This document shows, in pieces, positions 1 to 64,000 of a DNA stretch of 64,000 nucleotides. The stretch is from Branchiostoma floridae. Taxonomy: Eukaryota; Chordata; Leptocardii; Amphioxiformes; Branchiostomatidae. The stretch covers positions 30,807,850 through 30,871,849 of the forward strand of contig NC_049982.1 in NCBI RefSeq assembly GCF_000003815.2, in the 5' to 3' direction. Within the stretch, counting starts at the first letter, position 1. Each line of letters starts with the position of its first letter. The translations under genes were made by a program, and so were the position numbers. The notes under the pieces were generated by a model. That model did not search any database, was not told the DNA's origin, and worked only from the letters and a program-made list of their open reading frames with translations.

Positions 1-327
1 CAGGGTAAAACCGGTCACACAGCGGGGCGCGCAGAGTACACGTGCGGGCGGTAACCCAACCCGAGCCGCCTCCAATCTCTGAGTCCTCCCACCTAGTTTA
101 GTTCCTCAGTGTTACAGTAGTCGCGAAGCCATTCAATCACCGCAGCCGTAGACTGACAGAAGCGCGACCGTATATTATACTTTAGTACATCTCCCTTTAT
201 CCCAGCACGCGGTCAGTGGGTCTATAACAAGGCCAAGGTAAAGTCAGCTCTGTAACCATCTGGCTATAACCGTGTAGAAGAAAAGCAGGCCTGTAGATAT
301 ATAGAGAGAGTGAGATAGAGATATATA
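1..327 (+). promoter_or_regulatory. Upstream region of stanniocalcin
   Basis: This stretch lies directly before the stanniocalcin start codon. The first 150 bases are relatively CpG-rich, and an AT-rich TATA-like stretch (tatattatac) lies near 170-180. Simple GA/TA repeats run into the start codon at 328. No upstream exon can be supported. It is read as 5' UTR plus proximal promoter only because of its position. Confidence 0.35.
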
Positions 328-3300
328 ATGCAGTTTGTAAGCTGGATGCTCGTGGTGAGTCTTCTGATGTCGAGGGATGTCCGCGCCTACCTTGTGGACC
401 ACGTCTCACCCAGACTTCCCCATCGAAGAACGGAGATCAGTAAGTATACGTTCATTTCATTCATATTTGTCGTACGATTGTCGCACGATATAGAGGCATA
501 CTTGGGATATAGTTGTGTATGTGTTGTGAGACTGTCTTGGTACGGAAAAGGACTGTCTTAAAAATTTTGAAAATTTTGCGACGATTCACCTTTGCCGTAC
601 GATTGTCGTACGATATAGAGGCATTCTTGAGATATAGTTCTATATGTGTCGTGAGACTGTCTTGTTACGGGAAAATGACTGTCTTAAACCCTAGGTTGGC
701 GGTTGATTCTGTCACAGCCTGCTTGAAAATCATACGACGATTCATATTTGTCGTACGATTGTCCCACGATATAGAGGCATAATTGGGATATAGTTGTGCA
801 TGTGTCGTGAGACTGTCTTGTTACGGAAAAGGCTTAAAGCTTGTCTTAAATGTTGGTGGTTGGTTCTGTCACGGACTGTTTGAAATTTATACGGCTTCAA
901 AATCGCACGACGTCGTACGACGTTTTGTTATGTGTCTACAAATGCTTATATATTTGTGTTACTCTTCCTACTGACGCAAACGCTTGGTTGTTGTTTATGA
1001 TTTGTTCAAACAAAGGATTTAAGAGCATTTGTTGCTTGATCGTACCCTTTGTATAACGGCAGTTCGCCTGGTTCCCTTAAGAAAGAAAATCTCTCTCACA
1101 TGTTAAAAGTGAGCTCACATCCCCCTTTAAGACGATAGTTTCCACTCCGCTTAGCATATACTGTACTTCATGGTTCCACTTAGCTGAACAAGAAAACCCG
1201 GCACTTAAAATATCGTCATTGACATGTATAAAACAATTATGAAAGAGCGACAGAAGCAAAAAGATACGTGTTTCCATAGGCGTGTTTTAAATGTACATTA
1301 AACATTCTACTCTAGAGGGGAGTGTTATTTTCCAATAGACAATGTTTCAATGAATACGTAATCACCCGACCTTTGTTGGATTCCGTTTAAAAGCTTGTGG
1401 TGAACTATATGTCGTGTATATGTTTTGTAAAACATATGTGTAGACACTTCCTTTGTCGTGCATATTTTTGGAAGCGCTAACCACACCAAGAAAGACAATT
1501 TTTCATGTGAAATCAAAGAACACTTAGCAGCGCTTCTGAAATTAGTTTTGTAACCTAACTTAAATCAGGTGTTGCCATGCACATTGTATTCAGCTATAGG
1601 CTGAGATTGAATGATCTAATTACAGAGTACTTGGGGAGTTTAGTACAAGGCTGGATATTTTTGATGCGCGTGGGGTTAATAGGTACTTTATCGTATAATG
1701 TAAAGTAGAATGTATCATAACTTCCTAAATTTGATATCTTTCGGAAAATAACACTGTGAAATTTCCCATTAAACAGATATAAGAATGGCAAAACTCCCGT
1801 ATAGACAAGGATGGCATGCTGTTCAACATAGTATATAGGTTGTAAGTTGCTAGAACCTAGAAACGAGATCAAGGGTACGTTTGCATTTTTTTTCCTTTCA
1901 AATTTATGCTTTATTGAAAAAATGAAGAAAAGGTGATTTGTAGCGCCAACGGCCGAATATTGCTAAAAGACTCCCTTTCTGCTTGAAAATTTGTTCTTAA
2001 GTGTCAAAAACTGGGCGTTGTAACCCCCAGGGACAAGGTCCTAACCTTAAGGGCAACGTTTTCTTGTCACACGTGGTCTCAGGTCAACGCTTAATCTAGC
2101 GTTCGTTCTGGGTCCTGTCAAACTTCATTATGACTCAAAATATCCAGATTTTCGATTAATCCTTTATAAACTGTTCAACATATGACTACTGTATCTAACT
2201 ATTAACTTAACCTCTACATGCAAGCTTTGCCGAATCCTGTAACTCTGAAAAGAGAGAGAGAGAAAAAAAAGGTTTGCACTTGTCTTCAAACATCCAAAAA
2301 AGTTTCCGTTGGTTTTATTTTAGTCCGCACGGCACCGTGATAATTTGGCTTTTAGACTCCCTGTGGACTCTATCTAAGAAAGCCGCACGTGTTCTCGTTT
2401 GCTTGGGCTATTTTTAGCATGTACAAATCTATTTCGCACATATTTAGGGCATTAACCTTTTCCACACGTTAGAAACAAGCAAAAGAACAAAAAACGTCGC
2501 AGCGAAGATCTTTCAAATCACTTGAACCCTTTGCAAAAAGATGATTAGATTTGATAGAGAGGACCTACATTGTGCTGACTTATCTAGAGAGAGCCGTAAT
2601 TCGGTACGGATGCAGTCGTAAATGAGACATCTACGATGTCGTAAAGCCCTCCGTCCCGGCATGCTGGCGACTATAATAATGCAACTCAGGGCCTCGCAAA
2701 AATCTACGGACAGACTGGCACGCGCAACCCTGGGATCGAGAATTAAAGCCGACTTCCGGTTGTCTAATGTTAGGTAGTCGGCTCTGGCTAGTTCACTTTT
2801 ATCCGCAGGGTGACCTATATCCGTTGAAGTTACGAACAGGGTAATTTAATAGAGATATCAAGTCGATGGACGGTACTTTCAAACTGGATCATTATTGTAA
2901 AAATGAAATTTGAAACCAAAGTCCGTCGACTTAATATCCCCAAAACTCAGTTTTTAAATATTACGGATATAGGTTACCCTACAGATAAAGGTAAACTATA
3001 CAGATGAGGGCCCTGATTCGCGATTTTTAACATGGAGTTTCTCTATGCCAGGGAAGGGGTTTTGGCTGGGAGAAGGAGCTATATATACCGCCGAAATACA
3101 TCTTAACTGGCTGGTCTACTTTTTATGAGTCACTGGTAAAGTCCTTTTACGACAGTCGGAAGATAGGTCAGGTCAGGTCACTTAGGTACACCACGCACGC
3201 GCCATCACGGCGGTTCCCTGGAGTATTATTTGTTGACTTAGATTCGGGTGTGATAGATGTTGGAACAAGATGACAGACAGATAGATTGGAGTTGCGGTAG

Positions 3301-6300
3301 AGCACCCCCCGCCCCCCCCTCCCCCGTGCAATACGTATTAGGGTCGCATTACCCTAGCAGAGTATGGACCATTTGATACCTAGAGAGAGTTGATGGGCTT
3401 TAATCAAATGGCCTCCTTTACACCCCTCACGAAGAAATACTCTATAATCATTCGATCGTTCAAAACCATGGTCCCTTGTGGGCACCATATACAAAGAAAG
3501 AGGAAGGTAAACGGGAGAACAGAACCAAGCTGCCAGATTCTGTACAAACAACTATGATAGCGGTGGCAGTGTCCCCAAAATGAATCAAAAGACCTCACTT
3601 AACTTGAAGACAGAAAAGAATTACCCAGCCTATTTCTGATGTACAAAATGACAAATAAACTAATCAATGTACCAACAGACAAGAACAAAATAGTCAAGTA
3701 CCCAAGTTTTCAACAAAGGATTGATGTATTCAAATAGCCGTTCTTTCCGAGTATAGTAGAAGCCAGTTAATTGCACAACGGATTAGCGCACACTTCTGGT
3801 AACTGCACGGAATCCCCAAATCCCAAACCGGTGTGGTCCAGCAAGATAACTTCGCATTATTGCACCAGCCGGATAATTGCAAAAAATTCACTGACAAATT
3901 GGTCGTGCAATTAAGCGGCTTCTACTGTACTATAACTAAGTGAAATTCGTTTCCATCAAGTACAGTATGTGTAGGCACTTTAAACAACATTTGCAGTCAG
4001 ATGTGCAAGGGCTAGGTGTGACATGTCGTTCAGTATGATATATTGATAGCTTTATTGCACAACAATTGTACGGGGTACAAAGTATGGCATCTACATCTAC
4101 ATATCTAACTAATACACATTGAAGTTGTAGTATGGGATAAGTTTCTTACAGTCATTGGTGGCTTTTACAAATCATTGGAGGAGTTTCTAATGTCTAAACT
4201 TTCTTTGATATATTTTCCTATATCTGTCATGCAGGGATTGTCACATGTCATGATGTATTTGAATTTGCACTTCAGGTCCATTGTGTTAAATCCTTGTGTA
4301 TAAGATATATCACCGCGTGCCTGCGAGGCTTGTGTGTTATACTGAAAGGCTATGCAGATATACAGATACAGACACTTCTAGTGCCGTCAGGTGCACTCCC
4401 AACCAAGAAATATGAGCCCTACCCAGGACTGACCCGGATTCCCAACTAACTGGACCCAGGAAAAGCTACCAGTTGAGCTACAGAGACTTTGTACTTATCA
4501 CACGGTTATGTCCTTTATCACTGTAGGTCCGATCCAGCAGTGTCTACAGTCGGAAGCCGAGGCAGAAAACGTGTGTGAGGTGTTCCTGTGTCTGGAACTG
4601 GACGACACCTGTCTGATCAAGGGCCTGTACGACCTGTGCGTCAGCTTCTTCCGAAACACCAACAACTTCAGTGAATCGGTAAGACCCCCCCCCCCCTCCC
4701 CATGTAGAGGTTCGCCTCTGGCTGTTTTCTTATGTTTATTTAGGCGTTTTTATCTGGCTTTCTATTTTTTTAAACCGATTTCTTTATGTCTCACGGCCAA
4801 AATTCTTTGTTTAAAACAAGTCATATGTGGGGCCGTGTAGCGCAGTGGGTCCGCATTTGCCTCGTGACCAAGAGGTTGCGGGTTCGAATCCGACTGCTGT
4901 GTTACCGATCTTGTGCCCTTGGGAAATGCACTTTACACGACTTTCCTCACTTTAATGAGTACCTAGCTTCGGCTAGGGCCGCCTTCTGATGGAGGTCCCG
5001 TGTTCGGGGAGAGCCAAAATGGGTTAGGAATCTCCCGAGCAGCCCTCGTAACCCCTGCTTCGCCTATTGGGTCTGTTAGTCCTCACTCATAGTGTGCAAT
5101 TGGGCTGGTCTCAATCATGATGTTTCTGACCTAGGGCAAAGAGATGCTGTTACAGTTACAATGTAAACCGTAACCTTGCGTGGCCTTCAGGCCTTGTTAC
5201 GTGGTGACCATTAAGTAAAAAAAAAAAAGAAGTCAAAAACAGCCGGAGCAGAACCTCTGCTTGGTGAATATACCTTTTCTGATATTTCAATCTACGGCAT
5301 ATATTTTCTGTAAAAACTTATTTTATTTTTGGAAACGGCCAACACTTGATGCTCGAGCGGATGTCATCCATATAATCAAATCAAAAAAGACCTTAGTCTA
5401 CAAACAACAAATGCATCATGACTAGGGCTGGGTATCGGTACAAAACCGGTTTTTCTTATTGGACCGGTCCAGAAAAACCGGACCTGAAAAAATTAGGTGG
5501 GCCGGATGTTGGACCGATTAGAAAATTAACAGATTATTTCATCAGGCATTCATATGTTTCGGCGCTTGCAGGTAAGAAAATAACAAGAAGGAAAAAGATT
5601 TAATTTCTACCAAGTTTTACAGCCAATTGTACAGGTGCAGTTGGCGTTGTAGGATGTTAAAACGCCAGTGTAAGTCTAATTCTCCACCAAACAGATTTCT
5701 TTGTAGTAAAATGGACCATTGGTATGAGTCATACTGAATCAGGTCCAGGTTCAGGTCCGGACCTGGACCTGATCATTTGGACCTGAACCCGACTTGGACC
5801 TGAATTTTCTGTACCTGCACCCACCCCTAATCATGACTGTACACAGAATAACTTTATTGCGCAACAATTGTAACAGTTACAATGTATGGCAATGTGAACA
5901 ACTATATACTAATACAAATAAGTAACAACTAATGTAATATAATATAACAGTATAAACAATCTAGTGAGTATCACAAAGCATTATCTCGTTTTTGTAATGA
6001 GTTGTAAATAAATTGGCCTACGTAGGCAGATATATGAACAGGACATGATAATATCAAATGGAATACCTCTGACCTAGCATGTGGTAGTACAATTTCGGAC
6101 TTACATACAATATTTTGAAATAACTTTTGACGGTCTTCTTCATAAGTCGGACAATCCATTACAAAATGAAATTCATTTTCTATGTCATTATGGCATGTGG
6201 GACAAAGTCTCTCATTGGCTGGTATGTTGTAGTGTCGGCCCTTTTCAATTTGTAAGGTGTGTGCACTGATCCTTAGTCTCGTTAGGTTATTTCTAAACAA

Positions 6301-7781
6301 TTTGTTTTGAACAGATGAAAGATATTTTTCGAAACAGAATTCTTTTTTGATTTTACACACGATGATCGAAGCATTAGCGATAGAGCCTAGGTTTTACAAA
6401 TCAATTGCCTTAACGTACTTCATAAAATGATTACATTACCTATAATTTCTCTGTTTCATCTTTCCTGCATCAATGTTCAAATCATAACGGTTTTAACGGA
6501 AAACGGCGCACTCGAGACCTAATATACTTTTTGTATCAAGATGATAACATTTGGCTTCGATGACAAATGATTTTACTCTGTTTGCGTTTTCAATTGAGGG
6601 GGTATTTTGCATATTAATCCATACTTGATCCACATCGGCAGAATAAAAGATCGTAAAATCGCAATATCAGTAAAACTGTGACTTGTTATAAAGTAGAATT
6701 CTCTCTACATTAGATGAATATGTAACATACCTGTTACAATTAATATCGTTAGCAACATCAAATGTTGCAAACAAGCTAGAAAGGCACAATTTTCAAGAAG
6801 ACGCAGACTGTTTTTGCCGTAACCTTTTGACAAGCAACTCGCACACAATACTATAAAGTTAGGCTCACCCAGTAGTATTGTGATTAAAAATGCTTGTATT
6901 TACTATATAGAGCTTATAAGCTGATTGGCCTCTACCATAAAGGGAAAAAGAACACTGGCCAGCAGGCAATTGCAGAAGCGAATTATCGCGCGCACTTAAG
7001 ATAGATCAGGTGTGTATTGTGTTTTTCCCAATTCAAGAGCAGAGCTTTGTTTAAACTGCAACTGTGACCCTCCGGTTGCCATGATTGTAAATGTGATCTT
7101 GAGGTGTCAAATCTAACAGTTACATTTCATCTGTTATAATTAGGGCCACATTTGAAAATACAAAAAGTAACAGCGGGGGTCTTTAACCAATCATGGTTGG
7201 GGTGTAGACAGTCAGGCCCGTCGATCTCCTATTAGCGCCCGGGAAGTTCAAGCCCAATGAGGTCCACCTGCCTAGGGTAGCGATAATTCGGGCTTAAACT
7301 CCGATCCCCGAGCGCTAATGTGAGATCGGCGGGCTGACTGCCTTGGCTCCCCGAACAAAACTCGCAAGCTACCCGGTCCTGGCTGGCTCCCAGGGTATGG
7401 AAACAGTCTGACACCCAGGCTACCTTCTCAGCGAAGGTAATTGCCATTCATGGACGTCACACAGATACTTTGATCGATATTAGTAAAAGGAGATTAGGAG
7501 GCGTGGGTGGTGCAGGACTGTCAAATCACCCTCCTGAGAACTCTGCACGGTTTCTGTCACAAAATGGATTGAGCACATCAGACGTGCAACAAGTAGCTCC
7601 TGTTGCTATGGGACTTCCGCCCATATTCGACTGAGAAAGGATATAAAGATGCGAGGTACTCATCTACTGAATCAGATCAGCTTTAACACCGGTGATACAG
7701 AAGATGCTTTTACGTCATGTGTGTGGCTGCATCTTTTGGTGATGAAGTAGTGTATGCCAATACGTAATGGTAGCGAGATGA

Positions 7782-7823
<42 letters not shown>

Positions 7824-10800
7824 TGTGCGTGCGTGTGTGTGTATGCGTCTGTATGTGTGTGGTTGTGTGTATGTGTGTGTGTGCGTGTGCGTGTGTGAGT
7901 GTGTGTATGTGCTGTGTGTGTGGTTGTGTGGTTGTGTGTGTGCGCGTGTGTGTGTGTGTGTGTGTGTGTGACTTGGTTGAAATATGTTACATTTGCTTGC
8001 GAATGTTGCCTTTCTAGTTGACTATTGTTTCAGGCAGTACTAGTCGTCCAAGTCTTACATAACGCGGGGCGGTTTTAACATAATAATGGCATGTTAATTT
8101 ACCACCATCTTATAAAGATTTCATTCCTCTTGGGGAAGAGAATAGGCGCTGTTAGTTTAGGCCCCCTAGCGGCTTGGAACTGTAGATGCCGATTTTGTTT
8201 CTAACTTAAATTTGGAGAAGAATAACTCAAGAAGGTGTTGACTTTTCGTCATGATTTTTGGTAAGTTGGTAGCCTAGGTAATGTCTTATAAAACCAAAAA
8301 GTTAAAGTTTATAAGTCCGCTTTATTCCATAATAGGAATCTTAAACATTTCACATATGTAGCTGAGATAGAAGGAATGGCGATAGATGTTAATAAATAAT
8401 AAAACAAAATTGTAGATTTATTTTTTTGTTGTTCTTCATTTTCAAGAATGGTACAAAGTTACCATTACAGGTATCCATCTTATTGATGACAACTATTTAT
8501 TAATACGTCTATTGCAACACATCAAAAGGTCTCTGACTTTCTTAAGAATCAAATGAAAGACACATGCGTCTGTTACGACGGACCGTATTTTGTCTGAAGC
8601 GATTCTGCCAACGTTGACTCTGCGAAGGTGATAAACTTTGCCAGATGTTTGGAAAGTGCCGAGATTGTCGCCTACTAATTATAGCTTAGCCTCTCTGCTA
8701 GTTATTGGACCACAGTGCTCGCTTTAGTACCTTCGCCAAGAAGACTGTGGTGTTTTATTTGCTGCATGGTCTGTGTTGTTTGTGGCTTTTTTTGGTAATG
8801 TTTGTGGTCAAATTTAGGCCACGTTGATTTGATTATAAAGATGACATCCGCGCGCGCATCAATTTTCGGAAGTTTGAAAAAAAATTGTTTTCCAACATAC
8901 TGTTTTACACCATACTTCTTAATTAAGCAGCTGTAAAATAAACAAATATATACCGTAGATTGCAAAACATATCGGAAAACGAATTCTAATGTCACAGAAG
9001 AATATGTGAAAGAGGAAAAATGAAGGATCTATTTTTTGACATACCAAAAAATTATTTAACCTTCATGATCACTTAGATTTCCTAATGAAGGAAATTTTTG
9101 GCCAAACGTTTTATTCGCACGCTCGCATCAGTTTTCGGGTTCCCAAAGGATGCCATCCATATAATCAAATCAACATGGCCTAAATACGGACATACACTAC
9201 CACAAAAAAAACCAAGACGCAAAGCAAAACCTCCGTTTACGGAGGCAATGGGAATAAAAAATTGTGCCAACGAACTCTCCACAAAAGTGGTTGCCAACAC
9301 CAACACAAGCGTATGTCTATCGAGCAAAAATAGAGACACTCAATGTGGTCTGCATCAAGGATAGACATTGGAAGTACTTGTTCGAGGTATAGGTCATACG
9401 TACGAAGTAGGGGTATCTTGGGTTCACTTTGGTTGGGGTTGTTACAGTGTAAAAACGACCATGGGTCCTTTACATTAGTGTCACTCTTGGTAAATTAGAA
9501 GATATATAATTTTCACGTTGGTTCTATCCTCATTGTCAAAAGAATTTAACATTACTTAAAAGTGATGAAACGTTACGATTAAAATTTCTTACAGATAAAA
9601 AATTCTTAAAAGAGATTTACACGTGTGTGGACGTACTTGTTCTATATTTCTTCAAAATTTACAATTTTAAAGAAAAATTTGCAATTTTAAAGAAAAACGG
9701 ATATCTCAGTATAATACATTTATGTCTAGCTTATTAACATGAAATCATCATAGGTCCAAACGAAACGCATACATTTGAGCTCATCTTTCAATCGCCATTC
9801 TTTTTTACATTGTTTATCTTGATAGAGAGATATAATTATATGTAATACTGGAAAGAGAAATATTTTGACCTCTTAACTACAACGTTAGCGTATTTAAAAG
9901 TTTAGAAGTGACATATTTGTTAACTTATCCAAACGCGTAATACATCTTTTTTTGCCAAAAGAATTTCATCAGCCAATGCAAACACGTCATACATATTCTT
10001 TGGCCAAATGACAATCATCTTCATTAGTCATTATCAGCCAATCCAAACACACGTAACATAGTTGTTGCTAAATGACCGTTGTTAGCCAATCCAAACACGC
10101 GACATATTTTTTTTTGCCAAATGACATCTATCAGCCAATCCAAACACGCGACACATTTTCATTTTGCCAAATGACCGTTATCAGCCAATCCAAACACCTA
10201 ATACAGAAGCCGCTTAATTGCACGGCCAATTTGCTAGTGAATTTTGTGCAATTATTCGGCTAGTGCAATAATGCGAAGTTATCTAGCTGGAACGCACCAG
10301 TTTGGGATTTGGGGATTCCGTGCAGTTAACAGAAGTGTGCGTTAATCCGTTGTGCAATTAACTGGCTTCTACTGTACATACTAGAAGTATTTTTTTTCTC
10401 GACTCAGACCTTATATATATCAAATCCAGTTCCAGGCAAAAGATTTACGTTTGAGCAAATTGAAGGTCAAAGACGACAGTTAGGCAAACATAGGGGGTGG
10501 GGCACGTGAAAACCGTGTCACAGAGGGTAACCACGCTTGGTTTCAAATCCTAAGTAGTAGCAGACGGCAAGAGATTTGTCACGGTGGTCCTTGTGTGTTC
10601 CGTAGAGTGAAGTTTACCTCCAAGAACAACCTTGACTTTGTCGTTGAACGACAAGGGATGTGGTTATATGTGACGCAGCTTGGTACGTGACGTTTGACCA
10701 ATCAAGACTAAGCCCTATTTAAGATATAACGTTAGTACAAGAGCCAGGTTTAAAATTTGTTTCGTTGCACCCATTTTGCGGAACCGTTTACAAATTCAGG

Positions 10801-13007
10801 TAATTATTTGTGATACCTATGGGCCCTTGTCTGAGTTAAGCCTACGGTCAATAATAACAGTTTGTGAAAAAATCAAACTTTTAAGTCCCTAAAACGTTTA
10901 AGAAAAGATCAATTTCGGGAGATATTGAGCATTATATGAAAAATATAAAATAATGTTTATTTTTTGCCCCTCCTCCTTGGAAAACTGAATTTTTCAACTG
11001 AATAAGTTTAAAGGTTGAATAAGATTTGCTAGCAAAAGGTGATGCCACAATTTGAACAGAAAAACCATGCTGGGTGAAAGAGCAAATATCACTCTACCAC
11101 AAAACCTTTTGTGTTAGATGGTTGCAACGAAATTACATTTCTAAGCCTCTTTCAGGACGTGGCCCCGAACAGCCATCAATTCGTCCTTCGATCATTTTTT
11201 TGCCAAATATGACAGGGATTTTAGCAAGATAACTCCGGAAGACAAATGACTTCAAAATGACTAAATCTGCTCAGTCACGATTGATAAAAATTTTGAGCGT
11301 TGCCTCACCGAGGATGAACTGTACTGAACCAAAACTTTGATTGATGATCACACAAGTCAGTCATACCATTATGGGTAATGGTTCATGTCGCTTCTTGCCA
11401 TCTATCGCTACATGAAGTGTCCATTAGGCATTAGTGAAGTCTCTGGATATGATTCCTGACGCCAGTGAACCCGACATGGCGACATAAAACCATTCGACTC
11501 GTACCATTTCCTCTCATTATAGACGTTTAAGCCAGTTACTGTATGTTTGATTGTCGGAAGATTTTTTTTTACGAGTGTCATGTGTAGTCGTACGAAAGGA
11601 AAGTGACTTTGTAGTGACTTTGTAAGCTTGTATACTGACCCTAAGTGTTTTACACCAGTTAAAGTACATTGTTATCATCGTATAATGTTGAAAATGAAAT
11701 AGGCAGTCTACCTGTTTTCTTACAAGTGTGTAGCTATTACGCGTACGACAGGTTTTCAAGCAGAGGTTCTGGGGGTGGGGTGGGAGGGGCGTTACTTTAT
11801 AGCTGTCAGGAAGGGGAGAAATACGAAAATAGCAATCGACCTATCCCACGTCATCTTTTGTTGACGTCAAATCTTTCTTTTCTATCTTAACTATCAATGG
11901 TGAATCGAGGTTTGGAATTCTTATCAAGAAGCAAGAAGCAAGTATAGGCGAAAGACTCACAATTTTTAATAATAGATCGTAATGTGAGTACATGTTCGCG
12001 ATCGCATGGCATTAAACAGGCAGAGAAAAAGCTACAGGCCTGTATTTTTTTGAAGAGGTAAAAAAATATTTCTTCCCTTGATTTACACATTTAGCTCTGT
12101 CAATACGTTTTGAAATAGAAAGGTAACATTTTCGAGAAGATGCAACATGTTTTTCCTGGTAATTTGGCTTTCTACGAAACCAATACACTCACTCAGACAC
12201 ACGCACACATACATGTACAAACGCACACATCAAAAAGAAAACCCGAATTCTCCATGAGAACAAGAATTTTATAATAAGACATTTATATTTCGATATTTCC
12301 TCTAGGGCCAGGAATGGATCGAGGGTTCCTTCAGCTGCATTGCCGCGACGCTCCAGCAGATCGTTGGGCCGGACCTGGAGGACTGTGACCGCCTGGGCAG
12401 CCTGGTGCTCACGATAGAGGAGGAGTGTTTCTCCAACTACGGCATCTGTCAGATGGTGCGGTACAACGCCGGTCCGCTAGAGGCGTCGCTGGCGTCTGCT
12501 GACATTATGACTCAGAAGTATGTAATAGATTATCCATGATGTATTAAATAGGAGTGGTGTTTTATTTCATTTCTGTGTTTTGGTTACAAACACAATTAAA
12601 AATTACAACCAAGTAATTTTTCGGGGGCCGATACCGACTTCCACGCACCTTTGATCCTTTGCTGGCGTCACACTTCCGGTCTGGATGTGTGACGTAGGCT
12701 TTGGGTCATTTCAACTTGATGTGGATCAGAGGACAGATGACTGTTCACTTCACTATTGTATGCTATTATTGTACTTCCATGTATACCTGCAATTAGCCTT
12801 CGGGTATGAATTTGTAATAAAGATTATCATTATTATTATTATTATTGTAGGACCGGTCAGCAGCTTGTCCAGACCGCCATGCAGTGCGGCCGCACGGTGC
12901 GGTTCATCGTCCACCGGATCCTGAGAGACATCCTTGGCGGGAACCCCACCCTCTTCTCCTCCCACGACTTACGGTTACTCAGCCTCATGAGGGGCCTCGG
13001 CAAGTGA
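328..13007 (+). CDS. STC: Stanniocalcin, 4 exons, 210 aa
   Basis: Exons are 328-439, 4527-4678, 12306-12517 and 12851-13007. The joins keep one frame (phases 1, 0, 2) and every intron is GT-AG. Stanniocalcins are secreted glycoprotein hormones linked to calcium and phosphate handling. Residues 1-20 form a signal peptide ([20 protein letters not shown]). The mature part has ten cysteines spaced as in the family core: QQC, NVC, FLC, DTC, DLC, FSC, EDC, EEC, GIC and MQC. Family-like stretches are [26 protein letters not shown] and [10 protein letters not shown]. The four-exon layout also matches vertebrate STC genes. The protein stops about 40 residues earlier than human STC1. It therefore lacks the eleventh, inter-chain cysteine and the histidine-rich tail, and it has no NxS/T glycosylation site next to the fourth core cysteine. 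The start was chosen for its signal peptide and good splice donor. Assignment to STC1 or STC2 is not possible. Confidence 0.9.
455..900. repeat. Degenerate tandem repeat in stanniocalcin intron 1
   Basis: About three copies of a segment containing cgtacgattgtc, acgatatagaggca, gagactgtcttg and ttacggaaaa begin near 468, 594 and 750, with spacings of about 126 and 156 bases. Short open frames over it only reflect the repeat (a recurring [10 protein letters not shown] peptide), so it is not read as coding. It starts about 30 bases after the exon 1 donor. Confidence 0.7.
2790..2997. mobile_element. MITE family B, copy 1 (stanniocalcin intron 1)
   Basis: An imperfect palindrome of about 208 bases. 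Its ends read gttcacttttatccgcaggg and the inverse of ggttaccctacagataaagg, with further inverted matches to gatatcaagtcgatggacgg and tttgaaacc inside. A second copy lies at 48778-48987. It has no coding capacity, so it is a non-autonomous DNA element. Confidence 0.75.
3753..3930 (-). mobile_element. MITE family A, copy 1 (inverted)
   Basis: A 178-base element with terminal inverted repeats (tagtagaagccag and its partner ggcttctactgta) and internal gtgcaattaa and cgcattattgcacc motifs. It is the reverse complement of copies at 10202-10378 and 43980-44152. Confidence 0.8.
4045..4345 (-). mobile_element. LINE 3' end fragment
   Basis: On the minus strand a frame ends at 4165 in the peptide [17 protein letters not shown], preceded by [14 protein letters not shown]. 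This parallels the end of the fragment at 5971-6360 ([17 protein letters not shown], then [13 protein letters not shown]). The 3' tails are also shared: a ctttattg-caacaattgta block near 4051 is matched near 5855. It is a 5'-truncated non-LTR retrotransposon remnant in stanniocalcin intron 1. Confidence 0.6.
4704..5259. mobile_element. MITE split by a SINE insertion
   Basis: The left half (tagaggttcgcctctggctg at 4704) and the right half (agccggagcagaacctctgc ending at 5259) are inverted repeats of one palindromic element. They are separated by the SINE at 4828-5229. A related uninterrupted element lies at 54862-55044. It starts only about 25 bases after the exon 2 donor of stanniocalcin. Confidence 0.65.
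4828..5229 (+). mobile_element. tRNA-derived SINE with poly(A) tail
   Basis: The head resembles a tRNA: A-box-like gtgtagcgcagtgggtccgc and B-box ggttcgaatcc near 4880. The body (cttgggaaatgcactttac, then gagtacctagcttcggctag) recurs on the minus strand at 25080-25437 and, in part, at 62926-63320. It ends in about 13 adenines. A short aagtca occurs on both sides as a possible target duplication. It is not called a tRNA gene because the acceptor stem does not close. Confidence 0.85.
5423..5829. mobile_element. hAT-like MITE, family E, copy 1
   Basis: The element starts tagggctgggta and ends acccacccta-like (cacccctaa edge). It is flanked by a perfect 8-bp duplication, ATCATGAC (5415-5422 and 5830-5837). 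The interior is rich in the palindromic words ggtccgg and ccggacctg. An 8-bp duplication is typical of hAT transposons. Related copies are at 18013, 19704 and 25470. Confidence 0.85.
5845..6360 (-). mobile_element. LINE fragment with C-terminal ORF2 end (129 aa)
   Basis: A minus-strand frame of 129 aa (6360-5971) carries [19 protein letters not shown]. This is the Cys-x2-Cys...His...Cys knuckle found after the reverse transcriptase in many LINE ORF2 proteins, preceded by the typical [18 protein letters not shown]. No reverse transcriptase or endonuclease part is present, so the copy is 5'-truncated. Its last residues match the fragment at 4045-4345, so both belong to one LINE family. It lies in stanniocalcin intron 2. 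Confidence 0.75.
7208..7341. repeat. Inverted repeat (hairpin)
   Basis: The left arm (cagtcaggcccgtcgatctc, then attagcgc) is matched in inverse order by gcgctaatgtgagatcggcg and ggctgactg. It is GC-rich compared with its surroundings, so it is probably a small foldback DNA element. Confidence 0.6.
7786..7970. repeat. (GT)n microsatellite
   Basis: About 185 bases of GT dinucleotides with scattered interruptions. The Cys/Val-rich frames that cross it are a by-product of the repeat. Confidence 0.97.
8735..9245. mobile_element. Long inverted-repeat element
   Basis: The arms at about 8735-8880 and 9115-9240 are inverted copies. Both carry a central ccatataatcaaatcaacat-type block and the caaaaaaaaccaa end. 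The block gatgtcatccatataatcaa also occurs near 5351, 14480, 46935, 55340 and 56770. It is a foldback-type element in stanniocalcin intron 2. Confidence 0.65.
9950..10201. repeat. Tandem repeat, unit about 50-60 bp, 5 copies
   Basis: The unit contains agccaatccaaacacgcgac followed by a T-run and tgccaaatgaccgttatc. About five diverged copies run head to tail and abut the MITE at 10202. Each unit contains a CCAAT word. There is no coding capacity. Confidence 0.8.
10202..10378 (+). mobile_element. MITE family A, copy 2
   Basis: Same family as 3753-3930 and 43980-44152. It starts acagaagccgcttaattgca and ends ttaactggcttctactgta, with the internal caataatgcgaagtta block. Confidence 0.85.
12615..12760 (+). 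repeat. Dispersed repeat family Q, copy 1
   Basis: It contains gggggccgataccgac, cctttgctggcgtcacactt and ggtctggatgtgtgac. Related copies are at 54358-54600 and 56525-56700, and part of it near 53800-53890. It lies in stanniocalcin intron 3, only about 90 bases before exon 4, and is followed by an (ATT)n run at 12818-12848. Confidence 0.7.
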
Positions 13008-13411
13008 ACACCATCATCACCACAAAACCTAACAAAAATTGGAATATTTTGCGCTGTGTAGATGCGAGGGACAGACAGATATATATGGCAAATTGTGAGA
13101 GCTGAAATATGAGAGATATAGTTACAGACTTAACATTTGAATTGCATTATTTTACAACTATCATTATCTTTATTATCAGACGGAAGAAAAGGTGAATGGA
13201 GCTTGTGACGTCAGCACTGGGGGCGGTACCGACTTCAGATGAACTATGACCCAGTCCTGACGTCAAAAGTGGGACAAAAAATCACGTGACTTGGGTTAGA
13301 TAGTTAAAGAGAGATTCGGTCGAAAAATCCAGTGAGAGCTATTTTGAGCTGGAAAGCATTTTTTTGTTCTCATTATATTTATACAGATTATAATAATATG
13401 CGGAATATGAA

Positions 13412-13417
13412 AATAAA
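13412..13417 (+). promoter_or_regulatory. Candidate poly(A) signal of stanniocalcin
   Basis: An AATAAA lies 405 bases after the stanniocalcin stop codon and is followed by a T-rich stretch. This is the first canonical hexamer downstream of the stop. Confidence 0.45.
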
Positions 13418-15850
13418 GATTTTGTTTTCAAAAGTATTTATTGATTAATAAGGAGTGGTAAAGTAGACTATAGTTAAGTGCTTTATACAATCAAGAATAC
13501 AAAAACACCGCATCATATTGTTATCCTGGAAATGTATCAATGCAAGTCAACTAATGCATCAATGATAACTAAGCAAAAACAAGTGTCATAATGCCTAGCT
13601 TCTTTCTCTAGCATAGTACGCACCACATTTTTTTTCGTTCAAAAGATCAATTTAAAACTGAATGTGTCCGAGTCATCGGTAGAACATTCAGACGAAGTAT
13701 TCATAGATATATTACCCGTACAAAATGAACAGATACTTGTGTTGTGTATATGGCATTGTTTGGCCAACAACAACAACAGAATGAAAATGTTACAAAGATA
13801 CTGGATATTGAAATGCCTCTGATTCCAACTGCATTGAATCTAGAAATCACTGTGTTCGCGGTAAATAATAATAGTGTTGATCACATCGTGTATTCTTATA
13901 CATAGCTTAAAAAGATCTAATATAATGTGTACGTAATGCGTAAAGTTACGGGCGTATTTTGGATAAAATTGCGTAGCAAACTGCATATTGTACTCAGCTA
14001 AAGAAAACTAAGTGTCAGCCTATCTACAGTAATCACAAAGGACCCAGGCCTAGCCGTGAGGTTTCCATAACAACCATGCTGTAAACAGAAGAAACCAATT
14101 GGACACAGGAAATGGGCTATGGCCCTTCGTAATTTCAGGATGGCAACACCAATGTACCAAAGGACCCGCTGTTGGGAAAAATAAAGGAGATACTTGGGAA
14201 TTGAATTTCTGTTGGTACTTTCTTTGTTTTGTTGCATGCTCTTGGAAACAGGCGCTAGACAGGATTTTGTTTTAGCGTATAGTGAAGCGACAAGTTGGGG
14301 CGGAAAAGGGGTCTTGGCTACGAGTCAGTACCGGTACAAAAAGTGTCACTTCTAGTGTCACTTCTACAAGTACAATCATTAGGCTACAACACAACATATC
14401 GTCATGTTGACAATCTACAAAGAAGAAAAAAGTATCTTCGTTTTTTTTTCTGAAATCAGACAAAAATTAGTGACCACGCTGATGTCGTCCATAAAATCTA
14501 TTTGCTGTGGCCTTAGATACAGCCACGCTGGTTGAAAGTTACCACGGAGCGTATGCGTGGTGGGCGCATTTTATAGTGTGGCGGCCCTTAACGGTTAAAT
14601 GCACTAGCCATACCCCGTTAACAGTGAGTGGCTTGTGGTGTTAGTGATACTTTAATACTATCGAGGATTAAGACATGCGCGACGCCTCTTAATGGTAAAA
14701 CTACATGTATATAGTGAACCAAAGAGAGCCGCTGGCGGAAAAATAATGAGGGTGGGAGACACTGATAGTAAATTTCTAATGGTACACTCATTGTTTTATA
14801 CCATGCTGTTGGAAACAGCAAGGGCTTACGTTGCATAGATACTTAAATACCACCCAGGATCAGTTCTTGCTGTAGCAAAAGTAGTGAAACATTTCCCTAA
14901 TCTTTTCCTGTCAGTAACTTCCGTTTTCTTACCTCTCATAATCTTTCTAGATCTCTTCTGACTAGTCTGAATTTAATTTGTCGTATCGTTGACGGCAAAT
15001 GCCTACAAGACAAGAAAGGTAGCATTTTTGCGAAAATGCAGAATGTTACCCTATAGCCTTTAGCCAAGCTACGCGCACACAATATCATACCATTATTCAT
15101 TACCCCTACAGTATTGTGTGCGAGGTAAAATCTACATTTACTTGGCTTTTGGACATTAACATAATTATACAATACTATCAGGCTCACCATAGTGTTGTGT
15201 GCAAGTAAAAAAAACAGGTTTGCTGTAGGTAAATACTGGTCATATTCATCCATACAGCTAATATGCAAACGCAGTTCTAAGCTTTGATTGGGTTCTGACA
15301 GAAAAGGAATAAAAAGAACACACCAGCAAAAACAATGTGTTTTGTTTATCCGTTTGTTTTCGTTCAAACATCAAAGACATCATTTTTTTTCAGATTAGAC
15401 ACCTTAATGACTCTTTTCAAGCATATACATGAAAGTTTGCTCCACAATTCAGATTTCAAACAAAAATCATGTTAAATTAAACCATGACGCTACTAACATG
15501 TGATCAACAGACGTATTGTAGTAGAGACGTTAGAAAGAAAACGGCCTCATCACATATCAGAGACGGCCGAAATCTGCTCTTTCTAAACTTCAACAACCAC
15601 CAAATCCCCTCTTGTTAATTAATAATTATAACCCTCTCGTACATTTATGTAAACACAATATGGAAACCTCTTCTAGCATAGTATACGCGAAAGACCCGTC
15701 CTTGTAGGAAGCGAGAAAATGATTCATCCGGTGGCTTTTAAGTGCCGCCTTGCGGTTCGTTTGTGTACTGCAGGTAAGGTACACCAGCTCATAAGCGCAT
15801 TGCTTACGATATCAACAATGGGCAGTTAGCACTGAGACTACAGCCAGAAA
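13418..15850. other. Intergenic DNA, no gene seen
   Basis: This AT-rich sequence has only short frames without family features. Weak repeats include cacacaatac/gtattgtgtgcgagg inverted pieces near 15075-15210. I see no exon with both splice signals and a recognisable peptide. Confidence 0.45.
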
Positions 15851-16887
15851 AAGGGATAGCACTGTGTCATCCGATCAGTACCAAGTAAGGGATAGCCAAT
15901 CAGTACCACGTAAGGGATAGCCAATCAGTACCAAGTAAGGGATAGCCAATCAGTACCAAGTAAGGGATAGCCAATCAGTACCAAGTGAGAGATAGCTAAT
16001 CAGTGCCAGATAAGGGATAGCTAATCAGTAACAAGTAAGGGATAGCTAATCAGTAACAAGTAAGGGATAGCTAATCAGTAACAAGTAAGGGATAGCTAAT
16101 CAGTGCCAAATAAGGGATAGCTAATCAGTACCATGTAAGGGATAGCTAATCAGTAACAAGTAAGGGATAGCTAATCAGTACCAAGTAAGGGATAGCTTAT
16201 CAGTAACAAGTAAGGGATAGCTAATCAGTAACAAGTAAGGGATAGCTAATCAGTACCAAGTAAGGGATAGCTAATCAGTAACAAGTAAGGGATAGCTAAT
16301 CAGTAACAAGTAAGGGATGGCTAATCAGTACCAAGTAAGGGATAGCTAATCAGTAACAAGTAAGGGATAGCTAATCAGTACCAAGCAAGGGATAGCTAAT
16401 CAGTAACAAGTAAGGGATAGCTAATCAGTACCAAGTAAGGGATAGCTAATCAGTACCAAGTAAGGAATAGCTAATCAGTACCAAGTAAGGGATACCTAAT
16501 CAGTACCAAGTAAGGCATAGCTAATCAGTACCAAGTAAGGGATAGCTAATCAGTAACAAGTAAGGGATAGCTAATCAGTAACAAGTAAGGGATAGCTAAT
16601 CAGTAACAAGTAAGGGATATCTAATCAGTACCAAGTAAGGGGTAGCTAATCAGTACCAAGTAAGGGATAGCTAATCAGTAACAAGTAAGGGATAGCTAAT
16701 CAGTAACAAGTAAGGGATATCTAATCAGTAACAAGTCAGGGATAGCGAATCAGCACCATGTAAGGGACAGCCAATCAGCACTAAGTAAAGGGATATTCAC
16801 TCAACCTAATGTAAGGGATAGCCAATCAGCACTAAGTACAGGATAGCCAATCAGCACCATGTAAGGGAAAGCCAATCAGCACCAAAA
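15851..16887. repeat. 25-bp minisatellite, about 41 units
   Basis: The consensus unit is taagggatagctaatcag plus taccaag, 25 bases. Two common forms differ at one base (cagtaCcaag and cagtaAcaag) and are interspersed. Core units read gctaatcag, while the outermost units on both sides read gccaatcag and are more diverged. This gradient is expected when the centre of an array is homogenised by unequal exchange. The repeat has stops in all frames read and is not a CRISPR array, since there are no distinct spacers. Confidence 0.97.
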
Positions 16888-17329
16888 ACAGAAAAAAAAA
16901 TCACCAAATTGAATGAGAAAATCTACCTTCAATATACATTTCCAACTTGCCACAGCTACTATCGAAGAAATATTTTAAATCCTTCATTTGCATAACAGAG
17001 ACTGCTTTCAAATACTAGTTGTGAATTTCAGTTTATTTTCAATACTTGTTACTCCCTTCATCCCGTAGCTACACATTTAACATGTACATCACAACATCAG
17101 TTATCAATAGCATAAAAAAAGATGCAATCTGCAGTTTCAACACTGTGTAATGTTGCAGAGTTGCAAACATGGCAGTGATTATCAAAAACGTTCCAGCAAT
17201 GCAAAAACCTAGTAGACATTTCCTCCCACTAGCTAAGTCATGGAGCTACTTGCAACATTTTGTAGTATTTACATACACACCCCCTTACAGGTATGAATAC
17301 ATTTTCCCTCTACCAGTATGAAAACTACT
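16888..17329. other. Intergenic DNA, no gene seen
   Basis: AT-rich spacer between the minisatellite and the family D MITE. It holds nothing recognisable. Confidence 0.4.
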
Positions 17330-17582
17330 AAAGGTGGTATCTCACTGCACTTGGGGCACCAGTGTGGCACTACGGGGTTTGAAAGATTACTCAACAAATT
17401 TCAGAGATGAAGAACTAATTTTCTTACATTTTGTGTATTTTGGTTTCTTCTAGGTAATACTTTTACGCATTACGTAATATATCTAAATTATAAAAAGTCA
17501 ACGAAAATAACACAACAGTGCCGCAGTGAAAAAACCATGCAGTGCCGTACTGGTGCCTCAAGTGCAGTGAGATACCACCTTA
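17330..17582. mobile_element. MITE family D, copy 1
   Basis: A palindromic element starting aaggtggtatctcactgcac and ending gtgcagtgagataccacctt. Sub-terminal inverted gcactacgggg and ccatgcagtgc blocks follow, then an AT-rich centre with attacgtaatat. Copies lie at 39836-40090 and 57929-58179, with a diverged relative at 55041-55270. Confidence 0.85.
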
Positions 17583-18012
17583 AGTAAACAATACTTTAAC
17601 CTTTCTTGTACTTTGTCTTGTTTTTGAAAAACCTTATGAAATTTTCCATATTATTGTACATTCTCAACAATCATCACCATCTGTTAATTGCAATCTTTCA
17701 AATCACCTATATGTAGTCCCCAATACAAGGTATCTATGCTCCAAAGCATTTCCACATACCCATATCATAATTGTATATCCATAATAATATACTTTGAACA
17801 CATTCAGTACTTAAGGTTCTTTGTTTGCTCCTATTCGTACAACGCTATTTGCACACACCCAAATAAAAAGCCTGAGTCAATATTAACAGTATCATCTAGA
17901 TACACACAATGAAAAGTTTGCCGTCACCAAAGTTTATGGTGAATACAGTGGAATAGTTAGCTAAAAAAGCAGCAAATGCCAAAAGCAGTAACTGTAATGG
18001 AAATGTCAGGTA

Positions 18013-18415
18013 TAGGGCTGGGTACCGGTACACTGTACCCGTACAAAACCGGATTTTCTTACTGGACCGGTCCAGAAAAACCGGACCTGAAAAAATTAAG
18101 TGGACCGGATGTTGGACCTATTAGAAAATTAACAGATCATTTGATCAGGCATTCACACGTTTTGGCGCTTGCAGGTGGAAGAAAATAAAGAGCGAAGCAG
18201 ATCAGAGTTTATAGTCATTTCTACCAAGTTTTACCGTCAATCGTACAGGTGTAGTTAGCGTTGTAGGATTTTAATACGCCAGTGTTTGTCTAATACTCCA
18301 CCAAACAGATTTCTTTGTAGTGAAATGGACCATTGGTACGAGTCATACTAAATCAGGTCCAGGATCAGGTCCGGAACTGGACCTGATCCTTTGGACCTGA
18401 ATTTACCCACCCCTA
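18013..18415. mobile_element. hAT-like MITE, family E, copy 2
   Basis: Starts tagggctgggtaccggtac and ends acccacccta. It is flanked by a perfect 8-bp duplication, GTCAGGTA (18005-18012 and 18416-18423). It is strongly similar to 5423-5829 over its length. Confidence 0.9.
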
Positions 18416-18735
18416 GTCAGGTAGATATTCCTACCACAAAGATCAAAATTTACCACTGAAAACATTTGTATTGGCCTTGAAATCAGCACCATGTTTGTTT
18501 TGAGACTCTTTCAAAAGCACATTTTCTCAGCATAAGATACAATACAAGGAGAAATCATACATTCTCTTCATTCTTTGTCCATACCTCTCTGTCCTCATTG
18601 AAAACTGCAGTTAACTTGATGCCAAGTTGTTCTGCTAACGGCCAAACCTGTACCTAACCTCTGTTACCTATACCTGTATGTGATATCATGTTTAGGTACG
18701 CATTACTAAGCAGTTCTGTTCCCATTACACTCAAG

Positions 18736-18959
18736 TACTGTACATGCATTTAGGTTTGCGGGGATTTAATTCAACGGTAGCGGGAAAAAAGGACTATTCG
18801 CAGTGGTTTTAAGTTCACGGTATAGCACCATGCACTGTAGTGTCTTACTGCCATGGAAAAATGTTCGCGGCAGTTCTAAGTTCGCAGTAAATTTGCAACG
18901 CGACGACCGAGAACATAAAGCCACCGCGAAAATTTCTGCATTTACAGTACATGTATGTA
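18736..18959. mobile_element. MITE family C, copy 1
   Basis: A palindromic element with tactgtacatgcattta at the left and tgcatttacagta at the right. The arms contain aagttcgcgg and aatgttcgcgg blocks. Other copies are at 22309, 23776 and 46424. Confidence 0.8.
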
Positions 18960-19339
18960 CTTACTTGTACCATGTGCCTAAACATGCGCTGTTCCTACTG
19001 CAGAGAAGAAAATCTTACACTGAATACAGAGTGACAACATTGTACAGGAGTTGAAATCAGTGCACCTTTGTTATACAGCCTTCATGCCAAAATAGGTTCT
19101 CTGCACGAGATAGCTTAAGCCTAAACATTCTGTTGACTGTTTAGTTATGATTCTGTCAATCATCAAAGACCACAGGTTACTTTTCTATATTTGTCAAAAT
19201 GTTCAGGTACAGATACAGGTCCAGACCTGTCATACAAAGAGCTCTGTACCTAGTGTTATGTTTACAATTGTTGCTACATGTACACAGCATTATCACATTC
19301 AATAGTGTTCTTGCATGGCCTTTACAATGCAGGTTCCCT

Positions 19340-19412
19340 CTATGCTGTGATTTGGGACCCTTTCGCTGTGATTTGGGCCCATATGCTGTGATTTGGGCCC
19401 TTACGCTGTGTT
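19340..19412. repeat. Short tandem repeat, unit about 20 bp
   Basis: Three and a half units of gctgtgatttgggccc. It accounts for the overlapping short frames on both strands here. Confidence 0.8.
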
Positions 19413-19703
19413 CTAACCAACAAATAGGGGCCTTTCCGTTGCTTGGCAACAAAGGTAAAGAATAGTTTATTTTACTAAATTCAGTCTCAAAATGCAGGTT
19501 ATAGTGTTTTTGAGGGTTATAAATTTAAACATTTCAGGTCTAGAGGAGGTTCAAGACCCCTAAATTGCTAACGCCTGTTTCACTTAGCACATTGCTGAAA
19601 TGTAGCACTAAGATTCCCTTATGCTGTGAATAAATTCTGTTGAGAAACCTGACATAAATGTTTCCCTCAAATCCAGCAAAACAAGCAATGCTTCACTCAA
19701 TAC

Positions 19704-20118
19704 TAGGGGTTAGTACCAGTACTGGTACAAAACCGCTTTTCTTGTTTGAACGGTCCGAACAAAACAGACCTGAAAAAATCAGTGGAGCAGTTTTTGGACC
19801 GAATAGAAAATGAACCGATCATATCGGCAGAGGTTTAAGCGTTTCAACAGGCAAAAAAAAAAAAAAGGAGTCAGCTCTACCAAGTTTCTTCGGTCAAACT
19901 TGATTTAACGACAGTGATTTTGTCCACATGATGACAATCAGCTCAATTGAGACATCCACTTTCAGTACACCCCAAAGTTTTCATTCCCAATAGACAAATG
20001 TCAAAGCCAACCCCATGTTTTTAGACAATCAGGTCCAGGTTCATTTCCTAGACCTGGACCTGACCCTCTGGATCTGAACAGGACTTGTACCTATTTTCTG
20101 TACTGGTACCCACCCATA
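19704..20118. mobile_element. hAT-like MITE, family E, copy 3
   Basis: A diverged family E copy starting taggggttagtacc and ending acccaccata. The flanking octamers ctcaatac and ctcatcac match at 6 of 8 bases, as expected for an older insertion. It lies about 150 bases downstream of the TEX261 stop, probably in its 3' UTR or flank. Confidence 0.75.
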
Positions 20119-20270
20119 CTCATCACAATTTGCTGCTATCAAAGTGGAATAAAAAATCATTTGTTGGAGAACAAAGTGTGTTTTTCCACGAAGATCACGC
20201 TGCCAAGAAGACTCCACATCTTCTACAATCTTGAAACACTTGAGATACGCGACTTTCTTTTTGCAGAGTC

Positions 20271-23200
20271 TTAGAATGTCTTTGCTCGAGTCGGCAGAAC
20301 AGAGTCTTTGGCATACTCAAAGAGAGACAAGAGTCCAGACCTCTTGCTTCTTCTACCTTTGGTGAAGTAACTGGTGACAACATCATCTGTAATAATACAA
20401 AAGAAAAAAAAATAGATTACAATTTGCAGATTTATGATTATACTATGTCAATTAACACTTAAACTATAAAAATGTACCTACATATCCATACAGAAATCAT
20501 CCATGCAACAACGCCTTCTTGACCTAAAAAACTGTAACCAAACTACTCCTGCAATTCTCGACCACCCGCTAGGGGCTCAAACCTTTGTTACTTCTTTCCA
20601 TGCACAAGAAGTATTTTAAGCTTGAAAATCATAACCATACCTATCTAAAAATAATAAGAAATAGAGATACAATCCCATCCTTGAGTCTAATTTTTTCAGG
20701 GACGTATTTGGAAACACACTGTTTTTTTTCTAGGAATTCTCTCATTGTTTGAGCTTTTATTTCTTAAATCACTTGGTTGAACTACTAACTGACATTCTCT
20801 CATTGGTTGATCTTCTAACTGCCATACTCTTATTGGTTGAACTGCTAAATGCCATGTTCACATTGGTTAAACTGCTCAATGCCATTCTCTCATTGGTTGA
20901 ACTACTAACTGCCATTTTTTCATTGCTTGAACTGCTAACAGTGATGGACAGCCTGGATTGGTCTATTGTCTCTCACCTTTGTTGTCGAAAGTTTGATACT
21001 GGCTCTGTTGTCCCTGTTGTTGCTGGTTGACGGTGGGGAGGGTGAGTTCAGATGCTGACAGGGACACGAAGAAGGCGAACGGTACCAGCCACAAACATAC
21101 TGTGAAATAGCCCAGGACCTGGCATAGTACAGAGAATATGTCAACATATGACATGTAGTAAAGTACCATTTCAAGCATAATCAGGGCTCGAAATACCACC
21201 TGCATATGCAGGTTAGTGCATGTAAAATTGGAGCTGTGCACCAGGTATTTCTGGTGTCTACCTGCACCTAACCTGCACTGGTCTATGTACTGGGTTTTAT
21301 ACATGAATGTCCTATGATTTAGGTGTATATGGATTGTTATTAGCTGCAAGGACTATTTCCACCTATACACCTTTCTCACTCGGCGGCCATGATAGATCGA
21401 AGAAGAGGTCAATGAGGCAAACAGACAAAACTTATTTCTAAAATCAGGTCCCATTTAGTTTTCCCCCAAACCACACAAATTTTCATGATACAAGATATAA
21501 TAATAAATATTACTTGAAGTGTTATGCACCGAAATATGTAGCAATTTAGAGTAGTGTAGACTGACCCCATAGTCCCTTAAGAGATGCAAAATAACAACAT
21601 GATAATGCAAATTTTTAACGAATTTGCAGCCATTCACTTATTGGTCGATTTCCTAATTGGCAGGCTACCATTGGTCGAACTGCTAATTATGATGGACAGC
21701 CTTTTGTTTGCCACATTGAACTCGTTTTAGATCTATCATGGCCGCCGCGTGAGAAAGGTGTATAGAGCATAAAAGAAGAAAAAATATCAATTTTATGCCG
21801 ACCAGTTTTGGTATGATCCATTCTTCTTAAATTTAGAGTGGTGCAGGTAAAATTTGTCTGGTGCAGGTATTTTTCAATTTTCAAAAGTATTTCGAGCCCT
21901 GATAATGTTTACATTCACATGGTATAGCTTTAAAAGACTACATGTACAACTATGTTAATTCTTACTTAAACAAATAAAAAATAAATAAAAAAGTAGACAG
22001 TGCTGTCCTGCCACTTGCTACATTATGTAAAGTTGTGTTTCCTGTTTCAGCCTTGAAAAAATTAGTAGTAGTAGTAGTAGGGATTTTTTGTCTTCAGCCA
22101 AAAGTCTGGAGATACAAATAAAATACAGTATAACAAAGTAAAGCTGAAATGCATGAGGACATGAGGATATTCTAAACCCTCAAAAGGCTAGGATTGGCAG
22201 TTTTTTTAGGAAAGGTTGGGAAGCGGGAAAAACAATTTATTTTTTTCCTAGGCCTTAGCAATCTTACATTTTCATAAAATTAAGTTTTTTTCAGTTTCAG
22301 TTTTCTTTTACTGTAAATCATTTTAGTTCGCGAAGATTTAATTTCATGGTAGCGGGTAAAAGGACTTTTTGCGGTGGATTTAAGTTCGCGGTAACACCAT
22401 AGACTGCAGTCTAATACAATGATAGAAAAATGTTCGCGATGGTTTTAAGTTCGTGGTGAAGTGGTCACTTCGAAAACCGCGAACATTAATCCACCGAGAA
22501 CATTTCTGCACTTACAGTAATAAAACACCACAGGGTGTCTGCTACTTATCTAGTAACCATAGTGACAGTCATCTAGTCCAGGTCATTAAAATAATATGAA
22601 GAAGAACCTACATTGTAGAGCTGATCCTACAGTATCTAGATTATATCTTGAGTTAGCAATCTTACATTTTCTACAAACTGTCGTCTATAGATGAAAGTTG
22701 CACTTGCGACAAAAAAATCCACCACTCTTCAGTTTTCTTTTATTCTTTTATTCGTCCAGTGGAACTTTGAATCCATCCCTATTGACAATTGATATGGAGA
22801 TGTATATAGAAAAGTGAACATCGGTACTTACTTCTGAAAAGGGATGCCACTCTGTCGCAAAGTAATTGAAGGCCAAGTAATGATTCACCACCACCAGCAC
22901 TGGGGTAAAGGGAAAAATTGAAAATTTTTTTCATGTAAAATGTTACGAAGACTATTGTTTTCAGTATCTATATCTGCCTATTTTTGATATGCAAACAAGT
23001 GTTTGTATCCAATCAAACTGTACAAATATTGCTATGATATTTTGTCTTACTTTTTAACATCTCATTTCTTCTGGCAAAGTAATAATTATTCTTTGGGAGC
23101 ATATGGTTTCACTGCAATTTTGTATGACTCTTGCGATACCTTATTACAACAAATCTCTTTCCAAGCATCTTGCAGTTTTCTGTTATTCCCATAGGAGGCG

Positions 23201-26200
23201 CTGCTGCAGCATACACAATTTTGTGTGACCATCAAACACTATCCTAAATACAACATGTGTGCTATCACACAGATCAGCATTCTTTCATTTACTCTCAAAA
23301 CCAAATTCAAACATTTCCATAATTCTAGGTTTTCTGTCTTTTAATATCATAATTGACAAACCAATGTTGGTAAAAAAAAAAAAATACAGCAAAAATTCAG
23401 AAATTCATCAAAATGTATGGCTATCTTAAGTTTAAACCACCATAAATAAGTCATTCAAACTAAAAACACTTAAAATTTTATGAAAATGAAGAAAAGATAT
23501 AGTTTCTGTTGTCTTACCGACTCCTAGGATGAAACTTGGCGAAGAGAAACTGAAGAAAGGGAATGTTCCCAGTAGCACAACGAAGACGGCGTTGCTTACA
23601 AGTCCACAGCCAATCATCGTGAAGGGCATGCCTTCAAACAGCCACAGCCCGATAAACACACCAGTTGTAGCCTAGGGAACAAGGAAAAAAACAAAGGTGG
23701 TTATAAAAAAACTGCCATGGCGATGACTAAATGACAACTTTGAACTTGTACATTGTGATATACATTGCCACTAACTACTGTAAATGCAGAAATGTTCGCA
23801 GTGGATCAATGTTCACGTTTTTCGCGGTGACCACTTCACCGCAAAGTTAAAACCACTGCGAACATTTTTCTGTTATGGTATTAGTTTGCAGTCTATGGTG
23901 CTACCGCAAACTTAAAGCAATCGCGGAAAGTCCTTTTTCCCGCTACTGCGGAATTAAATCCCCACGAACTTAAATGCATTTACAGTATTTTGAATTACTG
24001 TACAAATATCATACTTTTTAAAAAAATTTTATAAAGGAAAAGGCAAAGGTATCCATAGCATTTTTTAAGCCTAAGGAGCAGTAGGCTATTATCTACTGCG
24101 TCTTAGGCATGGTTTTGGAAGGTGGAACCCTCAAAATCCCCCACCTTTCACTGCCTTTTACCTCCTCAATGAACAAAGCTAGCTATAGGTACACATTGCT
24201 ACGAAGGAAAGTCCTATGGCCTATTATTCTGTACATTCTTACAAATTTGGTTCTGTTTAGCCTTACAGCAAGTACAGAAGCAAGTCTCTAAGTATCTAAA
24301 CTTCTGCCATATAATTTTTATAGTATAAAATCCAGGCCAATGGATTGACAATTGCTTTGTTTAAGTTTATCAACCGGTTGGGAGCAGTCCATGGAATTCC
24401 TGATTTTTCAATGTTCACGGTGTTCACGGTGACGACTGTAACATGAACTTATTGTTAACAAATAAAACGCCAGCCTTTTCACGCGCACCTGCTGTACCGT
24501 GAACATTTAGTTCTGAGAAAGTGGTAAATTTTCTTAGACCGTGAAAGTTTGGTACTAAGAGGACACTATTATTACAGTAGTAATTAATTGGCTTTAGTAA
24601 CCACCCTGGCTCGAAATACTGGGGTTTTGTGCACCCAGGTGCACCCAAAATTGGGACTGTGCACCCAATTTTTTCAGTGGGTGCACAGGGTGCACCCAAA
24701 TGTTTTCATAGGCTTATGTATGTTAAGATGTCGGTATACTAAGTAAACACTATATTCTTGACATCTATGTGTTAGAAAGATAATAAAATGACTGTAGTAC
24801 ATGTAGTACTTCCAATTTCTGAAGAGCTCCGATCAAATTACTAATTTAGTAGGTTTGCAATTAGGTTATACTGATATTCATTTTATGTGGTGCACCACTT
24901 TATTTTATGAATTTCGAGCCCTGGTAACAGTTCATCTGGAGACTCACCATGATCATGACTTTGATGACTTTTGCCGTCAGCACCGTGTATTCTTCCACCA
25001 GCTCAGCAAGGTAGTACAGACCTGCAGCTGAAACATTATTGTACTATTCACATTATTTCTTTATTAGGATTCGCCATATACGATGACAATGGAGGGTATG
25101 GCGATACAGGTGACAAAGGTCACCTCTTCAAAGCCGCCATACACACATGTTCGCACATGCTTTCACACGGCGGGGTTATACCGCCCCTTACAGGGTGACA
25201 TACCCTTTCGCTGGCTAATTACAAGACGGGGATGCGCCAGGCCTCCCATCCGGGTGATTTGAAGTGAATCACCAGAGGGGTTTGCTCCATCTCACACCGC
25301 ACCATCGCACGTGTGGGGGTTCTTTAACATGCATGGGGTGTGACTCTCCCCATACACGGGACCTCCATTTAATGTCCTATCCGAGGGACGGCCCTAGCCG
25401 AAGCTAGGTACTCATTTTCACCTGAGTATAGTGAAGATTAGATGATTAGGGGTGGGTACCTGTACAGACTTGGGGTGGATACCGCTACAGTGTACCAGTA
25501 CAAAACCGTTTTTTCCTATTGGACTGATCCAGAAAAAAATGGACCTGAAAAAAATTGGTGGGCCGGATGTTGGACCTATTAGAAAATGAACAGATTATAT
25601 ATGATCAGGCATTCACACGTTTCGGGGCTTACCGATCAAGGAAAATAATGAGATCGAAGTAGATCTAGAGTAGAGTCTATAGTCATTTCTACCAAGTTGT
25701 ATGTAGTCAATCGTATAGAGGCAATTAGCCTCACATGTACAGGATTTGAATACTGTACTCCACGAAACAGATTTTTTGTAGCAAAATGGACCTTTGTTTT
25801 GAGTTTCGTCCATTCACAAGTTCTCACATACTGAATCAGGTCCAGCCTGGACCTGAACTGGACCTGAACTTTCTGTACCGGTACCCACCCCTAGTACAGA
25901 CAATTCGGGTACAGGTATACGGTTCAGGTCCAAAGGATCAGGTCCAGGTCCGGACCTGAACCTGGACCTGAATTGTCTGTGAAAACTTGTGAATGGGTAT
26001 TACTCAAAACAACGGTTTAATTTGCTACAACAGAATCTGTTTGGTGTAGTATCCAACTCCCTATCTTCTTGTAAACAATGCTAAGTAAGTTGCCTCTGTA
26101 TGTTTTGACTGTTGAAAGTTTTTGTTATTTACTTATTTCCTTGAACTAGCATCTTAAAGTCACAAAACGTAAGGATGCTTGCCGATATAATGTGTTCATT

Positions 26201-29200
26201 CTTTTTTTTTCTTGGTTCAAAATCTGTAACAGTTCCAATGGTTTTTGCAGGTCTTCTATTTTCGGGACAATCCAAGTGGAAAAACCAGTTTTGTAACAGT
26301 AACCACCCATAATTTACATGTGAACAATATCACTACAAAAAAAGTTCTCTACCTACTAGTAACCATTAGAGGTGTAACAGATAATTCTACAGAAACAAAA
26401 CCATACTAGCAGTGATGCTAGGAGTAAATATATGATTGTCTAGTAGTGGTGCATACCTAAACTCAATTTCAGGTTCAGGTCCGAATTCAGGTCCAGCAGT
26501 TCAGGTTCAGGTCCGGACCTGAACCCATCATTGCGTATTATGTGCATTTTTTATTAGGGGGAGGGGGGGGGGATGGTGCATATAAGATTGCATGTTAGCA
26601 TGAATTGAAATGCAATGTGAAAAAATACATGAAAATGATAGACAGCCATTGTAAACACGAACTGTTTTTTGTCTTTTTCCAGTGCAAATTTCACTGCCTA
26701 TGGAAGGTTTTAGATGGTTTAGAACAAAAAAAAGGAATTCATTATTTATAAGTGACAGATTGCTTTTTGCAGGTCCGGACTTGGCTCCGGACATTTAGAT
26801 TTTTTTTGGACTTGGACCTAAACATTTTTAGGTCCAATTCCAAGTCCGGGCTTTAGGTACGCACCGCTATTGTCTAGTAATATCCGATCTGCCCTAGAGG
26901 ATCACCCAGGGACTAGTACTAGTAACAAAATCTGGTGTATGTGGACAGGTGGTCATTAAAGACAGGATTCCAATACTACTCGATAATCGTAAAGTGCGAA
27001 TGGGAAAAATTTTCATTTTACATCACTAAAAGTGGTGATACCATACAGTTTTCATGGTATACATTTTAACTTATTTCAAGTAACTTAAAAGTTTGAAAAA
27101 TTCTAAGAATTTCAGATACAAGCACTGCGGTCTTAGATGGAAAAGGTATATTAAGAAAAGGGACAAAACAACTTCTTCTTCCCAGACGTTTATCTTACTT
27201 TCAACCAATACAAAGTCATTCATTTCATTTTGTGGTAAGAATAACATAGCCATTGGAGCAGCCAACATTCCTTTTAGTCTATTTGCTGTGGGCAATAGCT
27301 ACTTCCTCTTGAAAATTGATTTTATTGACTTTCTGAATCGCCCAAGGGAGTTGAGCCAATTTAGTTAATGTTAGGCTGGGGCCTGGGAGTGGATTACTAT
27401 ATACTGGAGAATAGACCTGTGTACCTAAAAAGATTTTAGGTACAGGTACAGGGGCTTATTGGGTACAGGTTCAGACCTTTAGTACGGTTTTACCTGTACC
27501 TTAACAAGTTTGATAAAGTATATTCAAGTTAAACATTTAGCTAACTGTCTTTTTTTAGTGATAAATTGTCATCTTTGTATGGGAATCACATATTTGAATC
27601 TCAAAACAATTTCTTTCTCAAGTTTTAACTGCAAGATTATCACAATTGTCATTGATGATTTGGGATTTTCTTATCCTTCAAAAACGGTGTCCACACGTGC
27701 TTTAGTGTGTTTACGTACACGTACAGGTACACAGATGTTTAGGTCCGGACATGTACCTTAACAGGTTTTCAGGTATGGTACAGGTACAGGTATTTAGATA
27801 CACAGCTCTACTGGAGACCTTTAGCTTGATCTTCAGAAAAGGTAGTCAATCATACTTGGCACTGCTAAGAAACATCTTCAACTTCAAGCACTCAGCTCCT
27901 TTGTTACATACTTGTGGTACATGTATGTAAAGAAAACCTCATTTTTTTTACACAATAGTTCCAACTTCCAAATTTTTTATGTCTTCATGGTGCATCTAGT
28001 TCATGGACTGGCCTTGTCTTGATCTCAGAAGAAAACGAGACTAGGTCTAACGAACCTCTTCAATGAAAGCAGAAATTTAACTTCAAACTTCAGAACAAAA
28101 TAGAACCTGTGCTGCTAACAAGTTTTAACTTTGTAAGTACATGTACATGTCTTCAAAATTGTAATGTCTTTTGTAGGTAAACTTGCTCTGAAGAAAAGAG
28201 GCAGTACATATGTAACTTTTGCAACTACACGCAGTTTTTGCTGACATTGTACTGCAGGGCTCGAAAAACCACCTGCATATGCAGGTCAGTGCAGGTAAAA
28301 TTGGAGCTGTGCAGGTATTTCTGAGGTCTACCTGCATCTAACCTGCACTGGTGCATGTACTGGGTTCTATATATCAATGTCCTATAATGTAGGTGTATAT
28401 ATCATTAGCTGATAGAGTATAAAAGAAAAAATAGCAATGGTTCCTGAACGATTTTAGTATGATCCTTTCTTCCTAAATTCAGAGCGGTGCAGGTAAAATT
28501 TGTCTGGTGCAAGTAATTTTCAATGTTACCTATACCAGTGCAGGTATGCAGAAAAAAACTATTTCGAGCCCTGTACTGTATCTCACGTTGTGTAGTCAAC
28601 ATGCTTTCCTTTCAGCTAATAGACGTAATTGTTTAGTTTACGTGCATGGGTCCACCTATTCAAAAAAAGGATGTTTGCACCCTGTACACAGTACTAGTAT
28701 TAATCAAAAGGATGTTTTTAGTGAAATAATAATACTAGAAGTCACTTTGTTACAGCAAACAACACAGCAATCTAAGTAAAACTTCTAGACATTTCTAGTG
28801 TCAAAATAAACTACCTCACTTCAAGCTAGCTGTAACATTCATTAACTGAACTGCAATTACAAATTATGTCTCACATAGCATGCTCATTAGCAAATACATG
28901 TTTGTTTGGTTGCAATGGCATCTGTACAAAGAAACTTACGTTATATCTTGTATGCTACAATTTTGGTTTGTACGTCATTTTCAATAAGACGTATTCTTCT
29001 AAAAACATCAATGCATAACTCATCATCCCAAATCAAACTCTAGATCTGTTCATAGTAAAGTAATTGCAAAATGCATATAGCTAATTATTAGCTATCGAAG
29101 CTTTCACTTTTTTGCCGCCCCCCTCCCCAACCGATACGTCACCCAAACAAGTTCTAACACTCTGGTGGCATTTAAGCGAAACTACAGCCCGAATAATTAG

Positions 29201-29276
29201 ACTCACCGATGGCCAGGGTGATGAAGACCATCTGTATGGCCATAGACACGAAGGACAGAAGCCACATGAACCACAT
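20271..29276 (-). CDS. TEX261: TEX261 orthologue, 6 exons, 209 aa
   Basis: In transcript order the exons are 29276-29207, 25027-24948, 23671-23518, 22899-22832, 21118-20977 and 20386-20271. All introns are GT-AG and the frame is continuous. TEX261 (Svp26 in yeast) is a small multipass membrane protein of the ER and early Golgi that helps sort type II membrane proteins into COPII vesicles. The protein starts MWFMWLLSFVSMAIQ. Diagnostic stretches are AAGLYYLAELVEEYT, FTMIGCGLVSNAVF, FPFFSFSSPSFIL, VVVNHYLAFNYFA and FTVCLWLVPFAFFVSLSA. It ends in a basic cytosolic tail (YFTKGRRSKRS, then VLPTRAKTF). Four or five hydrophobic segments are evident. It is 13 residues longer than the 196-aa human protein, mainly through a Gln-rich insert (QQQQGQQSQ) near residue 155. 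The introns are full of MITEs. Its head-to-head neighbour is the LRR gene at 31055, with 1.8 kb between starts. Confidence 0.95.
20771..20949. repeat. Tandem repeat, unit about 32 bp, in TEX261 intron 5
   Basis: Six diverged units of cattggttgaactgctaact plus gccattctct. The same attggtcgaactgctaat word, followed by atggacagcc, ends the family G MITEs at 21363-21765 and 62865-63653. The array therefore looks like an expanded MITE end. It lies 28 bases from the exon 5 donor (on the transcribed strand). Confidence 0.8.
21182..21901. mobile_element. MITE family F, copy 1, interrupted by a family G MITE
   Basis: The ends are perfect inverted repeats, cagggctcgaaat and atttcgagccctg, with a 5-bp duplication ATAAT at 21177-21181 and 21902-21906. 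The interior repeats cacctgcatatgcaggt and tgcaggtaaaat. The element at 21363-21765 is inserted in it. It lies in TEX261 intron 4. Confidence 0.85.
21363..21765. mobile_element. MITE family G, nested copy
   Basis: The inverted ends read ctatacacctttctcac plus tcggcggccatgatagatc, matched by gatctatcatggccgccgcg plus tgagaaaggtgtatag. The centre (caaacagacaaaacttattt) is shared with the copy at 62865-63653. Confidence 0.85.
22309..22519. mobile_element. MITE family C, copy 2 (TEX261 intron 4)
   Basis: Starts tactgtaaatcattttagtt and ends ctgcacttacagta. It has the shared arms gcggtggatttaagttcgcg and its inverse. Confidence 0.8.
23776..23987. mobile_element. MITE family C, copy 3 (TEX261 intron 2)
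   Basis: Starts tactgtaaatgcagaaatgt and ends taaatgcatttacagta, only about 105 bases upstream of exon 3 on the transcribed strand. It is in opposite orientation to the copy at 22309. Confidence 0.8.
24600..24925. mobile_element. MITE related to family F (gtgcaccc type)
   Basis: Ends are cctggctcgaaatac and atttcgagccctg with a short gtaac on each side. The interior repeats gtgcacccag and gtgcacccaa instead of the family F cacctgca words. It shares termini with family F but not its body. It lies in TEX261 intron 2, about 25 bases from exon 2. Confidence 0.65.
25080..25437 (-). mobile_element. SINE body, inverted, head missing
   Basis: Read on the minus strand it runs from ttcactatactcaggtg through gagtacctagcttcggctag and ggaggtcccgtgta, matching the body of the SINE at 4828-5229. 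The tRNA-like head is absent. It lies in TEX261 intron 1. Confidence 0.65.
25447..25985. mobile_element. Family E MITE containing another family E copy
   Basis: An outer element starts taggggtgggtacct at 25447 and resumes at 25894 with aattcgggtacagg and ggtccggacctg. An inner, complete element occupies 25470-25893 and is flanked by a perfect 8-bp duplication GTACAGAC (25462-25469 and 25894-25901). This is a same-family nested insertion in TEX261 intron 1. Confidence 0.8.
26444..26869. mobile_element. hAT-like MITE, family E2, copy 1
   Basis: The inverted ends tagtggtgcatacctaaa and tttaggtacgcaccgcta are flanked by a perfect 8-bp duplication TTGTCTAG (26436-26443 and 26870-26877). It shares the ggtccggacctg words with family E but has different termini. 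Confidence 0.88.
27412..27810. mobile_element. hAT-like MITE, family E2-related
   Basis: The ends tagacctgtgtacctaaa and tttagatacacagctcta are inverted repeats. The flanking octamers ctggagaa and ctggagac match at 7 of 8 bases. The interior has repeated ggtacaggtacagg words. Confidence 0.82.
28255..28573. mobile_element. MITE family F, copy 2
   Basis: A complete uninterrupted copy, cagggctcgaaa to tttcgagccctg, with a 5-bp duplication TACTG (28250-28254 and 28574-28578). It is in TEX261 intron 1. Confidence 0.88.
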
Positions 29277-31054
29277 TTTGATGCAGACGTTGATACAAAA
29301 TCGACCGAACAAAATATCCAACCAACTCCCCTAGTGTAACACGTCTAATCTAAACCATACCACTTTACAGCGAGGGATGTTCATTTAACATCTATACAAT
29401 ATGAAGCTGAAAAATAAATCTTCAATTTGTTTTTAATAGCTTTTAAGAAATCTTTTGAATGGGTTTGATTAATAAGAAAAGTTTTAATGCTGTTTTTGCG
29501 GAAATATAATTTCTTGACGAAATCGCTTACCTTGTAGGAGAGTGGTTTATTCCATCCATCCCGTCATGCAGTTGTGAACCATATTTCTTACTTCCGGGTT
29601 CAGGGAAAGTTCAACAACAAAGTTCAGATTGTTGTATTGCATAGTGTTGTGCAATATGTAGAGTATAGAGAGTTGCCCGACTTGAGGTAAGGTTTTAGTA
29701 AGCTTAAGGGCAAGAAGGGAACTGTACGTTTCCAGTCGTTACAAGGAGACAACTTTGAAAATGTAAGTTTAGCTGACTCTCACAAACGTCTAAGTATTAA
29801 AGTTCTGAGTTCCTCGTCGACGGCTCGAAAGTCGGAATACCACCTGCATATGCAGGTTAGTGCAGGTAAAATTCGATCTGTGTGGGTATTTTTTAATGTC
29901 TACCTGCACCTAGCATGCACTGGGTTTTATAAATGCTCTATGATGTAGGTGTATATGGATAAATGTTATCAGCTACATTGACTGTTGCCACCTATGAAGA
30001 AGAGAAAATAGCAGTGGTTTCTGAATAATTTTAGTATGATCCATACTTCCTAAATTCATAGTGGTGCAGGTAAAATTTGTCCGGTGTCAATTTAGCAGGA
30101 CCATCAATGGTGAACAGAAAATGGACCTGTATTGCAAAAGTTTTTGGAAACAATTATTTATTTGATTCTTTCATTGAAGTATTAATGGAGTGCCTGGCAG
30201 AACTATACTGTGAACACACTGAGCAATATCTGTGGTGACTTTTGAGTAATCTGGCATTTGACTTTGCAATTAATTTATTGGAATAAAATTGTTAGTGATG
30301 CTTAATGATGAGAGCCTCAGGGCACCATCCTTTGTATTAACTGCTGGCTCAATCAAAATTTTACTAGTAGCCATATTTCGATTTATGGGGCATATTGCTA
30401 GGGGCCAGGGAGGAGCCTGTTGTCAGACCAGCTGCATGTTTTCTGGCTGTCCAAAGTATCAATCCAGGGATCCAAATTATGCCATTCTATCAAGGGAGTT
30501 AGCCTAACAAAACACTGACAAGTTAGCCTGCAATCGCATGTGAACCTGTCCAATTTATAGGTTAAAGTTATAATACCTTGGTTCCCGGATTTTTTCATAA
30601 AAAATATGGAGCGACAGGGCAAAAAAAAAAAATTGTAAAATGGTTGGGGTAAAGATAAGGGCTAATCCAAAACAAAAAGAATAAAAAGTTTTCAGCTTTA
30701 AAATTTAAGTACAAAAACACTATTACTATTAGTATTACTGTACAGTAACAACACCAGTTCGTTGAAAATTACAAAAGTAGTGTCGGTTTTATGTTTGTCC
30801 CATTCTTCATGAATGAAAAATATAACTGCCATAATAATATCCACATTTTAAGGGGCTCATAATATAAAGGCCAATTTGCTACACCAGAAAGTTGGTGAAT
30901 GGTTTCATTAATGGTGAAAATTTGCTCAGTGGTAATTTTTTGTTTGTTTTGATTTTTCCAAAAAGTAGGAGCGAGCGAATCCGTGAACGAATCAATAAAA
31001 TTGGTATGGCCTAAACCTCACTTCCATCAACTATAAGCCTTGCTCTCCAGCACC
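29277..31054. other. Intergenic region between TEX261 and the LRR gene
   Basis: The two genes are divergent, so this 1.8 kb should hold both promoters. A truncated family F MITE lies at 29824-30085. I see no clear TATA box. Nothing here supports another gene. Confidence 0.45.
29824..30085. mobile_element. MITE family F, copy 3 (right end lost)
   Basis: It has the ggctcgaaa start and the cacctgcatatgcaggttag and gtgcaggtaaaatt blocks, ending in gtggtgcaggtaaaatttgt. The terminal atttcgagccctg is missing. Confidence 0.75.
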
Positions 31055-34000
31055 ATGCCACAGCGAAGCAGTCCAGCGACCCTGAAACACCTGAGTATCG
31101 TCAGCATTGCCACCCACATGGACAACCTGTGGGCAGCTGACTATATCCACAACTACCTGGACCAGTATAACTTCTGGTACATAATCGGGCCGTTTGACAC
31201 TCTTCGTGAGTTACCGTTTTGAATGCTAGCTATAGAACATACAACTCCCTGGTACATTGGTTATTGGGTTATTGGGTGGGCCGACTTAACTCACTCTTTG
31301 CAGCCAGGGGCTGAATTGCAAGAAGCTTACAGTAAAGTGAAAATGAGTAATAATTGTAGCTATAACTAGTTCATGGTTCATGTTCAGACTGTTTTTCTTC
31401 CGTCTCAGGGGCCTTAAACTTTCATTTTTAGCTTTGTCAGAGCTTCTTATTGAAGTTTTGTCTCTCTTCTTTACATGTCACCAATGTGGGTGGCGCTTTT
31501 GCATACGCAAGTAATGAATCGAGATGAGTGGGGGATACAAACTTAGCCATGTTTTGGATTGTGTTCTCACATTCTCACTTACTCTACTGTCTGCCACTAT
31601 TAATAAGAAGAGTGCTAAGAAGAAAAGTATGGAAGCTAAACACACTACACTACCAGTGGACTAGTCCCATGCTGTAGTGACCTATGTGTGTGGCTCTAGG
31701 ACTACAAAACAGAGATGGGCACCAGACCAGACACATCACAATGATATATTTCATAACTTTACCTAGCTAGCCTTACCACTCATGCTATTCAACCCCTAAG
31801 CATAGGCAATTGTTTATGATATCAAACAAGGCTGTAACTGACACTGCTATATTTTCACATTTTGTATTCCCATCACAAATAGCTTCCCATTTGATCCAAG
31901 AGCTGATTGAGTTCTTGGTGCAGAAGAGACAGCTGGGCAGGCGGCACCTGCACCTGATGATCCACCAGCACCTGGAGAGTCTGCACCTGGGCAAGTGTAG
32001 CAGCTGCATGACAGATGCCATCATCAAGCTGGTGCAGATCAGATGCAAGGTGGGAAGGACATTCTCTACAAGTTTGTTTGTTTGATCCTTTGTTTATTCA
32101 TAAAAGCTCAAATCGCCCTACAGGCCGCTTTTCATTGAGGTCATGAGGGAAGAGACAAGAGTCAGACAAAGGACATAGCAAGGAGCCAAGGATACAGTTT
32201 ATATCATTTAAAATCCTCATGGGCCTTATAAGTTTGTATACCCAACTTACATAGTACAAAATACATAATAGTGAGAGCTGCTGCATGATTCGAGTCTGTT
32301 CATTTTGGTCATATCCGTTACTTTAACTTTTAAGAGTCTCTTAAAGGAAGCCAGAGTTGGGGCTGTGCGTATGTCCGGTGGTAGACTGTTCCAGATGGTG
32401 GGTCTGCGGTAGGCGATGGCCCTTCTGAAGGTTTCTCGCTGGGGTTTTGTGACATCAAGTTGATTGCTAATGTACTTTGCCTGGTTGTTCTTGTGCTTTC
32501 AACAAATAACGAGTATCTGTGGTTTGAAATTACTTTTTTCCATATGAGCGATCGCAATGATGTCACGATGACGTAGTGGTAGGCAAAAAGCAGGTGTTTG
32601 GAGAAAGATTAATCATCATGTACCCAGTAATTTGATCTACTAATTCAAATATAAACTTTTAATCCAATCTACTGACATCCTGGTAGGCATCAGCCGTCAA
32701 ATACCGCAGATATCAACAACAACAGTGATCGATCATACTTAATGTTCATTTACGGTGTCTGTTTAAGAAAAGGGTAAAAAAAAATACTAGTACAAGTGCA
32801 TCCAGTTGGATTAGCCTTGAAAGTTTATCAAAACTTTTACTGTTCTTCAGACAATTAGACATTAGTGTCTGTATCTTCAGGAGTGAGTGGGTGTGAGTGA
32901 TGCATTCCATGATGTTGTTAGATAAGTTCTTTCCAGATTAGATATGTGTATATATGGTACCTAAACGTAAAATCAGAAACAGGAACAGTAATTTTTTACA
33001 GGGAGGTTTAGGTACAGGTCTGGACCTGAATAACAATGACAATGTAAACTTTGGTTTTTATTGTGGACAGAGACATGAATAAACAGTGAACAGAATGTTA
33101 TTCAGGCTTCAAGTATCTGTGGATGCAGAGAACATGTGCTTTTAAAAGAGAATCTCAAAACAAAGATGATGCTGATTTCACTGTCTTTGCAAATATGTTA
33201 TGGAAAAGAATTCTCCTATATCCCACAAATATTATAATCTTTTTCCTGACACTGCTAAAATACATTTCAATAGAATTTGTTAATAATGGAAAAAGTCAAA
33301 AAGTTTTATACTTGACCTTAAGCCTATTCATGAATAGTAATACAATGATATCCAGTATGTTTACTCTGTATTGGTACACATCTCTTTTCCATTTAACACA
33401 GACAGTTTGTGTTTCTATGTCTTTCACAGAAGTTGAAGAAGCTGGACCTCTCCAGATGTAACCGCCTGACCTCCTACGCCATGTCCATGGCCCTGAGTTA
33501 CCTGCCCAAACTTGTCTACCTCAACCTGTACAGCACCAACTGTACTGACGAAGTCCTGGGGACCATCGGTGCCATCTGTGTCCACCTACGAGACCTCAAC
33601 ATCTGTAAGACTCACGTAACAGACAAGGGGATAGTTTCCCTGTGTGGGGGTGGTGATAGCGTTCGCGGGTGTAGAAAGCTGGTCAGTCTCGACGTCTCGT
33701 TCAGTCCAAAAGTGACCATCAAAGGGGTCAAACACGCTCTGAGACAACTGCCGAACCTACGACAGTTACTACACAACGACGTGTGTGACGCTTTGGTTGC
33801 TCTACACGAAGAAGCATTCAAGGAGGGGAAGACGGCGCCACCTTACCAGTTGCGTAGCGGAACGGTCAACGATTTCGTGGTCCCGGTTAGTTTCCTTGAG
33901 ATCGTCGATCTCGTTTGTCCCTACTTGGAGTACATCTTCGTACTTAACGAGAATCTTGAAGGTGAAGTGCTTCATCACATATCAAGGTTGACACGCCTAC

Positions 34001-34605
34001 GAAACCTCTCGGTATCGTGTACAGACTCTGTCGTGCCTTTCAGTGAAGGACTTGTGCCCCTCCTTAACAGTGTTGGCCATGGACTTGAAACCCTCACCCT
34101 GTATGGTTACGACGACATCGACGTCATTGCCATCGGTCAGTCTTGTCCGAACTTGCAGACCCTCACCCTCGAGAGCTGCCGTGGCTTCAAACTCAAACAT
34201 GCCCAAGCCGCTACGTCAACCACCTTGTTCGGCAACTTGAAATCTTTCAGGCTAGGGGTAGAGGTTATTTCTTCTACACACGACACGGCGGTACCTGAAA
34301 GTCTGAAGATTATCCTCGAAGATAGTCGTCAGATTGAGAATGTCGAGATCACAAACGTTGACGGATTCACCGATCAGTTGTTCAGGCACGTGTTGAGCCA
34401 CAACAGCTTTGCAAGGCTGCGAGAGTTTGCCCTGATTGATTGTAACAATGTCACGGGTGCAAGCATCTTCGAGCTGTTAGAAGGAAAGAACCGGCTTCAA
34501 AGACTGGTGCTGTTGAACTGTAAGGAAGTTATGAGGAGAGACTATGATATGATGATGAAGACTGTTGCAAGTCAGCACTTTCAACTGGAAATTACATGGA
34601 CGTAG
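31055..34605 (+). CDS. AMN1/ZYG11-like leucine-rich-repeat protein, 3 exons, 497 aa
   Basis: Exons are 31055-31205, 31883-32049 and 33430-34605 (phases 1 and 0, GT-AG). The start ATG sits in a good context (caccatgc). Residues 1-70 are helical and contain TLKHLSIVSIATHMDNL and LPSHLIQELIEFL-like stretches (PSHLIQELIEFL). This resembles the N-terminus of ZYG11/ZER1-type substrate receptors of Cullin-2 ligases, although the BC-box cysteine is replaced by Ser. From about residue 80 cysteine-type LRRs follow (LESLHLGKCSSC, LKKLDLSRCNRLTS, LVYLNLYSTNCTD, LRDLNICKTHVTD, LETLTLYGYDDID, LQTLTLESCRGF), giving a solenoid of about 12 repeats. There is no signal peptide or membrane span, so it is probably cytosolic. 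A role as a ubiquitin-ligase adaptor is an inference from the repeat type. The large last exon has higher GC content than the surrounding DNA. Confidence 0.8.
32290..32570 (-). mobile_element. LINE ORF2 C-terminal fragment in LRR-gene intron 2
   Basis: The minus strand encodes WNSLPPDIRTAPTLASFK followed by RLLK. This is the characteristic last segment of many Jockey/CR1-type ORF2 proteins. Upstream parts are absent or frameshifted, so it is a dead 3' fragment. Confidence 0.7.
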
Positions 34606-35265
34606 ATTTTTTGGCAATACCTCAGGAGCGGGGCCTGGACATAGAATTTTTGGCAACACCTCCAAAATTTTTTTATGACACAACAAAACATACATTCAGT
34701 TTGTCTAAGATACATTTATCATGTAAATTCATTCCAAAGATAATTACATCATTTTGGATATCATTCTATCACTTAGCTTGCAAAGCAAAATTTTGTCTTT
34801 TGATATAAACTACATATATCTTGTACAGTTAAACAGATGGTTACATTATTTGGATATTATTCCATCTATGACTTTTAGCTGCAAATGCAAAATTTTGATG
34901 TTATACCATCTTTGTGAAAAAGACAATAGAGAAAGATAAAGCCAAAAGCTATTAAAAGAAAGATGATACTTTATTAATTTTGAATGATTCTGTACAGCCC
35001 AACTTGCCCTTTCCATGTACAGTATGTATTGAACTATTGTGAAGAACAACTCACTGTGCTAAGATGTTGTACCTATAAAAAGAGGAGTACCTTCCGTGAA
35101 GGTGTTTCCATACCAAGGCTGACTGCAGCTTTTTAATTTATTTACTGCGCGTGGTTTGATATTACATCATGAAAACAATGTTGGATTTTAAATAATTCTT
35201 AAATTGAAAGGCAAAAATATGTATGTCGTTCTGAAGAGATCTGAGAAAGGAGGGTAGTGTTTTTA

Positions 35266-35271
35266 AATAAA
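35266..35271 (+). promoter_or_regulatory. Candidate poly(A) signal of the LRR gene
   Basis: An AATAAA lies about 660 bases after the LRR-gene stop, in AT-rich sequence, and is followed by tgtttgaaagctttttgcg-like T/G-rich DNA. Earlier weak hexamers may compete. Confidence 0.35.
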
Positions 35272-35847
35272 ACATGCTGTTTGAAAGCTTTTGCGTTTAT
35301 TTCTTGATAAGATAAAACATAAGTATTTTTTAACTGAAAGAAAAGGTAATGGACATGTAGCTGATTTGAAGAAAGAAATAACATGGAAGTGGGGCAACCT
35401 GAAAAGTTGATGGCGCAACCTGCAACCTGGCCATGGCTGTAAAAGGTATTTCGAGCATCTTTAGTTAGTGATCAAATTCAAATCATACGGCCTGTATTTC
35501 ACACAACACTACTTTTTTGGTCAGTTTCTTGATACGCTATTGTGCCAATGTGTACGATATCAGTATTATACTACGGTTGAACATATTCAGTGCCTGATGC
35601 ATTTCAGCTTAACGTTGCTAGATTGTATATGTTGGATCACCTTCGCTGAAATTCTCGATAGAGAGAGATAGAGGAAAAGAGAATCCTATAGTGTATCTAC
35701 CGACCCCATTTTTGGACGGACATTTGAAACACAAAGTTGTTTTGCTAGGCCTTAGCATGACCAAAGGCGTTTGAACCCTCGACCTCCTAGATCACACTTC
35801 CCCCAATGCAACGCCAACCGAATTCTCCAAATACTGTAAGCAAAAAA

Positions 35848-36304
35848 AAAAAAGCGGAACTCGCTGCTTCCGATGACTCAGCAGTTCCTCATTTCTCCCG
35901 AGACAAATACCCACTGACAAATGGGAATCCCCCAAGACAAACAAAATCCTAAAGATGAATAAAAATCCCCTTATGCCAGTACAGCTTACGCATTCCGATC
36001 ACACATGTAACGTTAATAAAATGGCATGTAGAAAAGTATTAGAAATTGCCGTGGGGAACTGCATGCAAAACCGTATGTAAAGTGATATACACTATAGACA
36101 CTATTAGTCGAAATTTTCTCAAAACTAAGAAATGCATAGCACACCATGAAGGGTCACTGAGTATATTGTGACATCATTAAGGGGAATCCCTTGACACACC
36201 GTGCAAAAAGCGGAACTGTTCCTTGTTTCGCTCGATGAGTCACTTCTTCCCCCAAGACATACTTACGCAAAACAACATTTTAGAAGCAGAAAATATCTGG
36301 AACC
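35848..36304 (+). promoter_or_regulatory. Upstream region of the receptor gene with paired kappaB-like and AP-1-like sites
   Basis: Two related modules are visible. Module 1 has gcggaact, TGACTCA (35874-35880) and GGGAATCCCC (35923-35932), followed by ccaagacaaac. Module 2 has GGGGAATCCC (36181-36190), gcggaact, TGAGTCA (36236-36242) and ccaagacatac. The decamers fit the NF-kappaB consensus GGGRNNYYCC, and the heptamers fit AP-1. Both modules lie within 460 bases of the start codon at 36305. Function is inferred; the transcription start is not known. Confidence 0.5.
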
Positions 36305-39300
36305 ATGCGCGCCGGGCCAGTACTTCTTCTGTGGGTCTGCTTCGCCGTAGCTACACACGTAGCGGTTACCGGCACTACACTTATAGCTTCAGCCGCAAGC
36401 TGTACGGAGAGGGCAACAAATGTCTACAATGTCACGGGGCCAGCTACCGACTGCTCCCGAAGAAATTTCTCCGCCGTACCGACCAATATTTCGTCCGCCG
36501 CCGTAGTCTTGGACCTGACTTACAACCGACTGAGCTTCGTAAACCGGGAGAGTTTCAAAGGTCTCGCCCAGCTAAAGGTACTGAATTTATCTTATAACCA
36601 GATAAGCACAATAGGGCAAGATTCTTTTTCGGAACTGCCTGAACTTTACGAACTCTATCTTGACCACAACGGCATATCGTCAATAGCAAGCGACTTTTTC
36701 CAGCGGCCGTCTAGGATAGAAAATCTTGACCTCTCTTTCAATCGCATCGCCCACATTGGAGACTCTGCCTTCGATGACCTTGGTGTAACCTTGAAACAGC
36801 TTGCACTAGGGCACAATTACCTCGGCAGATTGTTTTCCATCGAAAAATCCATCGGAATATTTCAACAACTCACAAACCTCACACACCTTGATCTAAGCAA
36901 CAATGGGATATATGATTTTAGGTCAGACGCATTCCGATCTCAGTCAAACATCCGGTCTTTGAATTTGGCAGGAAATGGTCTTCGTGATAGTGGCCTTTTT
37001 ACTGAAGAACATAATCACTCGAGCTCGGGTGAATACGTGCTGCCAGTATCAGTGTTTCGCAGTTTGTCAAGTCTGAATTCTTTACAAATCAGTCACAACA
37101 GCCTTCGGCTTTGTTGTGAGGCATACAGAGGGTTAACAAGTTTAGAACGTTTAGATTTACGGTCCAATGCTATTCCGAATGTTGAGCCTGAAAACATAAC
37201 GAGGGTTTTGCCAAATCTGAATGAATTGTATCTCAGGGGAAACCCCTTTGACTGTAGCTGCAGGGCTGAGTCATTCTTTAGGTGGGCGGCTGACTCATTT
37301 GTTGACACGGACTTTGTAAACTGGACTTGTCAACAACCAACGTCGGTGGCAGAGGCAAAAGTTGCTGAGTTGGACATCCGTGAATGCGGTCAAGACATTA
37401 AGTCTAATGCATCGTCGATACACATTGCATTCTTGATGATAGGTTGTATTTCTGCTATCGGGTTAGCACTAGTGGCTATGTTTGTCCTATGTCGATGCGG
37501 AAGACTGAGAGCTAAATTTTCAGCGTTCGAAAACATTGGACTTGAAGAGTGTCAGTACGATGCCTTCGTCAGCTACAGTTCGGACGACTCTGAGTGGGTT
37601 CATCGCAAACTAGTTCCACGTCTAGATTCGCTTAATATTCAGTCTTGCATCGCTGATCGTGATTTTACGCCTGGCATACCAATACTGGAAAACATCATAC
37701 ACAGCATCGAACAGAGTCGGCAAGTTGTCATTGTGGTGTCAAGAAATTTTCTACGTAGCGATTGGTGCAAGATCGAATTGCACATGGCCGAGCAAAAGTA
37801 TTTCTCTAGTAGTGAGAAATACGTCATCCCGATTTTACTAGAGGAAATACCCATTCAGATGATGTCAAAGAGTCTGCGATATCTGCTAGCAACGAAAACG
37901 TACCTGGAATGGAAAGATGGAAGAAAACAAGAGGACCTGTTTTGGCGTAGACTTGGGGCAGCGGTAAAGTCGAGCTTGCCTCTCAAAAGGACCAACAACA
38001 ACGACGCCATTGACATGGAAGAGGAAGAACTCGTCACAACCAAATCTCTGGCCCAGTCGTCAAGCCCAATAAAGTTTCGGCTATCTGATGACACGAACAA
38101 TGAAGTCGACGTTGAGCCAGAAACACAATGCGACCATGAAACAAGCGCTAGCGTTAGTTTGAATGTTTTGCCTAAGCAACAGACGAACGACCACGACCAT
38201 ACAACGGACACTACAAGTGTTGATGACGGCTCTTACATTGACGACTGTCCACCCTCCGATTGTCAGACTGTTTCCAGTTCCGAAGACCACGTAGACAACC
38301 CAGTAGTAGAAGATATCGAGCCAACGAAGACGAGGAGGCAAGCTCTCGCGACATTCTTCACTGGCATGATTGAAAAGGGTCGCCATGTGTTTTTCACAAC
38401 GTTGTTTCGTTTTAAGTACACAAAAACGTCGTCTTTCCATCAAAAAGTATCGAAGAACGCTTCGGCAACAGAGCTGTTCTTACCAAAAGTTCTCCAAGAA
38501 TCGTACACAGAGGAACAAGCCCATGTAACGTGTTGCCACGAGGAGCCAATCTACCAAAACTCGTGGTTTCTCTACCATGCGATCAGGACGCGAAGAAAGG
38601 AACCACTTCCGCCTGTCCCTGATGAGCAAGCTGATGACAGCATTTCAGAACAACAGACAACCGTAGTCCACATGGCCGCCATTGAGCATTCTCAGTCCCC
38701 AGCACCGATGGAAATAGCTTACTATCAAAGGAGCCTTACACCGTACCAAGAACATGTGGAAGAAGAACTCCAAGTGATGCAACAGCCGCGCCTCAATGTC
38801 AACGTTGTTACTTCATCCCTTGCGACTGGCATCTTTGACTCAAAGGGTGGTCATCTGGTCATCGGAGGCACAGGCGTTGGGCTCTTCATCCCACCAGGTG
38901 CGATCAGAGATAGCACAGAACAACAAATCACCATCGCCATCAGCACGGAAGAGTGCGACAAGCCGACTCTGACGGAGAGGCAGGCTAGGATAAGCTCCGT
39001 GATCAAATGCAGCCCACACGGCATCACTTTCGATAAAAGCGTAGCCTTATCCTTTCCGCACTCAGGAGAATTCTGCAATAGCAAGATCATACATCCTCTC
39101 ATAACGAACACATGCAGAGGACAACAGGCCGTATACGAGGATATGAAGAAAGACCGCGGTGCTCACGCCATAGTAAGGAAGGCAGACTGTGTGGTGTTTC
39201 TTGACCACTTCACGGGCGTCACCCTAGTAGAGGAAAGCCCTTGTCCTGATGAGGGTGCAAAAGGGGAGAGCGACAACAACGACAGTGCTGAAAAACCTGT

Positions 39301-42300
39301 ATACGCCATCCCCTTCTGGACCCTCACCTCCAGCGGTGACGTTGTGGTGCGTGTGAGGCTTTGCCAGAAAAGGGACGACGCCAAACAGGTATGTAGCTCC
39401 ATTTTTAAAAGAAATAATGATCATTGACTCCCCCATGCACTGTAACCTTGTGTAGCATTCGTCCGTTTGATTCTAGTGCTTTGAAGATCACAATTTCCTT
39501 GTTGTTGGCAGGGTCAGTTAACGTTGTGAGTCAGTTGTCCAATTCTTGGAAGCCAGTCAATGTCAAAGTTTCTAGACATGTTTGGCGGTTTCTGCCTCTG
39601 TTTTAGCTATTGACTCTAATCAGGTTCTAAAATCAGTATATATGCACCTAAGTATGATAAGTTCGATTAGTTGAAATGACGGCAATTGCTGTCAATATTC
39701 AGTCATCATTGATAAGCTCTTCAAACTTTTGAGTGCATATGTGCAGCGACAGGAATTGTGGGTAATATGTCAAAGTTGAAGGACCCTGCGACGTAAACAA
39801 AGCACGTCTTCACATTGTTACTCAAATTGAGCCAATGGTGGAGTCACTGCACTTGGGGGACCGTTGCGGCACTGCGGGGTTCGTAGATGACTTAAAGAAT
39901 TTCAGAGATAAAAAACGAATGTTCTTACGTTTTTTGTCATTTTCTTTGTTGCCCTCTAAGACGTAAATTTACGTAATACGCAATATCTAAATTTTACAAA
40001 AATCGACGAAAATATACACCAAAACAGTGCTGCAGTGAACCTACCCCGCAGTGCCGCACCGATGCCCAAAATGCAGTGAGACGCCAGCTTAACCAAGAAA
40101 AATCCAAAAATCTGTCTATCATTCGTCTCGAGTACCAGTATTTTAATTTACTGCAACTCTTCTCAGATTGCCTACGAGGAGGAGCGAGCCTGTGGAAGCA
40201 GACCGTGTGACGGACCTCCCGTAACGCTGTACGTGCCGGTGAAGGGCGGCACAAAAGCTCGGGTACAAGTCGTGATGGACAATATAAGACAAGGGTGGGC
40301 AAGCGTCGACGGGCTGGAAAAAGTGAGTACATGAAGACACGGCTATCTCATCTTTTTGTGAACTGATACAATAAGCTGATACCCGATTTGAATAGCACAT
40401 GCGCAGTTCGTCACGTACGTCAACGAGCTGCAAATACCCCCGTTGTATTGCGCGAAAATCGATCGGACGACGAGTCGGCGAGTTGTATATGACATTTTCC
40501 GCAGTAATATGTCCATTGTTTTCTTGAACAGTGCGCAATTTTTAATGATCGTCGCGATTTTTAGGAGTCGGTTGATGCTCACTGTGCAACGAAACTTGTT
40601 CTAGTCGCCGGTGATCTTTGAGGTCGCAGAACTGGCGATCTTTGAAATGTCGGGCGACTATAGACCGACTTATTGATCATAGGTCGCAAATCGGATTGCA
40701 TACACCCGTCTGTCGGTCGAGTTTCGCCCGACTCCCGATTGTTCGCAAATGTAGAATTTCTTTGACCTGACGTGTAATTCTGTCTTTATTCTTATGGCAT
40801 AAGTTATGCTGATGTTTTCTTTTAACAGGTTACCGACTGTCGCAGGATTTTCACCGATGACGAGGTACAACAATGCAGCTTCTTACTGGAGAGAAGCAGT
40901 GATGGCGTACACAACTCCAACAGGTTCCGATGTCGTCTTCATATCATCCCAGTGGGAAACGAGGGAGATGCGCAAACCGTCTACGTGTCAGTCCTCACAG
41001 ACGAGGTAAGTGGAAAGTGACAATAGACCTTTTTTCCAGTTACGGAGGCCATGTTGGATTTCCTGAGGTTATCTGGGATCATGTGCCAAAACGAGGCTGT
41101 TGTTGGTCATTCTCATATGTCTATGTAGCATGCATTGCAGACATAAGTATGCCCCATGAAATCTAACATGGCTGCTGTAACTGTAAATAGGTCTAATGGC
41201 TATTGTTTGCACCCACGTGACTATGACGTAAGCGTTGTCCGCCATGATGGATTATTAAACCATCATGAGATGAATTTTAATGTATTACAAGGCTAGACAC
41301 TTCATTATACTTGTTACACTATATATAACGTGTTCCAATAAACATTTGTAGGTCTTTCACTTTGAGACCCAACCACGAGGTAAGTGGCAAATAATGGCAT
41401 AAGTAGACCAGTGTTCCACGGCCTCATACTTTCACAAAATGTTGATACAATCAAGGCCCTCGTTTGCATAAAGTCATTATCCGATCATCTCTTCCACCGA
41501 AACAACAGAAATAGGCGATTGTTTCTTAAGACAGCCTATACCAACATTTTGTCATCATTTATGCAAATGAGGTATTCATTTGCTTATATCCAACAATGTT
41601 TACTCTTACGTAACTCTAATGCCGGCCACAGTTATGACTTTCCCGTCATTTATCACTAAGGAATCATAGAATTTTGTCATTAGTCATGTAAGTTATCTTT
41701 TATTTATAAAGGATGGATGAATGGCGACCTTTATTGTAAATTTTTGCCCAACAAAAATAAGTACAGGTCACAGCATAGACAAAATATGCTTGTAAAAGTA
41801 TCATAGATTTACTCTAGCACAGAGGTTCGGCTTTTTATCACTTCTAATAAGTAATAGGGAAATGTAAGACTGTATTGGTTTGATAATCTTCGGTTTATCC
41901 AAACGCAAGAATAATACCATTTTTTTTTCAGTTTTACTCATTGTAATATAGAGAATTGTCCTAGCACTTTATTCTTACACTAACTGAGCAATCTGCTTCA
42001 GCCCCCACCACCTCAAAAACAAGACTTCACAGCCACAGCCAAGAGGCCACCATGCCTGCCAGCGTGGGCGAGGGAGGAGCTCTGTCGGCTTTTGGACCCA
42101 AGCAATCCGAAGGGTAACGACTGGAGAATGCTCTCCTTTGAGTTACATTTGCAACTTGACTTCAATGACATCCAGCTGTTTCAAGAACACAGCGACAAGA
42201 GGAGTCCAACCTTCCAGATCCTCAGTCTATTTGAGCTGGATTACGGACATCTACCCCAGGTTAGTTCTTATCACAGTCCTTTCCACACCATATGGAGTGC

Positions 42301-42346
42301 ATGGCGGCGCCAATCACCGTTCTCATAGCCCTTGTGCAACACAGCT

Positions 42347-42377
<31 letters not shown>

Positions 42378-42880
42378 GGGTTGTAGTCCACTGGTTAACA
42401 ATGCGTTCGCATGGCCATGTCATTACATTTCCCATATGTTCTGAGAGCAGGGTGGATGGGTGAACAGTGTATGTGCTATTCTATGATTCTAAAAAACCAC
42501 TGAGTGACCGACAGCATGCAAAGAGAGCACTCTACCACACATATACGTACTTTTCCAGAATTTTCCAGAATTTGGGCAAAGTTAGGAGGGTTGGGGTCTG
42601 CCCCCCCTAAAAAGGGCACCCATTTTTTTTTCGGGGTAATAAAGCAAAAACTTTAAAGAGAGGGATATACCTTTGATAAAAGGGGAAAAACTGCCCGCAG
42701 AAACTATCTTAATCGCGGGGGTTTTGACATTCCTCCCAAGCAGGGCACGATATCTTTTGCAAAAACAAAACTATCTATCTAGTATCTATTCGTCTCTCCC
42801 TCTCTCTCTCTACACGCACACACGCACACACACACACGCACACACGCACACACGCACAGACACACACACATGCACACACA

Positions 42881-42972
<92 letters not shown>

Positions 42973-43817
42973 CAGAGAGAGAGAGAGACATTGTTTGCTG
43001 CAAACTAAAAATCTATCAATTAAAGACAGTCCATATTTATTCTATTTGACAGGTGCAACAACTTCATGCCCTACGCAAAGTGCTATCAGAACCACCTATG
43101 GGCCGGCCGGACGCGTCCCAACTTGTAGAAAAGGTGATTTCTCAACACTTTGTGGACACTGCTGCTCCTCCAACCACTGAGCATCACCAACAGCAACCCT
43201 GTAACCCTGTCACACCAAACACGATGGCAAGGCTAACAGATGGCAGGTATTACTCTCCATATGCTGCACCTTGTGCCGTTCATCCAAACGTACACTCTAC
43301 CATAACACAGCTAACAAATCTAGACAGTAGCATACCCTGCATCCAACATGGTACAGCCAATTGTGACAATGTACCAGAAGAAGCAGCAATGTTAAAACAG
43401 CAAGGGGCTGTCCGTAAGCAAACATATAGACAAGATTCCAATATTACCTCTACAGCGGCATCCTTCAAAATACCGACCGGTAAAAATTCAAGAATGTACA
43501 CTGATCACTTCGAAAACATCAGTCAGATAGAAGGTATGCAAAATCATGTTCATGACTCAGCATCAACTAGGACACAAGTGGCAAAATTTGACGATGATCA
43601 GATGATTCTTGAGGAGGTCCGAATCGGCAGCTCGAATGCTGTAGAGTTGCCGTCATCTGAAGATGCGCTCAACTGGACTGACGACAAAAAACTCACGGAC
43701 AAACACGATGCTGTTGACAATGACCTTGGTGAGAAAGGTCTAACAAAGTCCATGACAAGTATGTATCATTCCCATGCGAAGGAAAATGTATCACTTCTTA
43801 ATGAAACCGATGTATAG
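36305..43817 (+). CDS. Toll-like receptor fused to ZU5-UPA-Death module, 5 exons, 1479 aa
   Basis: Exons are 36305-39388, 40167-40322, 40829-41005, 42002-42259 and 43053-43817, all GT-AG and all phase 0. Signal peptide is 1-24. About ten LRRs occupy 65-312, with LRRCT at 313-362 (NPFDCSC, WTC, ECG). One membrane span is at 373-397. The TIR at 416-557 keeps box 1 (YDAFVSYSSDD), the BB-loop proline (RDFTPG) and box 3 (FW). An acidic linker covers 562-838 with PDEQAD at 772-777. ZU5 is about 840-978 (GGHLVIGGTGVGLFIPPGAI, CSPHGITFDKSVALSFPHSG). UPA is about 1000-1139 (QQCSFLLERSS). The Death domain is about 1158-1245 (ELCRLLDPSNPKGNDWRML). A 230-residue unassigned tail follows. TIR recruits MyD88-type adaptors and ZU5-UPA-Death is the UNC5/PIDD module, so a plasma-membrane or endosomal innate receptor with two outputs is inferred. 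It is not UNC5, because the ectodomain has LRRs rather than Ig and TSP1 domains. It is not PIDD, because a membrane span and TIR are present. I know of no named family with this order. Confidence 0.88.
39836..40090. mobile_element. MITE family D, copy 2 (receptor intron 1)
   Basis: Ends are ggtggagtcactgcacttgg and aatgcagtgagacgccagct, with the same cgcagt and attacgtaatac-like core as the copy at 17330. It ends about 75 bases before exon 2. Confidence 0.82.
41022..41196. mobile_element. Palindromic MITE (receptor intron 3)
   Basis: The left end aatagacct and cagttacggaggccatgttg pair with taacatggctgctgtaactg and aataggtct at the right. The element starts 16 bases after the exon 3 donor. 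Confidence 0.75.
42340..42380. repeat. (GT)n followed by a G-run
   Basis: About ten GT units run into about 21 consecutive guanines in receptor intron 4. The exact run length may be a sequencing artefact. Confidence 0.9.
42790..42989. repeat. Compound microsatellite (TC/AC/TA/GA) in receptor intron 4
   Basis: Consecutive blocks of TC, AC, TA (about 38 bases) and GA (about 65 bases). It splits the two exons that encode the Death domain, and its end is about 65 bases before exon 5. Confidence 0.97.
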
Positions 43818-43979
43818 TATGGTCTTTGTTTAACATTATATTTTGTATATTTTGTACAGTCGTACTTGGATATTTACAAATCCTGACTTGTATTAACTGT
43901 TGACTGTTGTAATGATCGTATCGCTGTAATAGATAGTAATTGGGTTGTCGTTGGAATCGCAAATCGAGTGACCATCAAA

Positions 43980-44152
43980 TACAGTGGAAACCGCTTAATT
44001 GCACGGCCTATTTGCTAGTGAATTTCGTGCAATTAACCGGCTGGTGCAATAATGCGAAGCTGGACCGCACCAGTTTGGGATTTTGGGATTCCGTGCAGTG
44101 AACAGAAGTGTGCGTTAATCCGTTGTGCAATTATCTGGCTTCTACTGTATTA
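43980..44152 (+). mobile_element. MITE family A, copy 3
   Basis: Nearly identical in order to 10202-10378: accgcttaattgcacggcc at the left, ttatctggcttctactgta at the right, and the caataatgcgaag core. It starts about 160 bases after the receptor stop, so it may lie in that gene's 3' UTR. Confidence 0.85.
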
Positions 44153-44155
44153 TAA

Positions 44156-44337
44156 TTAAGGGTTAATGACACGCCCCAAGGTGTATATGGTGTCATAACG
44201 CCTGGTCCTTTGCTATAACCACCGAATAAAACCACCGAGTGAGCGAAGCAAACGAGGTGGTTTTATGAGGTGGTTATAGCAAAGGACCAGGCGTTATGAC
44301 ACCATGTACACCGAGGAACAGGCGGGTCATTAACATT
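44156..44337. mobile_element. Palindromic foldback element
   Basis: gttaatgacacg, cataacgcctggtcctttgc and tataaccacc are matched in inverse order by ggtggttata, gcaaaggaccaggcgttatg and cgggtcattaac, giving arms of about 75 bases. It directly follows the family A MITE. Confidence 0.8.
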
Positions 44338-45425
44338 ATCATCATATAGCCTACCCAAACTTGCAAACTCCTGTATGATGCATAGATCCCTTGGTACTAT
44401 AGGTGTGAATTCCTTTGTCGAATTTCTGAAAGTTCACATTTGTTCCTTGGTACGTACATTTGTTTACAGATTGCAGTTGGAAACCAAAATTTCCACAGAA
44501 AATATTCAAAACATTGCAGTCGACGTCTTTCGCTTTTTAGAACAACAAAACTCATTATCAAGGAGCTATTCCCTCCTTTCCGTCTGCACTTATTACCTCT
44601 GCTGTGGCATATGTTTCGCTCCTTTTGATTGGCCAAAGCCTGCATATCTTGTGTGTATCGCTCATTCTGGTTGGTCAGAATTGCATCGACACCGGTGCTC
44701 ATTCTGACCAATCAGAAGGAGGATACACACCGGCCTGGCCGGAATTTAAGTGTTACGGCGTCATAACCAACGTGGAACGTGGCCTTCTGATTGGTCCGCC
44801 GCGACTGGCTATATGATAATATACAGTATATAGATTTTATTTGGAGTCAATTTCGATTTTTTTTCTCAAAATGTTAGGCCGTCAGCTCAACTGAATCAAA
44901 GGAATATCAATTTGCTGTAGATGCTTATTTGATAAATTTAGACTTATATGAAAACGTCGTGAACATTGAACGCATTATACAATATTCAATATACAAATGT
45001 GCATTAGAGAAGATTGTAACGGTGATGAATCTTATGTGACATGAAATATTATATACTATAGTTACTTGTCATTGAGTAACTGACTCCTTTTTGGTATGGG
45101 TGTGTTTGTATATATGACAGATGTCGATATAAAAGACGAGAGAGATGAAGCGTGAAGATGAAAAGCGTGTTTATCTCCAAAGACAAGTATGTTTGTGTGT
45201 CTAATATCGGTAGGTGTGGTGTTCAGCACCAAGGACAGGTACGTTTTCAGTTTAAGCTTCCAATTGCATTTGAATAGAGTAAAAAGCTAGGACAAGCCGC
45301 ATGCTCGTGAACAATCGGATTATCGCTGTTTTGTGTTGTCTTTATTCTTTATTAGGGAACTCATGAACAAGCAACATCAGTTTTTATTATCGCAAAATGA
45401 TATTCTACGGAAGAACCAATTTCTT

Positions 45426-45600
45426 CATGGATCAAAAGCCTCGCTTAGCATTCTTTACCAGTACTGTAATCATCTGTCTTCATAGAATCTTCAATCTCAT
45501 GGATCAAAAGCGCTGCCTAGCATTCCTTACTAGTACTGCAATCATCCACTATCATCGAAGCTTTGTTCTTATGTACTAAAAGTATGGCCTAGCAATGTGA
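45426..45600. repeat. 72-bp tandem repeat, 2.3 units
   Basis: Units starting catggatcaaaagc at 45426 and 45498 and a degenerate one at about 45570. An inverted relative (acgcttttgatccatg) lies at 46408-46423. The frames across it give a recurring MDQK peptide and are not considered a gene. Confidence 0.7.
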
Positions 45601-45834
45601 AAAAGAGTAGGAATAGTTTGCGTGAGCCGGCGTTCTGTTAAAAAGCACTTTATCTCTTCAACACTTTGAAAATAAATTTAAATTCTGGCGACGATAGACT
45701 AGCTGCTTACGATGTGGTGGTAGTGTCCCTGGAATCTATGCATTGTAAGAAATCAGAGGGGCGATTTTGACTCACAGGGCCGGTGTGGGAACCAATGTAA
45801 GAAATCAGAGGGCCGAGTAAGAACAGAAAGAAAC

Positions 45835-45915
45835 AAACATGCCAACACCGTGGATCGAACCTGGGTCGGCGGATTATAAGTCCCACGTGCAAACCACAAC
45901 ACCAAAAGCTCTAGT
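45835..45915 (-). mobile_element. tRNA-like SINE head or tRNA pseudogene
   Basis: The minus strand has an A-box-like gtggtttgcacgtgggac, a cttataa anticodon-like loop and a B box ggttcgatcc. The acceptor arms do not pair well and no poly(A) tail is evident. It is probably a SINE head or pseudo-tRNA, not a functional tRNA-Ile. Confidence 0.45.
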
Positions 45916-46423
45916 GCCCTTGGCGTGATCAGTTTGGCAACGCTTAAACCCCACTGTTACAGCATGTTGACAACGCCAGTGACGGCACCGTAGGTTATTT
46001 CCTATAACGATAGTTCCCCTTTTGCCTCGGGGTAACCATATCCGTTTTTATAAAGAGGGTACTCTAGGAGTATAAAATCGACAAACGCACAGTTAATCTT
46101 TTGCTTTAACATCGCGCGACGTCTACGGGTCAAACGCGACGCCTAGCAATGTTAATAGAACTACAGTAGTTCACGTGACGGCGTCGTCTGATTTAAAATA
46201 ATTTTGCTGTGCACGTATAGCGTTGAAGACATCAACTTATACTATATATATATATGTACGGGCGACAAATGATCAGAGGTCTGACACAGAGAAAACTACA
46301 CGGTGGCTTTGAGAGATCCAAGCCCGATATGGGATATGATATCGCTGAAAGACTGGCGCTTCTTTCACAGTAGATAATTGGAGTTCTAGTAAGGGTTAAC
46401 AGGTGACGCTTTTGATCCATGAA

Positions 46424-46633
46424 TACTGTAAATGCATTTAAGTTCGCGGGGATTTAATTTCGCGGAAGCGGGAAAAGGGACTTTTCGCGCGTTTTAAGTT
46501 CGCGGTAACACCATAGACTACAGTCTAATACCATAATAGAAAAATGTTCGCGGTGGATTTAATTTCGCGGTGAAGTGGTCAACGCAAAAACCGCGAACAT
46601 TAATCCACCCCGAACATTTCTGCATTTACAGTA
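46424..46633. mobile_element. MITE family C, copy 4
   Basis: Starts tactgtaaatgcatttaagt and ends ctgcatttacagta, with aagttcgcgggg and aatgttcgcggtgg arms. It is the best preserved of the four copies. Confidence 0.88.
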
Positions 46634-48275
46634 TACTGTTGATCTCTTAATCTGTCATTGACGCTGAACACCACACCACACCATACTCAGACACACAAAG
46701 ACACCGATTCATGCAAAGTTCTATTTCAAGATTCTGGGTTTGCGTTTGTGTGTGTGTGTGTGTGTGGCTAGAGTTGGTTCGCCAGTTGTGGTTCGGAAGT
46801 TGTTTGGAAGCTGTATAAAAGTAATCTCCAAGCATATCTTGCTGTGGTATTAGGTAGCATCATAAGCTGGGAATGAGTTTAGCCGGCAGAGGAGTTTCAT
46901 TTACCACAGCGTCCTATCTAATAATTTTGGCAGTCTATGTCATCCAGAGGATGTCATACCAAAAACGTACATGCTGTGGCCTTAGCAGATACTAATCATA
47001 AACTAAATAATGTTAATATGAACATCACCATGCATGGATTATGCAAATGTAAAATAATTATTTCTTTAGATGTCTCTAAATATTTCATGGGAATATGAGG
47101 TTTACGAACTTGTTTGTTTTGTTTCGTTTCGTTTATTTTCTTTGTTTTGTCTGCATTGTTTTCTCCGGTAGATATTCCATTGTTTGCTCTCTTTGTTATT
47201 TATTTCCGTTGTTTTGTTTTGGTAAAGCTAAGGGCACAGCCCGCCATACGTGTTTACGTGTTTACAACCCGCCGCCCGAACGTTTTTTGGGAGGCCACGT
47301 CCTTTCTGAAAACGTGTGGAAGTAATAACAAGAACAGGGAGGGAGTACGTCTCAACGCACGTCACTCGCACGGTTGCGCACGGCCTGCATGCCACGCCTG
47401 GCTGCGAGAGGTTGCGTGCATTGTTCGTTGCGCAAGTGGTATTGCATAAAACGTACAATCTCTGTGTGATTGCCACGTTACCGTATGCAGGCCCTACTTA
47501 CACGTGCTGCGTATGTACGGTTTTCTTACTCGCTGTACAGGGCACGCGCGTCGCCCGTACTGGCTCGTATGGGGGTGTGGGCGAATAAGCAGGTCGATGC
47601 AAGAGAAAGTTCGACATGCACGTAGAGATCTACGGCGTGTCTGCGTGCTCCCAAATCCGCTGGATTCCTCACGATTTCGTACGGAGGCGGTACTTACCGC
47701 TTACGGACCCCAAAAGATTGCCCACGTTTTTGCACTTAGACAGCGCACGCAGTTGCATGTACGGCGGGTTGTGCCTTTTGCTTGATTAACCTATAATCCT
47801 TTTGATTGCCTTTGTTTCTTCAGTCTCGCATTTGGTCAGCTAAATGCAACATTTTTATCAGACTTAAAAAAACAAGCGAAGTGTCACATACACGTGGTCA
47901 ATATGCACTCTATTACACTTGTATGTCAAAGAAATGAATTTCTAATGACTAATTAGGCATCTCTAACAGTATCTTCAAAAGATTACCGTATGCATACCGC
48001 ATCCGTTCCGTTCTGTACACTCTGCTTGACAAGCAGAGAAAAGACGGGACAGAATGACAAGATTAACACTACCAAAAAAAACTTGGGTGACCCGCCATTA
48101 TGTAAACAATAATGGCTTGTATTTTTTGTGGAAAAATTTCAATAAAACGTAATGTAAACAACTAATCAGTGGACTGTATTATCAGTAAAGCAATGTTTAT
48201 ACTAGTATTAAACTAGGCATGACTATATATGCTGGGTCGATCACCATCTATGAACAGAACAAGTCGTAGTCAGTC

Positions 48276-48282
48276 TATATAG
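48276..48282 (+). promoter_or_regulatory. TATA box of the metalloprotease gene
   Basis: A tatatag lies 33 bases before the start codon at 48315. Spacing of 25-30 bases would place transcription start at about 48302-48308 and give a very short 5' UTR. This is a position-based inference. Confidence 0.45.
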
Positions 48283-48314
48283 GGTCCGGTCCAGTCGCCA
48301 CATTAGTCCTTGTC

Positions 48315-51300
48315 ATGTGCTGGTCTGTGAATATCTGGATTTTTGCGGCCATTTTGGCAGTGAGAGGGTTCCCTTCACCTCTTCCGACTGCAGTCAGTGA
48401 GGAAACTGGGGTAAGTGTCTGAAAATAATTTCATCAGATTGGTAGAATATAGGGTATAGAATAATTCTTTTTACACAACCACTAGGTACTTACTTGGGTT
48501 ACGTTTCGATGTCTCTCAGACACCTTCATCAGCGCTTCTGACTGGAGTTCTTCTGTGAGAAGGTTGGGTAAAAGAATTCTGACTGGTTGTGTAAAATGAT
48601 TTTTCTATACCCTGAGGTGTACGTGTCGTTGTTGGTACTTTGTTTGTTTCAATTGAAACCGCCGTGCGTATAAGATGCACGGAAACAAGAACTGACTTTG
48701 CTAGCCTTCACGATTCCTGGCCATCCCGAGTCGGGGCCAGAAAAATCGTCAGTTTGTGGGATTAAAAGTTCGCCCCAGTTCACCTTTATCCGAGGGGTAA
48801 CATATATCCGTTGTTAAAATAAAAACTGGGTGCTTGGGGTTCATGTCAAATCAGGCGGTGGTTTCAAACTGCAATATTGTAAATTACATGTATTACAATT
48901 TGAAACCACCGTCGACTTGATATCCCTAACAACATTGTTTTTTTCTTAACAACGGATATAGGTTACCCGATGGATAAAGGTGAACTGGCGTTAGCATCCT
49001 TCATTGTAATGGCTTTAATCGTCCATTAAAGCCTTTCCGCACCAAATGCTTAAAAATGGTGCATCGGGTTGCGCCATCTCCGTTTCAGCAGCTCAGTTCA
49101 AAAGTCACTACAGTAGGGGGGGGGGGTCAACTGGTAGCGGTGTGGGTGTGGGTGGGTGTGTTCAACTCTCGAAGTCTTTTCCAAAGCCGAGCGCAAAGCA
49201 GAGAAAGCAACATAAACCTCTTTGCAGAATAACAAGAAGTTTTAATTATAGATTCCGTGTTTTCCATCAAACAGAAACTTCCCCGTTTTTAGTCGACTAG
49301 TCCGTGACCGGAGGGTAGCCTCCGGCGACAGACTATTGTTTTTGTCCATGTAGCGAGTTCGCATTTGTATCAGTGTGTTCCCGTTGTCGCATTCGTATAT
49401 AGTTTGGCATGTCCTCTGCACGGACCTGCGCGATGATGCACGTTTTTTTTCCACCGTAGCTGTTTTTAGTATCGATGTAATAATTTCAGAAATTACCCCT
49501 ATATTTGTTGTCTTGTAGAACAGGGCATGTGGTGTGCGAACTTAGTAATTAGATTATCTCCAAGCATTGACACGTTGTTTATGTATAGATCATAATGAGT
49601 TTACATGTGGAGACGATGGTGTCACCTCTCCGAGGACGAACTGAACTGAGGTTTAACACACGTGGTATGGTGTACACATAGTCATTTCTTAGATGTGTAT
49701 AGAATGATGTCAAAATCACTTCATTCGTAGATCAGAGCATGCAATTGCAAACAAACTACAATTAGAAGGCTCGAATAGCGTGGTATGAAATGTTTTGAGT
49801 TGTACAAATCCGCTTTCTAACCCGAGAGGCATTTGAGTGCATTTGAAAAGAAGGAGATAAAAAGACAGAAAGGCTACCTAAAAGACAGACAAGATATTCT
49901 AGATATGATGGCGCTTCCAAGAAGGTTTCTATTGAAAATTACGTAATGGCGAACACATCGTCGGGGTAGGATTCAGAAATGTGATTATGTGTGTAATGAT
50001 CGTGTATTTTTCGAAACAAAATGCCTATCGTAATTACCTGAGAAACGCCGTTAACCAAACCATGGAATGGATTATCAAAAGAGTCAAAAGGACACAGATT
50101 CAAATTCACTGATTTGAAGATTGACACTACGGGTAGAAAACCATCAACTATACAAGCAATAAGTAGTTATGATTACCGGTGGACAACACATTCTACTTAT
50201 GCGTCAAATTATCGTCTTTCTTTTACGAACAATAAGCAGTTGGAGGCTAGGTTAGACAACTATCACCTACTCTACCTGTGAGCTTACTTGTTGTTCTTTT
50301 AACGAACAATAGGATGGTTACAGGTAGAAAACTACGTTTCCCAGTGCTGACAGGAGGGTTTCCAGTGTTGAAACTGTCTCAGTTTCAGCATGCTCACTTA
50401 CCGTGTTGAAAATTACCACTTCACCACTGGTGTTCCAGTTCTGAGAGAGGACACCGCAAATTTTTGTATATTTGCTTCACTCACACGTGCCGGCTATATT
50501 TATATAATTATTGAAAAGTCCGTTTTATTTTTCAGTACGAAGATGGTCAATCTTCCGTCAATAGTACTACAGCGCCCCCTTACGGCTGGGACGAACTGCT
50601 GCAATGCGACTCAACATCATGTGAAAACGCCACAAATGGACTACCATGCGGAGGTAAAGTGCCAAGCATCTTCTCTTGTAGATTTGTTGTTGTTAAATGT
50701 GTGTTTGGATGTTCTCCGTACCACGAGTTTGGATAACTCCTGGGCTGGATTCTGACAATCCAGGCGAGTCCCCATACTGGAAAGATAGTGGAGATTTCGA
50801 ATATTGTGACCTGTCCTTAGCCCAATGTGGCAAAAATGTGCAAAGAATAAATGTCTTCATTCATTCATTCATTCACTAATAGGGCTTTCACACTAAAACG
50901 AATGGAATGCCGCAGAATGCGCATGCTGTCATACTGTAGTTAGAATAGTTTGAACACTTTGAATGTCGGTCGATATTTCTCAACTTCAAGTGCACCTCGA
51001 AAGATTTTAGCATCTAAAAACTTTCGGGCCAACCAAAAGAACGGGCAATAATATCTCGAATTCAGTGATGATTTCTGGAGTACACTACGAATTGCCAGGA
51101 ATAGAAAATAATTTCCATTCTGACGAGGTTCCGGCTCATTCTTGCTCTCGTTTGAAGCGACTGCATCTTTAGTAACATGTTATGTTTGTTGTGTAGGTGC
51201 AACGCGCGGTGTGTGTGGCTGTGGCGGCTGTACGTGCCACGCAGGCTGGATGGGCCGCACATGTGACTGTTCGCTGGCAGACATCTCATGTTGGTTACAG

Positions 51301-54300
51301 ACACCATCGGTTAGTATTTTTTATTCCTTAGAGCTGTTCTATAGGAATAGGGTACAGTCACACGAGCGTGTATGTCATGACCGTATGAGGGTCGTATTGA
51401 CCTTTTTTCATTAGCAGTCTTAAAGTACATTACGCTTATCATACGCATCTCAATCGTTTTACGTTCTCCTGTTGGACTGTACTGTGCATATTGCCTGCTT
51501 ACCCAAAACTGACACAAAACGATGGAGATGCGTATGAGGTGCGTGTTGTAAGTAAGGCTGCGTATATATATATGAAAACATGGGCCTCAGCATACGGACT
51601 TAATATATACACTCGTGTAGCTATTCCCTTAACGAAATCAAGAATAAGATGCCAATAAGAAATGAAATCATCTACAAAGACTTGTAAAGCCACTGTGGCA
51701 ACGATTTTAACATTACACATATTCTAGTACCTTACTTACGTTTGTTTCTGATTGACAGGTCCCTATCAGAATCGCACCAGACGACTCTCTCGCGCCTGCG
51801 CCGTACCACCTACTGATACAGCTGGAAATAGACTTGGGTACGTGACGTTAACCACTCTCTAGAAATATCATAATCAATTTATAACTATAGTTCTTGAAGT
51901 ATTCAGTCTAAAAAAACACATATGACAAGAGTATTGATGTCATCTCTTGTATAATCTGTGTTGTTGGTGTCCAAAGTTTGGTGGTAGTTTTGCACTAAAT
52001 TAAAAAAAAAATAGAAGAAAGAAGATTTAGAAAAAAACACCACAAGGATAGATATATGATAGCTTCAAAGTTCATCTGTGTTCGTAGAAGTCATTATTGA
52101 AATAGTTTAGCTGTAATAGCCAACACAAAAACTGTACTCACCCAAATTTTCGACTGAACAGCACCAGTCTTTGTCAAGGAATGAACAAGCCACTGCTGCC
52201 GTGACGTCACTTTGTGTGCAGATAGAACACGTGACTCAGTAAGAAGTGGATCATAGGTTGCAGGTAGTCTATAGGGGTGGTAACCAGGGGTGGTTATAAA
52301 GCTCTGATGTAGATAACTTATTTGATCACTCTAGCGAGAAACTCTGGCTTTATGTCCAAGATTTTGACTTTTGATGGATATCGTTAGTATTTCACACCCC
52401 AACACCCAGTGTTTTGTTCACCACAGGACTGGAGCCCGAGGCCCGGGTTACCGGCCGTGGGCCCGCCCTGCTCAGCTGGAACTGTGACACGGTAACCGGT
52501 GTGCCCCAGGCCGTCCGCAGTACCATGGGACTTAGCTACTTTTACCAGGTAATGTATTGTCAAGATTTATCATTCTCCTACGCAGAGACATCCAACGGCG
52601 CCAGAAAACCACCTCTTGTCTGTACCCTGCTATCTCAACCGTCACCATTAGTTCCATGGTTGTCGCCACAAACCAGCTGTCGGCCAATCAGGGAATTGGC
52701 CTTTCAGTTTTCTAAAGGGACCTTGCATATATAAGGGCGATCTCATTAATATTTAAGAGCAGGGCGGTCAGGAACTGAAGATGACATTGAATTTATCACA
52801 TTGAACGCCCAGTCACACTTAAACTTTTGCACATCTATCTGCAAGCGTTTTTTAAAACTATCCAGAGAAGATGCCCCTATTGTGCTTGGGATAACAAATT
52901 CCACTCTACGTCATAATTCTGGGAAAGTTCGAATTTTTGAACACAGCAATCCTAGGTTGGTAACTCTGGTACTTGAAGGCATGGCTGTTTCTTGTTCTTT
53001 TTTCCAGCTCGTATTACATACTTACCAGTCAGTACATCCACCAATTTGTTGGTCATTTTGTACATCATACAAAGTCTAGCCACTTTCCTTCTGTCGTCTG
53101 TTGGCGCCTTGGTTCTGCAGGTTGGCCACTGTTCACACTCCGTCTTTTGTCAATATATCGGTGGTTTGTGACCATTGGCTTTTTTTAACAGTCGATATTA
53201 CTATGCATAGTCTGTTCACACCTATGATACCATGAAACCTCTCCCACAGAAATACCTGCACGCGTACGGCATCCCGGTGCTGAGCTCCAGCCGGGTGTCG
53301 GACTCCGCCCTCCGCCGGGCCTGTTACGTGGTGCGGTTCATGTTCGCAGACCGTCAGGACGTCAGGGACCAATTCCACGATCGGTATGGCAGACACGCGC
53401 TGATGGCCGTGACAGAGGTATCACGATATCTAATACTATTAGGCTATCAAGATATTGATAATAACACTTAAATGTTGCGAAACGACTTGAACCTTGTTAT
53501 GAAACGACTTGTACCTTCCTAGCAGCTGTAAACGAGGAACCATTGAAAGTTCAAGAACGAAAATTGCCATGCAACCAATAGAGACATTTGTTATAATAAT
53601 CATACATGTGCAATTTCAATCTCCTGCAGTAATTTTCAGTGGGCCAGATTTATGGCAACTGATCGTCTGACAAGTTTCCAAGGGTGTGGTCGTTTTGAAA
53701 TCAACTCAGTTGTTCATAAAATGATTCAGACCAAATTTAAAAAAAATCAATCCCAAGAGGAAATTTGCGTCTACCTCTTTAGTGACTAGTGGCTTTTGGG
53801 CCATTTCAATTTGAGAAGGATCAGAGGACTGATAGAAAGCTTGTTTCTAAGCACTTTACTTTGTGCACGGATTTATGGTTCTTGTAACATAATGTTGACC
53901 ACCCTCACAGGTGAACTTGCACTCAAGGAATCATAATGTGTTTCTCCAGCAAACTACTGACATCCCCGAACATTCGTGGCTTGGGCCGAGCTGGAATGAG
54001 CGGAGTCGCGGGCTGGGCGCCACGGAGATACATCCCGTGTCTACCGGAGCTGAGGAGAACGTGCTCTGCTATGGGTCCGACAGGGACAGGTAGGTAACAG
54101 TTTGTAGGTAATAGGTTGAAACTGTACGGCCCGGCGTATGAAAATCATCGGGCTGTCAGGTCCATGCGGCCCCATATTCCTCTGCCACCGGGGTTGTAGG
54201 ATTTTTACTCGGTAGGAGTATGATTATGTTAGGAATACGATTCCTGATAGGCTATCAAGATTAATAACATTCAAATGATGCGAAACTACCTTGTTGCGAA

Positions 54301-57300
54301 GCAACTTGTGCCTTGCTGCGAAACGACTTGCCTTGTTGCGAAGTGATGATAGTACCAGAAGTGTGACGTCAGCAAAGGGTAAAAGGTGCTTGGCAGTCGG
54401 TATCGGCTCCCGTCTACCTCGGTTGAGGGAAGGTTGGTAGTTTTTGGTGTAAATGGCCTCTGACTGCCAAGCACCTTTGACCCTTTGTTGATGTCACACT
54501 TCCGGTCTGGATGTGTGTCATTTCAACTTGATAAGGACCAGAGTATCTAGGACTGATCGAAAGCTTGTTGGTAAGCGCTTTATTTTGTGTACGGATATAT
54601 GGTTCTTAAAATTTTAACATAACACTGATGAATCATGTCCGCACAGGTGGTACGAGGAGGACATCTTCCTCCATGAGCTGGCTCACGGCCTCCAGGGGCT
54701 GGGCGCCAAGTACGCCATTCCCGGGTGGCAGGACCGGCTCCAGGCGGCCTACAACAGCGCCCTGGCACGAGGCTTGTGGTACAACACCTACGCTAGGACT
54801 ACTATCCAGGAATACTTCGCCGAAGGTGCTTTACAGTTCCGTTACTCCTTATATCCCATTTTGACTACTCTCCAAACAGACGTTAGGCTCCGGCTGTTTT
54901 TTTAACGTTTTTTTAGTCGTTTTTATAGGGCTTTCTATTTTGTCATTTTTTTTGTTGTGTCCGGCCTATAATAGAAAAAATAGAAAGCCCGATAAAAACG
55001 ACTGAAAAAACAACCGGAACCTAACCTCTGCTTGGAGAGTAATTTTCACTAGGATGGCGCTCTTGCCGCGCTCTCTCTTCGCAATAGAATTTGACAGATC
55101 ACTCAACGAATTCTATAGAAAAGAAATGAATCTTTTTTACACTTTGTGTGTTTTGTTGTCTTCACACTTTTACGTATTATATGATATGTCCAGTGTAAAA
55201 GCGAAGGTTATACATATCCTATTTAGGTTGCAATGAGAGCGCAGCGTGATCGCCGTCTAGTGAAAAGGGGTCTTAGTTATTTTTGGCAATTTTGGCAAAT
55301 ATGATACGTTTGAAGAAAAAGTGAAGAAAAATTGATGCGCAAGCGGATGTCATCCAACTATTAGAATAAGAATGCCGTAAGACATATACATGTAGGTAAC
55401 GTTATGTATTGTAAACCGTTAACGTGCATTATCATAGTATTTGGCATACGGTGTTGTTGGTTAACTCGCATATCAAACTGAAAAACTAGAAAAGGATAGC
55501 TACTAAGGAGTGCTGGAGAATTTTCCTGGTATCGTTTGCCTCTGACGACGGGTCTACCGAAAGTGCTAAAAGGAACGCAAAGAAACGAAATGGAACGAAA
55601 AGGAGTGAAAATGAACGAAAATCCAGGGCAAAAATCTGAAGAGAGAAACGCGAGGGTGTAAAATCGTGAACTGATGTACAATCATCATAGTAGTATGATG
55701 TACAATACTTAGGTAATAAAAATCATGTGTATATTAAGTTACAACTTTTTTTTCAGGAGTGCAGAGCTTTTTTAACGTAGATTCGTTCCGTGACCCACCG
55801 GACGGCGCCCACAACAACGTGGACACCCGAGACAAGCTGCGGCAGTACGACCCGACACTGTACGAGCTCATCGCGCAAGTCTTCCCGTGTGCCAACTACG
55901 TCGTGGACCGCTGCTCCAACCAAGGTATAGTGTTAGTCTTTTACTAACACATGACTTACACATAGACTCAGAGCAAGTCCATACTATTAGGCGAAAATAA
56001 TGAAACAAGACTAACCCTATCCAGATTGGGCTTATTTGGGCATTTCCTTGGCAGGGTGGGGGTGGGGGGGTGTCGGTGGGCTCATTTGGCAGGGGGTGAT
56101 TCTTGAAAGTTTGATATCATTATAACGTTATATGACGTGATTATGACGTCATCAATTTATTTTTTGGCTAAAACATGAACTTCCCATAATAGATAACAAA
56201 ATTATTATTCGAAACTTGTATTATTGTATATATGTTTGTATTTTCGTATTGTCCTTTGTTTTTGTGGCGGCATGAAAAAAAGTCAATGAGTGTGTCGTCA
56301 CTATATGTTGGTAAGAAATGGAAAAATTTCTTCAATGTCGTATCCTTCAGGTCTTACGATCAGCGCTCCTCTCAAGATGAACTGCAACACTGACGGGAGC
56401 GGGAGTATCACCGCATACGGTAACAGCGGCAGTACTGAAGGTGACACAGGCGATAGTGATGGCGGAACTGAAGCAGGTAATGTACTGAAGACAGTGACGG
56501 TTGACTCCTTGGTTCTGTAGTTACCGAGACGGGGGCCGATACCGACTGCCAATCACCTTTCCTTTGACCCTTTGCTGACGTCACACTTTCTGTCTGGATG
56601 TATGACTTAGGCTTTGGATCATTTAGACTTGCTAATAATAAGAGGACTGATTGAAAGCTTGTTGGTAAGCGCTTTATTTGGAGTACGGGCGCATGGTTAT
56701 TTTAATTATAACAGAAAATGAAGAGTCCATTGCACGGTATCCCATACTCAGTTTAAGAGTTTCCATTGGATGTCATCCATATTATCAAGGAGGTTAAATG
56801 ATACATGTATAATCAAATCAAATGGCCTATGTACAAAGACATGCAGTGTCACGTACTTTGGTTCATGATTTCGTTCGTTGAAGAGGTTCATCAGTCACGC
56901 ATGAATACAGTTGCTCCAAGTAATGACTGTTTTTAAAGGTAAGGAACATACCTCGAAATTTTCGACGGCTGACCTAGTCTCAAGAGTGACCTAGTCTCGA
57001 TCTTGCGAGAAAGCACGAGACCGAGATCAGGCTTGCGTAGATAATCTGCCCCCTCCCCCGCCTCCTTGCGGAGTAGGGGTAGGTAGGTGGTAGGGGGCAG
57101 ATGATCTACGCATTGCCTTATCTAATCTCGTGCTCTCTCGCGAGATCGAGACTATGTCACTCTCCGTGAACAAGATGGACTGTTAACCGTCGAAAATTTG
57201 GAGGTACATATCTTTAAAAACAGTCATTGCTTGAAGAAAACTTGGAGTAGCCATGATTTCGTTCATGATAAATTCTGGGCGATTGTCATAACCAAGTTTG

Positions 57301-57767
57301 GTTTAATTGCAGAGAACTGTCAGGACTTGAACAGTTACTGTCCTGACTGGGCTGACCAGGGCCAATGTACCGGAGCTTACACAGCCTACATGAGCACAAA
57401 CTGTCAACGGAGCTGTCGCATCTGCGGGGCTGAAGGTTGGTAACGGTTTTCTTATAACTGATAAACTTTGCCGCATATTGCATATATTCCCCCCACCCAC
57501 AAATGGCTACCACACAAATTTGTCATGCCGATGGCTGATTAGTTATCCTGATTGATGAGAAAATGTTACATCGGCCGGCTTTTAAAGTAAAGTTTTCCCT
57601 AGACTATATACCAGTACTATAGCAACTGATGATTTCATTGTTTCTTAGGGTCGAACTGCGTGGACACGAACGACAGCTGCACTGAATGGGCTCAGCGGGG
57701 AGAATGCAACATCAACCCCGCCTACATGAACCAAAACTGCCGCAGGAGCTGTAACCTCTGCCCCTAA
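48315..57767 (+). CDS. Secreted EGF-metalloprotease-ShK protein, 12 exons, 529 aa
   Basis: Exons are 48315-48410, 50536-50653, 51197-51309, 51759-51837, 52427-52548, 53250-53417, 53911-54089, 54647-54825, 55757-55924, 56351-56476, 57313-57435 and 57649-57767. The frame is continuous and all introns are GT-AG. Residues 1-18 are a signal peptide. An NST and an NAT site allow N-glycosylation. Residues 72-109 form an integrin-type EGF (CGCGGCTCHAGWMGRTCDC). The catalytic domain is about 110-405, with HELAH at 301-305 and a downstream EYFAEG (347-352) likely giving the third zinc ligand, a gluzincin-like layout. The metzincin HExxHxxGxxH is not satisfied (Gln at the Gly position, Gly at the third His), so it is not an astacin. 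A Gly/Ser/Thr linker leads to two ShK six-cysteine domains (about 450-490 and 491-529). It is presumably an extracellular protease; the substrate is unknown and I cannot name the peptidase family. Confidence 0.87.
48504..48532 (-). other. Hammerhead-like core motif
   Basis: The minus strand reads CTGATGA, one extra A, a 7-bp stem with a GAG loop, then GAAA. This is the order of a hammerhead ribozyme core. The extra A and the lack of an obvious stem III weaken it. It may be the terminal hairpin of a Penelope-like retroelement remnant in intron 1 of the metalloprotease gene. Confidence 0.3.
48778..48987. mobile_element. MITE family B, copy 2 (protease intron 1)
   Basis: Arms gttcacctttatccgagggg and ggataaaggtgaac, plus gatatccc and tttgaaaccaccgtcgactt internal matches to the copy at 2790-2997. 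Confidence 0.82.
49030..49215 (-). mobile_element. SINE-related fragment
   Basis: It contains cgccatctccgtttcagcag, ggtcaactggtagcggtgtg and agcagagaaagcaacat. The same blocks occur at 62936-63110, inside the SINE that interrupts the family G MITE. It includes a run of ten guanines. Confidence 0.55.
51337..51633. mobile_element. Inverted-repeat element (protease intron 3)
   Basis: The ends aggaatagggtacag plus cacacgagcgtgtat are matched in inverse by atatacactcgtgtagctat and tccctta. The interior holds catacgcatctca and its inverse gatgcgtatgaggtgcg. It starts about 28 bases after the exon 3 donor. Confidence 0.6.
54358..54600. repeat. Dispersed repeat family Q, inverted pair (protease intron 7)
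   Basis: gtgtgacgtcagcaaagggt and ggtgcttggcagtcggtatc are followed by the inverse, actgccaagcacctttgacc and gatgtcacacttccggtctg. The unit then continues to gaaagcttgttggtaagcgc. It ends about 45 bases before exon 8, which encodes the zinc site. Confidence 0.7.
54862..55044. mobile_element. Palindromic MITE (protease intron 8)
   Basis: gttaggctccggctgttttt and tttttatagggctttctatt pair with aatagaaagcccgataaaaa and aacaaccggaacctaacctc. It is related to the split MITE at 4704-5259. It begins 36 bases after the exon 8 donor. Confidence 0.85.
55041..55270. mobile_element. MITE distantly related to family D
   Basis: ttcactaggatggcgctctt and cgccgtctagtgaa form the ends, with the AT-rich ttacgtattatatgata centre typical of family D. 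It abuts the previous MITE. Confidence 0.6.
56525..56700 (+). repeat. Dispersed repeat family Q, copy 3 (protease intron 10)
   Basis: gggggccgataccgactgcc, ccctttgctgacgtcacact and gaaagcttgttggtaagcgc follow in the same order as at 54470-54590 and 12615-12760. Confidence 0.75.
56916..57234. mobile_element. Long palindromic MITE (protease intron 10)
   Basis: The outer arms are ccaagtaatgactgttttta and aaaaacagtcattgcttg, and the inner arms ctagtctcgatcttgcgaga and tctcgcgagatcgagactat. The centre is a C/G-rich loop near 57045-57090. The arms total about 150 bases each. It ends about 80 bases before the first ShK exon. Confidence 0.88.
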
Positions 57768-57928
57768 ACAATTGGTAAGACTGTCACGTGTTCTTCACGT
57801 GATTTTAGGTGATCTTCACGTGATCACTACATGTGACGTTCACGTGATCGCCACGTGAATATCGTAGTACGATGGCCATCATGACTTTGCTATCCATTTC
57901 CGTGGATTGTAGTTAAACTTTTAGCCTT

Positions 57929-58179
57929 AAGGTGCACTCTCACTGCACTTGCGTCAATCTTGCATCACTGCGGGGTTCCAAAGATATTCAACAAATTTCA
58001 GAGATAAAGAACGATTTTTCCCTTCTTGTGTGTTTTCTCGTTTTCTAAGTCATGCTTATACGTATTAAGCAATATCTAAATAATTTAAAAAATCGGAGAA
58101 AATAACAAAGTAGTGACGCAGTGAACAAGCCCCGCAGTGACGCAAGCTTGACGCAAGTGCAGGGAGAGTGCACACCTCA
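57929..58179. mobile_element. MITE family D, copy 3
   Basis: aaggtgcactctcactgcac to ggagagtgcacacct, with cgcagt sub-terminal blocks and a cgtattaagcaatatc centre. It starts 162 bases after the protease stop, so it may lie in the 3' UTR. A candidate poly(A) signal AATAAA follows at 58602-58607. Confidence 0.85.
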
Positions 58180-60019
58180 AAACAACCAAACAGACGTCGC
58201 CATGATAATCTATCGTTTATACACTGATTTCTGACTTACTAGTAACTCTTACACAAAAATTGACTGCAACCCTATTCTTTCTATTTTTCTAGCATCCATG
58301 ATCCGGGCGTGAAAACAACCATCGTCCCAGCTATGGTAGCCTGTCAATCGTGCATGAGTTCACTTTGTGTGCCCTTCAGTTATTTTGTTCCTTTGTTATA
58401 ACGTTAGCATTTGTTTCCACTGCTGTGGTTGCTTTGACGGTTTAAACACCAGTAGTCTTTGTTCAATGTTGAAACACACCAATTCTTTGCAATAGAATTT
58501 TCTTAATATGTGATATACTTGTATGTATATAAAGCTCTATAACGTTTTACACCTCATAAATCATGTTAACTGCAAAAGACGACAATTTTCGCAAATTCTG
58601 CAATAAACATGACTGCACTGTTGATTAGAGTTGACTGAACCTAAGTTAGATGTGATTTTAGGATCTACACATGCTGGATTTAGTCGACCACACAGGCAGT
58701 TTAAGGCCTGTGACACCTGTAGATTCTCAGTCGAGCAGTTATATGGCCATAACTTTTGATGTAACCATCTGTTTTCAACAATTTTTGGCCAGTTAACGTA
58801 ATTCACCCATATTCAAAATATGATGACAAGAAAATTGTGGATCCTCAATATTTTGGGTTTAACAAACCATTTTTTGGTAAAAAATAGGGATGCTATTAAA
58901 ATGGGTCTGTGCCCACTATGAAATGATTGTCTAACTGAGTCATATTTTCTGGAGTAATAGATTATATCTCTGTGAAATCTAATATGCCCGGGGATCTTGC
59001 CGCTTTACATCGGTAAGGCTCCGTTTTGGGGCAAAAACAGAATTTTTGGGTATTTTTCGTACAAATATCAATACAGCCACGGAAATCAAAGATATTGCAA
59101 GAAGGCCCGCTTGATTTCTGAAGGTCTAAGGCTTAATGAACATAAATCTGCACATAACTCGTAATAAAACCAAAATTGTCACAGGCCTTAAAGTGCCCGA
59201 GCACGATATGTACTATGGGCACTTTACTCAATGTGGCTGTGATGCGTGCTACATACGCTTTAATTGAAATGTAAAGCTAGCTCTCAGTCGTGCATATACT
59301 GTTTTTAGATCAAAATGTCTGCAATGTTTTTTTGCGTCGCTGTAAACTTGTGACATTACGATTGTCGGCATGTTAATGCCATATCTTCGGGGGGGGGGGG
59401 GGGGGAGCGCCGCCTAGCGGTTTCTGGCTGCCCTCCGACGGTCTCCATTGGGGGGAAAAACCTTAATGATTTTATATAGCAGTACGTAAATAAAATCTGA
59501 CACAGAAAATCTCTTGGCCCATAGGCATTGTCAGTAAACATAGTTCTAAAGTGTAAGAGACACAAATCCTGAAAAATATGGTATTTTTTGCATAATTATT
59601 CTATGTGTTTGGGGTCATTTGAAGGTCTTGGCCTCACACAGACACCACATTGTATTATACTTTATAATCGGGTTTCTGCTCTCACATATTACAATAAAAT
59701 GGCGTATAGCCTGCAAAGAAATGTCATTAAGCGTTTGTCTCTTTACTTTGTGTATTTATCTTCGCTGGATGGTTGTTTTTTTGTCGGTAGCGTTATTTTT
59801 TGGACGTGATTTGTGTGTTTGTGGATGCCTGTTTGGATTGGATTGATGCTTGGTTTGTGGATAAATCTTAATGTGACACTAAAATGATTTAATATTACTA
59901 TACTGCAACCGAACTTCTATCTACATCGACTTCTATACATGCTATGGTCGTGATGTTGGAGTGGTAGAAAGCTCAGGAGGGCAGAGAGTACGGGGTGTTG
60001 ATTGCCAAACACCCCCAAG
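58180..60019. other. Intergenic DNA, no gene seen
   Basis: I find no supported exon. A G-run of about 18 bases lies at 59388-59405. The stretch 58590-59190 may contain the end of the protease transcript. Confidence 0.45.
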
Positions 60020-60509
60020 TACACTACCAAAAATGATTTTTTTCTTATTTTGTTTACCCCATGGACAATTCTCATATGAAGAAAAATATCCCTACAGGAA
60101 GAAAATGTAGAATAAAATTCAAGCAAAACGAGAAACCACATTTTTTAGACTTAAGCAAAATCTTCTTATTTTCATCTTATAATGCAAGAAAAAATTCTAG
60201 AAATTCTTATTTTTTTCTAACCATATTAAACTCTTAAGAATTAATACAAGAATTTTTTTCGTACTAGAAGATAAGTTTTCTGTGAGGAAGCAAAACAAGA
60301 TAAAGAAGGAAAATCATTAATTTTTTGGAAATACAAGAAAACAAATCTCAAATTTTCTCAAAAACTTGGCAAGCAAAAATTTGCTTGCCCCATGGACAAG
60401 CACATTTCTCTAAGATTTCTTGGGGACAGGATAATTTTCTTCATGGAAGATTAAATTTTCTGTGAGGAAGCAAACAAGATAAATAAGAAAAAGCATTTTT
60501 GGTAGTGTA
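60020..60509. mobile_element. MITE with tacactaccaaaaatg ends
   Basis: The terminal inverted repeats tacactaccaaaaatg and catttttggtagtgta continue into ttcttatttt / aaataagaaa. The inner arms have gaggaagcaaaacaagataa repeated near 60281 and 60465, and ccccatggaca occurs twice. It is AT-rich and non-coding. Confidence 0.85.
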
Positions 60510-62261
60510 GCTTTTTGAACTACACGCCTAAGAACCAATTTAGTTTTAGACTTTGAAAAGTATAACTCAAGAAGGGATTGACAGATCGTCATGATTTTGG
60601 TATGTAGATAGCTTAAGTGATGCATGGTATGATTACATTGTACATAAAACACAAATCATGATAATCTAATTTGCATAATTGATAAACATGTTCTATCTCG
60701 TTCCATGATAGGACTACTCAAACATGTGACGCATGTAAATGAGACATAACATTTAATTTGATAAATAAACATGATGAAAATGACGACAAAAAAACCATAC
60801 ATGTAATCAAAGATGAGATAAGTAAATGGTTAAGTAAAGACAAAAATTCAGTATATGCTTGACATAAAAATTCTGTATATTCATGACATAAAAATGCAGC
60901 ACATCTTTATGATAAAGAATTCGCGAGCTTAACCGCTATGTTATTTGGGAAGAATGAATTTCATACCAATGGATTCAAATGCAGAATTTTTTGTTACTCA
61001 TAGCATAACAATAAATGAATAGTCCACAACGCTGCGTCCAACCAAGCATGAAAACTTTATTGTTTGTTACAACATGGTATTGTCGATGCATTGCTAACAC
61101 GAAGTATAAAAAGTTATATGTTTCTGTAAAGATTCTTTGTGTGTGCATTGTTTTTATTTTTCTCACGAAATGTGAACGCATGCATTAAAATGTGCACGTG
61201 AATACATCCAAATTACAAAATGCATCAGCAAAGTAGAACATGAATTAATAAAACAAACAAACTAAGAAACTAACAAAACATTGACGGAATATTGCGAAGG
61301 TATAGAATGACACATTTGCACAGTCTCCAAGTTAGTGAACAACTGAAGATGACTTGCAAAACATCCAAAAAGTATGCAGTTTTGTTGGTCATCATGAGTA
61401 GAAAAAGAGTAGATGAATGCAAATTACAGTGTAAAAGGTATCTTTTATGTGAAAGAAATTAAATATATATTCAATTCATTTATATACTATATTACTAATA
61501 TGTAGTGAGGTTGATAACACTAGTAGTAAGAGTGACTACATGCATTTCATGTTATTAAGTAATGTATAAAACATGACTATTTTAGGTACCATGCATTGTT
61601 GTATCAAACCAATAAACAGTTGATGATATTTGACATATACATGTAGCCACATCAACGTTCATATATCAATAGCACATGTACAATAATTACACTGTATTGT
61701 ATTGATACTCGTACATGGATTTATGTATTGTCCACCATTTCAACGCAACCATATGGTTTCAGATTCATGGTTTAACTAAATAACCTCTTTGGTTTAACCA
61801 AATTTATAAAACATCAGTAATAACTGTATCATACGAAATCACTACTTAACAGCAAGACACTTATACACTTATTGGTAGTCTAGTCACTGGTATCTACACA
61901 CTCGGTTACTATGCTCATAGATGGTTTTATCTCTAAATTATCTGTGATTCAAAGCAACTTATCCTTTTCTTTAGCCAGTCTCCATATGCTTAGAATGGGT
62001 GTTTATACCATACTTGGTCGTGATACATGTTACATTCGATATGAGTAATCTGTTATGTGATAACTTGGCTTATCACATGGACTTCTACTGTTATCACATG
62101 GCCTTTCATAGAATCATTTAAAGCTGATCTCACTTCAAGTCCTCTTTCCAAAATTTGAATACAGGATTCGAATGTGGCATTGCTGTTGTTACAATGTTTT
62201 GTTCCAGGACACGTTTTGCATTGAGATAACTATGTGCTTTCAATATTTAATGTGCCTTTTT
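60510..62261. other. Intergenic DNA, no gene seen
   Basis: Very AT-rich sequence with only short frames. Nothing recognisable was found except a small gttatcacatgg repeat near 62060-62110. Confidence 0.45.
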
Positions 62262-62846
62262 ATAGAATAAAACACGTTGTATTCCGCATCACCCAGGGTA
62301 CCAGCCTGATCGCCGGAAGGATGGCCTGATAGCCCATGGCAGGAGAGCGATCCGACCCGCGGGAGGGCTGGGACCGAGGGTGATGCGGAATACACCGTCT
62401 TGTATTTTATGTATGTCATACCCACATGAGAAGACAAATGTTTTGATGCGAAATGCTCAAGGATTTGAGAAAATTTGGTGCCCTTGAACAAGAATTATCG
62501 CAACAGCAATGTTCCAACGTCCGAATCAGGTGTTCGAATTTTCGACCGCGCCGCACTCGGCATGCGCAGAGTATGTTCGAATTAATCGTTGGAAGCCTAT
62601 GTGATAAAACTCCAAAGCCCGTGTGATACGATTTTTTTATCATCTGGTCCGGAACACCTGTATCGACCGTTATCGTAGCCCAGGCATGACGTGATGTAAA
62701 ATACAAAACAATGTATAATGCATCACCCTGAGTTCCAGCCCTACCGTGGGTTGGATCGCTAAAGCTGATGGGCTATATCAGGTGATCCACCCGCGATCAG
62801 TCTCGTACCTCGGGTAATATGGAATATACACTGTTTTGTATTCTAT
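62262..62846. mobile_element. Pair of related hairpins (foldback element)
   Basis: Hairpin 1 (62266-62408) pairs tattccgcatcacccagggt with its inverse gggtgatgcggaataca. Hairpin 2 (about 62694-62846) is a diverged relative with aatgcatcaccctgagttcc and acctcgggtaatatggaata. Both are bordered by tgtattttat-like sequence. They could be two MITE copies or the two ends of one element with a 290-base centre. Confidence 0.7.
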
Positions 62847-62864
62847 CATTATCATCAGTCACTG

Positions 62865-63653
62865 TGTACACTTTTCTCACGCGGCGGCCATCATAGATTG
62901 ACAGCGGGGTCAATGCGGCAAACAGTTAAAAAGTTAAACCCTTCCCGCGCCAAGATGGCGCATAGGGCGGTGCCCATCTCTGTTTCGTTAGCCCTGGGGC
63001 ACACACAACGCAATCACTACAGCAGGGGGCTAGTCCACTGGTAGTGGTGTGTGTTCAACTTCCATACTCTTTCCCGAATGCTGAGTGCTAAGCAGAGAAA
63101 GCAGCATGTACCATTTTTAAAGTCTTTGGTATGACTCGGCCGGCATCGAACTCACGACCTTCCGAACGCAAGGCGAACACTCTACCCACTAGGTCATTGA
63201 GTATAGTGAGGAAAGCCATGTAAAGTGCCTTTCCCAAGGGATCGGTGACACGCAGTCGGATTCGAACCCACAACCTCTCGGTCACGAGGTACAAATTCCG
63301 CCGCTGCGCCACACGATCCCATTGAGGCAAACAGACAAAACTTATTTCTAAAATCAACTCCCATTCAGTTTTTCCCAGCAGACCACACAAATTTTCACAA
63401 TATAAGATCAAATAATAAATATTATAACCAGTGTTAAGCAGTGAAATATGGAGCAATTTAGACAAGCGTACTGATCCCAAAATAAAAACATAAAAATGCA
63501 AATATTTGACGGACATCCAGCCATTCTCTTATTGGTCAATTTTCTAATTTCCATGCTATCATTGGTTGAACTGCTAATTTTGATGGGCAGTCTTTTGTTT
63601 GCCTCATTGGACTCGTATTAGATCTATCATGGCCGCCGCGTGAGAAAGGCGTA
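62865..63653. mobile_element. MITE family G, copy 2, interrupted by a SINE
   Basis: It has the same termini as 21363-21765 (cttttctcacgcggcggcca and tggccgccgcgtgagaaagg). The body is interrupted by a minus-strand SINE at 62926-63320 and resumes with the caaacagacaaaacttattt block. Confidence 0.85.
62926..63320 (-). mobile_element. tRNA-derived SINE with two tRNA-like segments
   Basis: Read on the minus strand, the head gatcgtgtggcgcagcggcg and B box gggttcgaatccgactgc open the element, followed by cccttgggaaaggcacttta. A second tRNA-like part follows (tgacctagtgggtagagtgt, then ggtcgtgagttcgatgcc). The insertion is flanked by aatgcggcaaacag and attgaggcaaacag, a 14-base duplication with two mismatches. 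Confidence 0.8.
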
Positions 63654-64000
63654 TTCTATATCTATGCTTCATCTGGGGTGCCATCTGAGGGAATGACATC
63701 TTTCTTCAATATGATGTTTCCATACAGTGCAGTTTCTCTAAAAAAAAGTTGGGAACGAACAACATTAGAAGCTTTCAATTGATTACTAAGATTCTGCGGC
63801 ATTCGCTATATTAGGCCAACAATCATTGTAAAACAAATTCGCATGTATGATATTGTTGTCAATGCAGTCTGAGAACTGATCGACTTGATGTCTTTAAGAT
63901 ACAGAAGTGGCTGTAAAATGAATATAACATGTTTTATTTCAAGAAATCTACACAGAATGAGGTTATTTATTGTACATTAGATTTTAATGGCATTGTTGTG
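63654..64000. other. Window end, no gene seen
   Basis: AT-rich sequence with no supported feature. Confidence 0.4.

Follow-up and report, generated by a model that had tools for sequence, protein, structure and literature searches.

Organization of the locus

The window, the whole 64,000-nucleotide stretch of Branchiostoma floridae DNA analyzed here (G000:C4:30807850-30871849), carries a predicted five-exon gene on the forward strand. The encoded protein has, in order, a signal peptide, leucine-rich repeats (LRRs), one membrane span, a TIR domain, a linker, a ZU5 domain, a UPA-like region, and a Death domain. In window coordinates, the features are as follows:

36305..39388, + strand: exon 1, residues 1-1028, signal peptide to the start of the UPA-like region; donor GTATGT
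36305..36385, + strand: signal peptide region, residues 1-27, from hydropathy; start aligns with other lancelet proteins
36506..37309, + strand: leucine-rich repeats, about residues 68-335, limits approximate; Pfam LRR_8 and TLR3 matches
37409..37507, + strand: membrane span, residues 369-401, from hydropathy
37556..37996, + strand: TIR domain of TLR1/2/6 type, residues 418-564; Pfam and PDB
38543..38620, + strand: linker motifs EPIYQNSWFLYHA (residues 747-759) and KEPLPPxP (765-772), conserved in all seven lancelet sequences
38825..39259, + strand: ZU5 domain, residues 841-985; Pfam match 841-922
39206..39214, + strand: His-Phe-Thr, residues 968-970, at the self-cleavage position of ZU5 in PIDD and CARD8, placed by UNC5B alignment and the available text of PMC3210808
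40167..40322, + strand: exon 2, residues 1029-1080, UPA-like region
40829..41005, + strand: exon 3, residues 1081-1139, UPA-like region
42002..42259, + strand: exon 4, residues 1140-1225, bulk of the Death domain
43053..43817, + strand: exon 5, end of the Death domain, tail of about 225 residues, stop
44225..44230, + strand: AATAAA, the earliest polyadenylation-like word 3' of the stop

Exon 1 belongs to a frame (36284..39427, +) that is open from stop to stop for 1047 codons, with the upstream stop only 7 codons before the ATG. By Pfam, with scores well above the cut-off, the LRRs, TIR, and ZU5 all lie inside this unbroken frame, so the central claim of a fusion needs no argument from splicing, and the joining of TIR to ZU5 is not a splicing or prediction error. 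The splice sites (GT-AG) were chosen by eye from the sequence and the exons are predicted; all four introns are phase 0 and the spliced exons, 4440 bases, keep the frame through 1479 amino acids and a stop, in agreement with the gene model of an earlier sequence-only reading of this DNA. That reading had named separate transcripts for exon 1 and exons 2-5 as a way to fail, which looks unlikely because residues of exons 2-5 are present in five of the six lancelet proteins described below and the sixth stops at an assembly gap. In a word scan of the gene, AATAAA and ATTAAA are absent from intron 1 and are present in exon 1 (38068) and in introns 3 and 4. Intron 4 also has long CA/TA/GA simple repeats (42810-42990). 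Directly upstream of the gene is a 402-amino acid LRR frame (33397-34605, +), with LRR_4 above the cut-off and weak, below cut-off similarity to the LRRs of Zer-1, while a Stanniocalcin-like frame (Pfam E 6.5e-7) is found at 4433-4837 (+).

Domains of the predicted protein

Hydropathy identifies two hydrophobic segments, residues 3-27 and 369-401. The first passes the hydropathy threshold, as does that of one relative (P0002), with P0003 and P0006 failing it; the first residues of the protein align with five of the six lancelet proteins, P0001 beginning later. The second segment is also found in P0002, P0003, and P0006, the three relatives tested. The exon 1 frame has a Pfam LRR_8 match with E 2.1e-39 and the best PDB matches to the ectodomain are to TLR3. 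A cysteine-rich, LRRCT-like cap follows the repeats as judged by eye from the cysteines, with no Pfam LRRCT match listed for the protein; neither are Ig or TSP domains found in the ectodomain by Pfam, which lists LRRs instead. The TIR domain (Pfam E 1.2e-20) has its best PDB matches to TLR6, TLR1, and TLR2, with TLR6 the best of all (8.6e-32). Approximately 270 residues link TIR to ZU5. The YxN and PxxP of the conserved linker motifs resemble SH2 and SH3 docking sites, a possible third signaling route.

Only one ZU5 stretch is found by Pfam in the protein, with E values from 1.1e-21 to 6.4e-21. The Death domain spans exons 4 and 5, beginning at residue 1163 (Pfam E 5.9e-7, 30 bits against a cut-off of 22.6), and exon 5 alone has no Pfam match. 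The best PDB sequence matches to the Death domain are UNC5H2/UNC5B (E 4.7e-5 for UNC5H2), and the module aligns to UNC5B as a whole (E 7.6e-17 and E 9.8e-15) through the UPA-like region. The Pfam UPA model is not listed for the window protein at E up to 10, in a search whose HMMER filters discard most hits with E greater than roughly 0.1. A profile-profile comparison matches the region to the UPA of UNC5-type proteins with E 7e-4 but a probability of just 27%, and a low-confidence predicted structure of a relative was also used for this region; a UPA domain in the window protein is thus only weakly shown by sequence and modeling. In structural comparison by VIA-align, the death domains of FADD, UNC5H2, and IRAK4 tie within 1 Z, so the choice of Death partner is unreadable from the fold. 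Domain search of the 1479-amino acid protein, which the sequence-only reading had proposed, thus finds LRR_8, TIR, ZU5, and Death by Pfam; with the span and signal peptide from hydropathy, this part of its domain list stands, but its UPA is weakly shown and its LRRCT is a judgment by eye.

Lancelet relatives

In three database searches, TIR was found with ZU5 in six proteins only, all from lancelets:

P0001, B. floridae x B. japonicum: begins inside TIR; ZU5 and Death (precomputed domains)
P0002, B. lanceolatum: full LRR-TIR-ZU5-Death order
P0003, B. floridae x B. belcheri: full LRR-TIR-ZU5-Death order
P0004, B. belcheri: shortened LRR part, TIR, ZU5, Death
P0005, B. lanceolatum, named UNC5CL: ZU5, Death, partial TIR
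P0006, B. floridae, named toll-like receptor 2: ends after ZU5, at a 100-N assembly gap

The best database protein match to the window copy is at most 86% identical. Non-lancelet matches were LRR and/or TIR proteins (two unnamed), ZO-1, and one spider UNC5C-like protein; because the searches depend on 5-residue words in common and this was the sole UNC5-type protein retrieved from outside the lancelets, absence elsewhere cannot be concluded. The whole order is present in two of the six relatives (P0002 and P0003), which, with TIR and ZU5 sharing an exon, bears out the earlier proposal of one chain with this arrangement. Most of what P0001, P0004, and P0005 lack corresponds to sequence that B. 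floridae carries in one exon, and the absences may reflect faulty annotation, isoforms, or real losses; these incomplete proteins count against full conservation of the receptor.

Conservation was read from an alignment (A1) of seven sequences; two others, A2 (used in the third database search) and A4, hold four of the same seven, and A5 holds the spider protein with three lancelet frames that have a Pfam UPA, a fourth such frame having been left out. Across P0002-P0005, UPA-Death is the best kept part, with 85-87% identity versus 64-68% for TIR plus linker. Identity to P0002 from B. lanceolatum is 63% in TIR and 72% in the ectodomain, so TIR is not the best-kept part.

Paralogue, genome-wide distribution, and selection

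A second B. floridae copy (G000:C4:29776792-29780016; L009:1293-4517), which matches P0006, lies 1.07 Mb from the window gene. Its exon 1 has the same single frame until a 100-N gap just after ZU5, and a copy of exon 5 is on an unplaced contig (G000:C279:195135-195869, L047). The other exons of the paralogue have no match in L047, L052, L009 after the gap, or L010, and further N runs are present in L047, L052, and L010. Allelic duplication was considered for the second copy and is ruled out by dS of about 0.28 in exon 1.

Searched exon by exon, the 513-Mb assembly has at least 85 TIR and at least 41 ZU5 matches. These lie close together at two places only, the window gene and its paralogue, where they are 1263 and 1269 bases apart; the next-closest pair is separated by 335,608 bases. 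The corresponding Death search scored 150 of 588 candidates, so that the window Death domain not being among those listed carries no weight. Pairwise dN/dS against the paralogue, from our own Nei-Gojobori script and given without error bars, is 0.51 for the signal peptide and ectodomain, 0.23 for TIR, 0.42 for the linker, 0.25 for ZU5, and 0.33 for exon 5. At the eight other ZU5 loci of this genome that were examined (places picked by eye), the corresponding end of the ZU5 frame has a phase-0 GT, and we infer from these sequences that the ZU5-UPA-Death module came from an expanded lancelet set of ZU5 genes. A further locus (L012:2484-4157, G000:C2) resembles UNC5CL: its single frame carries HFS and encodes a membrane-like segment, ZU5, UPA, and, scoring below cut-off, the beginning of a Death domain.

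Comparison with known systems

The protein resembles the TLR1/2/6/10 group in having an LRR ectodomain, one C-terminal cysteine cap (by eye), one span, and a TIR of the same sequence group. In TLRs, the chain normally closes shortly after TIR, whereas the window protein continues with about 270 linker residues, ZU5, the UPA-like region, Death, and a tail. UNC5CL (ZUD) and UNC5 are likewise membrane proteins with cytoplasmic ZU5-UPA-Death, and the window module aligns to that of UNC5B; however, UNC5 has Ig and TSP domains outside and neither UNC5 nor UNC5CL has LRR or TIR. PIDD1 shares LRRs, ZU5 and Death with a UPA or UPA-like region between them, and an HF motif at the end of ZU5, but PIDD is a cytosolic protein that has a second ZU5 copy and lacks both a membrane span and TIR, while the window protein has one ZU5 stretch and both of the latter. 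MyD88 also has TIR and Death within one chain, but with Death before TIR and without LRR, membrane span, or ZU5-UPA; by Pfam, the window protein has Death after TIR, together with an ectodomain. Within the same lineage, amphioxus hybrid innate-immunity proteins also join TIR to parts of death pathways, and the Zhang 2008 survey counted 28 TIR combinations, 20 of them amphioxus-specific (available text of PMC2575513).

A proposed receptor with a built-in adaptor

The reading preferred here, with a probability of roughly 0.5, is a lancelet TLR whose cytoplasmic tail gained a UNC5/UNC5CL-type ZU5-UPA-Death module, making receptor and death-domain adaptor one chain. A ligand on the short LRR ectodomain would dimerize the receptor, and the TLR1/2-type TIRs would pair and could still call MyD88-type adaptors. 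Dimerization would also open the ZU5-UPA-Death unit, presumed to be closed at rest as that of UNC5B is, and the Death domain would nucleate IRAK-type or other death-domain partners directly, with NF-kappaB/JNK output without, or beside, MyD88. The receptor may send a signal that normally requires a separate adaptor. The sequence-only reading had further proposed that one ligand could start both NF-kappaB-type and apoptosis-type signaling without needing MyD88; this double output is a hypothesis that goes beyond what the sequence shows. UNC5CL is the nearest functional precedent; it reportedly works with IRAK1, IRAK4, and TRAF6 and activates NF-kappaB and JNK independently of MyD88 (PMC7570868, available text, citing Heinz 2012), so ZU5-UPA-Death alone does not imply apoptosis. 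Domain order, the one-exon TIR-ZU5 fusion, the restriction of TIR-ZU5 to two places in the genome, the lancelet relatives, selection on the parts, the high conservation of UPA-Death, and the best PDB matches of the Death and TIR domains argue for a built-in adaptor. The UPA below Pfam detection, the full order in only two of the six lancelet proteins, the lower identity of TIR than of the ectodomain to P0002, the tie among death-domain folds, and the title of a 2004 paper, in which a protein with ZU5 and Death is termed an NF-kappaB inhibitor, count against it.

Alternative readings

That title would also fit a receptor that damps TLR output by sequestering death-domain adaptors on its ZU5-UPA-Death tail, a reading that is very improbable given the dN/dS of 0.23 for TIR. 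The protein of the 2004 title is, we presume, UNC5CL, and the later report of it as an activator (PMC7570868) likewise goes against damping. A dependence-type or PIDD-type receptor, in which the Death domain would drive caspases and cell death and TIR would modulate, is suggested by the best match of the module as a whole to UNC5B and by the PIDD-like combination of LRR with ZU5-UPA-Death, but is quite improbable with no UNC5-type Ig/TSP ectodomain and one ZU5 stretch only. Misassembly, or two adjacent genes read as one, would be in line with incomplete annotations of several relatives and with the objection that high rates of new proteins in lancelets reflect errors of gene prediction (Banyai and Patthy, cited in the available text of PMC6224433); however, with TIR and ZU5 in one exon, the same order in P0002 and P0003, a paralogue whose exon 1 is likewise a single frame as far as the gap, and the phase-0 GT at the eight other ZU5 loci, it is largely refuted and extremely improbable.

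The His-Phe-Thr at the end of ZU5 raises self-cleavage. PIDD, CARD8, and NLRP1 cut at (H/S)F|S, and on their model ZU5 of the window protein could cut itself at His-Phe|Thr (969/970), leaving a UPA-Death fragment that is non-covalently held and later freed as an effector; this is unlikely. The fuller version, a membrane-bound TLR in which ligand at the LRRs would free a UPA-Death fragment already cut at that bond in ZU5, bypassing MyD88, is slightly less likely still. HFT is kept in all seven aligned lancelet sequences, aligns with QLG in UNC5B, and corresponds to SF|S in CARD8 (PMC3210808, available text). As a genome control, HF(S/T) is found in 15 of 39 lancelet ZU5 stretches examined, window gene and paralogue included, which weakens HFT as strong evidence of self-cleavage. 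If true, a self-cleaving TLR would unite TLRs with the PIDD/NLRP1/CARD8 principle in one protein kept in lancelets.

Novelty and significance

The relatives are already in public databases as TLR2, UNC5CL, or uncharacterized protein. In the passages of the literature consulted, no paper describes the receptor, including those on amphioxus, TIR, and ZU5, and in the literature searched no paper combines amphioxus, Toll-like receptor, and UNC5. ZU5, UPA, and UNC5 are absent as terms from the main text of Zhang 2008 (PMC2575513), and its supplementary list of TIR partners may hold TIR-ZU5. Lancelets are already known for many TIR combinations, to which TIR with ZU5-UPA-Death, as read from sequence, adds another. 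It has been reported that 85% of lancelet TLRs are species-specific within 130 Myr (PMC4284660, available text); relatives of this receptor in B. lanceolatum and B. belcheri therefore suggest a function worth keeping in the lancelet lineage. The receptor links the TLR and ZU5-UPA-Death (UNC5CL, PIDD, NLRP1/CARD8) worlds. TLRs normally depend on a separate adaptor for access to death-domain kinases, and with a natural receptor that has both halves in one chain, this adaptor requirement becomes directly testable.
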